Source: Balneolaceae bacterium
GTDB taxonomy: Bacteria; Bacteroidota; Rhodothermia; Balneolales; Balneolaceae
Direction: 5' to 3'
DNA: 47,675 nucleotides
Assembly: GCA_009711805.1 (NCBI GenBank)
Contig: VEMX01000063.1
Span: 1 to 47,675, forward strand
Under the pieces are notes generated by a model. It was not told where the DNA came from, did no database searches, and saw only the letters and a list, made by a program, of their open reading frames with translations. The position numbers and the translations under genes were made by a program. Numbering within the stretch: the first letter of the stretch is position 1; every line of letters begins with the position of its first letter. Of this stretch, positions 1-47,675 are shown one piece after another.

Positions 1-298
1 GGAGGAAGCAAATAGGCAGTCTCACGATCCACCAAGCGAAAATTAACAGACATTAAAGTATTTTTGGTTCATTGGAAGTTCAACCTAAACTAATAATTTA
101 ACCTCAGAAAGTCCGACAGGCTCCTAGTTAAATAAAACTGAGCTTACAAAAAGAAGATAGCATATTTGCAAAATCGGTAAAACAGAGTTTTATTGATTGG
201 TGAATAATCCGGATATCCTCTTGGGCAGGAAGAGATTATGTGGAATAATTGAGTTTTAGGTAACCAAAGAGAAAATATAAACTAAGAGGAACATTATT
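1..298. other. Non-coding leader upstream of the TonB receptor
   Basis: No convincing gene is seen here. The stretch at 199-213 (GGTGAATAATCCGGA) matches the terminal motif of the MITE-like elements at 16181-16272 and 42647-42882, so it may be the remaining end of a decayed copy. A purine-rich AAGAGGA at about 283-289 is a plausible ribosome binding site for the receptor gene starting at 299. Confidence 0.5.
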
Positions 299-3160
299 AT
301 GAATAAAAAGATATGTAGTGCAGTCACTATATTTTTTATGTTGGTGTTTTTGTCAATGAATTTTTCTAATGCACATCCCCCTTTCATTCAGGATGAAATA
401 CAAATATCAGGTATTGTTACAGATGTGGAAGGAGAGCCATTAGCCGGAGTTAATATCCGGGTAGAGGGAAAAGTGATAGGTACAGCAACAAATCCGGATG
501 GTACGTTCAGCTTAACGGTTGCACAAGATCCTCCTATAACCATCATCGTTTCAATTGTAGGTTTCAAATCAAAAAGAGTAGAAATCACAGAGTCGGTGGT
601 TGAAGATTTAGAAATTTCTCTTGAAGAGGAAACCATTGCCGGAGGTGATGTGGTTGTTTCTGCTTCCCGCGTTGAAGAGAGTATATTGAAATCACCCGTT
701 TCCATCGAGAAAATGGATGTTTTGGATATTCAAAATTCAGCTTCCCCATCTTTTTATGATGAGATATCCCATTTACAAGGAGTAGATTTTAGCACCCAGA
801 GCATGACTTTTAAGTCAATCAATACCCGGGGATTTGGTGCCAATGGCAACAACCGTTTTGTACAGCTTATTGACGGGATTGACAATCAGGCACCTGGCTT
901 AAACTTTGCTGTGGGTAACATTGTAGGTATTTCTGAGCTGGATCTCGAAAGTGTGGAATTAATTCCGGGCTCTGCTTCTGCACTATATGGGCCCAATGCA
1001 CTTAATGGGATCTTGCTCATGAATAGTAAAAGTCCATTTGACTATGAAGGTCTTTCTTTTAGTACCAAGTTTGGAATGAATCATATGGATAGCCAGGTGG
1101 AAGATGAATCGCTGTATCAATCCTACAATTTTAGATACGCAAATGCCGTAAACAACAAATTTGCCTATAAAGTGACAGCGTCTTACCTGAAAGCCCAGGA
1201 TTTTGTAGCTCAGGATTACCGCGATCAAAGCGGGATTGTAGAACGGGGTAATTATCCCCGGGGCGACCGCCGCGTGTTTGATGGAGTGAATGTATATGGT
1301 GATGGGGTGCTAAACCTTGGTGCCATAGCCGATGGTGTAATAGCCGGAGGAGGTGAAAGCGGAGGGCAAATCGAACAGCTGCGTTCACTTATTCCCGATG
1401 GACCGGAAGGGAACTTTTCAGCTCCCGGTCTCAGAGAGTCTGAATTTGTGGATAATACGACCGAGAGTTTAAAATTGGGTGCAGCTTTGCATTACAGGGT
1501 AAATGATGATTACGAACTATTGGGTCAATACAATATTGGATATGGTAGCACTGTTTACACTGCTAACGACCGTTTTGTACTCGATGATTTCAATATTTGG
1601 ACGGCTAAATTTGAGCTTCGAAACCCGAACTTCTTTCTCCGTGCATACACTACCCAGGAAGATGCCGGAGATTCTTATGCAGCTAATACTGTTGCCACAC
1701 GGGTTAACCAACAGGCATACATACTACCCTATTTCCAAACTTTTGTAGGGGCACGTACCCAGGGAGCTACTGTGGAGCAAGCTCATCAGCAGGCAGGATT
1801 AACAGCGAGTCAGAATCAACAGCAGTTTTTACCGGGGACCACAACCTTTAATAATATGGTAGATTCGCTACGAGGGCGTTCCATCGCAGATGGAGGAGCA
1901 CTTTTCCTTGATAAATCTGATTTATACCATACAGAAGGAATGTACAATTTCTCCAATTTAATAGACTCAGACGAGCTGGAATTGATTGCCGGGGCTAACT
2001 ACAGAATGTATGATCTGAACTCAGAGGGTACACTTTTTGCTTATAAAGATGAAGTCGCAAAAGAAGAATTCAATATTAACGAATGGGGGGCATATGTACA
2101 GGCTTCAAAATCATTTTTGGATGATCAGCTGAGCTTTCAGGGATCAATCCGTTACGATAAAAATGAATATTTCGAAGGGCAGCTGTCTCCTCGTATATCA
2201 ACTACTTTTACGTTGGCCGACCGCCACAATTTTAGAGCTTCGTATCAGACCGGTTTCCGAATGCCAACCACGCAGGACCAGTTTATCAACCTGGATGTAG
2301 TAAGCCGGTTGCTCATCGGTAGTAACGAGGCACTGGTTGACCGCTATCGTTTTAAAACCAACACGGTGTATACGGCCGAAAGTGTTCAGGAAGCAAGAGA
2401 GGCCGCAAATGCAGGAGATTCCCCGGCAGAAGCAAGATCAAAGCTTGAGGCGGTAGAATTCGACGAGTTTAAAACAGAAAAAATAGAAACCTATGAAGTA
2501 GGGTATAAAGCGTTTATAATTGATAAACTATTAGTGGATGTGTATTACTATTACAGTGCATACACCGACTTTATAGCTGAAATCCAGTTTGTTCAGGGAG
2601 TGCCAAATGGACTTAAAGAAGATCCCGGAGATTTTGATGCCAATAGTAATGCAGGCAAAGATCAGATTATTAATGGAGGGGTTTTAACCCAGGAATATGG
2701 TTTCGATATAAATGCTGATGGAACCGTTAATGCTCATGGGTTTGGTGTAAGCTTAGATTATACACTGCCCAAAGGATATCACCTGGCAGGTAACGTTTCC
2801 TTTAATGAACTGATAGATCAGGATGATTTGATAGATCAGGGCTTTAGAGCAAGTTATAATACGCCTGAATGGAGATATAACATACGATTTGAAAATCGGG
2901 AGGTAATAGATAATCTGGGCTTCAATTTCACCTATCGCTGGCAAGATGCTTTCTTTTGGGAGTCATCGTTTGGCGCAGCTGTTGTGCCAGCCTATGGAAC
3001 ATTGGATGCCCAGTTCAGCTACAAGCTCCCCGCTTATAATACCATCCTGAAGTTTGGTGGAAGTAATGTGCTTAATGAGCGATATACAACCTCATTCGGT
3101 AACCCCAAAATGGGCGCTATCTATTACTTCTCTATCACATTTGACGAATTCCTGAACTAA
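299..3160 (+). CDS. TonB-dependent outer-membrane receptor with N-terminal carboxypeptidase-regulatory-like domain
   Basis: Predicted outer-membrane active transporter of 953 residues. A Sec signal peptide covers about residues 1-25 and ends near NFSNA. Residues about 35-110 form a carboxypeptidase-regulatory-like beta-sandwich (ISGIVTDVEGEPLAGVNI, then a DGTFSL turn), typical of Bacteroidota/Balneolota receptors. A TonB plug domain follows at about 125-250 (INTRGFG, LIDGIDNQ, ESVELIPGSASALYGPNALNG). The rest is a beta-barrel ending in an aromatic-rich strand (YYFSITFDEFLN). The ligand cannot be read from sequence. A lipoprotein esterase gene follows after 22 bp and a terminator closes the pair, so the two are probably co-transcribed. 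Length and domain order are normal for the family, and the start is supported by the signal peptide. Confidence 0.93.
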   Translation: MNKKICSAVTIFFMLVFLSMNFSNAHPPFIQDEIQISGIVTDVEGEPLAGVNIRVEGKVIGTATNPDGTFSLTVAQDPPITIIVSIVGFKSKRVEITESVVEDLEISLEEETIAGGDVVVSASRVEESILKSPVSIEKMDVLDIQNSASPSFYDEISHLQGVDFSTQSMTFKSINTRGFGANGNNRFVQLIDGIDNQAPGLNFAVGNIVGISELDLESVELIPGSASALYGPNALNGILLMNSKSPFDYEGLSFSTKFGMNHMDSQVEDESLYQSYNFRYANAVNNKFAYKVTASYLKAQDFVAQDYRDQSGIVERGNYPRGDRRVFDGVNVYGDGVLNLGAIADGVIAGGGESGGQIEQLRSLIPDGPEGNFSAPGLRESEFVDNTTESLKLGAALHYRVNDDYELLGQYNIGYGSTVYTANDRFVLDDFNIWTAKFELRNPNFFLRAYTTQEDAGDSYAANTVATRVNQQAYILPYFQTFVGARTQGATVEQAHQQAGLTASQNQQQFLPGTTTFNNMVDSLRGRSIADGGALFLDKSDLYHTEGMYNFSNLIDSDELELIAGANYRMYDLNSEGTLFAYKDEVAKEEFNINEWGAYVQASKSFLDDQLSFQGSIRYDKNEYFEGQLSPRISTTFTLADRHNFRASYQTGFRMPTTQDQFINLDVVSRLLIGSNEALVDRYRFKTNTVYTAESVQEAREAANAGDSPAEARSKLEAVEFDEFKTEKIETYEVGYKAFIIDKLLVDVYYYYSAYTDFIAEIQFVQGVPNGLKEDPGDFDANSNAGKDQIINGGVLTQEYGFDINADGTVNAHGFGVSLDYTLPKGYHLAGNVSFNELIDQDDLIDQGFRASYNTPEWRYNIRFENREVIDNLGFNFTYRWQDAFFWESSFGAAVVPAYGTLDAQFSYKLPAYNTILKFGGSNVLNERYTTSFGNPKMGAIYYFSITFDEFLN

Positions 3161-3182
3161 TATCCAAAAGAGCTTATTTATT

Positions 3183-4721
3183 ATGAAACGTATAAATCAT
3201 TTATTCATACTACTTTTTGCACTGGCTTTTACAGTATTCTCTTGTGATGGTCAGGAACAATCATTGATTGACGATCGGCTGGCTAATAATCCCCTTCCGG
3301 GAGATAACACAGAAAATTATCACGCAGGTGATGCAGATTTTTCAAACTTTGTAACCATTGGCAATTCCCTTACTGCCGGATATATGGACGGGGCATTATA
3401 CAATGCCGGTCAACAAAATTCGCTGGGTGCCATGCTGGCAAGTCAATTGGAAGTTGTTGGAGCCCCCGAAGCATTTAACCAGCCAGATATAAATTCTGAG
3501 CATGGATTTAACACCGCTGTTGAGCAATCTCAGGGTGGACCTATTCTCGGAAGATTTAAACTGGATACCAGTATTCCTGGTCCCTCACCTATAGTAGGGG
3601 GAGATCCTATTTCAGCTTATAACGGAAATACCCCTGATCTTGACAATTTTGGAGTGCCCGGTATACTGCTGGGACAGTTATTAACCCCGGCTACAGGAGG
3701 ACCGCAATCTTCCCAAAACCCAGCCTATAATCCATTTTATGCACGTTTTGCAAGTAACCCAAGCCCGGATGGTGCAAATGGTTCTACCATCCTGCAAGAT
3801 GCTCTTTCAGCCCAGCCTACATTCTTTACGCTGTGGATTGGAAGTAATGATGTCTTGGGATATGCCGCCGGTGGAGCATCTAACGAATCCCTGCTCACAT
3901 CCCCTGGAGATTTTGATTTTCAGTTTAATGCAACTATAAATGCACTCATGTCTTCATTTCAGGCAAAAGGAGTGGTTATAACGATCCCTCCAATATTGGG
4001 GACACCATTCTTCCAGGCTATACCATATAACGCCATTCCCTTAACAGAACAAAGCCAGGTTGATGCCCTGAATGCAGCTTATGCCGATTATAACAATGGA
4101 GTGAACCAGGCTAAACTGGGCGGTGCCATTACGGAAGAAGAAGCTCAGCGTCGCCAAATTTCTTTTGCCCTGGGGGCCAATGCATTTGTGATGGAAGATG
4201 AAACCCTGACTGACCTTTCTGCTTTTGGATTGCCTAATCTGCGACAGACAGAATCTTCCGATATTATTGTTTTCTCGGCTGCCACTGCTTTTGCGAATGG
4301 AGTGGGAACACAACAGCCGGCAGAAGATCATCTGGTATTGATACCTTCCGAACAAGTAGAGATTGAAACACATCGTGCTCAGTTTAATGCATCCATAGCC
4401 AGTGCAGTTTCAGCCAATGAGACTCGGCTGGAGCTTTACGATACGAATGATCCTGGAAATATCTTTCTGGACTTAATGGATCCGGCTGCTCCCGGAACTC
4501 ATGTGGATGGGGTATTTTTAAAGCCTGATTTTTCTCCCGGAGGGATTGTCTCAACAGACGGTATTCATCCCAATCGAAGGGGATATGCATTAATTGTAAA
4601 TGATATTCTTGAAACAATTGAAGCAGGCTTTAATGCCAAATTACCAGAAGTTGATGTATTGAATCAGCCAAGTGTTCAGATTTGTGCAGGAAATTGTGCA
4701 AGTCAGGCAGGAGGCATGTAA
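3183..4721 (+). CDS. SGNH/GDSL-family esterase-like lipoprotein
   Basis: A 512-residue exported lipoprotein; the lipobox FSCDG places the lipidated Cys near residue 21. SGNH hydrolase blocks are visible. The nucleophile block is IGNSLTAG with Ser at about residue 62, the Asn block is WIGSNDV with Asn at about 222, and the Asp-His block is DGIHPNRRGY with Asp459 and His462. These support ester or acyl hydrolysis at the cell envelope; the substrate is unknown. The gene lies 22 bp after the TonB receptor, which suggests joint use of one substrate, for example release of an ester-linked group before or after uptake. That pairing is inferred. It is longer than many SGNH enzymes because of loops between the blocks. 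Confidence 0.85.
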   Translation: MKRINHLFILLFALAFTVFSCDGQEQSLIDDRLANNPLPGDNTENYHAGDADFSNFVTIGNSLTAGYMDGALYNAGQQNSLGAMLASQLEVVGAPEAFNQPDINSEHGFNTAVEQSQGGPILGRFKLDTSIPGPSPIVGGDPISAYNGNTPDLDNFGVPGILLGQLLTPATGGPQSSQNPAYNPFYARFASNPSPDGANGSTILQDALSAQPTFFTLWIGSNDVLGYAAGGASNESLLTSPGDFDFQFNATINALMSSFQAKGVVITIPPILGTPFFQAIPYNAIPLTEQSQVDALNAAYADYNNGVNQAKLGGAITEEEAQRRQISFALGANAFVMEDETLTDLSAFGLPNLRQTESSDIIVFSAATAFANGVGTQQPAEDHLVLIPSEQVEIETHRAQFNASIASAVSANETRLELYDTNDPGNIFLDLMDPAAPGTHVDGVFLKPDFSPGGIVSTDGIHPNRRGYALIVNDILETIEAGFNAKLPEVDVLNQPSVQICAGNCASQAGGM

Positions 4722-4743
4722 GTAAACAAGAAAGTGAATGAAG

Positions 4744-4771
4744 AGCCGCTCAGTATTGGGCGGCTTTTTTT
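4744..4771 (+). terminator. Intrinsic terminator after the receptor-esterase pair
   Basis: The stem AGCCGC (4744-4749) pairs with GCGGCT (4760-4765) across a 10-nt loop and runs straight into a T tract. It lies 23 bp after the stop codon of the esterase gene. Confidence 0.85.
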
Positions 4772-4986
4772 ATGTACGTATACTTTTTTAATATAGAGTA
4801 TATCTGACAGGTGGTTTAGATGTGTATTTAGAATCTGGGATAGAATAGATGCCCCCTATTACAGCTACTTAGCAGCTCTGAATTCATTGAACCATTGATT
4901 ATAGAAACTTTGTCACCAATCAATCAGCAACAAGAGGCTGGCATTATATTTGCTCAAGGATTGATGGAACGAACAAAATTATTTTA

Positions 4987-5577
4987 ATGAAAATGAGTAC
5001 AGACAAAACCCCAAAAAAAGAAACTGAAAATAGCGAGGAAATGGCCTCAAAAAACGAAGTGGCAGAAGAAACAGTATTGAAAGATCAAGAAGAGACCAAA
5101 CCAACAGAAACAAATGAAGATGAAGCCCGCATAGCTGAGCTTGAGCAGGAGCTGGCATCCTCGAAGGATTCACTTCTTAGAAAAGCAGCAGAGCTTGAGA
5201 ATGTAAGGAAAAGGGTTCGCAGAGAACGCATACAGTTGTTCGAAGAAGCCAAAGCCGGAGCATTGGAAGATTTTATGCCTATTTATGATGACTTGGTACG
5301 CTCGTTACAGGCTGCTGAAGAATCGAAAGTGGAAGACAGTTTTCTGGAAGGTGTAAAAATGGTTTCTAAGAAATTTCAAAATGTGCTTGAAAAGCATGGA
5401 GTAGAACGGATAGATGAAGCCGGGGTTCCCTTTGATGTGAATCTGCACGATGCTATGATGAAACAACCAGCATCTGATGATGAGACAGAAAGTGATATGG
5501 TACTTCAGGTACTGGAAAGCGGCTACAGAATTGGAAACAGAACAATCCGTCACGCTAAAGTGATTGTAAGCGAATAA
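4987..5577 (+). CDS. grpE: GrpE, nucleotide exchange factor of DnaK
   Basis: GrpE releases ADP from DnaK in the cytoplasmic Hsp70 cycle. The 196-residue protein has a charged, Lys/Glu-rich N-terminal tail (about 1-45), a long coiled coil (about 46-105, with RIAELEQELASSKDSLLRKA) and the C-terminal beta domain ending in the family signature with YRIGNRTIRHAKVIV. Two ATGs lie 6 nt apart (4987 and 4993) and either could start. No strong Shine-Dalgarno sequence and no CIRCE operator are visible in the 215 bp upstream, and hrcA is absent here. dnaJ starts 6 bp after the stop, so the two form an operon; dnaK is not in the window. Confidence 0.95.
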   Translation: MKMSTDKTPKKETENSEEMASKNEVAEETVLKDQEETKPTETNEDEARIAELEQELASSKDSLLRKAAELENVRKRVRRERIQLFEEAKAGALEDFMPIYDDLVRSLQAAEESKVEDSFLEGVKMVSKKFQNVLEKHGVERIDEAGVPFDVNLHDAMMKQPASDDETESDMVLQVLESGYRIGNRTIRHAKVIVSE

Positions 5578-5583
5578 GATACT

Positions 5584-6762
5584 ATGAGCACTCAAAGAGA
5601 TTATTATGAAATATTAGGCGTAAGCAAAGATGCCTCCGAATCGGAGATAAAAAAGGCCTATCGAAAGATGGCTATGGAGTATCATCCCGATAGAAATAAA
5701 GGGGATAAAAAAGCCGAGAAAAAATTCAAGGAAGCATCCGAAGCTTATGAAGTACTTAAAGATCCCCAGAAGAAGGCCCGGTACGACCAGTTTGGCCATG
5801 CAGGTGTAAATGGGCATGGCGGAGCAGGCGGTCCGGGAGTGAACTTCGATGACATGGGATTCGAAGACATCTTCAGCCGATTCAGCGATATTTTTGGAAG
5901 TGGATTTTTTGGCGAAGCCAGCTTTGGGGGCGGCGGCCGACGCGCCCGGTCCCGCCAAGAACCGGGACAGCCTGGTTCTGATATGAAAATAAGGATGCCG
6001 CTTACACTCGAAGAAATTGCTTTTGGAGCAGAAAAAAAGCTCAAAATAAAAAAGCAGATCAAATGTAAAGAATGTGATGGTACCGGTGCCGAAACAAGAT
6101 CTGACTTTGAAACTTGTTCTACATGTAATGGAATGGGGGAAGTTCGCCAGGTTTCGCGTACCATGCTTGGACAGATGGTGAATGTGCAACCATGCCCCAA
6201 ATGTCATGGTGATGGACGGATCATCAAAAACAAATGTAAAAAATGCCATGGCGAAGGCCGTGTGAAAGGCGAAGAAACGGTTAAGATCAATATTCCTTCC
6301 GGAGTGTCGAATGGAAATTATATTACACTTAGAGGACAGGGTAATGCCGGTAAAAGAGGAGGTTCAGCTGGTTCTTTAATTGTATTGATTGAAGAGAAAG
6401 AGCACGAACATTTTGAGAGAGACGGCAATAACATTTACTACAATCTCATGCTCAGCTTGCCTGAGGCTATTTTGGGAACAGAAGTAGAAGTGCCAACTCT
6501 GAAAGGAAAAGCAAAGCTTAAAATAGAGGCTGGTACCCAACCCGGTAAAATGCTAAGAATGAGAGATCGGGGAATCCAGGGTTTGAACAACACAGGCCCA
6601 GGGGATCAATTGATTCGGTTAAATGTATATATGCCCCAAAATCTCTCTGATGCAGAACGTAAGAAAATCGAATCTTTTAAAGATTCCGATAATTTTGATG
6701 TATCAAATGCCGACCGTTCCGAGAAAAGCTTCTTTTCTAAAATGAAAGATGTGTTTGGATAG
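5584..6762 (+). CDS. dnaJ: DnaJ, Hsp40 co-chaperone
   Basis: DnaJ delivers substrates to DnaK and stimulates its ATPase. The 392-residue type I protein shows the J domain (about 5-70) with the HPD motif at 34-36, then a Gly/Phe-rich linker (about 74-125). Four CxxCxGxG zinc-binding repeats follow at about 161-226 (CKECDGTG, CSTCNGMG, CPKCHGDG, CKKCHGEG), then the C-terminal substrate-binding domains. All features of a full-length DnaJ are present. It directly follows grpE with a 6-bp gap and ends before a strong terminator at 6796. Confidence 0.97.
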   Translation: MSTQRDYYEILGVSKDASESEIKKAYRKMAMEYHPDRNKGDKKAEKKFKEASEAYEVLKDPQKKARYDQFGHAGVNGHGGAGGPGVNFDDMGFEDIFSRFSDIFGSGFFGEASFGGGGRRARSRQEPGQPGSDMKIRMPLTLEEIAFGAEKKLKIKKQIKCKECDGTGAETRSDFETCSTCNGMGEVRQVSRTMLGQMVNVQPCPKCHGDGRIIKNKCKKCHGEGRVKGEETVKINIPSGVSNGNYITLRGQGNAGKRGGSAGSLIVLIEEKEHEHFERDGNNIYYNLMLSLPEAILGTEVEVPTLKGKAKLKIEAGTQPGKMLRMRDRGIQGLNNTGPGDQLIRLNVYMPQNLSDAERKKIESFKDSDNFDVSNADRSEKSFFSKMKDVFG

Positions 6763-6795
6763 GTTCGGTCTTATCAAAATTGGTTGAAAATAGTA

Positions 6796-6820
6796 AGGGC
6801 GCATTCAATGCGCCCTTTTT
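6796..6820 (+). terminator. Intrinsic terminator after dnaJ
   Basis: The near-perfect inverted repeat AGGGCGCATT / AATGCGCCCT (6796-6816) is followed by a T run. It sits between the convergent dnaJ and YbjQ-family genes. Confidence 0.85.
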
Positions 6821-6837
6821 ATATATGATCAACATAC

Positions 6838-7158
6838 TTATTCAGCAATAACCGCTGTGCCGCTAACCGAAACCATCAACATACTACCGTTGGCTCCAAT
6901 GGTTTCGTAATCAATATCAATGCCTATAATGGCTGAAGCTCCTACACTTTGCGCCTTGTGTTCCATTTCTTCAAAGGCAATTTGACGTGCTTGTTGCAAC
7001 TCTTTTTCATAAGCACCTGAACGACCTCCTACAATGTCGCGAATACCGGCAAAGAAGTCACGGAAGATGTTGGCTCCCAAAATAGCCTCGCCGGTAACAA
7101 TACCTGCATATTGTTTTACTTCCCGGCCTTCAATATGATTGGTTGTACTCATTAACAT
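6838..7158 (-). CDS. YbjQ/UPF0145 family heavy-metal-binding-domain protein
   Basis: A small cytosolic protein of 106 residues that matches the YbjQ/UPF0145 family along its whole length. It has the start [20 protein letters not shown], the conserved [17 protein letters not shown] segment and the C-terminal [16 protein letters not shown]. Members form pentameric rings in solved structures and have no firmly established function. GGAG lies 7 nt before the first ATG, which supports 7158 as the start rather than the ATG two codons later. It is monocistronic and convergent with dnaJ. Confidence 0.88.
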
Positions 7159-7468
7159 TCTAATACTCCACTTTTTGGTTAAGATTTTTTTTGTCTACGA
7201 GACAATCGAATTTTGTTACCATTATATCATATTCATAGCAGAAAAACTTTCTTATATATAATGTGCTAAAGAGCTTAGGTGAGACGATGGGGGTGGGATT
7301 GTATGCCCCAGAGGTCTCCATGGGGAAGAGGCTCAAATAAACAATATGGCCAGCATGTGAAAAGTGAATAGTTTAATTAGGAATGTGTTCAGTAATAATT
7401 TTTCATTTTTCACCGCTGCCTTTTCACTTCAATAACTCAATCCCTAATCCCCCACGGATGCTGGAACT
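7159..7468. other. Non-coding gap with a dispersed repeat
   Basis: No gene is seen. The right part holds one copy of the long dispersed intergenic repeat (7329-7447), and the terminator of the RRM gene follows immediately. Confidence 0.6.
7329..7447 (-). repeat. Dispersed intergenic repeat, copy 1
   Basis: The reverse complement of this stretch closely matches 44122-44244. Both share the order TATTGAAGTGAAAAGGCAG, then GAAAAATTATTACTGAACACA, ATTCCTAATT, TTCACTTTTCAC and GCTGGCCAT. Related but rearranged sequence is found at 11814-11960 and a partial copy at 47490-47537. No ORF is carried. Confidence 0.8.
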
Positions 7469-7500
7469 AAAAAAAGCCCTCCCGGTTAAGGAAAGGCTTT
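7469..7500 (-). terminator. Intrinsic terminator of the RRM protein gene
   Basis: Read on the minus strand, AAAGCC pairs with GGCTTT around a short loop that also contains a small inner stem, followed by a run of seven T. It lies just beyond the stop of the RRM gene at 7518. Confidence 0.75.
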
Positions 7501-7517
7501 ACAAAAAAACGGAGGTA

Positions 7518-7769
7518 TTAATTGTCGTTGCGGGGACGAGCCTCATTTACTTTTACTGAGCGGCCATCTATTTCGGATCCGTTCAGGTTTTCGATAGCAG
7601 CCTCAGCCTCAGCAGTGTTGTCCATTTCAACAAAACCAAATCCTTTGGAACGACCTGACTGCCTGTCGGTTATTATTTTACAGGAACTAACTTCTCCAAA
7701 TGCTTCAAATACTTCTTTTAATTGATCGTCGGAAACATCATAGCTGAGATTTCCTACATAAATGTTCAT
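7518..7769 (-). CDS. Small RRM-type RNA-binding protein
   Basis: An 83-residue protein made of a single RNA recognition motif. RNP-2 (IYVGNLSY) lies at the N-terminus and RNP-1 (KGFGFVEM) at about residues 42-49, the two strands that stack on RNA. A short basic tail follows (EARPRNDN). Such stand-alone bacterial RRM proteins occur in cyanobacteria and Bacteroidota and are often induced by cold; the RNA targets here are unknown. It has its own terminator, and the 260-bp divergent gap upstream leaves room for a promoter and a 5' UTR. Confidence 0.93.
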   Translation of the reverse strand: MNIYVGNLSYDVSDDQLKEVFEAFGEVSSCKIITDRQSGRSKGFGFVEMDNTAEAEAAIENLNGSEIDGRSVKVNEARPRNDN

Positions 7770-8029
7770 AATATTCTTATCTATTTTAAAATTAAATCCA
7801 GATTAAGCAGTTACAAACACTACAACATTAAATCCGGTTTGTATTTTTTTCATTCAGTATAAATACAGCTTAAAAGTAAGCTATTTTGCTCCTTATAAAA
7901 AGAAATCCCGAAGATTATTTTGAGAGGTTTATTTGGGGGACTTAGAGTTCTTGCATATGACGGATTAATTCAACTAATTATTTAAAAAGTTGGACCATTT
8001 CGGTTTGATACTCCTTAAAAGGGTAAATT

Positions 8030-8710
8030 ATGACTGACTCTAACACTGTATACTCTGCCAATAGAACAGCCAGACTTGCCGGGGTGCTATATCTTGTCTT
8101 ATTTCCCCTGAGTATCTTCAGCTTCGTTATAGTTCCTGCCATGTTACTGGAGCCTGAAAACGCCTCTGTCACAGCACGGAAAATAATGGATAATGAAATG
8201 CTATTTCGCAGTGGCATAATCAGCCACTTGTTGAGCCAGATTATGGTGGTTTTTCTGGCATCAACACTTTACCGCCTGTTCAAAGCAGTAAGCAAAGATT
8301 ATGCACTGCTTATGTTAGTACTGGCGCTGTTGGGACCTCCCATATCTTTCTTGAATGAAGTCCATAATCTTGCTGTGATACAATTGCTAAGCGGGCCAGA
8401 ATTCGGAGTGTTTACTCCAGTTCAGCTTCAGGCTCAGGTAATGTTATACCTGGATATGAGCCGGCAGGGGATTTATATAGCTCAGATCTTTTGGGGGTTA
8501 TGGCTATTGCCATTGGGAGTACTAATTTATCGTTCTGTATTCTTACCCCGGTGGCTCAGCATTCCGGTAGTTATCGCAGGTCTTGCATATCTGTTTGACT
8601 CTTTCATGCAACTACTATTTCCAGGTTTTATTCTGATTAGCCAGTTTACCTTTGCTGCAGAATTGTTTCTGCCTTTGTGGTTGTTGATAAAAGGAGTAGA
8701 AACGAAATAA
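8030..8710 (+). CDS. DUF4386-like integral membrane protein
   Basis: A 226-residue hydrophobic protein with about six predicted membrane segments (about 17-40, 62-84, 90-112, 143-165, 172-190, 200-222). The opening (NRTARLAGVLYLVLFP) and the pattern of helices match DUF4386 family proteins, which have no known function. A purine-rich stretch ending AAAAGGG lies just before the ATG. It is monocistronic, convergent with purE, with no informative neighbours. Confidence 0.75.
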   Translation: MTDSNTVYSANRTARLAGVLYLVLFPLSIFSFVIVPAMLLEPENASVTARKIMDNEMLFRSGIISHLLSQIMVVFLASTLYRLFKAVSKDYALLMLVLALLGPPISFLNEVHNLAVIQLLSGPEFGVFTPVQLQAQVMLYLDMSRQGIYIAQIFWGLWLLPLGVLIYRSVFLPRWLSIPVVIAGLAYLFDSFMQLLFPGFILISQFTFAAELFLPLWLLIKGVETK

Positions 8711-8733
8711 GTGAAAAGAACCAGGTCAATAAG

Positions 8734-9219
8734 TTATATTAAGTTCTCAGTTTTTTTTAACGATTCCTCAGCCATCTCTTCGTGGTAATTTTTGAGCTTG
8801 TCAGCCACAGAAGCATCATTCATACCAATCATACGTGCTGCAAGCAGTCCGGCATTTTTTGCTTTCCCAATAGCTACTGTAGCTACGGGAATACCGTTGG
8901 GCATCTGAACAATAGAATAGAGGCTGTCAACTCCGCCAAGGGCCGTTGTTTTAACAGGTACTCCAATAACGGGGAGGGTAGTATGGCTGGCCAGCATGCC
9001 GGGAAGATGAGCCGCTCCTCCAGCTCCGGCTATAATAGCTTTAAGACCTTTTTCGCGAGCTGTTTTTCCATATTCGGCCATTAAATCCGGGGTACGGTGT
9101 GCCGAGACTACCTTTTTTTCGTAGGGAATACTCAAGTAATCCAGTATATCAGCGGCTTGTTTCATGGTGGGCCAGTCGCTGTCGCTACCCATAACTAAAC
9201 CGATTATTGGTTTGCTCAT
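8734..9219 (-). CDS. purE: PurE, N5-carboxyaminoimidazole ribonucleotide mutase
   Basis: PurE converts N5-CAIR to CAIR in de novo purine synthesis. The protein of about 161 residues starts at the ATG giving [20 protein letters not shown] and contains the class I PurE signatures SAHRTPD and [24 protein letters not shown] (the latter at about residues 65-90). The frame stays open upstream to 9303, but that part is translated from an interspersed repeat and is not expected to be coding. It is read after purK with a 104-bp gap, so the two steps AIR to N5-CAIR to CAIR are encoded together. Confidence 0.95.
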
Positions 9220-9247
9220 TATTCTTATAGTCTTTTTAAGGTTGTGG

Positions 9248-9280
9248 TAAAGATGCTGAAACAAGTTCAACATGACAAGA
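9248..9280. repeat. Interspersed GATGCTGAAACAAGTTCA-type repeat in the purK-purE gap
   Basis: AGATGCTGAAACAAGTTCAACATGAC resembles a short interspersed sequence that I recall from many Bacteroidota and other genomes. Read through, it gives the spurious peptide [11 protein letters not shown] in front of PurE. Only one copy is seen in this window, so the assignment rests on recall and not on a local second copy. Confidence 0.5.
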
Positions 9281-9323
9281 AGAAGTTGAACCGGAAGGCA
9301 CAACTCCCAATGATCTTATAATC

Positions 9324-10484
9324 TTAGATTTCAATGTTTCGGCTTAAGGTTTTCGCCTTGTTATAAGTGGCCTCCAAATCCTCACCCAACAGGGTAAAGT
9401 GAGCCATTTTTCGACCAACTTTAGACTCCATTTTCCCATAAATATGGAGATGTCCGTTTTCGGCAGCCAGCGCTTTTTTAATATGTGTTACTTCTGCCGG
9501 ACGCTTGTGGGTGCCCAATAAGTTAATCATGGCAACAGCCGGTTTATTGAGGCGGGAAGATCCAAGAGACAATCCCATGACAGCCCGTACATGATTTTCG
9601 AATTGCGAAGTGATGCACCCTTCTATTGTATAGTGTCCGGAGTTATGAGGCCGCGGAGCCGATTCGTTGAGTATAACATCACCATTTTCGGTGAGGAAGA
9701 ATTCAAAAGCAAAAATTCCTTTTCCGTCAATAGCCTCAGCTGCAGAAAGAGCCAGTTCCTGGGCTCGAATTTGATACCTTGAGTTAACCGGTGCGGGTGA
9801 AAGTACCGCTACACAGATATGATCTTTCTGAACGGTTTCGCAGCAAGGATATACAACGGTACCGGTTTCATTTCGGGCTACCTGTACAGCCAGTTCGTTC
9901 GTAAAGTCTACAAAAGCCTCTGCGATAATATCACGGCCGGTATTTCCTCCAAGACTCTGATAAGCCTTTTTTGCTTTTTCCAGATCCCGAACGGTTTCAT
10001 TACCATATCCATCGTATCCGCCTTTGGATGACTTAAGGACATAAGGCCAGCCATGTTTTTTACCAAAAGCTTCCAGGTCTTTTGCATCCTCTATAAGCTG
10101 ATATGGGGTGACAGGAATACCAGCTTTTTCAAAAGTTTGTTTTTCAATCAGCTTGTTCTCGATAAGTGCGAAACTATCAGGGGAAGGGTAAATAGGAGTA
10201 CCGCTCTGTTCCTGTACTTCCTTGAGTATCTCCGAGCTAATAAATTCGTTTTCCAGGGTAACTACATCACATTGCTTGGCGAAGGCTGCCATATCATCCA
10301 CAGAATCAAAAGAACCAGAAAATGAAAAGGGAGTCATAAACTGTACGGGTTCATTTTCATCACGATCCGAGAATACGGCTACCTGTATCCCAAAACGGAA
10401 TGCTTGTAGAGAACTCATACGTGCAAGCTGACCAGCGCCAAGGAAACCAATTTTATAGTTGGCAGGAAGTGAATTAGAAGACAT
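9324..10484 (-). CDS. purK: PurK, N5-carboxyaminoimidazole ribonucleotide synthetase
   Basis: PurK uses ATP and bicarbonate to convert AIR to N5-CAIR, the substrate of PurE. The 386-residue ATP-grasp protein starts with a dinucleotide-like loop (IGFLGAGQLARM) and has the ATP-grasp lysine and glycine loop (YVLKSSKGGYDGYGN). The metal/ATP site appears as FAFEFFLTENGDVILNE, followed by the family motif SAPRPHNSGHYTIEGC. Length is typical. No clear Shine-Dalgarno is seen before the ATG. It leads the purK-purE transcription unit. Confidence 0.95.
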   Translation of the reverse strand: MSSNSLPANYKIGFLGAGQLARMSSLQAFRFGIQVAVFSDRDENEPVQFMTPFSFSGSFDSVDDMAAFAKQCDVVTLENEFISSEILKEVQEQSGTPIYPSPDSFALIENKLIEKQTFEKAGIPVTPYQLIEDAKDLEAFGKKHGWPYVLKSSKGGYDGYGNETVRDLEKAKKAYQSLGGNTGRDIIAEAFVDFTNELAVQVARNETGTVVYPCCETVQKDHICVAVLSPAPVNSRYQIRAQELALSAAEAIDGKGIFAFEFFLTENGDVILNESAPRPHNSGHYTIEGCITSQFENHVRAVMGLSLGSSRLNKPAVAMINLLGTHKRPAEVTHIKKALAAENGHLHIYGKMESKVGRKMAHFTLLGEDLEATYNKAKTLSRNIEI

Positions 10485-10680
10485 TTGTAATTTTTCTTTT
10501 AAAGGTAAGAATATTTTTATTTATGAATGGTTCAATTAGGGCCATCGGTAAAAAAGAGTATTTGTTGCTACAAAGTGTAAACCAAACTAGCGGCCCATAG
10601 CTTCTTTATAAAATAAATATCAATCCTTCGGTGAATTCCTTAATTTCGAAATGATAAAGAAGTAGTGAGTAAATATAGAA

Positions 10681-11763
10681 ATGGATATAGAAGCAAAGCT
10701 TGAGCAAATAAAATCAAGATTCCAGGAAGTAAATGCAGCAATGAGTGACCCGGCTGTATTTGATGACCCTAAAAAGTATACTGAGCTTACCAAAGAGCGC
10801 AGTGAGTTGGAAGGCTTGGTGAAAGATTATGATACCTGGAAAGACCTGCAGAACCGCCAGAAAGGCAATAATGAACTTATTGAGATGGATGAAGATGCCG
10901 AAATCACTGAGATGGCAAAAATAGAGAACAGTGAGATCAAGGATCAGCTGGTGGAGTTGGAAGAGGAAATTAAAATGAAGCTTATTCCCAAAGATCCTGA
11001 GGATTCCAAGAACGCTATTGTGGAAGTCAGGGCAGGAACCGGGGGGGATGAAGCCGCTATTTTTGCAGGAGATTTATACGACATGTATCGCCGCTATTCG
11101 GATAAGCAAGGATGGGAGATGAGCCTGATGAGTATAAACGAATCGGAAAAGGGGGGGTACAAAGAAATTGTGTTTTCTCTGGAAGGAAGTGAGGTATTTG
11201 GTAAGATGAAATTTGAAAGTGGGGTTCATCGTGTTCAGCGTGTACCGGAAACAGAAAGTCAGGGTAGGGTGCATACTTCAGCCGCTACGGTAGCAGTACT
11301 TCCTGAAGTGGAAGAAGTGGATATTGATATCAATACGGCAGATTTAAGAATTGATACTTTCCGGGCGAGCGGAGCTGGAGGTCAGCATGTTAACAAAACT
11401 GATTCTGCCATCCGCATTACCCATGAGCCCTCGGGTATTGTAGTGGAATGTCAGGAAGAACGCTCACAGCATCAGAATAAAGAGAAAGCAATGACGATGC
11501 TGCGTGCCAAGATGTATGATATTGAATTGGAGAAAAAACAAAAAGAACGGGCAGCAGAACGTAAAAGCCAGGTATCTACAGGAGACCGTTCGGCTAAGAT
11601 ACGCACCTATAATTTCCCGCAGGGAAGGCTTACCGATCATCGTATCAATTTAACCCTGTATAATCTGGATAATGTTATGAAGGGAGATATAGAAGAGGTT
11701 ATAAACGCTCTCAGAGTTCAGGAAAACCTGGAGAAACTAAATGCTCTGGCCGAAGAGGTATAG
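10681..11763 (+). CDS. prfA: Peptide chain release factor 1
   Basis: RF1 terminates translation at UAA and UAG. The 360-residue protein has the anticodon-like PxT motif as PET at about residues 189-191 (inside RVQRVPETESQGRVHTSAA), which distinguishes it from RF2 (SPF). The GGQ catalytic motif is at about 233-235 (GAGGQHVNKTDSA). The N-terminal helical domain and the C-terminal RTYNFPQGRLTDHRI are also present. No prmC/hemK methyltransferase gene follows in this window. It stands alone on the plus strand. Confidence 0.97.
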   Translation: MDIEAKLEQIKSRFQEVNAAMSDPAVFDDPKKYTELTKERSELEGLVKDYDTWKDLQNRQKGNNELIEMDEDAEITEMAKIENSEIKDQLVELEEEIKMKLIPKDPEDSKNAIVEVRAGTGGDEAAIFAGDLYDMYRRYSDKQGWEMSLMSINESEKGGYKEIVFSLEGSEVFGKMKFESGVHRVQRVPETESQGRVHTSAATVAVLPEVEEVDIDINTADLRIDTFRASGAGGQHVNKTDSAIRITHEPSGIVVECQEERSQHQNKEKAMTMLRAKMYDIELEKKQKERAAERKSQVSTGDRSAKIRTYNFPQGRLTDHRINLTLYNLDNVMKGDIEEVINALRVQENLEKLNALAEEV

Positions 11764-11813
11764 GATTGTACCCCTCTAATTAACATGTGGGGGTTGGTTC
11801 GCCCTGGGCAGTG

Positions 11814-11960
11814 TATTGGCTATTGAAGTGAAAAGGCAGAAGGTAAAAATTCAATTAAGAATTATTCAATTAGGAATGCGTGTTCAGTGGCAACTTTTCA
11901 CCTTTCACTTTTGCCTTCAGCCTTTTCACATGCCGGCCATTTAGTTTGCTTGAGCCCCTT
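11814..11960 (+). repeat. Dispersed intergenic repeat, copy 2 (rearranged)
   Basis: The left part (TATTGAAGTGAAAAGGCAGA) is in the same orientation as the copy at 44122, while the inner part (AATTAGGAATGCGTGTTCAGT, then TTTTCACCTTTCACTTTTG) is in the opposite orientation. The copy is therefore a head-to-head composite. It overlaps the 3' end of the lipoprotein gene at 11941 and appears to supply its last few codons. Confidence 0.65.
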
Positions 11961-13053
11961 CACCTTCCCCATCAGCAAAGGTATTCCATTCGTTATTGAG
12001 GGTCTCGATAACACGCAGATGTTCTGGATTGAGTGCTGCTGCATTGAAAAGAGAAACCCCAACGGCTCCTCCGGCTTTAGCTCTTCGGATAGCAATTTCA
12101 AGTCCTCCGGGAGTGAGGGAGGGCACAAATAAACCAGAGATAATATCAAAACGGCCATGTGCCTCGCGGACACCTTGTTCAGTGGCAAATTTGATCCATT
12201 CCAGGTTTTGGCGGTAGAAGTTTTGATACAGCATAGGCAGAGCGATGTCCAGGTTCCAGCTGGCCCAGTCCTGGCGGACCATTTGTCTCGACATCTCCGG
12301 AAAAGGGAATACAGCAGCAGTTATTTTTTTGTCATGGGAATGAGCTATATCAGCCAACTCATTTACCAACGAAGTAACCGCATTTAAACGATACTGCAAC
12401 CATTCGGTACTGAGTTCCGGGTGGTCCATTTCCACAGGGTCCACTCCAAAGAGTTCTTTAAAACCTTCCCTGGCATTAGGGTGGTAACCATAATCATACT
12501 CAGGAAACTGCTGGTCTTGCACGATGTCATATTTAGGCTGCAGGTCGGCTCCAAGAATCACATCCACATACCGAACGTAATCCAGGTGTACCGACTCTAT
12601 ACCTTTGGTTTGGGCAATACTGTCTATATTAGACTTAATATGGTTTCGGGCACCCTCAGAAAATGGACTCAGCCACTGGTAATAATTTACATAAGCACGA
12701 TAGTCATAAGAGTTATCCCCATTTCGGTTTACTGAGTACCAATCGGGATGTTGAGCTGCCGTTGAATCCCCGGGACGATTTAACGTCCAGATCCATGCAT
12801 GGATGTCCATGTCAAAACTGTCGGCATATGAGGCAATCTCTTCAAGCTTGGGGCGTCCGGCTTGCACATATAAATCCGTTATTCCCGCTTTCGAAAGTTT
12901 ACTTAACGTCTCTTGCCATTCCGCTTCCCCATCGGCAATATTTGTTCCTGTCCATGCAGCAAATACAAACTCATTTGAGGAGACGCGATGGTTCTTTTTT
13001 TGGCAAGAGGACAGCACCAATACGGTCAACACGATGGATAAAAGTATTCTCAT
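11941..13053 (-). CDS. GHL10-like (family 10-like glycosyl hydrolase) lipoprotein
   Basis: A 370-residue lipoprotein with lipobox LSSCQ (Cys at about residue 17). The fold looks like a TIM barrel of the GHL10/DUF187 type. Strand-like segments include FVFAAWTGTN, ITDLYVQAGRP, DIHAWIWTLNRPGD, VHLDYVRYVD (likely active-site strand), ITAAVFPFPEM and DIALPMLYQNF. The family is thought to act on glycans, including peptidoglycan, but substrates are mostly unproved. It is the second gene of a two-gene operon, starting 9 bp after the stop of a CBM9-like lipoprotein. The last residues (ADGEGEGAQAN) are low complexity and overlap a dispersed repeat, which suggests the natural C-terminus was replaced. 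Confidence 0.75.
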   Translation of the reverse strand: MRILLSIVLTVLVLSSCQKKNHRVSSNEFVFAAWTGTNIADGEAEWQETLSKLSKAGITDLYVQAGRPKLEEIASYADSFDMDIHAWIWTLNRPGDSTAAQHPDWYSVNRNGDNSYDYRAYVNYYQWLSPFSEGARNHIKSNIDSIAQTKGIESVHLDYVRYVDVILGADLQPKYDIVQDQQFPEYDYGYHPNAREGFKELFGVDPVEMDHPELSTEWLQYRLNAVTSLVNELADIAHSHDKKITAAVFPFPEMSRQMVRQDWASWNLDIALPMLYQNFYRQNLEWIKFATEQGVREAHGRFDIISGLFVPSLTPGGLEIAIRRAKAGGAVGVSLFNAAALNPEHLRVIETLNNEWNTFADGEGEGAQAN

Positions 13054-13062
13054 AAGACAGCT

Positions 13063-14148
13063 TTATTTGATGGATAGATATCCATGATTGTTTAAAGTGA
13101 TAGTGCCTTTTGATGGATCATGAATCGATAACTCAAAAGTTGAGATGCCAGAATTCAGCGTTATCTCATACTTATTTCCATTAACCGAAAACAAAGGACC
13201 GCCAAAGGGTGCCAACTGATCCGAAAAAGTTCCATGATTTTTTTTCCAGGCCAACTGCTTCCGATACACATAAAATAGTAACTGATACTCCACTTCCCAG
13301 GGATCGTTTTCAAAAGCTTGAGGTATTGAGGGCGGTTGTTCGGTGAACTGAAGATATCCCCAGTACTCGGGCTGGTGCATATTAACAGCATGCTGGGAGG
13401 TCCATACCCAATTTAAAGCAGGGAGATACTCTCCCGAAGTACGATCTGTCTTTCGCTGATAGGTACCCTCATTGAGCTGATGTTTCCATTGGACGCGAGA
13501 AAAATTTAACCGCCATGTGGTTCCCTCTTCAACAGTTTTTCCAGGGCTCAGGTCGGCAAGAGCATCAAGGGGAATGGCCATTTCTATCGACCACAATGAA
13601 TCGATATCTGTAGGATCGTTGAGGGTTCCATTGAAGGCTAACCCCACTTGAGTTCCATTTACATCCCAGTAATTGCTTACAGGTCCTCCTAAGCGGTAGG
13701 GGTGCATAAGAATAAGTTCCCAGAGTGTACCCAACGCATTCACTTCAAATTCAACATAGTGAGGTTGATTGGGATTAGGCTTTAGAAAAATTTCGAGGTC
13801 ATTGTTGTAGAATATAACGGCATCCCGCTCGGTGATGTCTCCCCATATGTGTTCTTCTTCCATTTCAGAATAAAAGTAAAGGTACTCCTCATCCCAAAGC
13901 ATCTTAACCCGCGTGTCAAAGTATGGTGCAGGTTTAGATTCACCTTCAATATCAATAAAAGAATGGGTCCATGAGGCATCATCCCACTGAGGCTCATCCG
14001 GTTTGCCATCTATTGTGAGGGCAGCGGCCGTTTTATGAACCACATAGTGTTCAGGGATATCAACTTCGATTGGGGTAGGAGCTGGAGGAGTACAGCCCAT
14101 ACCTATGATAACAAAGAAAGCGCCAAGGCCAGGTAATAATTTTTTCAT
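13063..14148 (-). CDS. CBM9-like carbohydrate-binding lipoprotein
   Basis: A 361-residue lipoprotein with lipobox GMGCT (Cys at about residue 19) followed by a Pro-rich linker. Residues about 40-270 match the CBM9-like family. The visible features are the opening LTIDGKPDEPQWDDASWT, a central DTRVKMLWDEEYLYFYSEME, the NNDLEIFLKPN strand and the WSIEMAIPLDAL segment. Such domains bind sugars or sit in surface carbohydrate-processing lipoproteins. The C-terminal 90 residues are not recognised. It heads an operon with the GHL10-like lipoprotein, suggesting one envelope-located glycan-handling unit; this is inferred from context. Confidence 0.78.
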   Translation of the reverse strand: MKKLLPGLGAFFVIIGMGCTPPAPTPIEVDIPEHYVVHKTAAALTIDGKPDEPQWDDASWTHSFIDIEGESKPAPYFDTRVKMLWDEEYLYFYSEMEEEHIWGDITERDAVIFYNNDLEIFLKPNPNQPHYVEFEVNALGTLWELILMHPYRLGGPVSNYWDVNGTQVGLAFNGTLNDPTDIDSLWSIEMAIPLDALADLSPGKTVEEGTTWRLNFSRVQWKHQLNEGTYQRKTDRTSGEYLPALNWVWTSQHAVNMHQPEYWGYLQFTEQPPSIPQAFENDPWEVEYQLLFYVYRKQLAWKKNHGTFSDQLAPFGGPLFSVNGNKYEITLNSGISTFELSIHDPSKGTITLNNHGYLSIK

Positions 14149-14180
14149 GGTGCAAATAAAATACTCAAAGTGTTATTAAT

Positions 14181-14217
14181 TCAATAGAAAAGCCCGGCTC
14201 ATTTCTAAGCCGGGCTT
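14181..14217 (-). terminator. Intrinsic terminator of pckA
   Basis: The perfect 10-bp stem AAGCCCGGCT / AGCCGGGCTT (14190-14217) with an 8-nt loop is followed on the minus strand by TTTTCTATT. It lies 28 bp past the pckA stop. Confidence 0.85.
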
Positions 14218-14244
14218 GGTAATATAGTATGTATGATCCTAATC

Positions 14245-15849
14245 TTAAATTTTAGGTGTGGCCGCTAATATTTCTTCACTGGCCTCCTTTTCAAACTTCT
14301 TAAAGTTTTTGGCGAACATTGCAGCCAGCTTTTGAGCTTTCTCATCATAGGCTTCTTTGTTTTGCCAGGTATTCTTAGGAATCAATACTTCAGATGGGAT
14401 CCCATCTACAGCTGTAGGCACCTGAACCCCAAAGACAGAATCTGTAATGTACTCTGCATTGTCAAGATTACCTGCTAAAGCTTCACTTAGCATTTTTCGG
14501 GTATAAGAGAGTTTCATACGGTGACCTTCACCAAATTCACCGCCAGTCCATCCGGTATTTACCAACCATACACTGGCATTATGCTTGCGGATTTTATCAG
14601 CAAGAAGTTCTGCATAGTCAGTAGGATGCAGAGGCATAAAAGGAGCACCAAAGCAGGCAGAAAAAGTAGCCTGAGGTTCTGTTACTCCTCGTTCGGTTCC
14701 GGCAACTTTAGCGGTGTATCCACTAATGAAATGATACATGGCTTGTTCCGGGCTCAATTTGGAAATGGGGGGGAGCACTCCAAAGGCATCACAAGTTAAA
14801 AATATAATATTCTCAGGGTGTCCGCCTTTCCCATTCGGGCTGGCATTCGGGATATAATCCAGTGGATAGGAACAGCGTGTATTTTGGGTAAGACTTACAT
14901 CGTCAAAGTCTGGTTCACGGTTGTCATCCAATACCACATTCTCCAATATAGTACCCGGCATTTGAGTAGTAGCATAGATTAACGGTTCTTGCTCAGGAGA
15001 AAGGTTAATGGTTTTGGCGTAGCATCCCCCTTCGAGGTTAAAGACGCCATCGTCACTCCAGCCGTGCTCATCATCTCCAATTAAGGTTTTTTCCGGATCG
15101 GCAGAAAGTGTGGTTTTACCCGTTCCGGACAGTCCGAAGAAAACTGCTGTTTTGCCATTTTCATCGTGGTTAGCAGAACAGTGCATGGCCATTACTCCTT
15201 TTTTGGGGAGCAGATAGTTCATGACTGAAAAGATACCTTTCTTAACCTCACCAGAGTACAGGGTACCTCCAATAAGGATAATTTTTTTATCAAAATTACA
15301 AAGGATATAGGTACTGGTTCGTGTACCGTCAATTTCAGGATCGACTTGCAGGTTTGGAGCCGCCAGAACCGTGAAGTCAGGTTCATGAGTAGCAAGCTGA
15401 TCATCCGAAGGACGAATAAACATATTGTGAGCGAAAAGAGCATGATACGCCGCTTCACTAACCACCCGAACATTCAGGCGGTGAGTTTCGTCAGCTCCGC
15501 AGAAGAGATCCTTTACAAAAAGATCTTTGTCTTCAAGGTAATCAACGGTTTTTTCGAACAGATTATCAAAAACTTCTTCCGAAATAGGCTGGTTGATATC
15601 ACCCCAGTCGATGTCATCGTGTATGGATGGCTGATCTACAATAAATTTGTCTTGAGGAGAACGGCCGGTATATTTACCAGTCAAAACCCGGAGTGCATGA
15701 TCTTTTGTTAAAACTGCCTCTCCGCGTGTAATTGCTTGTTCGTATAGCTCCGCAGGTTTAAGATTCCAGAATACATTTTCTTTTTTGTCGAGACCGATAT
15801 AGTCGAGTCCGAACTTGCTTTTTGGGTGCACCTTGTAATCTACGCTCAT
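14245..15849 (-). CDS. pckA: ATP-dependent phosphoenolpyruvate carboxykinase
   Basis: PEPCK converts oxaloacetate and ATP to PEP, the entry step of gluconeogenesis. The 534-residue protein has the substrate-binding TGRSPQDKF near residue 60, the kinase P-loop GLSGTGKTTLS and the metal-binding GDDEHGW. The later segments GYTAKVAGTERGV and NTGWTGGEFGEGHRM are also present. Full length for the ATP type. It is monocistronic with its own terminator and a 559-bp upstream gap, shared divergently with aguB, which carries a MITE-like element. Confidence 0.97.
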   Translation of the reverse strand: MSVDYKVHPKSKFGLDYIGLDKKENVFWNLKPAELYEQAITRGEAVLTKDHALRVLTGKYTGRSPQDKFIVDQPSIHDDIDWGDINQPISEEVFDNLFEKTVDYLEDKDLFVKDLFCGADETHRLNVRVVSEAAYHALFAHNMFIRPSDDQLATHEPDFTVLAAPNLQVDPEIDGTRTSTYILCNFDKKIILIGGTLYSGEVKKGIFSVMNYLLPKKGVMAMHCSANHDENGKTAVFFGLSGTGKTTLSADPEKTLIGDDEHGWSDDGVFNLEGGCYAKTINLSPEQEPLIYATTQMPGTILENVVLDDNREPDFDDVSLTQNTRCSYPLDYIPNASPNGKGGHPENIIFLTCDAFGVLPPISKLSPEQAMYHFISGYTAKVAGTERGVTEPQATFSACFGAPFMPLHPTDYAELLADKIRKHNASVWLVNTGWTGGEFGEGHRMKLSYTRKMLSEALAGNLDNAEYITDSVFGVQVPTAVDGIPSEVLIPKNTWQNKEAYDEKAQKLAAMFAKNFKKFEKEASEEILAATPKI

Positions 15850-16408
15850 TAGTTTAGTTAGGTTATATTTTGAGACTCAAAAGGTAAGCATTTGAAAACT
15901 GAATTTTAACCTCATATTCAAAGGTTAAAAGGCTTTTTAAAGCTTTTTGGGTTTTTTCGGAAGCGCTTTTAATACTTATATCTTAAATGTAGTTTGCCTA
16001 AAAAGTAATGGCAAAAGTAACAAATTATAAAAATAAAAAAGCCTGTGAATTTGTGCGAACAACAATTTTTTAAGCATAAATTGAACAACAGTCCAAAATG
16101 CTGGGTTTGACTAGAAGATTTGAAAAGGGGTGAAAGGGGAAATAAGAGTCTGACGGGAGGGCTCTTACCAAAATCATTTCTTAACCCGGATTATTCACCA
16201 AGTAATTCAACGATAATATATTCAAGTATATAGATCGCCATTTTGCATCCATTCGTGAATGATTCGGGTTAAAGGAGGATGGACACAGAGGAATTTCGGC
16301 GAGCAAGCTGATCAATTATTGGTGAAAAAAGAATCATATAGAACTTTTAACCCCCAGAGTTTTATCTTGGGATTCCATTAAGCGATCTACAATTAAAAGC
16401 CGGTAAAC
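15850..16408. other. Divergent intergenic region between pckA and aguB
   Basis: No gene is seen. It must hold the promoters of pckA (leftward) and aguB (rightward). The central part contains the 92-bp inverted-repeat element at 16181-16272. Nothing else could be assigned. Confidence 0.5.
16181..16272 (-). mobile_element. MITE-like element, short form
   Basis: Ends are TTAACCCGGATTATTCAC (16181-16198) and GTGAATGATTCGGGTTAA (16255-16272), an imperfect 18-bp inverted repeat. Its reverse complement is nearly identical to the left 70 bp and right 22 bp of the 236-bp element at 42647-42882, so it is an internally deleted relative. No ORF is present, so mobilisation in trans would be required. Confidence 0.75.
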
Positions 16409-17281
16409 ATGGCAGAACAAATAGTAAAAATAGGTCTTGTACAGCGGCCCAATTCCAGTAACCCAAAAGATAATTTGTATGGGCATATGGGATTGATTCG
16501 GAAAGCTTCAGAAAAAGGGGCTCAGATTGTATGTCTGCAAGAGCTTTTTAATACCCCTTATTTTTGTACCGAATATAATAATGAATACTTTGATTGGGCC
16601 GAACCATTGGATGGGGTACTGGTCTCAAGTATGCAAAACCTTGCGGAGGAATTGGAAGTGGTGATAATAGCTCCTTTTTTTGAACGCAGAGCCAGTGGAG
16701 TGTACCACAATTCATTAGTTGTTATAGATGCAGATGGCACAAAGATGGGATGCTATCGCAAAACTCATATACCCGATGATCCAGGTTTTTACGAAAAATA
16801 TTACTTTACCCCCGGAGATGAAGATACCGGTTTTAAAGTATTTGAGACTCGGTACGCAAGCATAGGCACGTTAATATGCTGGGATCAATGGTACCCGGAA
16901 GCCGCACGCATAACAGCGATGAAGGGAGCAGAGATACTTTTTTATCCTACGGCTATAGGAACACTTGCCACTGAGGGAAAGACAGATAAGAAAAAATTTA
17001 AAACAGCCTGGGAGACCATTCAATGCAGTCATGCTATAGCCAATGGGTGTTATGTAGCTTCGGTAAACCGGGTAGGCAAAGAGTATGGCAGCCGGTTTTG
17101 GGGAGGTTCCTTTGTGGCAGGACCTTTTGGTGAGATGATAGCCCAGGCAGGAAATAAAGAAGAGGTACTGGTGACCGCATGTAATTTGGGAAACATCGAA
17201 AAACAACGGCAGGAGTGGCCTTTCTTTCGGGATCGCCGGATCGATTTATATGCTCCCCTTACCAAAAGAGTTGATGATTAA
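16409..17281 (+). CDS. aguB: N-carbamoylputrescine amidase (nitrilase family)
   Basis: Hydrolyses N-carbamoylputrescine to putrescine, CO2 and ammonia. The 290-residue carbon-nitrogen hydrolase has the Glu-Lys-Cys triad: Glu45 in LQELF, Lys118 in YRKTHIPDD and Cys157 in ICWDQWYPEAAR. The segments PGFYEKYYFTPGD and SVNRVGKE are typical of the AguB branch. The adjacent agmatine deiminase gene, 27 bp downstream, confirms the pathway agmatine to N-carbamoylputrescine to putrescine. Length is normal. Confidence 0.95.
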   Translation: MAEQIVKIGLVQRPNSSNPKDNLYGHMGLIRKASEKGAQIVCLQELFNTPYFCTEYNNEYFDWAEPLDGVLVSSMQNLAEELEVVIIAPFFERRASGVYHNSLVVIDADGTKMGCYRKTHIPDDPGFYEKYYFTPGDEDTGFKVFETRYASIGTLICWDQWYPEAARITAMKGAEILFYPTAIGTLATEGKTDKKKFKTAWETIQCSHAIANGCYVASVNRVGKEYGSRFWGGSFVAGPFGEMIAQAGNKEEVLVTACNLGNIEKQRQEWPFFRDRRIDLYAPLTKRVDD

Positions 17282-17308
17282 AGAAGAGTATCCATCAGGA
17301 GTAAGAAT

Positions 17309-18349
17309 TTGAAAGACACACCATTATACATGATGCCGGCCGAGTGGAGCAAGCATTGGGCCACTCAGCTGCATTGGCCTTCGAACAGAGAAACCTGGCC
17401 GGGAGACCGTCTCGAAAGGGTAGAAGAAGTATACTGCCGTATTATAGAGGAACTTCATTTTTACGAACCTATTCACTTATTTGTGGAGAGCCTGAAAGCG
17501 CGAAACAGGGTAATGCAAAAGTTGTCATTAAGGGCTATAGACCTGGATCAACTCACCATTCACCAGCAGAAAATAAATGATGTGTGGGCAAGGGATTGCG
17601 GACCCATTTTTGTAAAACAAAATAACCGTTATGTAATAACAAACTGGACGTACAACGCCTGGGGAGAGAAATATCCTCCCTGGGAAGATGACAACAAACT
17701 CCCCGGGTATATAGCAGCCAAATATGGGATAAAATGCCTAAAGCCGGATATGGTACTGGAAGGAGGCGCCATTGAAGTGAATGGGGAGGGGTTACTGTTA
17801 ACCACTGAATCGGTATTATTGAACCCAAACCGGAACCCCGATATGGATAGAGCAGCCATTGAGGAAAAGCTAAAAACGTATCTTGGAGCTGAGCAGGTGC
17901 TATGGCTTAAAGGTGGTTTGGCCGGGGATGATACAGATGGTCATATTGATGATGTCTGCCGTTTTATAAACAAAGATACAGTCTTGGCTATGGTTAGCGA
18001 TGATCCCGGGGATGTGAATTACAATATGCTACAGCAGAATCTTGAGATTCTTCACTCCATAGAATTATACGATGGTACTTCGCTGAACATAGAGACGCTG
18101 CCGCTTCCCCATACAAAAATAGAAGGCACTACTGTTGACGGTTCTGCACACGTACCCGCCAGCTACGCCAATTTTTATGTAGCCAACGGGGTAGTACTGC
18201 TGCCATTTTATAATCATCCATATGATCAGGAAGCTAAAAAATTACTGGAAAGATACTTTGGGGGAAGAAAAATTATAGGGATTGATTGTACCGATTTGGT
18301 CTGGGGACAGGGAGCCTTACATTGCATTACACAACCGTGGTACAATTGA
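17309..18349 (+). CDS. aguA: Agmatine deiminase
   Basis: Converts agmatine to N-carbamoylputrescine and ammonia. The 346-residue protein of the peptidyl-arginine deiminase fold has WARDCGPIF, LEGGAIEVNGEG, the GDDTDGHIDDVCRF block and the catalytic Cys339 in ALHCITQP. The start is a TTG at 17309, placed by AGGAG at 17297-17301 with 7-nt spacing; the next ATG in frame is seven codons later. It is co-transcribed with aguB and supplies putrescine. Confidence 0.94.
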   Translation: MKDTPLYMMPAEWSKHWATQLHWPSNRETWPGDRLERVEEVYCRIIEELHFYEPIHLFVESLKARNRVMQKLSLRAIDLDQLTIHQQKINDVWARDCGPIFVKQNNRYVITNWTYNAWGEKYPPWEDDNKLPGYIAAKYGIKCLKPDMVLEGGAIEVNGEGLLLTTESVLLNPNRNPDMDRAAIEEKLKTYLGAEQVLWLKGGLAGDDTDGHIDDVCRFINKDTVLAMVSDDPGDVNYNMLQQNLEILHSIELYDGTSLNIETLPLPHTKIEGTTVDGSAHVPASYANFYVANGVVLLPFYNHPYDQEAKKLLERYFGGRKIIGIDCTDLVWGQGALHCITQPWYN

Positions 18350-18500
18350 GGATATGAAACCATGTGTACAAAAAAAATCCATAAAAAATGAATGAAAGAG
18401 CAGGCATAAAGCTTTTTTACATTCTTTGAATAAACATTCAAAACTGTCTTCCAACTTTAATATCTTTCCGTTTCTTAAAACAATGATTAAAACCATTTGA

Positions 18501-19949
18501 ATGCGCACAATTGCCCATGAGAAGTACGAGGCGGTTATAGGCCTCGAGGTACACGCACAGTTATTGACAAAAAGTAAAGCTTTTGCTCCCGTTACTATAG
18601 AATATGGGGGGGCACCCAATACCCAGGTTACTCCTTTATGTTTGGGACATCCCGGTACCTTACCTGTGATAAATGAAAACCTGGTTCGCTATATCATTAA
18701 AATGGGGTTGGCCACTGGATGTAGCGTAGCACGTAAATCTATTTTTGCCCGTAAAAATTATTTCTATCCGGATTTGCCTAAAGGGTATCAAATCTCTCAA
18801 TATGATACTCCTATATGCTACGATGGTGCAATCAATATTGAACTGGAGGAATATGATAAGACCATTGGCCTTACCCGTATTCATATGGAAGAAGATGCCG
18901 GGAAATCCATTCACGATCAGGACCCGTACAATACTCTGGTTGATCTAAACCGAGCCGGAACACCTTTGATTGAGATTGTTTCGGAACCCGACATCAGGAC
19001 TCCCCAAGAGGCCTATGCCTACCTTTCTAAGATTAAGCAGATCGTGCAGTACCTGGAAATCTGTGATGGGAATATGGAGGAAGGAAGTTTACGGTGTGAT
19101 GCCAATGTCTCGGTACGTCCAAGAGGACGGGAAAAATTTGGTACCCGAACCGAGTTAAAGAATATGAACTCCTTCAGGAATGTAGAGCGGGCAATTCATT
19201 ATGAGATTTATCGTCAAATCGACTTAATTGAAGATGGCGGTGAGGTGGTTCAGCAAACCCGGTTGTGGGATACCAGCAAAATGGAAACGCGATCTATGCG
19301 CTCTAAAGAGGAAGCCCATGACTACCGGTATTTCCCCGAGCCAGATTTACCTCCAATCATTGTTACCGATGAAATGCTGGAGGAAATTAAGGAGGAGTTA
19401 CCAGAACTTGCTGATGTCCGTCAAAAACGTTTTGTTGAAGAATACGAGATGTCGGAAGTGGATGCAGTTACCTTAACGGATAGTAAATACCTGGCCGATT
19501 ATTATGAAGAAGTGACAGAATACCTTGGAAATCCGAAAGCTGCTTCCAATATTGTGCTCAGTGAAGTATTGCGTGTTTTGAATGAACAAAGTATTGATAT
19601 CCGTGAGTTTACTATAGGAGCCGATCGACTTTCAGAGCTCGTAAAGTTAAAGGAGGATGACAAGATTAATTCCTCAGCTCTTCAAAAAATCTTTAATAAG
19701 ATGTTGGATGGAGACAAGTCGGCAGAGGAATATGCGAAAGAAATGAACCTGATTCAGGTGTCAGATAGTGGATTTCTGGAGCCTATTGTGGATGAAATTA
19801 TTTCAAATAACCCGGATGAGGTTCAACGTTATAAGGATGGTAAAAAACAGCTCATAGGCTTTTTTATTGGTCAAGCCATGAAGGCCTCAAAAGGGAAGGC
19901 AAATCCAAAATTGGTGAAAGATTTAATCACTGAAAAATTAGACAACTGA
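18501..19949 (+). CDS. gatB: Aspartyl/glutamyl-tRNA(Asn/Gln) amidotransferase subunit B
   Basis: GatB is the kinase/transferase subunit that turns Glu-tRNA(Gln) or Asp-tRNA(Asn) into the amidated forms. The 482-residue protein has the family opening EAVIGLEVHAQLLTKSKAF, the signature DLNRAGTPLIEIVSEPD and GSLRCDANVSVR. A C-terminal GatB/YqeY tail domain ends in GKANPKLVKDLITEKL. gatA and gatC are not in the window. A lipoprotein gene follows after 24 bp, and it probably begins the long plus-strand operon that runs to 26405. Confidence 0.96.
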   Translation: MRTIAHEKYEAVIGLEVHAQLLTKSKAFAPVTIEYGGAPNTQVTPLCLGHPGTLPVINENLVRYIIKMGLATGCSVARKSIFARKNYFYPDLPKGYQISQYDTPICYDGAINIELEEYDKTIGLTRIHMEEDAGKSIHDQDPYNTLVDLNRAGTPLIEIVSEPDIRTPQEAYAYLSKIKQIVQYLEICDGNMEEGSLRCDANVSVRPRGREKFGTRTELKNMNSFRNVERAIHYEIYRQIDLIEDGGEVVQQTRLWDTSKMETRSMRSKEEAHDYRYFPEPDLPPIIVTDEMLEEIKEELPELADVRQKRFVEEYEMSEVDAVTLTDSKYLADYYEEVTEYLGNPKAASNIVLSEVLRVLNEQSIDIREFTIGADRLSELVKLKEDDKINSSALQKIFNKMLDGDKSAEEYAKEMNLIQVSDSGFLEPIVDEIISNNPDEVQRYKDGKKQLIGFFIGQAMKASKGKANPKLVKDLITEKLDN

Positions 19950-19973
19950 TTAATTTAGTCTAAAATATTTTTT

Positions 19974-21347
19974 ATGAAATTCCATTTCAAGGTAGTATTT
20001 GTTCTGTTAGCTGTAGCAATTGTTTCATGTTCCTCAAAGAAGGAGAAAGAGACAAAGAGTATGTTCATCAAGGGGAAAATTACTGTAGCCGATTCTGTCG
20101 ACTCAAGTGGTGATTACTCAGGAATCGAACTGCTGATTCCAAGAATAGATTCAGAGGGCACCGTTTCTGATACATTATTTTTTGCTGAAACCGAAAAATC
20201 CGGTGAATTTGAAGGAACAGCCTCCTTCGAAACCAAATCATATTATGCGCTTGTAATAAACCGAAATGGTAATTCAATCGGGCAGCTTAATGTAATATTG
20301 GCGGAAGATGATACTCTGAATATAAAGGCTGAACTTCCTGGTGTTGCTAAAACTGTGAGCATGCAATCAAAAGAATATGAAGCCATGAAGGTGTTTGAAC
20401 GTACAAACCGTGCCTTCCAACGGGTGCTGGCTGCAGGTAACAAAGGGGTACTCTCAGACTCTGTATTTCAGGCTGAAATAAACAAGTGGCCGGATCTGTT
20501 TTGGGAAGTAGCCGAAAAAAATAAAGAAACCCTTGCCGCTTCACTTGCTATAGAAAAAGTAGCCCAGTTGCTCAACGGATGGAAGAATGAAGTGATGATG
20601 GAACGTATTGATGCCGGCCTCCCGGCTGACTATGTAGTAGGAGTAGCTGCCCGGTATGGAAAGATTTACCTGGCCGATGAAAAAGGATTGGATGCGGCAT
20701 CAACATACCTGGATTCCCTGATTCAAATATCAGACAATGAAAGAGTGAAGGAATTAGTGCTTCGAAATAAAATTGAGATGTACTTTGACAGTTCCCGGGT
20801 GCAATCGGCTAAGAAAATGCTTCAGGAATATGAAAAAACCTACACAAAACCCATATCTAAACAGTGGGCAAATAACATCCGCTACGACCTAAACTACCTT
20901 GCTCCCGGAGTAAATGTACCCCCGTTTTCTTTAGTAACACTGAATGGGGATACCATTACTGCTGAAACAATGAAAGGTAATGCCTATATACTGGAGATAT
21001 CTCCTCTGGCCAACCAACAATATATGGCTGACTATGACCGAACCATGGTTATTTACGAGATCTATAAGAACTATGGTCTCAAGCTCCTTACCATTCCCTT
21101 AGATCAAAGCCAGGTTACGGTAGATGCCTTTTTTGAAGAGCGTAGAAAAGCCTGGCCTGTTGCAAAAATCGGCTCGTTTGATGTACAGTCAATTATCGAA
21201 AAGTTTAACGTAACCCAAGTGCCCACCCGTTTTCTGGTAGATCAGAATGGTGTGCTAGTGCGTAAATATGATAACCGGGAGTTCTCGGAGGTCATACAAG
21301 CCTTAAATCGTACCCTGAAGAATAAGAATAACGAAAGCATAAACTGA
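19974..21347 (+). CDS. Thioredoxin-fold lipoprotein lacking the CxxC redox motif
   Basis: A 457-residue lipoprotein with lipobox IVSCS (Cys at about residue 19). The N-terminal 130 residues resemble the DUF4369-type beta domain found in front of many Bacteroidota TlpA-like proteins, a helical middle follows, and about 310-450 form a thioredoxin/AhpC-like fold. The landmarks VPPFSLVTLNGD, GLKLLTIPLDQ and FNVTQVPTRFLVDQNG are present, the last with the cis-Pro. Where a CxxC is expected there is ISPLANQQ, so disulfide exchange by the usual mechanism is unlikely. It lies between gatB and tpiA (10 bp to tpiA). The role is unknown; a binding or scaffold role in the periplasm is possible. Confidence 0.75.
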   Translation: MKFHFKVVFVLLAVAIVSCSSKKEKETKSMFIKGKITVADSVDSSGDYSGIELLIPRIDSEGTVSDTLFFAETEKSGEFEGTASFETKSYYALVINRNGNSIGQLNVILAEDDTLNIKAELPGVAKTVSMQSKEYEAMKVFERTNRAFQRVLAAGNKGVLSDSVFQAEINKWPDLFWEVAEKNKETLAASLAIEKVAQLLNGWKNEVMMERIDAGLPADYVVGVAARYGKIYLADEKGLDAASTYLDSLIQISDNERVKELVLRNKIEMYFDSSRVQSAKKMLQEYEKTYTKPISKQWANNIRYDLNYLAPGVNVPPFSLVTLNGDTITAETMKGNAYILEISPLANQQYMADYDRTMVIYEIYKNYGLKLLTIPLDQSQVTVDAFFEERRKAWPVAKIGSFDVQSIIEKFNVTQVPTRFLVDQNGVLVRKYDNREFSEVIQALNRTLKNKNNESIN

Positions 21348-21357
21348 AGCAGATCTG

Positions 21358-22128
21358 ATGACAAGACAATTTCTGATAGCCGGTAACTGGAAAATGAATT
21401 GCGGTCCGGCTGATGCCGCAGAACTACTGGAAAATTTAAAAAAACAAAAACAAGAGTTAGCTGATGTAGTGGATGTGCTGGTTTGCCCTCCTTTTGTGTC
21501 TTTATCTATGTCGGTAAATTATCTGCACGAAACGGATATACAGGTAGGAGCCCAGAACCTCCACTTTGAAGACGAAGGCGCATACACCGGTGAAGTTAGT
21601 GCCCGTATGATTGCTGAAAGTGGATGCAACTATGTGATTGTGGGACATTCCGAACGCCGGCAGTATTTTGGGGAAACAGATGAAATTGTAAACCGAAAAG
21701 CCCGAAAAGCACTGGAACATCGCCTGGCTCCGGTTATTTGTGTGGGAGAAAGTCTTGATCAGCGTAAAAATGAAAAGCATCATAGCGTAGTAGAAGAACA
21801 GGTGAAAGCGGCCCTTAATGAGGTTGGTCATTCAGAAGTACTGGATGCGGTTATAGCCTATGAGCCTATTTGGGCTATTGGAACCGGCGAGACGGCTACA
21901 CCAGGACAGGCCCAGGAAATGCATGCACACATTCGAACAATATTGGCAGAAATGTATACGGATGAAATAGCAGCTTCGCTGCGGATATTGTATGGTGGAA
22001 GCATGAAGCCTCACAATGCTGAAGAATTGTTGAGCCAGGATGATGTAGATGGCGGTCTTATTGGAGGAGCTAGCTTAAAAGCAGAAAGTTTTACTGAAAT
22101 TATAACTATAGCTGAAAATCTATCATAA
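21358..22128 (+). CDS. tpiA: Triosephosphate isomerase
   Basis: Interconverts dihydroxyacetone phosphate and glyceraldehyde 3-phosphate. The 256-residue TIM barrel has AGNWKMN with the catalytic Lys, VGHSERRQ with the electrophile His, AYEPIWAIGTG with the catalytic Glu and its flexible loop, and the phosphate-binding LYGGSM and GGLIGGASL. Length is normal. It is co-transcribed with purD, whose start codon is 3 bp beyond the stop. Confidence 0.97.
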   Translation: MTRQFLIAGNWKMNCGPADAAELLENLKKQKQELADVVDVLVCPPFVSLSMSVNYLHETDIQVGAQNLHFEDEGAYTGEVSARMIAESGCNYVIVGHSERRQYFGETDEIVNRKARKALEHRLAPVICVGESLDQRKNEKHHSVVEEQVKAALNEVGHSEVLDAVIAYEPIWAIGTGETATPGQAQEMHAHIRTILAEMYTDEIAASLRILYGGSMKPHNAEELLSQDDVDGGLIGGASLKAESFTEIITIAENLS

Positions 22129-22131
22129 GGA

Positions 22132-23415
22132 ATGTCCTATAACGTATTACTTATCGGCAGCGGTGGACGTGAACATGCGCTGGCATGGGGTATAGCCCGG
22201 TCCCCACTTCTTAATGAACTTTATGTAGCTCCCGGAAATCCCGGTACTGCTGAATTAGGCCGTAACACTGATTTGGATGTGTCTGATTTTGAAGCCGTAT
22301 GGCAATTTGTGCAGAAGAATGCAATTGATCTTACGGTAGTAGGTCCTGAACAACCTCTGGTTGATGGTATCGCTAATTTTTTGGGAGCAAAGGGACACCG
22401 GGTATTTGGTCCGAAACAACAGGCGGCGATGCTGGAAGGGAGTAAAGAGTTTGCCAAAGAGTTTATGGATCGTCACTCTATTCCCACGGCATCCTATAAA
22501 GTATTTGATCAGGATAATTTTGATGAAGCCAAAAAGTATATCACAGAACAGGATAATTACCCGGTAGTACTGAAAGCGGATGGTTTGGCAGGTGGAAAGG
22601 GAGTGTTCATTCCTGAGTCTGAAGAAGAAGCAATGGAAGTTCTGGACGAGCTCCAAACCAGTTCATCCCTCAAGGAGGCGGCCAGTCGGCTCGTCATAGA
22701 AGAGTTTATGGTTGGGGAAGAAGCGTCGGTATTTGCTATCTGTGACGGAGATTCGTACCAGGTTATCGGGAATGCCCAGGATCATAAGCGTATCGGAGAG
22801 GGAGATACGGGACTCAATACAGGAGGAATGGGGGCATATTCCCCGGCCCCTGTGGTTACCGATGAAGTACTTGAACGAGTGGAAAAAGAGATTATAGCCC
22901 CCACCGTGCAAGGGATGAGAGAGGAGGATAATCCATATTGTGGGTTTTTGTATTGTGGACTAATGATTACCAAAGAAGGTCCCAAAGTGGTAGAGTATAA
23001 CTGTCGTTTTGGAGATCCGGAATGCCAGGTGATTATCCCGAGAATGAAATCGGACCTGCTGAAAGTGATAGCAGCTTGTACTGAAAATAAGCTTGGAGAT
23101 ACCGATATACAGTTTGACAACCAGTTTCGCACATGTGTTGTGCTCGTGTCGGGAGGGTATCCCACAGAGTATAAAAAAGGAAAGGAGATTCACGGGCTGG
23201 AAGATGTAGAAGGGGTTATTGTTTTTCATGCAGGTACACGCCGGGAGAATAACACCTGTTATACAAATGGGGGGCGGGTGCTTAATGTAGTGGGATCCGC
23301 CGATACGCTCGGAGAATCAATTAAAAAAACATACGAGCAGCTTAAAAAAATAGATTTTGACAAAGCCTACTACCGCAGCGATATTGGAGTGAAAGGTCTT
23401 AAACATTTAGAGTAA
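22132..23415 (+). CDS. purD: Phosphoribosylamine-glycine ligase
   Basis: PurD makes GAR from phosphoribosylamine, glycine and ATP in the second step of purine synthesis. The 427-residue ATP-grasp enzyme begins with LLIGSGGREHALAWG and has VVLKADGLAGGKGVF and DHKRIGEGDTGLNTGGMGAY. The metal/ATP site is seen in VEYNCRFGDPECQV. Length is typical. It follows tpiA with a 3-bp gap and precedes the NHL protein gene by 12 bp; purE and purK lie about 12 kb upstream on the other strand. Confidence 0.97.
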   Translation: MSYNVLLIGSGGREHALAWGIARSPLLNELYVAPGNPGTAELGRNTDLDVSDFEAVWQFVQKNAIDLTVVGPEQPLVDGIANFLGAKGHRVFGPKQQAAMLEGSKEFAKEFMDRHSIPTASYKVFDQDNFDEAKKYITEQDNYPVVLKADGLAGGKGVFIPESEEEAMEVLDELQTSSSLKEAASRLVIEEFMVGEEASVFAICDGDSYQVIGNAQDHKRIGEGDTGLNTGGMGAYSPAPVVTDEVLERVEKEIIAPTVQGMREEDNPYCGFLYCGLMITKEGPKVVEYNCRFGDPECQVIIPRMKSDLLKVIAACTENKLGDTDIQFDNQFRTCVVLVSGGYPTEYKKGKEIHGLEDVEGVIVFHAGTRRENNTCYTNGGRVLNVVGSADTLGESIKKTYEQLKKIDFDKAYYRSDIGVKGLKHLE

Positions 23416-23427
23416 GAAGAGTGCATA

Positions 23428-24297
23428 TTGAACATCCGGCAAGGAATACCAAGGATTGAAGATAAACAGAGGGTAGTACCGTCTTTAATTTTGGGAATTA
23501 TTGTCGCCGGGCTTTTCATGCTGAAGCCTCATATCATAGTTGCCCAACAGCTCGAATTGCTTTATACCGGTCTGGATAATCCTACTTCATTGTATGTGCA
23601 TCAGGATGTGATTTATATTGTTGAACAGGGAAAGAACCGCTTGCTTCAGCTCAATAAACAAGGAGAATTGTTGGAAACCACAGGCGGTCAGGGTCGGGGT
23701 GATTACCAGTTTGACACTCCTGTTGACATACATGCTACAAACGGCTTAAAAGTGTATGTATCCGACTTCCGAAACCACCGGGTGCAACTATTTGACCGGC
23801 GCGGACAGTTTTTGGGAAGCTTGAAAGCAGCTTCGGGTTTCAATAATGCTTCCTATTCTCCAACCCAGCTGGTTGTGAATGATTTGGGAGAGGTATATTT
23901 CCTGGATCAGAGTTCCAATACGATTAAGTGGTACGATCTGGATGGGAATTATGTAGATGAATTTTCAGTGCCCGCTCAAATAGATCAGGTTGATGACATC
24001 CAGCTGTATGAGCGTGAATTTTATCTATTAGATAAACGGAAAGAGGGGATTCATGTACTGAATGAAAGCGGGATGTACAGCCATTTTATAGAAGCGGGCC
24101 AAGCTGGGGCCTTTCTAAAAGCGGGCAAAACATTAATACTGTTTTATACAGATTCTATTCTTTTTGATGACGGCTCCCCGACTCCCCGCCAAATGGCACT
24201 GCATACCAGCGAACGGCTGATAGACTCACACCTGGAAAACGATACTATCTATATTTTGGGTGACAAGAAACTGTATAAGCTGGCTTGGGACAGATAA
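23428..24297 (+). CDS. NHL/6-bladed beta-propeller protein, probably exported
   Basis: A 289-residue protein with an N-terminal hydrophobic segment at about 18-38 (IIVAGLFMLKPHIIVA) that could act as signal peptide or anchor. The rest consists of NHL-like blades such as GQGRGDYQFDTPVDIHA, VYVSDFRNHRVQLFDRRGQFLG and YFLDQSSNTIKWYDLDGNY. The start is a TTG at 23428, preceded by AAGAAG; no upstream ATG in frame fits. It sits in the purD operon and the next gene begins 2 bp after its stop. Propellers of this type usually bind other molecules; no enzymatic residues could be named. Confidence 0.72.
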   Translation: MNIRQGIPRIEDKQRVVPSLILGIIVAGLFMLKPHIIVAQQLELLYTGLDNPTSLYVHQDVIYIVEQGKNRLLQLNKQGELLETTGGQGRGDYQFDTPVDIHATNGLKVYVSDFRNHRVQLFDRRGQFLGSLKAASGFNNASYSPTQLVVNDLGEVYFLDQSSNTIKWYDLDGNYVDEFSVPAQIDQVDDIQLYEREFYLLDKRKEGIHVLNESGMYSHFIEAGQAGAFLKAGKTLILFYTDSILFDDGSPTPRQMALHTSERLIDSHLENDTIYILGDKKLYKLAWDR

Positions 24298-24299
24298 CC

Positions 24300-25298
24300 A
24301 TGAATTTTGCTGATCTCATTTTTAGTTCTGGCTCTTCCTTTAGCGAAAAAGCGGCAAAAGTTTTTAACTATCAAAAGGATAAAAACCCAGTCTACCAACG
24401 GTTTTGCAATGCTTTGGGGGTTACGGGTGCCACAAGTCCCGATGCTATGCCTCTTCTTCCCATACAAGCATTTAAAGAAACGACTATTATTACTAATCCT
24501 GATGAAGAGCAAGGTTCAAAGGAATCAAGCCTGATATTCAAGAGTAGTGGAACATCAGGCATGAGGCGAAGCTGCCATTATGTGCCAGATCCTGAATTGT
24601 ACAAGCAGTCAATATTGAAGGGGATGCGGCATTTTTATGAGCTGGATGACTTTGTGATATGGGCTTATGCCCCGACATACAGCGAAAATCCCAATTCCTC
24701 TTTAATTTGGATGCTCAACACTCTTATTGATAACGATGCTTCTGGGCAAAGTAAATTTTTAGCACTGGATACACCCCTTGATAAAAAAGAACTAACCGCC
24801 ATTCAGCAATCGGACAAAAGAATGATGCTTTTTGGGGCGGCCTTCGGTCTGTTGGATCTATTGGAGCAACAAAAAACCAGTTTGCCGGATGATTCCCTTC
24901 TTATGGAAACGGGGGGGATGAAAACCCACCGGCGCGAAATGAGCCGGCAGGATTTACACCGGCAGCTGGCCGAAGGGTTTGGGCTGAGTAAAGCCAGCAT
25001 TCATTCCGAATATGGGATGACGGAATTACTGAGTCAGGCGTATAGTTTGGGGGATGAATGGTTTCATACCGTTCCCTGGATGCAAGTGAGTATCCGAAAT
25101 CCGGACAACCCCATGGAACAAATGCCGCCGGGCGAAGAAGGACTCATCGGTATCATAGATTTGGCCAACATCCATTCGTGCTCGTTTTTGTTGACGGGGG
25201 ATAAAGGCATTCGACGCGAAGATGGTGCATTCCAAGTACTGGGGCGGTGGAATCCGCAGGATTTAAGAGGCTGCAATTTTTTGATTGAACGGGATTAG
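24300..25298 (+). CDS. LuxE-like acyl-protein synthetase
   Basis: A 332-residue member of the LuxE family, which activates fatty acids with ATP and passes the acyl group to a reductase partner. The adenylation loop SSGTSGMRRS is at about residues 81-90. The later segments HSEYGMTELLSQAY and SFLLTGDKGIRRE match the adenylate-forming fold. The ATG at 24300 lies 2 bp after the preceding stop; an in-frame TTG at 24285 would overlap it. A luxC-like reductase gene follows after 39 bp. No luciferase genes are present, so light production is not implied. The likely product is a fatty aldehyde or a reductase-bound acyl group; this is inferred from the pair. Confidence 0.85.
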   Translation: MNFADLIFSSGSSFSEKAAKVFNYQKDKNPVYQRFCNALGVTGATSPDAMPLLPIQAFKETTIITNPDEEQGSKESSLIFKSSGTSGMRRSCHYVPDPELYKQSILKGMRHFYELDDFVIWAYAPTYSENPNSSLIWMLNTLIDNDASGQSKFLALDTPLDKKELTAIQQSDKRMMLFGAAFGLLDLLEQQKTSLPDDSLLMETGGMKTHRREMSRQDLHRQLAEGFGLSKASIHSEYGMTELLSQAYSLGDEWFHTVPWMQVSIRNPDNPMEQMPPGEEGLIGIIDLANIHSCSFLLTGDKGIRREDGAFQVLGRWNPQDLRGCNFLIERD

Positions 25299-25337
25299 AG
25301 GCATGCTGAGAACTCTATTTGAATACATAGAAATCAA

Positions 25338-26405
25338 ATGAACAGTAAGATTACCGACCATATCAACAAGGTAGAACAGGCGGCCCGAAACTGGTTGCAA
25401 CCGGATAACTACGCTCTTAAGGAAGCTATAGACCAGACGATAAACGAAGGCTTGTTCAGTTTTGAAGATATAAAACACCAGCTGTTGGTGTTAAAGGAAA
25501 ACATTGAGTCCGGGCAGATTACAGCCTGGGCACAAAGGGCGGGACTGAGTGATACCGATAATGCAGTTGGTAAAACAATTTTGTGCCTGCATGCGGGTAA
25601 CCTTCCGCTGGTTGGATTTCAAACGGCTCTCGGGGTGATCTTGTCCGGTGCCGATTATACCGGAAAGCTATCCCGCAAAGATCCTTACTTGCTGAAAACT
25701 TTTCTTACCGAACTGAACCAGGTCGGTTTGGATAACAGCATCAACTATTCAACAGATTTAAACGATTGTGAAGGCCTGGAAGCGGATGAGGTTGTGTTTG
25801 CGGGATCATCCGCATCGGTTGCGGTTGTGAAGAAGGAAATAAACCGGTTGGGGGCGGCTTCTGATGAAGCCAGGTACCTGATCCGCACGGCCAAGTTTTC
25901 CATGGCTTATGTCGATAATCAGGATGCTCTGACTATGAAAGACCTCACAGAGGCCATATTCAGGTATGGCGGAAAGGGGTGTCGGTCGGTAGCGGTGGTG
26001 GTGTCTCCCTACAGCCTCGATTCCATCAAGTGTGAGTTTACGGATTATGTAGAATCATTTTGGCTGAAGAATCCCCAGCATCAAGAACCCGGCCCGGCGC
26101 TGGCCTACCAATTTGCCTATAACAAAGCCATTGAACGCTCACAAGCCTGGCTGGATCATTTTTTGATCCAGGAAAGCACCGACTTGCCCGACCAGGATTT
26201 CTTAGTGAACTGGGTGCAGGGTGATGAGGACACTGTCCGTGAGCTCAAAGCAAAGTTCGGGGATGTGGTTCAATCCATATACACTACCGGCCAACAGGTA
26301 GAGGGGATAGAGACAACCCCACTCAGCCAGGCCCAACGCCCGCCACTTTGGTGGCAGCCGGATGGGGTGGGGGTGTTGAAAGAGCTTCTATGTTCCTATT
26401 CTTGA
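25338..26405 (+). CDS. LuxC-like acyl-CoA/acyl-protein reductase
   Basis: A 355-residue member of the LuxC family, NAD(P)H-dependent fatty acyl reductases related to aldehyde dehydrogenases. Visible features are LCLHAGNLPLVGFQTALGV (Rossmann-type segment), VFAGSSASVAVVKKEI, and the catalytic Cys in GGKGCRSVAVVVSPY. LuxC proteins are often above 450 residues; this shorter form is like those found in non-luminous Bacteroidota. The adjacent LuxE-like gene supports a joint activation-reduction step making a fatty aldehyde. It ends the long operon that begins at gatB. Confidence 0.85.
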   Translation: MNSKITDHINKVEQAARNWLQPDNYALKEAIDQTINEGLFSFEDIKHQLLVLKENIESGQITAWAQRAGLSDTDNAVGKTILCLHAGNLPLVGFQTALGVILSGADYTGKLSRKDPYLLKTFLTELNQVGLDNSINYSTDLNDCEGLEADEVVFAGSSASVAVVKKEINRLGAASDEARYLIRTAKFSMAYVDNQDALTMKDLTEAIFRYGGKGCRSVAVVVSPYSLDSIKCEFTDYVESFWLKNPQHQEPGPALAYQFAYNKAIERSQAWLDHFLIQESTDLPDQDFLVNWVQGDEDTVRELKAKFGDVVQSIYTTGQQVEGIETTPLSQAQRPPLWWQPDGVGVLKELLCSYS

Positions 26406-26769
26406 CCGGACGATTATGGCCACTTGATAACATTTCGAGGCTGAGATATCATTAATTACCACCGGATTTGTAGAGCTGGCAAATTCGATGGGTTAGCGGC
26501 CGCTTAGCTGGTCCGTATTGGCTTAGGCCCCTTCAGGGCTTTTGGATGATGGTTGTTCCTTTCTCACAGGGGGTACCCTCTGTGAGTGCTTTCGCCCCGT
26601 TGGAGCTTGGTTTTAAATACTCCTGGAAAACCGCTATTTCCACCATCAAACAAGCCCTGTAGGGGCTATAGCAGCAACATGGGGCAAAGCTCTATGTATT
26701 GGATCCACTTACTCTAAAGTTAGCCCTGAAAGGGCGTAAGCTTCCGGCTGCCTCACCCTTCAACTATTA
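26406..26769. repeat. Non-coding gap filled with short GC-rich palindromes
   Basis: No gene is seen. Several imperfect palindromic units lie in series: AGGCCCCTTCAGGGCTTT near 26525, CACAGGGGGTACCCTCTGTG near 26565, AAGCCCTGTAGGGGCT near 26654 and TAGCCCTGAAAGGGCG near 26721. They share a GCCCTGNAGGGGC-like core and lie between convergent genes, so they may act as bidirectional terminators or be a decayed repeat cluster. Confidence 0.55.
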
Positions 26770-28494
26770 TCATATTCCGTCAATATAATCTCCAAAATCC
26801 CAATTCGGGGTGTAGTTTTCAGATAGTTCTTCTCCGGTAAGTAATGTTTTTACCATAGCTACCGGTATACTGTTATTGTGGAGTATGGCGTCATGGAACT
26901 CTTTTTCATCCATCTCGCCAGATTCCACCAGTTGCAGCCGCAACGAATAGAATTGCATAGCACCAGTCATATAAGCGATTTGATACAGTGGACCATAATT
27001 ACCCTCAAACGAACGCCGCACTTCAGCTTCCGCATTGGCGTACTCATGTCCCACCTTGTCTACCAGGTAGTCGATAGACTGTTGAGGCGACCAGTTTCCT
27101 AAATGATAATTCAGGGAGAATACAATACGGGCACAACGGTGCATCCTCCAATAGAGCATCCCGATTTTGTCTTCGGGGTTATTGGGGAAGCCTTTATTCC
27201 AAAGTACCATTTCCCAATATAAGGCCCATCCCTCAGTCCAGAATGGAGTGGAAAACATCCGCCGGTGGGTGGCATACCGCTGGTTCATAAACTGCTGGAG
27301 ATGGTGGCCGGGAATCAGCTCGTGATGTACAACAGCCTTTGAAAAATGCGGGTTGTTGCCACGCATGCTCATCATCTTTTCATCATGCGTCATAGTGTTG
27401 GTAGGATAGGCAATGCGGACTGTTTCTCCTCCCAGAAAGAAAGGGGCTATCTTCTGGTATTCCGGGCTCAGCATTACCATGCGCCAGGTTTCTTTTGCAA
27501 GTTCAGGAATGGTTACCAGGTTCCGTTCTTCCAGGAAACCGACCGCTTCTTCCGCTAAATCTTTAACCAGTGCCGGCTGTTCACCTTCGGCCACATAAGT
27601 GGTTTTAACCGCTTCAAGAGCGGCTTTCCAGTCATCTCCATAGCCGAGTTCACGGGAGGCCTTCAGCATTTCTTGCTCTGTCCAGGTAAACTGTTTATTG
27701 GCTATGTCAATGAGTTCCTGGGGAGAGTAAGATATCATTTCAAAGCGAAGCCGGCGGTTAATTTCTTCTTCGCCAATGGGGTTGCCAACAATACCACTGC
27801 CATCGTCTTCATGAGCATCTTCATCAAAGTGCTCTGCTGCGAACTTCTCGTACTTTTCAAAGTCTGCTTTCAGCTTTTTGAAAGGTTCTTCAACCCACCA
27901 GGTGAAATCCGGGTCGTAGCCGAAATAGAATCCATAGGCTTCTTCTATGGCTGAACGGTATCTCCTGAGTGCTCTTGAAAGGTCGCGTGCTTCCCATTTA
28001 GTCAGGTAGCCATCTTCTTCAAGCTGCTGTTGCTTTGTCGTTATTTCAGCCGACCACTCTGCAAAATCAGTTGCTATATCTTGTCCATTGACTGAAGTGC
28101 CTACCCGGCGTCTGTTTATGAAAGCTATAATAGCATCTGGAGCAGGTAGGTATTTACTGATGGCCTCAATGTCGTTCTCCCGTTCATTTAAAAAGTAGAG
28201 AGATCGGTCAATTTCATTTTTAAAGAGAATATAGTCGACTTTTTGAGCCTGGGTTAAGTTTCCGAAATCAATGTCATCTAATTTCTGCTGCCAGTTTTGG
28301 TAGAAGTCTTGAAAACGCTGAAAATGTTGCTCAGAAATATTGACTGCATACTTCCGGCTTAAAGCCCCCTGATCGGCACGGTACTGTGTAATAAGGTGCT
28401 TAATAGGTGAGGTGTCCTGGGTGAATCCCGCCTCAGTTACAAAAGAGAACAAAACGATAATAGCTATGACGAAGCTGGTTTTTTGAAATTTCAT
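26770..28494 (-). CDS. DUF885 family exported metallopeptidase-like protein
   Basis: A 574-residue protein with a signal peptide (about 1-24, ending near TEAGFTQ). The DUF885 hallmark HHELIPGHHLQQFMNQRY lies in the C-terminal half; the His-Glu-x-x-Pro-Gly-His-His pattern is a zinc-site motif like that of gluzincin-type peptidases. Further conserved stretches are TEGWALYWE and FPNNPEDKIGMLYWRMHRCAR. A role as periplasmic peptidase is likely, though members are poorly characterised. It is monocistronic and divergent from leuS across 180 bp. Confidence 0.85.
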   Translation of the reverse strand: MKFQKTSFVIAIIVLFSFVTEAGFTQDTSPIKHLITQYRADQGALSRKYAVNISEQHFQRFQDFYQNWQQKLDDIDFGNLTQAQKVDYILFKNEIDRSLYFLNERENDIEAISKYLPAPDAIIAFINRRRVGTSVNGQDIATDFAEWSAEITTKQQQLEEDGYLTKWEARDLSRALRRYRSAIEEAYGFYFGYDPDFTWWVEEPFKKLKADFEKYEKFAAEHFDEDAHEDDGSGIVGNPIGEEEINRRLRFEMISYSPQELIDIANKQFTWTEQEMLKASRELGYGDDWKAALEAVKTTYVAEGEQPALVKDLAEEAVGFLEERNLVTIPELAKETWRMVMLSPEYQKIAPFFLGGETVRIAYPTNTMTHDEKMMSMRGNNPHFSKAVVHHELIPGHHLQQFMNQRYATHRRMFSTPFWTEGWALYWEMVLWNKGFPNNPEDKIGMLYWRMHRCARIVFSLNYHLGNWSPQQSIDYLVDKVGHEYANAEAEVRRSFEGNYGPLYQIAYMTGAMQFYSLRLQLVESGEMDEKEFHDAILHNNSIPVAMVKTLLTGEELSENYTPNWDFGDYIDGI

Positions 28495-28674
28495 GAGTTT
28501 GTTAACCTGGATTTATTCAACAATACTTGATGATGCTGAAAATATATATAAGTGTTATTTACGGTTGTAAATAAAGATTATAGCTGAAAAAAACTATCAA
28601 AACTAATTTCCCAAAAAAGGGACAGAGATTCTTATCTTAGGCCGAAGAAAAAAATATTTAAACGAATCATTTAG

Positions 28675-31206
28675 ATGCACTCATACAAACCGGGCGATAT
28701 CGAGACCAAATGGCAAAAGTACTGGCTCGAAAACAAAACGTTTGAAACTCCTACCGATACTTCAAAACCCAAGTATTACGTACTGGACATGTTCCCTTAT
28801 CCAAGTGGAGCAGGACTACATGTGGGGCACCCGGAGGGATATACCGCCACTGATATCATTGCAAGATATAAGCGGATGAATGGTTTTAATGTGTTGCATC
28901 CTATCGGGTGGGATGCTTTTGGCTTGCCTGCCGAGCAGTATGCGGTAAAAACGGGCACCCATCCCCGGACAACCACAGAGAAAAACATTAATAAATTTCG
29001 TGAGCAATTGCAGGCTATTGGTTTCAGTTACGATTGGGATCGCGAGGTGAATACTACCGACCCGGATTACTACAAATGGACACAGTGGATTTTTCTAAAG
29101 CTGTACGAAAAGGGATTGGCCTACGAAGATGAAGTGGCTGTGAACTGGTGTCCCGAATTGGGAACGGTGCTGGCGAATGAGGAAGTGGTGGACGGTAAAA
29201 GTGAAGTGGGTGGCTTTCCGGTGGTTCAGAAACCCATGCGGCAGTGGATGTTGAAGATCACCGAATATGCCGAACAGCTGCTGGAAGAACTGGAAGAGTT
29301 GGACTGGTCAGAGTCGCTGAAGGAGATGCAACGAAACTGGATTGGTAAGTCCATAGGGGCTGAAATCAATTTTGAAGTGTCAGGCTATGACGAACAGATA
29401 AAAGTTTTTACGACCCGCCCCGATACTATTTTTGGAGCTACCTATATGGTACTGGCCCCCGAGCATCACCTGGTAGATAGCATTTCAACAGATGAGCAGA
29501 AGGAAGCCGTTGAAGCTTATAAAGATGAAGCCGCCAAGAAATCCGACCTGGATCGACAGGAACTTTCTAAAGAAAAAACCGGGGTGTTTACCGGGGCCTA
29601 TGCAATTAATCCCGCCAATGGGGAAAAAATCCCCGTTTGGATTGCCGATTATGTGCTGGCAAGTTATGGAACCGGAGCCATTATGGCTGTACCCGGACAG
29701 GATGAACGAGATTGGGAATTTGCCGAAAAATTTGATTTGCCCATCATACGCACGGTACAACCTGATGAAGATTTTGAAGGCAAGGCCTATACCGGTGAGG
29801 GACCGGCCATTAACAGCGGTTTTCTCAACGGATTAAATATTGTTGAAGCCAAGAAGAAAACCATTGAATGGCTGGAAGAGAAAGGAGTTGGAACCAAATC
29901 AGTAAATTATAAACTGCGCGACTGGCTGTTTTCCCGCCAACGTTATTGGGGCGAACCGTTCCCGATTATACATGTGGATGGAGAGCCTAAGCCGCTGCCG
30001 GAGTCTGAGCTCCCGGTTCGCCTTCCGGAAGTGGATAAATATGAACCTACAGGCACCGGTGAACCACCATTGGCCAATGCCAAAGACTGGGTGGAAACCA
30101 CCGATCCCGAAACCGGGAAAAAAGCCATCCGGGAAACCAATACCATGCCGCAGTGGGCAGGTTCCTGCTGGTACTACCTTAGATATATCAGCCCCGATTT
30201 TGATGGAGGTCCGGTAGATCCCGATTATGAAAACTACTGGATGCCGGTAGATCTGTATATAGGGGGAGCCGAACATGCAGTGTTACACTTGTTGTATGCA
30301 CGGTTCTGGCACAAAGTATTGTATGATCTCGGCTTGGTATCAACCAACGAGCCGTTTCAAAAGCTGGTAAACCAGGGGATGATCCTGGGCGAGATGGAAT
30401 ATACCAATGCGGAAGGAGAGAAACTTTCTGACGAGCAGGTGGAAAAAAAGGGTGATGATTTTGTGTTGAAGGGTACTGATACCAAAGTAGAGGCCCGGGC
30501 CCACAAAATGTCGAAGAGCCGGGGCAATGTGATTAATCCCGATCATATCATTGATGAATATGGTGCTGATTCACTAAGGCTGTACGAGATGTTTATGGGA
30601 CCGCTGGAACAGGTAAAACCCTGGAGTACCAAAGGGGTAGAAGGGGTGAACCGGTTCCTGAATCGTGTATGGCGATTGCTGGTTGACGAAGATACCGGAA
30701 AGATTCATTCCAAGGTAAAAGATGTGGAAGCTCAGAAAAAACACTTGAAGCCGTTGCATGAAGCCATCAAAAAAGTAACAGAAGATATTGAAGGGTTGCG
30801 GTTTAATACAGCCATATCCGCACTGATGATTTTTGTGAACGAAGCCAATGGCTGGGATGTAGTTCCGGAATCGGTGGCTAAAAAATTTGTGAAGATACTG
30901 AATCCTTTTGCACCGCATATTACAGAAGAGCTGTGGCGTTTACTCGGCCACGAAGAAACCCTGGCCTACAAGGGCTGGCCGGAGTTCAATGAAGAATACC
31001 TAAAAGAAGATGCTATCACCTATCCCGTTCAGATCAATGGAAAGGTTCGGGCCAATATTTCGGTGCCCGCAGAAAAAGCCAAAGACAAAGACTATGTACT
31101 TGCTATGGCCAAGGAAGAAGAAAAAGTGGCCAAATATATGGCAGATGGTAATCTTGTTAAGGAGATTTTTGTCCCTGGTCGAATCGTAAATTTGGTGGTT
31201 AAGTAG
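28675..31206 (+). CDS. leuS: Leucyl-tRNA synthetase
   Basis: Charges tRNA(Leu). The 843-residue class I synthetase has the HIGH-type motif [12 protein letters not shown] at about residues 49-60 and KMSKS at 611-615 (HKMSKSRGN). The editing domain lies between, with [20 protein letters not shown], followed by the second catalytic half beginning [17 protein letters not shown]. The C-terminal ends in a short GRIVNLVVK tail. Full length; the fragment [11 protein letters not shown] is conserved in bacterial LeuRS. No T-box or other leader structure is evident upstream. Confidence 0.97.
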
Positions 31207-31467
31207 TGATGCCAACCTCCTTCACAAAGAAGAGTGCAAATGGTATGAATTCTACTTTTTAACCTAACCAACGAGTCACTCAGAGCGCAGCTCCCATGGG
31301 GATGCCAATGGCAGAAGAGTCTTCTGGGGATCTGCCCACAATATGATGTGGTATATCTAACCAGGTTTTTCCAACTCAGAGTATTCTACCGGGGCAATGT
31401 CTTAAGCTACTCGTACGTTTGAAGCATATACATATAGCCATCAGCCGAAGTGTGCCAGCCATCAATC
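31207..31467. other. Non-coding gap with copy A of a degenerate repeat
   Basis: No gene is seen. The stretch at about 31246-31345 (AACGAGTCACTCAGAGCGCA, then CCCATGGGGATGCCAATGGC and AGAAGAGTCTTCT) is one of three close copies; the others lie at 35463-35560 and 35761-35850. Confidence 0.6.
31246..31345 (+). repeat. Dispersed 'GAGTCACTCAGAGC' repeat, copy A
   Basis: Matches the copies at 35463-35560 and 35761-35850 over about 80 bp with few differences: AATTCT, a short variable part, then GAGTCACTCAGAGCGCAGCT, CCCATGGGGATGCCAATGGC and AGAAGAGTCTTCT. A fourth, shrunken version (GAGTCACTCAGCGAAGAGTC) lies at about 32228. No reading frame is conserved. Confidence 0.75.
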
Positions 31468-31782
31468 TTATTCCTTGTTGAGTCCCGTTATTTTCTTTAA
31501 TAGTTGAACCGGATCTTGCCTGTTATCCCAAACCAATAATAGTTTAAGGTGTTCGGGGTAGTTTTTGTAGAATAGGGAGACAGATTTATGAACAAGCAAT
31601 TGACGAAACTCACTATTCTTAAAGGTGGGAGCCAGATTAGGATTTCGTTGTATCTGTTCAATACGGTAATCCAATTGATTTAGAAATTCATCAGCTACCT
31701 GTTCGTTCCAAAGCTCCTTTATGAAATTTGTTGTTTCCTGAAGTGATTTCCGGGCTGTTGGAGTCCAGATTACTTTCTTCAT
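31468..31782 (-). CDS. RelE/ParE-family toxin
   Basis: A 104-residue basic protein of the RelE/ParE fold, starting MKKVIWTPTARKSLQETTNF with the usual 'xxWTxxAxxxL' opening, followed by LDYRIEQIQRNPNLAP and a core strand SVSLFYKNYPEHLKLLLVWDNRQDP. Members are either mRNA-cleaving (RelE) or gyrase inhibitors (ParE), which cannot be decided here. Its start overlaps the end of the upstream small gene by 4 bp (ATGA-type coupling at 31779-31782), the standard arrangement for antitoxin-toxin pairs. It lies at the left border of the accessory island. Confidence 0.82.
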   Translation of the reverse strand: MKKVIWTPTARKSLQETTNFIKELWNEQVADEFLNQLDYRIEQIQRNPNLAPTFKNSEFRQLLVHKSVSLFYKNYPEHLKLLLVWDNRQDPVQLLKKITGLNKE

Positions 31783-31988
31783 TGCTCGTTAAGGATAGTA
31801 CGAGAATTGGTGTGCTCGATGCAATCATCAGTATTATCAGAATCCGAAATTTCCAGAAGCTCAGCAATTTCTTTCGGAAGCTTATCCAATGAGGACTGAC
31901 GAAAATCCTCAATCTGATCAATTATACTCTCGTCCTCGAGGTTCGTTATCCAGTTGATAAGGGATATTTTTTTCTGTTCAATTGTCAT
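31779..31988 (-). CDS. Putative antitoxin of the RelE/ParE-type module
   Basis: A 69-residue acidic protein with a helical N-terminus (MTIEQKKISLINWITNLED) and a disordered Asp/Asn-rich C-terminal part that would wrap the toxin. It is unlike the large named antitoxin families. The assignment rests on size, charge and the 4-bp overlap with the toxin gene. The N-terminal region resembles small Bacteroidota addiction-module proteins of the kind found beside ParE toxins. Confidence 0.72.
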   Translation of the reverse strand: MTIEQKKISLINWITNLEDESIIDQIEDFRQSSLDKLPKEIAELLEISDSDNTDDCIEHTNSRTILNEQ

Positions 31989-33149
31989 AGGGTAAAATTA
32001 ATGAATTTCCGATCTGAAGGCAATTGATGTATGTGCCCGGCATGGGTGCCTTTGGTTTACCCTCGTTCCGTAGCTCCACTATCTAACGCTTTTTCCCTGT
32101 TTCGGCGCTCCGCTCTGGAACGTTCTTGCGAGGCTCTGCCTCAAGCTACTAAAGCACGTATGAGCAATATACGAGTTACCAACAGCTAATCTGCAATCGA
32201 AAGATCCCAATATCTTGTAATCAACAGAGTCACTCAGCGAAGAGTCTTCTCATGATTTGCTCATATTTTTTTGATTTTTTGGTCCCGTGACGTAGTCATC
32301 CCCCATGGGAGAAGTTCCAGCTTCCCATGGCTATATGAGCCTATTACCTTGGATGCTACAACACTGGAAGCCAGAGCTTCCATAAGCAGGTCACGCAGCT
32401 GGAGCTACATAACCAAGGCCGAGGGATGGGTGAGCCCCGCGAACCAGCCCGTGGCAGTCTCCTTGTCTATGGCAATTGATGTAATCAGCGTTGAGGTAGA
32501 TCCTAACCATATTTACGAGATCGCCGCGTTGGTGTGGTCACGGGCCTGATTTAAAGTCCCGGGCTCCTTGCCTGCTGAAGACATCCTTGGGGGAGTGAGG
32601 CTCTTTTTAGGATTCTGGCCAGATCTACAACATCAGCGTAACTCAGCGTTTCATCTGCGGGCCTCTGCGAGAAAAGGAAACTGGAAAAAGGTCGGGGGAT
32701 TGGTTCGGGTAGAGTGGTTTCACGCAGATTTTCGCAGAGTAAGGCGCAGAGTTTCGCGGAGGGGGGGATGGGTCTGATGGGTGAGTTCTTTAATGATGGA
32801 TACTGAAGTTGATACACCTGCTCATACAACAACCAGATATCTCAAAATCAACCACTTCTTCTTCCTGGAGCAGCCTGGATAAGGGGTTGCAACCCCTTGC
32901 CGATCGTATCGAGCCTGGAGATTTTCCTTCTACCTCACCATTGGTACTAGTAAAAAATATAAAAGCCCCCTCTGCGAGGGATAGGCTGCATGATCTGGCT
33001 TAACTTACTGCCCATTTTTTATAGCAACTCCACACCTGTCATCATGGACAAACCTGATTCGCGATCTTCCTATTAACACTCCGTATCATATTTAAGGAGA
33101 TGCCGCATCTCCCACTGGTACCTTTAGTTAAGAAATGTCCTCAGATTCA
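31989..33149. other. 1.2-kb non-coding region with decayed repeats
   Basis: No convincing gene. At 32360-32420, GAAGCCAGAGCTTCCATAAG followed by CGCAGCTGGAGCTACATAAC matches 35391-35443. GAGATCGCCGCGTTGGTGTG at 32517-32536 matches GAGATCGCCGCGTCGGCATG at about 35654. At 32719-32762 there are tandem-like CGCAGATTTTCGCAGAGTAAGGCGCAGAG units, a sort commonly seen as intergenic filler in this phylum. The open frames that cross the region look like products of these repeats. Confidence 0.55.
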
Positions 33150-34295
33150 TTATTCAAGTAATGTCAATCTGAATTTTTCTATTACTTCGGCTCCGTTTTT
33201 CCTTAATCGCATATAATAGTACCCATTGTCATCTCTATGCGCAATCATTGGGGGTCTGCCAAGTTCTCCATATCCAAATTTACGCAGGGCAGTATATCCC
33301 ATATGTTCAAATTCTGAATTGAAAAATTCTATTCCCAATTCCCAGCCATAAGAAGTTTTGCCAGTTTTTATTTTTTTCAACAGGAAGTGTATGAGGTAAC
33401 CATCATGGGTAAAAAGTCCTGCATCCTTATAGTTGATTTTTCCATAATAGGAACCATCATAGGTACTTGTAATGTAGGAAGTATCATCTCTCCCGTCATC
33501 TGTAGTTAAGGCTTCATATGCCGGATTGTTCAAGAATAGTTTGTTACCCTTTACTTTTTCTAACTGCCACTCATTATTCTCCCAGGAAAATGCTAATAAC
33601 TCACCTTGATAAATATAAGGGGCTACAATGAAGGTGTTATTTTCTCGTACATATGAACCCAATCTTGATTGGGCCATAAGGCGGGCAAAATTGTCTTTAT
33701 ATCCAAATGCCTCAAATGACCCAAAAGATTCCAACTCCTGGCTGAAATCGGAATTCCAAACATGGAAAATTTCATCCTTATTGAATTTAGCCCATTTCCC
33801 GGCTCCCCATTGTTTGTAGAAAACAATGAAATTCTTTGATTGATATGGTTCAACTTTTCGAAAAAAATTTAAAACCTGAGATCTTTTTGGAGTAATTATT
33901 GTTTTTAAAAGTTCTCCCTCCAAGTTAAAAACAGATATACGAAATTGCATTGGGTCGGCAGCATATAACTTGTTTTCAGACATAAATATATAACTTAATT
34001 CAAGAAATTCGCCAGGCCCACGTCCTCTTCGTCCTATCCTGGATATGAATTTACCTTTGGGATTATACTTACGAATATCCTGAGTGGATGCATCTGCTAC
34101 ATAAATATTACCCTTTGAATCTGTCGTAAAACTTCGAATGTCGCCAAATATGTATTCTAAGGAATCTCCACTATGGTTTCCCAAAGTGCTGTAATCTCCT
34201 AAAACAAATTCTGTTTCAACTGCAGGAGATGGTTGAGCAACTATATTAACGGAGGAAAAAAGTAAAAAAAACAGAAAAATGATTTTTCTATCCAT
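33150..34295 (-). CDS. Exported 6-bladed beta-propeller protein (GRGPGE type)
   Basis: A 381-residue secreted protein with a signal peptide (about 1-20, ending NIVAQ). The body shows propeller blades: GDIRSFTTDSKGNIYVADAS, DIRKYNPKGKFISRIGRRGRG directly followed by PGEFLEL, and LYAADPMQFRISVFNLEGELL. The GRGPGE turn is characteristic of the 6-bladed beta-propeller family (PF17170-like) of Bacteroidota. It has no lipobox. It is last in a minus-strand set: thioredoxin-like gene, Cys-rich peptide, propeller, with gaps of 59 and 73 bp. A similar propeller gene at 37311 is also preceded by a Cys-rich peptide, so the pairing appears twice. Confidence 0.82.
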   Translation of the reverse strand: MDRKIIFLFFLLFSSVNIVAQPSPAVETEFVLGDYSTLGNHSGDSLEYIFGDIRSFTTDSKGNIYVADASTQDIRKYNPKGKFISRIGRRGRGPGEFLELSYIFMSENKLYAADPMQFRISVFNLEGELLKTIITPKRSQVLNFFRKVEPYQSKNFIVFYKQWGAGKWAKFNKDEIFHVWNSDFSQELESFGSFEAFGYKDNFARLMAQSRLGSYVRENNTFIVAPYIYQGELLAFSWENNEWQLEKVKGNKLFLNNPAYEALTTDDGRDDTSYITSTYDGSYYGKINYKDAGLFTHDGYLIHFLLKKIKTGKTSYGWELGIEFFNSEFEHMGYTALRKFGYGELGRPPMIAHRDDNGYYYMRLRKNGAEVIEKFRLTLLE

Positions 34296-34368
34296 AATAA
34301 TAAAATCTATTTGTTATAGTAGAATATAGAGATGCTGATTCGCATCTCTATAAAAATTAATCTTAGAC

Positions 34369-34608
34369 TTATTCTGGCTCACTCCAGCAATAATAACCAG
34401 ATAGATTACAATTATTATGGTTGTCATCATCGCAATCTGTTTTACCAACCTGTGATCCATCCCTATTGACCTTAGTGCATTTTTCTACAGCATCGCAGAG
34501 ATTACAGTCATAAGGATCTCTTACAAGATTATTGGAATATGTAAAAGCTGTACTTATTATAAAAAATAAAGCTGCTAAAAATAGTGCTAAGTTACTTCGT
34601 GTTTTCAT
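34369..34608 (-). CDS. Small exported six-cysteine peptide (type 1)
   Basis: A 79-residue precursor with a signal peptide (about 1-25, hydrophobic LALFLAALFFIISTAFTYS). The mature part of about 54 residues has six Cys in the pattern C-x2-C-x5-C-x14-C-x7-C-x6-C, with GYYC near the end and an acidic DDDNHNN stretch. AGAGG precedes the ATG by about 7 nt. The function is unknown; three disulfides in the periplasm or outside are likely. Part of a second, broken copy of this family lies at 36257-36345 (CTKVKKDGSQVGKTDCDD). The next gene downstream encodes a beta-propeller protein, and a thioredoxin-like protein is encoded upstream. Confidence 0.75.
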   Translation of the reverse strand: MKTRSNLALFLAALFFIISTAFTYSNNLVRDPYDCNLCDAVEKCTKVNRDGSQVGKTDCDDDNHNNCNLSGYYCWSEPE

Positions 34609-34667
34609 GTCTATACCTCTTTTTTTGATTTGTTATTACTACTTTCTCAAAGGTTGGAGTAGTAGTG

Positions 34668-35186
34668 TTATTGTAATTGAACCTCTTCTATAATTTCTTT
34701 CTTATAGTCTAATCTTGTAACCATATTACTTATTAGTTTAACTTTATAGACAATTTTATTTTTATCCATATCCAAAAATATTAACTCATTATTTCTTTCA
34801 CGTAGTACAAGAGGTAAACCAGATTCCTTAAATAAATGATATTCTGAATCATATTTAATTAAGTTCATATGCCTTTCCACATTTCCAGAATCAGCGTTAA
34901 CAAATATTAAATAATGAGGTATTTCAGTGTCAGTAAGTAATGAAATATAGTCGATTGTATTATTAATACATGGAGAACAAGAAGTTGTCTTAACAAAAAA
35001 TAAAGCCACTAGGTCATCACTGCTTCCCCTATTTTTTAAAAACTCTGGTAAATTATTTTTTTCAAAATTTGTATTAATTTTTTCACCATGTAGAGAATAT
35101 TGGGAAGATGGACGACTGAATACCAATATGCATATCGCTGCTATTGTTAATGCAAGTGCCAATATATATTTATTATTTTTACTCAT
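34668..35186 (-). CDS. Membrane-anchored thioredoxin-like protein with CSPC motif
   Basis: A 172-residue protein with one N-terminal membrane helix (about 7-24) and a thioredoxin-like domain facing the periplasm. LVALFFVKTTSCSPCINNTI holds the redox CxxC at Cys70 and Cys73, and SGLPLVLRERNNELIF contains the Pro expected opposite the active site. It is first in the minus-strand set with the six-Cys peptide and propeller, so oxidation or isomerisation of that peptide is an attractive but unproved role. A (TA)13 tract ends 8 bp before the ATG, just ahead of the ribosome-binding AAGGA. Confidence 0.75.
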   Translation of the reverse strand: MSKNNKYILALALTIAAICILVFSRPSSQYSLHGEKINTNFEKNNLPEFLKNRGSSDDLVALFFVKTTSCSPCINNTIDYISLLTDTEIPHYLIFVNADSGNVERHMNLIKYDSEYHLFKESGLPLVLRERNNELIFLDMDKNKIVYKVKLISNMVTRLDYKKEIIEEVQLQ

Positions 35187-35194
35187 ATCCTTAT

Positions 35195-35220
35195 TATATA
35201 TATATATATATATATATATA
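35195..35220. repeat. (TA)13 dinucleotide tract upstream of the thioredoxin-like gene
   Basis: Thirteen uninterrupted TA units lie between the ATG at 35186 and AT-rich upstream sequence on the minus strand. Only the AAGGA ribosome-binding site separates them from the start. Slippage in such a tract would change the spacing of promoter or leader elements without affecting the coding frame. Confidence 0.9.
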
Positions 35221-35283
35221 ATTTAATTGTCAATAAGAATAGATTTTATTCTTGTCCTCAAGAAAGAAGAGTAAGGACTAAAT

Positions 35284-35460
35284 GCACAAGGTATTTGTCG
35301 GGAGGATGGGATTAGCAATGTCACCTTTTACAACTGGAAAGCTAAGTAAAGTGGGGCAAGAGGTGGGGAGCAGGCTCGAGTCAAAGAACTCGAAGCCAGA
35401 GTTTCCGGAAACGGGTTACGCAGCCGGAACTACAAAACCAGGAGAAACAATATCGCCAGG
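35284..35460 (+). pseudogene. Decayed IS3-family OrfA (transposase HTH) fragment
   Basis: Translated from 35284 in the plus direction it reads AQGICREDGISNVTFYNWKAK, then a stop at 35347-35349, then SGARGGEQARVKELEAR. This matches the conserved helix-turn-helix and leucine-zipper part of IS3-type OrfA (REHGISxATFYxWKxKYGGM followed by a KELExEN zipper). The start, the end and OrfB are missing and the frame is broken. It ends where the degenerate repeat copy B begins. Confidence 0.65.
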
Positions 35461-35462
35461 GT

Positions 35463-35560
35463 AAATTCTATCTTCTAACCAGCGAGTCACTCAGAGCGCA
35501 GCTCCCGTGGGGATGCCAATGACAGAAGAGTCTTCTTAGGATCTACCCGTATTCCATTTC
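35463..35560 (+). repeat. Dispersed 'GAGTCACTCAGAGC' repeat, copy B
   Basis: Nearly identical to 31246-31345 and 35761-35850 across AGTCACTCAGAGCGCAGCTC, GGGGATGCCAATGACAGAAG and AGTCTTCTTAGGATCTACCC. It follows directly after the IS3 relic; the preceding ATATCGCCAGGGTAAATTCT also matches copy C, so the unit extends about 25 bp upstream. Confidence 0.75.
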
Positions 35561-35760
35561 ATTCGCATTCCCAAAATCTGGTTTCCTGCGGCAGCCATCT
35601 TGTTTAGGTAACCAACATGGGGAGCGTTGATACATATCCCAAACCTATGTAGGGAGATCGCCGCGTCGGCATGGTACCAGGCCTTAGCCATTGGCTTCGG
35701 CTCCTCGCGAAAGGGAGTCTTTCATTTTGAGTAAGCAGTTGAAAAGATATCACCAGGGTG

Positions 35761-35850
35761 AATTCTGCCTTTCAACCAACAAGTCACTCAGAGCATAGCT
35801 CCCATGGGGATGCCAATGGCAGAAGAGTCTTCTTAGGATTTATCCACAGT
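35761..35850 (+). repeat. Dispersed 'GAGTCACTCAGAGC' repeat, copy C
   Basis: Third close copy, with AAGTCACTCAGAGCATAGCT, CCCATGGGGATGCCAATGGC and AGAAGAGTCTTCTTAGGATT. It lies just left of the duplicated gltA terminator. Confidence 0.75.
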
Positions 35851-35909
35851 TTATTTTGTTGTGTTTAGGAATGAGTTAAACCCTTCCCAGATAGAAAGAA
35901 GAAATCCAC

Positions 35910-35943
35910 AAAAAAGCCCGATTGATGAAACACCAATCGGGCT
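35910..35943 (-). terminator. Terminator of the truncated gltA copy
   Basis: The perfect 10-bp stem AGCCCGATTG / CAATCGGGCT (35915-35943) is followed on the minus strand by a T run. It is the duplicate of the hairpin downstream of intact gltA, where one stem pair is broken. Confidence 0.8.
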
Positions 35944-35974
35944 GATGAAGAGCTAATTTCTTCGGTACTCATAA

Positions 35975-36256
35975 TTATCGGTCTTCAACCGGAACCCAAT
36001 CCAGGTTCTTTTCTCCAACATATAATGCGCGTGGACGGATTAGTCGGTTGTTGGCTGCTTGTTCCATGTAGTGGCCGGTCCATCCGGAAACACGGCTCAT
36101 GGTGAAAATACAAGTAAATAAATCCGGCTCAATACCAATGGAATAATATACGGTAGCGGAGAAGAAATCCACATTCGGATCAATATCCTTTTCCTCCTTC
36201 ATGGTATTCAGTATAGCCATCGACCATTCATACAGTCGCTCATGGCCGGTTTCTTC
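35975..36256 (-). pseudogene. gltA: Duplicated 3' end of the citrate synthase gene
   Basis: This is a perfect copy of the last 94 codons or so of intact gltA; the identity runs from 35943 to 36256 against 40127 to 40440 (offset 4184). It begins at codons EETGHERLYEW and runs to the normal stop and terminator. Upstream of the break the frame continues into a fragment of a Cys-rich peptide gene, giving ...DYC-EETGHER..., so the junction is in frame. There is no upstream start, and the N-terminal catalytic half is missing, so no enzyme is made. Confidence 0.9.
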
Positions 36257-36345
36257 GCAGTAATCACGGCCTTCATCATCGCAGTCTGTTTTACCAACCT
36301 GTGATCCATCCTTTTTGACCTTAGTGCATTTATTTGTAGCAATTC
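36257..36345 (-). pseudogene. Fragment of a Cys-rich peptide gene fused to the gltA fragment
   Basis: On the minus strand the frame reads NKCTKVKKDGSQVGKTDCDD then EGRDYC, matching CTKVNRDGSQVGKTDCDDDN of the peptide encoded at 34369-34608. The part encoding the signal peptide is missing and a stop lies in frame about 20 codons upstream with no ATG in between. It is therefore a relic of a fourth six-Cys peptide gene. Confidence 0.75.
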
Positions 36346-36691
36346 CAGTTTTCTTTAAGAGAATTGTAACAATTCTTTATCAAGTGACTCATTATATAAA
36401 AGTTAAATATTGGGCTTAGGGCTATTTTTGTAATAGCAATAGCAAGTTAAAACTTCATATGTAATGTATTTTACTTCTATGTGAATTCTATTCATTTAAT
36501 CAGTTATAAGCCTGATTGTGGGGATTGATCTAAATTAACTCATGCAATAACTGTAGGGAGTTATAATAATGGTGCTAGCCAACATAATATCGTTACAATG
36601 ATTCTAGCTATGTTATAGTTCGGCAAATTAGATAGAGGATTTTAACACCTAAAAAACATCCCGTAATAGTGAAAGTAAATAAAAATTGATT
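36346..36691. other. AT-rich non-coding region before the LuxR-type regulator
   Basis: No gene is seen. The inverted repeat ATAACT-GTAGGG-AGTTAT at 36547-36564, and a looser AACATA / TATGTT pair at about 36581 and 36613, are possible operator sites for the downstream regulator. This stretch probably carries the promoter of the plus-strand peptide cluster. Confidence 0.4.
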
Positions 36692-36949
36692 ATGGAAAGG
36701 GTAATAGTTTCAATTGAGTATTTAAACGCACTAAATAAGTTGACGCCGAGAGAATGCGAAATATTAGAGTATGTATATCGGGGGTGCACAAGCCGAGAAA
36801 TCGGAGAAAAGTTGTACTTAAGTTCTGGTACAGTAAGTAACCACCGTCAATCTATATGTGATAAACTCAATATAAATGGTTATAGGGGCTTGTATAAATG
36901 GTGTGCAATAAATAGAACTCGTAAACAGTACACACTTAAACAATATTAA
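36692..36949 (+). CDS. Stand-alone LuxR-type helix-turn-helix regulator
   Basis: A protein of about 85 residues that is essentially one LuxR/GerE DNA-binding domain: LTPRECEILEYVYRGCTSRE, then IGEKLYLSSGTVSNHRQSIC (recognition helix), then DKLNINGYRGLYKW. There is no receiver or ligand-binding domain. The ATG at 36692 is preferred over an in-frame TTG two codons upstream. It lies 81 bp before the first peptide gene of the plus-strand cluster, with the same orientation, and is the likely local regulator; what it senses cannot be read from the sequence. Confidence 0.8.
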   Translation: MERVIVSIEYLNALNKLTPRECEILEYVYRGCTSREIGEKLYLSSGTVSNHRQSICDKLNINGYRGLYKWCAINRTRKQYTLKQY

Positions 36950-37030
36950 TTATACATACTATATTATGTAGGTTCTGCACTTGATGATAAATAATTTGTT
37001 TTACACATTTTAAATGTTAATCAAAATCAA

Positions 37031-37303
37031 ATGAAAAATAGAACCATGAAAAAGCTTACAAAAATTCTACTTATGACCTGCATTATTAGTTTAGTGGGCT
37101 TAGCAAAACCAATCTTTTCACAATGCGAGAGTGGGGGCAGAGGGGCCAGCGAATGTTCTTACACATTTAGTAGTCCTAGATTCTTTGGATTATGGACTGT
37201 GGAGACTACTCACAGTGTTTCATGTGGTGAAGATATGTATGCATGTTGTACAAAAAATGGAGCAGGCTGTGTATTTAATCGACCTACATTTGTACAAGCA
37301 TAG
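37031..37303 (+). CDS. Small exported six-cysteine peptide (type 2, GG-GAS)
   Basis: A 90-residue precursor. Two near-N-terminal Met are possible (MKNRTMKKLTK), and a signal peptide follows (ILLMTCIISLVGLAKPIFSQ). The mature part of about 60 residues has the pattern C-x9-C-x22-C-x6-CC-x6-C with CESGGRGASEC, HSVSCGEDMYACC and GAGC. The peptide encoded at 38614 shares the same spacing and words, so they are paralogues. The function is unknown. It is followed after 7 bp by a beta-propeller lipoprotein gene, implying translational coupling and a joint job. Confidence 0.78.
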   Translation: MKNRTMKKLTKILLMTCIISLVGLAKPIFSQCESGGRGASECSYTFSSPRFFGLWTVETTHSVSCGEDMYACCTKNGAGCVFNRPTFVQA

Positions 37304-37310
37304 TATAAAT

Positions 37311-38567
37311 ATGAGGATGTTTCTGAAACAAGATATAGAATTGAGTGTTAAATACACTACTACCTCACTGTTTTTAGGCAATCGAGTATCATTATTTGTA
37401 TTTATAATTTTGTTTGCATGTAGTTGTCAAGAATCTGGTGTGAATAAAAAAATCGTAAAATCGCAAGATGGATACTTAATACATCCTGTAAGTCCTGAAA
37501 ACACTGTGGTTTTAAGTTCTAACCAGTTAAGTGACCTGAAGTTTATTCCTTTAGAAGCAACTGATAATTCTTATGTGACAGATATAGCTAAATTAGAGAG
37601 AGATACAACAACAGGATTTTGGTACATATTAGATAGAAATAATCCGAGTGTTATCTGTGTATTTAATGGGGAGGGTAAATTTATAAAGAACATAAAATAT
37701 TTAGGTCGAGGGCCTGGTGAATACCAAAGAATTAATGATTTTTATATCTCAGACGGGAATTGGATTGAATTTTTGGAGGGTGAAACTCAAAAGATTATCC
37801 GATATGACTTAAAAAATGACTCACTGATAACAGAAAAGAAGATACCATTTTATGCTTATAATTATTCCTATTTAGAGAATGGTAACTACGTGTTTTACAA
37901 AAACAGCCAAGCTAAAAATCAAGAAGATGAGAAATATTTTTATAGATTATTAGTAACAGATACTGATTTTAATCTCATACGTACTGGATTACCTTTTGAA
38001 CTTGAATTAGGTGTGAATATTTCAATAATGAATCCAAATGCGCTTACTAGAACTTCAGGTGGGTTAACTTTCAATCAATTCAATGCTGATACTCTATATT
38101 CTATATACGAAGACACAATTAAAATCAATCATGTTTTAGATTTTGGGGATTATGTTGTGCCAGATCCTGATGATATGGAATTTTCTTCGGGTAGTGAAAA
38201 ACTGAGATATTACTTTAGCAAAACTGATAAGCATATCATTGGGGTTCATCAAATAAAAGAAACAAAAGATTTTTTCAGCTTCAATTTTATATATAATGAT
38301 GATGCATTTTTATATATGTATGATAAAACCAGCAATGACTATTTCGTTGCAAGCAGAATAGATTTTAATGATAAAAATGTATTTTTTCCTCCTCCAGTAA
38401 ATTATTTAGATTCAACATTTATAAGCATATATACTGTGGATATGCTTAACGAAAAGGTTTCAATTGATAATTTGGATATAAATAATCAATACGAAAAATC
38501 ATTAGCATATGGAATCGAATATCAGAACCCTGTTTTAGTGACATATAAAATAAATCCTAATCAATAA
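37311..38567 (+). CDS. 6-bladed beta-propeller lipoprotein (GRGPGE type)
   Basis: About 418 residues counted from the ATG at 37311. The frame is open further upstream to 37131, but that part overlaps the peptide gene in another frame and lacks a signal. From 37311 a hydrophobic segment is followed by a lipobox (FACSCQES), which fixes the start. Blades include FWYILDRNNPSVICVFNGEG, then KFIKNIKYLGRGPGEYQRIN with the GRGPGE signature, and YDLKNDSLITEKKIPFYAYN. It is a distant relative of the propeller encoded at 33150, which also sits beside a Cys-rich peptide. The likely role is binding at the outer membrane or periplasm; the ligand is unknown, and the adjacent peptide is a candidate. Confidence 0.82.
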   Translation: MRMFLKQDIELSVKYTTTSLFLGNRVSLFVFIILFACSCQESGVNKKIVKSQDGYLIHPVSPENTVVLSSNQLSDLKFIPLEATDNSYVTDIAKLERDTTTGFWYILDRNNPSVICVFNGEGKFIKNIKYLGRGPGEYQRINDFYISDGNWIEFLEGETQKIIRYDLKNDSLITEKKIPFYAYNYSYLENGNYVFYKNSQAKNQEDEKYFYRLLVTDTDFNLIRTGLPFELELGVNISIMNPNALTRTSGGLTFNQFNADTLYSIYEDTIKINHVLDFGDYVVPDPDDMEFSSGSEKLRYYFSKTDKHIIGVHQIKETKDFFSFNFIYNDDAFLYMYDKTSNDYFVASRIDFNDKNVFFPPPVNYLDSTFISIYTVDMLNEKVSIDNLDINNQYEKSLAYGIEYQNPVLVTYKINPNQ

Positions 38568-38613
38568 GTATATCTTTTAATCTTAAGGTGTACAGAAAAT
38601 TAAATAAGTTATT

Positions 38614-38970
38614 ATGAGACTCTCTAAATTTATTGTTTTCATTTTAAGTTTGGTCATTGTGGCATTATTTACAGATCCAATTTACGCAGACTGTAAGACA
38701 GGTGGAGTAGGTGCTAGCAGTTGCGCCTATTCAAAAACCGAGTATATTTGGTTTATTATACCGATTACCACTGAAACTAGTGTGTCATGTGGAAGTGGGT
38801 ATTACGCTTGCTGTACAGGAGAAAGTGCAATGTGTAACCGAAACGGTACTTCAGAGCCAGATAGTGGACCAAATGTTAGATTAGCGTCTAAAGCTGAAGA
38901 AAGTGATGAGTTCAACGGAATTTATACTTTACTTCCTGCTATCCGTGTGTTTTTTTTATTTAGACTCTAA
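38614..38970 (+). CDS. Small exported six-cysteine peptide (type 2) with C-terminal extension
   Basis: A 118-residue precursor with a signal peptide (about 1-25, ending PIYA). The Cys-rich part follows the same pattern as the 37031 peptide: C-x9-C-x21-C-x6-CC-x6-C with CKTGGVGASSC, TSVSCGSGYYACC and SAMC. A tail of about 45 residues (acidic, then hydrophobic: IYTLLPAIRVFFLFRL) is not shared and could be a membrane-associating end or the result of a shifted stop. It lies 46 bp after the propeller lipoprotein gene and in the same direction. Confidence 0.75.
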   Translation: MRLSKFIVFILSLVIVALFTDPIYADCKTGGVGASSCAYSKTEYIWFIIPITTETSVSCGSGYYACCTGESAMCNRNGTSEPDSGPNVRLASKAEESDEFNGIYTLLPAIRVFFLFRL

Positions 38971-39015
38971 TGATTAGTATGTATAGAATTAAAAAGTGAA
39001 TCTATCAATAAATTT

Positions 39016-39762
39016 ATGTCAAGGTTACATTTTATATTTTTGATGTTATTCTTTCTATTTTCTTGCCAAGAAAATGTAAAAGAGGAGAACAGGTCGGAAT
39101 TGTATAATACTCAAGTTGAGACTGATTCAACTTTGTTTATTCTGGTTGAGGATGATTTTGAAGCAGTATTAAAGAGAAAAAATGATAATTCAAGGGGAAT
39201 GAGTAACGGGCCTAATCTTTGGCAAAGATCGGGTTCGCTTCCCAGCATATTGTCAGAGCTGTACACTCAACCATTGGATATAGAAAATAATCCGAATCCC
39301 AGAGCTACATATAGTCTGAAGATCACCTGGAATGAAGCTACTACCCTAGAGAACATTCGTGCTAAAGTAAGCTATAAATTAGAAGAAACCTTCAGCTATA
39401 CCATTGAATCAAAAATACGTCAGCAACAATCACACCGGATGTTGATAAGTGATGCATCATTCTTGAATAGTATGAATGAAGGTAATCCTGTTGGTGAAGA
39501 TACAGAGTCAAAGCTCATAATTGATAATTATAATTGGGAATACTATGGCACTTTAATAGGGCTAGCTGATTTGATTACTGAAAAAACCGGCCGGAGAATA
39601 ATAACTGAAAATGAAGTAAAAGTTGATACTGAAAAATACTACTTCGAATTAACCGCTGAAAGCGGTTTTGAAGGCTTAGCTAAACAGCTGGAAGTAAACT
39701 ATGGAATTGTATTCGAAGAGGTAACAGTGTCCATGGAATTTTTAGTAATCGATTTTGAGTGA
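39016..39762 (+). CDS. DUF3738-like lipoprotein
   Basis: A 248-residue lipoprotein with lipobox LFSCQ (Cys at about residue 17). The C-terminal part (GLADLITEKTGRRII, ITENEVKVDTEKYYFEL, then AKQLEVNYGIVFEEV and MEFLVIDFE) resembles DUF3738/TIGR03435 proteins, with the usual 'strand - short peptide-binding-like region - VID' ending. That family often occurs beside thioredoxin-like genes in Bacteroidota. The N-terminal half is not recognised. It is the last gene of the plus-strand cluster, 45 bp after the second peptide gene. Confidence 0.55.
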   Translation: MSRLHFIFLMLFFLFSCQENVKEENRSELYNTQVETDSTLFILVEDDFEAVLKRKNDNSRGMSNGPNLWQRSGSLPSILSELYTQPLDIENNPNPRATYSLKITWNEATTLENIRAKVSYKLEETFSYTIESKIRQQQSHRMLISDASFLNSMNEGNPVGEDTESKLIIDNYNWEYYGTLIGLADLITEKTGRRIITENEVKVDTEKYYFELTAESGFEGLAKQLEVNYGIVFEEVTVSMEFLVIDFE

Positions 39763-40093
39763 GCGATTCGTGATTCTCACTTCGGCAATATGATGAATAA
39801 AATGATTTCTTTACCTTCTTTATTTCTAACTATATTCTTTTAATCCAATGTTTTAAGGAATTGAGTGAGAAATATTGTTACAAGTGTATAAACTTCGTAT
39901 TTAGATGAAATTCTTCGCTTTCCAACAGACACACTTTTCTGGTAAGTACCTATTTAAACTTAGGCTCCTCGCGTGCCGTAGACACCCCCGCGGGGAATGA
40001 GGGACTTTCATATCATATTTTATTTGTGGTTTATGGGAGTGGGCTGATTTTTTTTCAAATTTAAAGAAGGAAATAGACACAAAAGAAATTCAC
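39763..40093. other. Non-coding gap between the island and gltA
   Basis: No gene is seen. GGCTCCTCGCG near 39963 followed by GGACTTTCAT echoes 35698-35730, to the left of the truncated gltA copy. The duplicated segment therefore once reached further than the part that is still identical. Confidence 0.5.
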
Positions 40094-40127
40094 AAAAAAA
40101 GCCCGATTGATAAATACCAATCGGGGT
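40094..40127 (-). terminator. Terminator of intact gltA
   Basis: AGCCCGATTG / CAATCGGGGT with a short loop and a T run on the minus strand. One pair of the stem is mismatched, unlike the duplicate at 35910-35943. Confidence 0.75.
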
Positions 40128-40158
40128 GATGAAGAGCTAATTTCTTCGGTACTCATAA

Positions 40159-41331
40159 TTATCGGTCTTCAACCGGAACCCAATCCAGGTTCTTTTCTCC
40201 AACATATAATGCGCGTGGACGGATTAGTCGGTTGTTGGCTGCTTGTTCCATGTAGTGGCCGGTCCATCCGGAAACACGGCTCATGGTGAAAATACAAGTA
40301 AATAAATCCGGCTCAATACCAATGGAATAATATACGGTAGCGGAGAAGAAATCCACATTCGGATCAATATCCTTTTCCTCCTTCATGGTATTCAGTATAG
40401 CCATCGACCATTCATACAGTCGCTCATGGCCGGTTTCTTCAGAGAGAGCCTTCGACATCTTTTGCAGATGGTAAGCACGTGGATCAAATACTTTGTAAAC
40501 CCGGTGCCCAAAGCCCATAATTTTTTCCTTGCTCTCGAGCCGTTGTCTAGTCAGTTCAACAGGATCAGCATCAGTGCCATGTTCCTTTTCCATATCCAGC
40601 AGGGTATTCATTACCGCTGTGTTGGCACCTCCGTGCAGCGGGCCTTTCAGTGCCCCTATGGCTCCTGTAACTCCGGAATAAATATCTGATTCAGTAGCAC
40701 AGATAGTTCGGCAGGTAAAGGTAGAAGCATTCATGCCATGTTCTGCATGTAATACCAGGCAGAGATTCATAGTTTTTTCAGCTTGTTCACCCGGTTTTTC
40801 GCCATTCAACATATACAAAAAGTTGAATGCAGTGCTGCCTTCGTTCAGTGGTTCTACAATATTTTTTCCTTTTCTCGAACGATCGAAGGCTGCAATTATC
40901 GTTGGAATTTTTGCAGTAATGGCAATGGCCTGATCCATAAACAGGGATTCATCAAATTTCCCTTTTGTTTCATCAGAATCAGCCAGCATAGAAACCGCTG
41001 TTCTCAATACCGCCATTGGTTCCGCACCCTTATCAGTAGACTTTATATATTCGAGGACAGGCCCGGGGAGTGTGCGATGTTCAATTAATGAATTCTTTAA
41101 ATCTTCCAGTTCCTGAGCATTTGGCAGGCGGTCATTCCAAAGAAGAAAACAAACTTCTTCAAATGTAGCATGTTCTGCCAATGTATCAATATTATATCCG
41201 GAATATATAAGTTCGCCCTTTTGACCGTCGATTGAGCTTTTTGTTGTAGAGAAGGCAATGATTCCGGCAAGTCCCTTATTAATGTAAGGATATTGCTGCT
41301 CATCAAATCCGGTATGAACACCTTTTGACAT
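40159..41331 (-). CDS. gltA: Citrate synthase
   Basis: Condenses acetyl-CoA and oxaloacetate to citrate at the entry of the TCA cycle. About 390 residues of the short bacterial type. Active-site stretches are LHAEHGMNASTFTCR (His), GPLHGGANTAVM (His) and DVDFFSATVYYSIG-like VDFFSATVYYSIGI (Asp). GFGHRVYKVFDPRA is the CoA/oxaloacetate loop. An ATG at 41343 is also in frame, but GGAG lies 5 nt before the ATG at 41331, giving MSKGVHTGF as the more likely start. The 3' 282 bp is duplicated at 35975-36256. It is monocistronic. Confidence 0.95.
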   Translation of the reverse strand: MSKGVHTGFDEQQYPYINKGLAGIIAFSTTKSSIDGQKGELIYSGYNIDTLAEHATFEEVCFLLWNDRLPNAQELEDLKNSLIEHRTLPGPVLEYIKSTDKGAEPMAVLRTAVSMLADSDETKGKFDESLFMDQAIAITAKIPTIIAAFDRSRKGKNIVEPLNEGSTAFNFLYMLNGEKPGEQAEKTMNLCLVLHAEHGMNASTFTCRTICATESDIYSGVTGAIGALKGPLHGGANTAVMNTLLDMEKEHGTDADPVELTRQRLESKEKIMGFGHRVYKVFDPRAYHLQKMSKALSEETGHERLYEWSMAILNTMKEEKDIDPNVDFFSATVYYSIGIEPDLFTCIFTMSRVSGWTGHYMEQAANNRLIRPRALYVGEKNLDWVPVEDR

Positions 41332-41343
41332 TAGTACTCCCAT

Positions 41344-41684
41344 TTTTGTGTTAGTAATGATTTCACCTGATTTAGTCTGCTGATAGAGAATAACGCGTAA
41401 TTTTTGCTTTGCGTTTGCAGTCAGGTCTTTTTCTCAATTCTCTTTCGAGAAGGGAGCCAAATGTACAAAAAAAGAGGCAGTTTATTAAGTGAAATTGTTT
41501 AAAAAATCTCCTGCCATTTTTGGGTGTACCAGGCTCACTTTACAGAAAGTTGTGGGAATAACAGCAATGAAGATGAAGAAAGAATGAAGGTTTTATGTTT
41601 TTCTGATATTTCTCTGATTAAAGTTTCCAGCACCTTCAATCAATATCATAGTTGACATCCTCAACACAAACAAACCCCCAACCC
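41344..41684. other. Non-coding gap upstream of gltA
   Basis: AT-rich sequence with no gene, repeat or terminator that could be named. It should contain the gltA promoter. Confidence 0.4.
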
Positions 41685-42233
41685 TCACAACAAACGAATA
41701 TCAAAAAACTGGTCCGACAGAATCATTATTGAGGAGACTACCATCACTATAAAAGTAGTAATCAGCTGAAATTTCCAATTCAGGTGATGCTTCTTCGAAA
41801 TTTTGTACACCAGGTAAAAGAGATATCCGCTCACAATAGCCGGTAAGGTGTATGTTCCAATTTGGAGGAAAGCGCTGATACGTCCTTCATCGTTTATGTT
41901 GATGACATTCATGATGCCTGCCAGCAACCGCATATAGAAAGCTGAAAACAGGAAGGGATAGATGTATTTGTTCCATTTGTCGGATTTTAACAACCAGAAG
42001 GCGAGTGTGGCCTGTATAAGGGTAATGAGTGGCCCGGCCGCAGTTGTAAGATATCGATGCAGCTCAGAAGGATGTTCACCAGAGGTGGTAGATACCCGGT
42101 TTAACGTCATGATGGTGTCATAGCCAAAAGATTCGCTGACGATCCAGTGAGCAAATTCGTGAATAAGTGCAGTAAAGATTGTGGCGATGATCGTTACCAG
42201 AAAATATCCGGCCGTTGTATTTTTGTTTTTCAT
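41685..42233 (-). CDS. Membrane HExxH metalloprotease-like protein
   Basis: A 182-residue integral membrane protein with about five hydrophobic segments. The first contains ALIHEFAHWIV, an HExxH zinc-binding motif inside the membrane as in site-2-type (M50) proteases. A later AAGPLITLIQATLAFWLL resembles the second conserved region, though the usual NxxPxxxxDG aspartate motif is not obvious. It may thus be a small intramembrane-protease relative or a DUF with a shared motif. It is monocistronic, and two MITE-like elements lie upstream. Confidence 0.55.
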   Translation of the reverse strand: MKNKNTTAGYFLVTIIATIFTALIHEFAHWIVSESFGYDTIMTLNRVSTTSGEHPSELHRYLTTAAGPLITLIQATLAFWLLKSDKWNKYIYPFLFSAFYMRLLAGIMNVININDEGRISAFLQIGTYTLPAIVSGYLFYLVYKISKKHHLNWKFQLITTFIVMVVSSIMILSDQFFDIRLL

Positions 42234-42273
42234 ATTTAAGATGATTTGGTACAGTACCTACTTTGTATGTATA

Positions 42274-42442
42274 ACGCGTTTACCGGTTAGAAGTACTATT
42301 TAGAGAACCTACGAGCGTCCGCAGGTCCTCGTAGCGTTCGGCTTTCCAGGGAGAATCCCGTAACGCTCGCAGGACCTACGGACGCTGCGAGGTTACTCCC
42401 TTTCAATACTGTTTTAAGCTAATCTCCAACCGGTAAACGCGT
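42274..42442. mobile_element. 169-bp foldback MITE with 8-bp target duplication
   Basis: Perfect 15-bp terminal inverted repeats ACGCGTTTACCGGTT (42274-42288) and AACCGGTAAACGCGT (42428-42442) are flanked on both sides by TATGTATA (42266-42273 and 42443-42450). Inside, two arms of about 33 bp form a second inverted repeat: AACCTACGAGCGTCCGCAGG at about 42315, and on the other arm the complement of ACCTACGGACGCTGCGAGGT. No ORF is present. The duplication is a direct sign of transposition by an enzyme that makes 8-bp target copies. Confidence 0.88.
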
Positions 42443-42646
42443 TATGTATATATCTCAGGCTCTTTTGTAATGTTAATGCGAGTCCCCCGAGCTCTTTCGG
42501 ATTATCCGGGTATTTGTTTCTGAGTGGATTGGGGGATGTGATATGAACTGTTCAATATTTATGATGAATAACCAAGTTTTGGAATGAAAAAGGAAATCAT
42601 TACGTAACATTAGATGCTTTTTAAAGTTAATGATTGTAAATACAGC

Positions 42647-42882
42647 TTAACCCGAATTATTCACGAATGGATGCAAAATGGCGATCTATATACTTGAATA
42701 TATTACCGTTGAATTGCTTTATGTAATAGCCCAATTTTGAGGTACGGATTAGGCGGCGAAATTTCCCCGTACGCTGCGTTCAAGTGAAAATTGGGGTACT
42801 CAGGGTACCACAGTACCCTTCCGTTCCCATTTCCACTTCGCCTTGCGTACGATTAAATTTCTTGGTGAATAATCCGGGTTAA
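42647..42882 (+). mobile_element. MITE-like element, long form
   Basis: A 236-bp element with ends TTAACCCGAATTATTCAC (42647-42664) and GTGAATAATCCGGGTTAA (42865-42882), 17 of 18 bp inverted. The left 70 bp and right 22 bp are shared with the reverse complement of 16181-16272. The middle 140 bp is unique to this copy and contains the inner palindrome GGGTACTCAGGGTACCACAG-TACCC. No ORF is seen. If TTAA is the target site, the element would begin at ACCCG. Confidence 0.8.
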
Positions 42883-42937
42883 CGTTACGATTTTCATGCC
42901 AAGGGGCAAAAATCAGAGGAATAAAATTGATCAGCAT

Positions 42938-44080
42938 ATGAAAAGAATAATGGGTTTAGCGTTCTTATTTATTGGGGGTTTTTTCCTTTCGTGTTCGTCG
43001 GGTAGTTTTGATCAGCAACTGGAAATAAGTGCTAGATCCACTGGCTTCAACTTTAAAGTTGATTCCATAGTCACAGTAACCATGAATCGATATGATATTC
43101 CCGGTTTAGCGGTAGGAATAGTGAAGAACGATTCGCTGTTATATGCCAGGGGATATGGGGTAAAACGGCTTGGTAGTACTGAAACCGTGTCAAGGCAGTC
43201 TGTCTTTCATACAGCATCAATAAGTAAAATTTTTACGGCGCAGGCTATTATCCATCTGGTTGAAGAAGACTTGTTAACCTTTGATGATAAAATAACCGAT
43301 TTATTAACTGAATTAGACTATGAAGATCAAAAGGTGGAAGAGATAACGGTCAGGCAACTTCTGAATCACACATCAGGTTTGCCTGATGTCAGAAGTTATA
43401 ATTGGGAAAACAATCACCAGGATCAAAACGCCCTGGGCGAGTATGTGGAAGGGATCAAGCTTCATTTAATCTCTGAGCCTTCATCCGCATATCATTACAG
43501 CAACTTGGGGTATAATATATTGGGATATATCATTGAAAAGGTATCTGGGCAGATATTCGAGGATTATTTAAAACAGCACATCCTAAATCCAGCCCGAATG
43601 TTCGACAGCGATTTCAGGTATTTTAACATAGCTGACTCATTAAAAACCTATCCGCACTCAAAAAGTACACTTCTTGGGAATATTTATACAAGAGAAGTGT
43701 ACCCGTATACCCGGGAGCATGCCCCAGGCAGCACATTAAATGCTTCAGCAAATGATCTTGCCCAATGGATGATTTATTTCATGAAAAAAGTGGATGATTC
43801 AACCTCAACAGACAGTTATAGAGATATGCTCAAACCATCTTTTGATGCTTATCCTGCTATCGGCTTGGGATTTCAGTTGTATGACATGGACACATTCAAG
43901 GCGGTAGGTCACTTTGGGGGGGATAAAGGTTTCAGAGGGTTTCTGATAATGATTCCGGATGAAAAAGCTGGAGTAGTGGTACTCGGAAACTGTGATTATG
44001 ATGAAGATTACCGTCAGGAAATAGCCAACCCCATCGCAAATCTCTTATTAAACTTGAATGCAGGAAACGAAAACCAATAA
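42938..44080 (+). CDS. Serine hydrolase of the class C beta-lactamase/penicillin-binding family (lipoprotein)
   Basis: About 380 residues from the ATG at 42938; an earlier in-frame ATG at 42896 would add 14 residues in front of the signal peptide. The lipobox is FLSCS. The catalytic motifs are S94-x-x-K97 in TASISKIFTAQ, Y-S-N in YHYSNLGYN and HFGGDKG near the C-terminus. These define a beta-lactamase-fold hydrolase; physiological substrates are usually small esters or D-amino acid peptides, and true beta-lactamase activity is not implied. It stands alone, 55 bp after a MITE-like element that may supply part of its upstream region. Confidence 0.85.
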   Translation: MKRIMGLAFLFIGGFFLSCSSGSFDQQLEISARSTGFNFKVDSIVTVTMNRYDIPGLAVGIVKNDSLLYARGYGVKRLGSTETVSRQSVFHTASISKIFTAQAIIHLVEEDLLTFDDKITDLLTELDYEDQKVEEITVRQLLNHTSGLPDVRSYNWENNHQDQNALGEYVEGIKLHLISEPSSAYHYSNLGYNILGYIIEKVSGQIFEDYLKQHILNPARMFDSDFRYFNIADSLKTYPHSKSTLLGNIYTREVYPYTREHAPGSTLNASANDLAQWMIYFMKKVDDSTSTDSYRDMLKPSFDAYPAIGLGFQLYDMDTFKAVGHFGGDKGFRGFLIMIPDEKAGVVVLGNCDYDEDYRQEIANPIANLLLNLNAGNENQ

Positions 44081-44356
44081 CACCTGGGAGTTGGTTAATG
44101 TGCCGTATTTGTGCTTTGGACAGGGATTGAGCTATTGAAGTGAAAAGGCAGAGATGAAAAATGAAAAATTATTACTGAACACACATTCCTAATTGAACCA
44201 TTCACTTTTCACCTGCTGGCCATGTTGTTCATTTAAGACCCTTCGCGATAAGGTTTGATTTGATACTCTCTCCAAATTCAGGCTATTGTATGTGATTCTT
44301 CATAAATTTAAATAAGAATGTTCCGATTTTGCTAATCTCTCATACTCATTATAAAA
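44081..44356. other. Non-coding gap with a dispersed repeat
   Basis: No gene. It is occupied mainly by repeat copy 3 (44122-44244). The remaining AT-rich stretch should carry the promoter of the Crp-like regulator. Confidence 0.55.
44122..44244 (+). repeat. Dispersed intergenic repeat, copy 3
   Basis: Best-preserved copy in the plus direction; it matches the reverse complement of 7329-7447 almost throughout. Its order is GGGATTGAG, CTATTGAAGTGAAAAGGCAG, ATGAAAAATGAAAAATTATT, ACTGAACACACATTCCTAAT, CATTCACTTTTCACCTGCTG and GCCATGTTGTTCATTTAAGA. Confidence 0.8.
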
Positions 44357-44929
44357 ATGGAAACAACTTTTAGTGATTACCTCAATTCTGCTATTATTTC
44401 CCTAAACGCTAAACAAACTCTTTTTAAGACAGGAGAATCTATTCGTTTTTTTTACTACATCGCCGGAGGGGGGATGAAATTGGAGCGTATTACAGAAGAA
44501 GGAAAAAAAGTAGTTACTTCGGTCTGTAAAAAACATCAATATTTGGCTGAACCCTCACTGTTCAATAATCACTATCATTGCGATGCTATAGCTACAGAGG
44601 ATTCCCGCTTATTACAATTTTCCAAAAATGAAGTTCTGGAAATACTGGAGCAGATCCCTCAGATTGCCCTTCAATTTTCACATCAGTTAGCAAAAGAGAT
44701 ACATTCTTTAAGGCAGCGACTTGAATTTATAAATGTATTGAATACAGAAAATAGAATCCTCAATTTCATCTCTATCAGAAGTAACAATAATCGTTTTTCT
44801 ATTCCAGGCTCTCTTAAAAATTTGGCTGCACAAGTAGGGTTAACACATGAAACTCTATACGGAAAGCTCTCGATACTGGAGCAAGAGGGCTCCATAAAGC
44901 GGGATGGGGAAATCATCCAAATTCTTTAG
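44357..44929 (+). CDS. Crp/Fnr-family transcriptional regulator
   Basis: A 190-residue protein with an N-terminal cyclic-nucleotide-binding-like beta roll (TLFKTGESIRFFYYIAGGG, then RLLQFSKNEVLEIL). A long dimer helix follows (QFSHQLAKEIHSLRQRLEF) and then a Crp-type HTH (GSLKNLAAQVGLTHETLYGK, with the recognition helix LTHETLYGKLSILEQEG). There are no Cys clusters for an Fe-S centre of the FNR type. The ligand is unknown. The gene for a Spy/CpxP-like protein lies 84 bp downstream and is a plausible target. Confidence 0.85.
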   Translation: METTFSDYLNSAIISLNAKQTLFKTGESIRFFYYIAGGGMKLERITEEGKKVVTSVCKKHQYLAEPSLFNNHYHCDAIATEDSRLLQFSKNEVLEILEQIPQIALQFSHQLAKEIHSLRQRLEFINVLNTENRILNFISIRSNNNRFSIPGSLKNLAAQVGLTHETLYGKLSILEQEGSIKRDGEIIQIL

Positions 44930-45013
44930 CCTCTGTGATCTGAATCATATGAAGTATTTGGGTAAGGCCGTATCTATGGGGAAATCAATTATCTCCTTAA
45001 TTAAACCATACCC

Positions 45014-45613
45014 ATGAATCGAATATACTGTTCTTTACTTATATTTTTAATGACCCCCTTCTATAGCAGCTTTGGCCAGGATGAGCACCACCATGCAAAG
45101 CATGAGGTGCAAGTTAATTCACAGCAATATGAAACCATCAAGAGCCTTAGTCAGCAGGATATACAGGAGTTGCTACAAGGAAAAGGGCGTGGATATGCCA
45201 AGGCAGCAGAATTAAATGGGATGCCAGGTCCCCGGCACGTACTTGATATGGAAGACCAAATAAAGCTGAACGATGACCAAAAAAAGCAAATCGAATTGCT
45301 ATTTGATGAGATGGAACAGGATGCCTCTGTTTTGGGAGCACAACTAATAACCCGGGAAAAATCATTAAACAAAGCTTTTGCAACTCAACAGGTCAATGAG
45401 GAAAAACTAAAACAATTGTTGCAGGATATAGCTCAAACAACTGCTGAACTGCGCTATACCCACCTTTATACACACCTCAAGACAGCCGATATATTATCTG
45501 ACGATCAAATAGATATTTATAATCGTTTGCGAAAGCATAAAAACGAAGATAAAGTCCACCAGGCATTACAAAAGCCTGATTCAGAAAGCTGTAAAAAGCA
45601 CAAAGACCATTAG
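45014..45613 (+). CDS. Spy/CpxP-like periplasmic protein with His-rich ends
   Basis: A 199-residue secreted protein with a signal peptide (about 1-21, ending SSFGQ). The mature protein begins with a His cluster (DEHHHAKHE) and ends with CKKHKDH, both possible metal ligands. The middle is all-helical with LNDDQKKQIELLFDEMEQDA and ILSDDQIDIYNRLRKHK, the LTxxQ-type pair of the Spy/CpxP/ZraP fold. Such proteins act as periplasmic chaperones or metal-stress sensors. It follows the Crp-like regulator in the same direction, so metal- or envelope-stress control is a reasonable guess. Confidence 0.75.
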   Translation: MNRIYCSLLIFLMTPFYSSFGQDEHHHAKHEVQVNSQQYETIKSLSQQDIQELLQGKGRGYAKAAELNGMPGPRHVLDMEDQIKLNDDQKKQIELLFDEMEQDASVLGAQLITREKSLNKAFATQQVNEEKLKQLLQDIAQTTAELRYTHLYTHLKTADILSDDQIDIYNRLRKHKNEDKVHQALQKPDSESCKKHKDH

Positions 45614-46392
45614 AAGTTGTAGTTGTTGCGAATATTCCCGGATAATCCCATAACTATAACATTACAGTATGAACTATTATCCCACGAAGTATAGAAAAAG
45701 GGGGCGAGCTTCGTTCCATTCCATGTCTCCCTCCTTGTTCGCAGCGGAGCAAGACCAGAGTGGGTTCAGTGATGGCAGGAAATATGGTTGCACAGAGAAA
45801 TCCACGGAGGGTTCTCAAACCTTGCACTACCGGTTAATTTGGGAGTGTAATCTAAACTTTGTGTGATTATTTGTTTATTTGAGGCCCTTCCCATGGTTAA
45901 GGCGATCTTACTTCTTTCCTCTGTCAGATAATTTTACGCTCAGGGTAATAGCTTTAGTTGACGGTTCAATCGGTACGAGTGGGGTGGTATTGGTGGCAAA
46001 CAAGCTTCGGTTCACGGCGGGGATTTGGAGACAGTAAATAATGCTCATTGCTTTTTACTTTTCGACCTCTCCCAACCCTCTCCTTCCCAAGGAGAGGGCT
46101 TTGGCCGGTGGACAAAGATCTACCCCAGAGTTGCTCCCGTTTATGCAGTTTTACTCTGGGTTTTCATCTCTGGCTTCTTCTCATTTTTCACATACCAACC
46201 ACTTCGTTCATTTGAACTCTTTTGGGCTATGCCGATAAAAACTTGGCTATTTTAAACTTTAACAAATAAGCAGCTGTTCTCTCCTTGATTCTTGGCCGGG
46301 CAACCTTATCTTTTCAGAGGTTTTAAACATCAGGGATGATCTGCTGTGCAGCAGGAGATTAGCTGACTAATTTTAATACAACACCTCGATTC
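45614..46392. other. 779-bp non-coding region
   Basis: No convincing gene. The hairpin CCCTCTCCTT-CCC-AAGGAGAGGG at 46076-46098 is flanked by CTCTCCCAAC, a common dispersed motif. GCACAGAGAAATCCACGGAG near 45790 resembles the CGCAGAG-type filler at 32719-32762. Small open frames across the region have no recognisable features. Confidence 0.5.
46076..46098. repeat. Hairpin repeat CCCTCTCCTT / AAGGAGAGGG
   Basis: Perfect 10-bp stem with a 3-nt loop and no following T run. I recall sequences of this sort as interspersed repeats in many genomes; a second copy is not present in the window. Confidence 0.55.
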
Positions 46393-47439
46393 ATGAAATT
46401 AATACAACTAACCGCCATTCTGTTTCTTTTTGTATTCACGGCATGTACCCCCGATTCTTCTACCATGGAAGATTCAACACCAGAAGCCCGGTTAAGTGGG
46501 ACAGAGCTGGAAAAAGATCTGCGTTTTCTGGCTTCCGATGAACTGAGAGGTCGCCGGGCCGGAATGCCTTCAGCCGAAGTAGCAGCCCGCTATATTGCCG
46601 AACAATTTCGCAGTGCCGGGGTGACAGGAGTTCCCGGTGCAGAAGATGGTTACTTTCAAACGGTTCCTCTGAATAACGGGAAGACCTCCCGAAATGTAAT
46701 CGGGATGATTGAAGGTACAGACCCTGAATTAAAAGATGAGTACATATTGCTTACTGCTCATTATGATCACGTTGGAGTACGCTCTCCACGGGGAGATAAT
46801 GGAAGTGATACCCCCGCCGACAGCATTTATAATGGTGCAAGAGATAACGGAATGGGAACCATAGCGGTGATCGCCGCCGCCCGTGCTTTTGCCAAAAAAG
46901 CACCAAAACGCTCCATTCTGTTGCTGGCGGTTACAGCCGAGGAAATGGGATTGGTGGGAAGCCGATATTATGCTGAGAACCCATTGATTCCCCATAACCA
47001 GGTGGTCTATAATTTGAATGTAGATACCGGCGGTTATTCTGATACTTCAATTGTAACGGTGGTAGGATTGGGACGCACCAGCGCTGATTCTCTTATCATA
47101 CAGGGAACCAAGCCTTTTGGTATCGAGCCTATTGCTGACCCTTCTCCCGGCGAAGGCCTCTTCGACCGTTCCGATAACGTAAATTTTGCCCGACAGGGAA
47201 TCCCGGCTCCGACTTTCTCTCCCGGATTTCGGGCTTTCTCCGATCCCGGCGTGGCCAACTACTATCACCAGCCGGCAGATGAAGCCGACGACATGGATTA
47301 CGACTACCTAACACGTTTTACCCAAGCCTATGTCCACACTGCCCGTATTATTGCCAATGCTGATGAAGCCCCTCACTGGATGCCCGGTGATAAATATGAG
47401 GAAGCGGCGAAGCAGCTGTATGGTGGAGGTAGCGAATAG
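46393..47439 (+). CDS. M28 family zinc aminopeptidase-like lipoprotein
   Basis: A 348-residue lipoprotein with lipobox FTACT (Cys at about residue 18). Residues about 30-320 match the M28 peptidase family (LRFLASDELRGRRAGMPSAE opening). The zinc ligands and catalytic residues are visible as TAHYDHVG (His, Asp), GARDNGMGT (Asp), AVTAEEMGLVGS (Glu-Glu), LNVDTGG (Asp) and YYHQPADE (His). It should cleave N-terminal residues or small peptides in the periplasm. It is monocistronic. Confidence 0.92.
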   Translation: MKLIQLTAILFLFVFTACTPDSSTMEDSTPEARLSGTELEKDLRFLASDELRGRRAGMPSAEVAARYIAEQFRSAGVTGVPGAEDGYFQTVPLNNGKTSRNVIGMIEGTDPELKDEYILLTAHYDHVGVRSPRGDNGSDTPADSIYNGARDNGMGTIAVIAAARAFAKKAPKRSILLLAVTAEEMGLVGSRYYAENPLIPHNQVVYNLNVDTGGYSDTSIVTVVGLGRTSADSLIIQGTKPFGIEPIADPSPGEGLFDRSDNVNFARQGIPAPTFSPGFRAFSDPGVANYYHQPADEADDMDYDYLTRFTQAYVHTARIIANADEAPHWMPGDKYEEAAKQLYGGGSE

Positions 47440-47489
47440 TTTTTAGGATTATTGCAGGTTATTGTGCCGTAGGTAGGTGATTAGTTATT

Positions 47490-47537
47490 ACGTATTGAAG
47501 TGAGAGGGGAAGTGAAACGTGAAAAGGCAGAAGTGAA
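47490..47537 (+). repeat. Partial copy 4 of the dispersed intergenic repeat
   Basis: GTATTGAAGTGAGAGGGGAA then GTGAAAAGGCAGAAGTGAAA share the opening words of copies 1-3. The remainder of the repeat is missing, and a transposase gene begins about 50 bp further on. Confidence 0.55.
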
Positions 47538-47588
47538 AAGAATCCGGGTGTCTATCTCTAGCATAGCTTGACCGCTTAACCCCAAGTT

Positions 47589-47675
47589 ATGAACAAGCGA
47601 AAACTAAACAAACACCGTTATTTTAGCGAACAAATCCGTCGTAAAGCCGTCAAGGAATTTCGTAGCGGAACCTAT
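47589..47675 (+). CDS. Start of an insertion-sequence transposase OrfA (cut by the window edge)
   Basis: The first 29 codons read MNKRKLNKHRYFSEQIRRKA followed by VKEFRSGTY, which resembles the N-terminus of IS3-type or related OrfA helix-turn-helix proteins, where a basic start is followed by 'xIRRKAVKExxxG'. The rest lies beyond the window. AACCCCAAGTT precedes the ATG with no clear Shine-Dalgarno. The family call is provisional. Confidence 0.5.
   Translation, partial: MNKRKLNKHRYFSEQIRRKAVKEFRSGTY

What the first reader, a model, noticed from the sequence alone, without database searches (positions are those of the whole stretch)
33150..39762. Island of secreted six-Cys peptides paired with GRGPGE beta-propeller proteins, a thioredoxin-like protein and a LuxR-type regulator
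Three small exported peptides with six Cys each lie next to 6-bladed propeller genes in two divergent clusters: 35186-33150 on the minus strand and 36692-39762 on the plus strand. Two peptides share C-x9-C-x21/22-C-x6-CC-x6-C with GG-GAS and SVSCG motifs. A fourth peptide gene is broken. A periplasmic CSPC thioredoxin-like protein, a one-domain LuxR HTH and a DUF3738-like lipoprotein complete the set. I recall that in Bacteroides small exported peptides (NVEALA type) lie beside similar propellers; the peptides here have other sequences. A secreted disulfide-rich peptide with a dedicated surface binding protein, as toxin, signal or adhesin, is my inference.
Basis: partly seen in the sequence, partly recalled or inferred. 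Interest (0 to 1): 0.8.

Follow-up and report, generated by a model that had tools for sequence, protein, structure and literature searches.

The report
Phase-variable exported peptides paired with propellers
This bacterium carries about two dozen different small, exported, cysteine-rich peptide genes, each beside a gene for a ring-shaped (beta-propeller) partner protein and some behind slippery repeats that probably switch them on and off; the same undescribed arrangement occurs across the Bacteroidota and looks like a weapon or recognition system.

Summary
In the 4.08 Mb genome, 22 of 48 DUF5128 propeller genes have an exported Cys-rich peptide gene on the same strand, mostly 3-116 bp upstream; 400 kb of propeller-free DNA has none that is credible. 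The peptides match no Pfam or NCBIfam family above cut-off. Redox helpers (CxxC proteins, MauE) and spare S26 signal peptidases sit in the same loci. The 36692-39762 cluster and its adjacency recur in Balneolales, Algoriphagus and Cyclobacteriaceae; NVEALA peptides lie beside propellers in the same way. An unexpected clue: the genome holds six (TA)8+ tracts and all six lie directly upstream of these modules (window 35195-35220), while relatives carry other repeats there, so the modules are probably phase-variable. Best explanation: phase-switched export of a disulfide-bonded peptide bound by its own propeller, most likely for antagonism or recognition between bacteria. The module is well supported; phase variation and disulfides are likely; propeller binding and role are inference. 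No open-access paper found describes it.

The parts
35195..35220 (-). (TA)13 tract just upstream of the minus-strand operon, with TTGACA 7 nt before it; proposed phase-variable promoter
   Evidence: one of only six (TA)8+ tracts in the genome, all six upstream of peptide-propeller modules
34668..35186 (-). Membrane-anchored or periplasmic CSPC protein, thioredoxin-like by motif; proposed disulfide-forming helper
   Evidence: motif; no Trx-family Pfam hit for this copy; sister-locus equivalents hit Redoxin or Thioredoxin_8
34369..34608 (-). Peptide 1: exported six-Cys peptide ending SEPE; DUF6520-like below cut-off
   Evidence: (18.4 bits, cut-off 25.4)
33150..34295 (-). 6-bladed beta-propeller (DUF5128) with signal peptide; partner of peptide 1
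   Evidence: 2.9e-13
36258..36341 (-). Remnant of a fourth, peptide-1-like gene
36692..36949 (+). Single-domain LuxR/GerE HTH regulator
   Evidence: 2.4e-15; 43% identical to the regulator at the same place in G305
37031..37303 (+). Peptide 2: exported six-Cys peptide, C-x9-C-x22-C-x6-CC-x6-C
   Evidence: AlphaFold2 model with two beta-hairpins, pLDDT 85, pTM 0.61
37311..38567 (+). 6-bladed beta-propeller lipoprotein (DUF5128)
   Evidence: 9.5e-37; model pLDDT 81.6, pTM 0.80; best fold match 4raa, BF0058 of B. fragilis, E 8e-22
38614..38970 (+). Peptide 3: second member of the peptide 2 family
   Evidence: 38% identical to peptide 2
39016..39762 (+). Lipoprotein, borderline DUF3738-like; conserved last gene of the plus-strand cluster
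   Evidence: 29% identity, E 7e-38, to the gene at the same place in G305, whose DUF3738 score is 21.9 bits against 22

Best explanation
The island holds two copies of a recurrent module: a small exported peptide with 4-8 cysteines encoded with a 6-bladed propeller. Proposed working: (1) transcription of some modules is switched by slippage in repeat tracts just upstream, as at 35195-35220; the plus-strand cluster has no tract and carries a LuxR-type HTH instead. (2) The peptide is exported by Sec and its leader cut by LepB or, in some loci, by an S26 signal peptidase encoded in the locus. (3) Its cysteines are oxidised in the periplasm with help from the CxxC protein and, in some loci, MauE, as proposed for the Cys-rich small subunit of methylamine dehydrogenase. 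(4) The folded peptide is bound by the propeller encoded beside it, a lipoprotein or exported protein. (5) Role: most likely antagonism or kin recognition, the peptide acting on other cells and the propeller as self-protection or display partner. Shown: gene pairing, conservation, repeat tracts, redox and S26 genes in the loci. Likely by inference: phase switching and disulfides (about 0.75 each). Inferred: propeller binding (about 0.65) and antagonism or recognition (about 0.4).
For: Pairing: 22 of 48 propeller genes have a same-strand Cys-rich exported peptide within 1.5 kb, mostly 3-116 bp upstream; none credible in 400 kb of control DNA. Conservation; across the phylum; NVEALA. Redox: CxxC proteins in about ten own loci; MauE beside peptides in L034, twice in tandem in L120 (1.2e-20, 4e-23), and near a propeller in L097; the only strong MauE hit in the genome is L034. 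Processing: the genome has LepB plus two S26 peptidases, both in these loci; an S26 peptidase also lies in the G273 NVEALA cluster (1.8e-29). Switching: six (TA)8+ tracts in 4.08 Mb, six of six 9-59 bp upstream of a module (about 1e-13 if 24 of about 3500 upstream regions are eligible); A10/A15 tracts in L031 and L037; in relatives (TA)10, (AATTC)21, A43, C10, T12 before peptide genes. The TA-in-promoter mechanism is known from hifA/hifB (PMC3899988). Diversification: L007 paralogues share upstream and leader DNA and the last 28 bp almost exactly, while the core between differs (Ks 0.68, Ka 0.21). Antagonism lead: BfUbb, a secreted antibacterial protein, is encoded in a variable B. fragilis locus beside divergent beta-propeller genes (PMC5705921).
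Against: No expression, binding or killing data. About half of the propellers have no detected peptide, so propellers have other roles too. Tandem unlike peptides before one propeller (L022, L024, L047, L121) argue against strict one-to-one pairing. Where measurable, mature regions have Ka/Ks well below 1, not clear positive selection. Only six of about 22 modules have (TA)n tracts, and of seven other tracts in 58 family genomes only two lie before a propeller gene. Repeat-length polymorphism was not testable. MauE and S26 are each in few loci. The BfUbb propellers were not shown here to be of the same family.
Confidence: 0.5

Rival explanations
1. Two-subunit periplasmic or surface complex in the manner of methylamine dehydrogenase: the propeller is a large subunit and the Cys-rich peptide its obligate small subunit, oxidised by MauD/MauE-like helpers, with an enzymatic or binding function and no antagonism.
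For: MauE, CxxC proteins and a propeller with a Cys-rich exported small protein match the parts of the mau system. MauE and MauD mature methylamine dehydrogenase (stated in PMC7794033).
Against: Peptides are extremely diverse and sometimes duplicated as unlike copies before one propeller. No conserved Trp pair as in a TTQ subunit. No match of the peptide profile or model to the MADH light chain. Phase-variable repeats are unusual for a housekeeping enzyme.
Confidence: 0.22
2. Secreted signal and receptor: the peptide is a pheromone, the propeller its surface receptor, and the LuxR-type HTH part of the response.
For: A one-domain LuxR HTH starts the plus-strand cluster here and in G305; tandem diverged peptides fit a specificity system.
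Against: The regulator is absent from nearly all other modules. No membrane signalling protein (TonB-dependent transducer, anti-sigma factor, histidine kinase) was seen to recur in the loci as listed.
Confidence: 0.15
3. Metal or cofactor handling: the peptides are secreted metallophore-like Cys proteins and the propellers capture the loaded peptide.
For: Cys-rich peptides with lipoprotein propellers; structurally related Bacteroides surface propellers bind cobalamin (BtuG, BT1954 among Foldseek hits).
Against: Cys spacing differs between families with no shared metal-site motif; CxxC and MauE helpers fit disulfides rather than free thiols; BtuG similarity is weak (query-normalised TM 0.33-0.36).
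Confidence: 0.1
4. No functional link: small Cys-rich ORFs beside propellers reflect genome islands rich in unusual genes, and adjacency is hitch-hiking.
For: The window cluster is bounded by a duplicated citrate synthase 3' end and intergenic repeats, so the area is recombination-prone.
Against: Tight same-strand spacing in 22 loci on many contigs, conserved order in other families of the phylum, and absence elsewhere in sampled DNA.
Confidence: 0.03

Closest known systems
NVEALA domain peptides (PF14055) with 6-bladed propellers in Bacteroidaceae
   Same: Small exported peptide gene directly upstream of a DUF5128, TolB_like or DUF4221 propeller, several copies, an S26 signal peptidase in one cluster
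   Different: The peptides here have no NVEALA leader and no NVEALA HMM match; CxxC proteins and long TA tracts were not seen in the G273 loci. No paper with the word NVEALA was found
Methylamine dehydrogenase maturation (MauA, MauB, MauD, MauE)
   Same: Propeller, Cys-rich exported small protein, CxxC protein and MauE together
   Different: 6-bladed DUF5128 propeller instead of the Mau large subunit, no TTQ tryptophans, no sequence or fold match to the light chain
decRiPPter MauE/MauD candidate families in Streptomyces (PMC7794033)
   Same: MauE, once with MauD, beside a precursor with at least 8 Cys, suggested to modify the precursor
   Different: Actinobacterial; the passages read mention no propeller; peptides here carry Sec-type signal peptides
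BfUbb locus of Bacteroides fragilis 638R (PMC5705921)
   Same: Small SpI-exported protein encoded in a hypervariable locus with beta-propeller genes, one truncated, with a direct-repeat element and, in other strains, a toxin-antitoxin pair
   Different: BfUbb is a ubiquitin homologue, not a Cys-rich peptide; its propellers were not tested here for DUF5128
hifA/hifB-type contingency promoters of Haemophilus influenzae
   Same: TA dinucleotide tract at promoter distance upstream of genes for exported products (PMC3899988)
   Different: Here length variation and its effect are untested, and the promoter type of Balneolota is not established

Membership tests
DUF5128 6-bladed propeller (PF17170) | HMM score above curated cut-off | tested here: met
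   50.1 and 127.3 bits against 22.9
NVEALA peptides (PF14055) | HMM match including the NVEALA leader | tested here: not met
   No match in G000 nor among 27 peptides scanned against Pfam
NVEALA peptides (PF14055) | Gene adjacent to a 6-bladed propeller gene | tested here: met
DUF6520 (PF20130), peptide 1 only | HMM score above cut-off | tested here: not met
   18.4 bits against 25.4
Methylamine dehydrogenase system | MauE homologue in the locus | tested here: inconclusive
   Met in L034, L120 and L097, absent at the window loci
Methylamine dehydrogenase system | Light-chain similarity and two cofactor tryptophans | tested here: not met
   No PDB profile or fold match to the light chain; no conserved Trp in the peptide 2/3 family
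Thioredoxin-like (window 34668-35186) | Significant match to a Trx-fold family | tested here: inconclusive
   Only the CSPC motif here; Redoxin or Thioredoxin_8 hits in L007 and L025 equivalents
Phase-variable contingency locus | Simple sequence repeat at promoter distance upstream | tested here: met
   Six of six genome (TA)8+ tracts upstream of modules
Phase-variable contingency locus | Repeat number varies within a clone and changes expression | not testable with these tools
   Needs reads or isolates of one strain
Bacteriocin with immunity protein | Peptide inhibits cells lacking the partner; the partner protects | not testable with these tools
   Bench assay needed
Knottin / cystine-knot peptide | Sequence or fold match to known knottins | tested here: not met
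   Best profile hit asteropsin B E 4.7; no Foldseek hit below E 1.9 and no VIA-align Z of 2 or more

The most novel reading that the evidence does not exclude
A phylum-wide, previously unrecognised class of phase-variable weapon or recognition systems in Bacteroidota: hypervariable disulfide-bonded exported peptides, matured by MauE/CxxC helpers and sometimes a dedicated signal peptidase, each acting through a cognate 6-bladed propeller, with gut NVEALA peptides and perhaps the BfUbb toxin locus as branches of the same scheme.
Probability: 0.3. Interest if true: 0.92.

Novelty: new variant of a known kind. Interest (0 to 1): 0.75.

Why it matters
It would give a function and a partner to the many Bacteroidota genes now annotated only as '6-bladed beta-propeller' or 'NVEALA domain-containing protein', and to short peptide genes that are often not annotated at all. 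It predicts disulfide peptides that are switched on in only part of a population, which would explain why they have been overlooked, and it makes the propeller role testable with small synthetic peptides. In gut Bacteroidaceae, where NVEALA-propeller pairs also occur on plasmids, it could reveal a new layer of competition between strains.

Tried and rejected
Considered and dropped: (1) Peptides as NVEALA members: no HMM match. (2) Peptides as MADH light-chain homologues, suggested by the SxSC...CC...C spacing: no PDB profile or fold support. (3) Knottin: only E 4.7. (4) Known Pfam or NCBIfam peptide family: none above cut-off. (5) Direct fold-based function for the peptide: the model is fairly confident (pLDDT 85) but has no structural neighbour. 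(6) Positive selection on mature peptides: Ka/Ks below 1 where measurable; what stands out is conserved ends with a diverged core. (7) L055-L057 from the genome scan: motif hits inside unrelated larger proteins, no propeller. L040, L041, L042 and L044 likewise gave no credible peptide. (8) Consensus promoter scan of the window: no more sites than in shuffles, so no promoter is claimed from it. The C-terminal P-x(0,1)-[DE] motif (10 of 24 peptides against 2 of 298 genes) was noticed before it was tested, so its p-value is descriptive.
Full report
What is in the window. Two divergent clusters lie between leuS (28675-31206, +) and citrate synthase (40159-41343, -). The minus-strand operon reads: CSPC redox-like protein (35186-34668), six-Cys peptide 1 (34608-34369), DUF5128 propeller (34295-33150). 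The plus-strand cluster reads: one-domain LuxR/GerE HTH (36692-36949), peptide 2 (37031-37303), DUF5128 lipoprotein propeller (about 37311-38567), peptide 3 (38614-38970), lipoprotein (39016-39762). The propellers score 50.1 and 127.3 bits against a cut-off of 22.9. Peptides 2 and 3 are paralogues (38% identity) with C-x9-C-x21/22-C-x6-CC-x6-C. A broken peptide-1-like piece at 36258-36341 abuts a 359-bp, 98.6% identical copy of the citrate synthase 3' end.

It is a genome-wide pattern. The genome has 48 DUF5128 matches. I fetched the surroundings of all of them and scored short ORFs with a hydrophobic leader and at least four mature cysteines. Outside larger ORFs there were 22 such ORFs in 330 kb round propellers and 3 in 400 kb of propeller-free control DNA; the three control ORFs are doubtful (two with TTG starts, none that reads like a signal peptide followed by a Cys-rich domain). 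Of the 48 propellers, 22 have such a peptide on the same strand within 1.5 kb, mostly 3-116 bp upstream. The peptides are diverse: in a forced alignment of 27 only the cysteines persist, and none matches a Pfam or NCBIfam family above its cut-off. A C-terminal P-x(0,1)-[DE] ending occurs in 10 of 24 against 2 of 298 ordinary genes; this was noticed before it was tested.

Other parts of the module. About ten of the own-genome loci also encode a membrane-anchored CxxC protein; two equivalents hit Redoxin or Thioredoxin_8, while the window copy rests on its CSPC motif. MauE (PF07291) is encoded beside the L034 peptide, the only strong MauE hit in the genome, and in other families of the phylum it is next to a peptide-propeller pair twice in tandem (L120) and near a propeller in L097. 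The genome has three S26 signal peptidases: LepB and two in these loci, L025 and L034. MauE and MauD are needed to mature methylamine dehydrogenase, and MauE has been proposed to form disulfides in its small subunit; MauE/MauD beside Cys-rich precursors has been noted before in Streptomyces (PMC7794033). Disulfide formation in the peptides is therefore a well-founded inference, not a result.

Conservation. The peptide 2/3 family is rare: 4 of 296 sampled phylum genomes had a match at E 0.01 or better, two of them weak and with stops. Every convincing relative sits by a propeller: G305 (same family) has LuxR HTH, two peptides, propeller and lipoprotein in nearly the same order as the window (propeller 46% identity; lipoprotein 29%, E 7e-38; HTH 43%). 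G056, G052, Algoriphagus marinus and a Cyclobacteriaceae MAG have peptide then propeller; the G052 copy has a stop codon in its leader region. In a wider sample, unrelated Cys-rich exported peptides precede propellers in L080, L081, L082, L085, L086, L088, L093 and L105, and one also occurs in L095.

Repeat tracts. (TA)n runs of 12 bp or more occur six times near propellers and never in the control DNA. Over the whole genome (TA)8 or longer occurs at six places only, and each lies 9-59 bp upstream of the first gene of a peptide-propeller module: window 35195-35220, L003, L010, L016, L025, L032. With about 24 modules among an assumed 3500 upstream regions the chance is about 1e-13. L031 and L037 carry 10- and 15-base homopolymers at the same distance. 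Relatives carry other repeats upstream of their peptides: (TA)10 in L058, (AATTC)21 in L085, a 43-base homopolymer in L095, C10 in L082, T12 in L052. In L058 the tract lies between TTGACT and TATAAT, with a 15-base spacer by my count. Variation of a TA repeat between promoter elements is the known switch of hifA/hifB (PMC3899988). In the family at large the (TA)8 tract is not exclusive: of seven other tracts in 58 genomes, two precede propeller genes. The plus-strand cluster of the window has no tract.

Evolution of the peptides. The two L007 paralogues are almost identical from about 65 bp before the start through the leader, diverged in the core (Ks 0.68, Ka 0.21), and identical again over the last 28 bp (CYYCEDPE). 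This suggests exchange or rapid change of the core between constant ends. Ka/Ks in the cores is below 1, so there is no evidence for positive selection as such.

Structure. Peptide 2 without its leader is predicted with pLDDT 85 and pTM 0.61 from only eight sequences: two beta-hairpins. No solved structure resembles it. The propeller is predicted with pLDDT 81.6 and pTM 0.80; the best match by far is 4raa (BF0058 of B. fragilis, E 8e-22), deposited as a putative exported protein, then NHL and BtuG-like propellers.

Mechanism and verdict. I propose that some modules are switched by repeat slippage, that the peptide is exported, trimmed and oxidised, and that it is bound by the propeller encoded beside it. 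The role is open. Rarity of each peptide family, diversity, remnants, tandem unlike copies and repeat-bearing promoter regions all favour interaction between cells, and the one functional lead is BfUbb, an antibacterial exported protein encoded in a hypervariable locus with divergent propeller genes in B. fragilis (PMC5705921). I put antagonism or kin recognition first (about 0.4), a methylamine-dehydrogenase-like two-subunit complex second, signalling third. Searches of 5.39 million open-access papers found none with the word NVEALA and none describing peptide-propeller modules; subscription literature and preprints were not covered.

Noticed in passing
window 35899-36257 and 40083-40440: The 3' end of the citrate synthase gene with its terminator is duplicated (359 bp, 98.6%); the two copies flank the plus-strand cluster, suggesting that it arrived by recombination at this site.
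   Followed up: partly
window 31471-31988 (-): A ParE-type toxin (PF05016, 29.6 bits) with a small upstream gene, probably its antitoxin, lies between leuS and the island; the B. fragilis BfUbb region also has a toxin-antitoxin pair (HigBA) beside propeller genes in other strains.
   Followed up: partly
window 31225-31348, 35436-35559, 35733-35856, and about 32400-32950: Intergenic repeats of about 75-124 bp; other stretches of 31200-33149 recur in intergenic DNA of many other contigs.
   Followed up: partly
L024 4861-6358: An ABC transporter ATPase and a likely membrane partner follow a two-peptide propeller locus; possibly a dedicated exporter.
   Followed up: no
L121 7155-7541 and L116 11185-11535: DUF1573 genes (L121: 1.2e-24; L116 by motif only) lie in or near peptide-propeller clusters in two distant genomes.
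   Followed up: no
L058 5926 onwards: The G052 peptide gene has an in-frame stop after MKTKLLTFALL and a TA tract whose present length leaves a 15-base spacer between TTGACT and TATAAT; sequencing error or a decayed copy.
   Followed up: no
L108 1010-1043 and 713-740: A (AT)17 tract and an ATTTGGA repeat lie upstream of an orphan propeller gene in G010.
   Followed up: no
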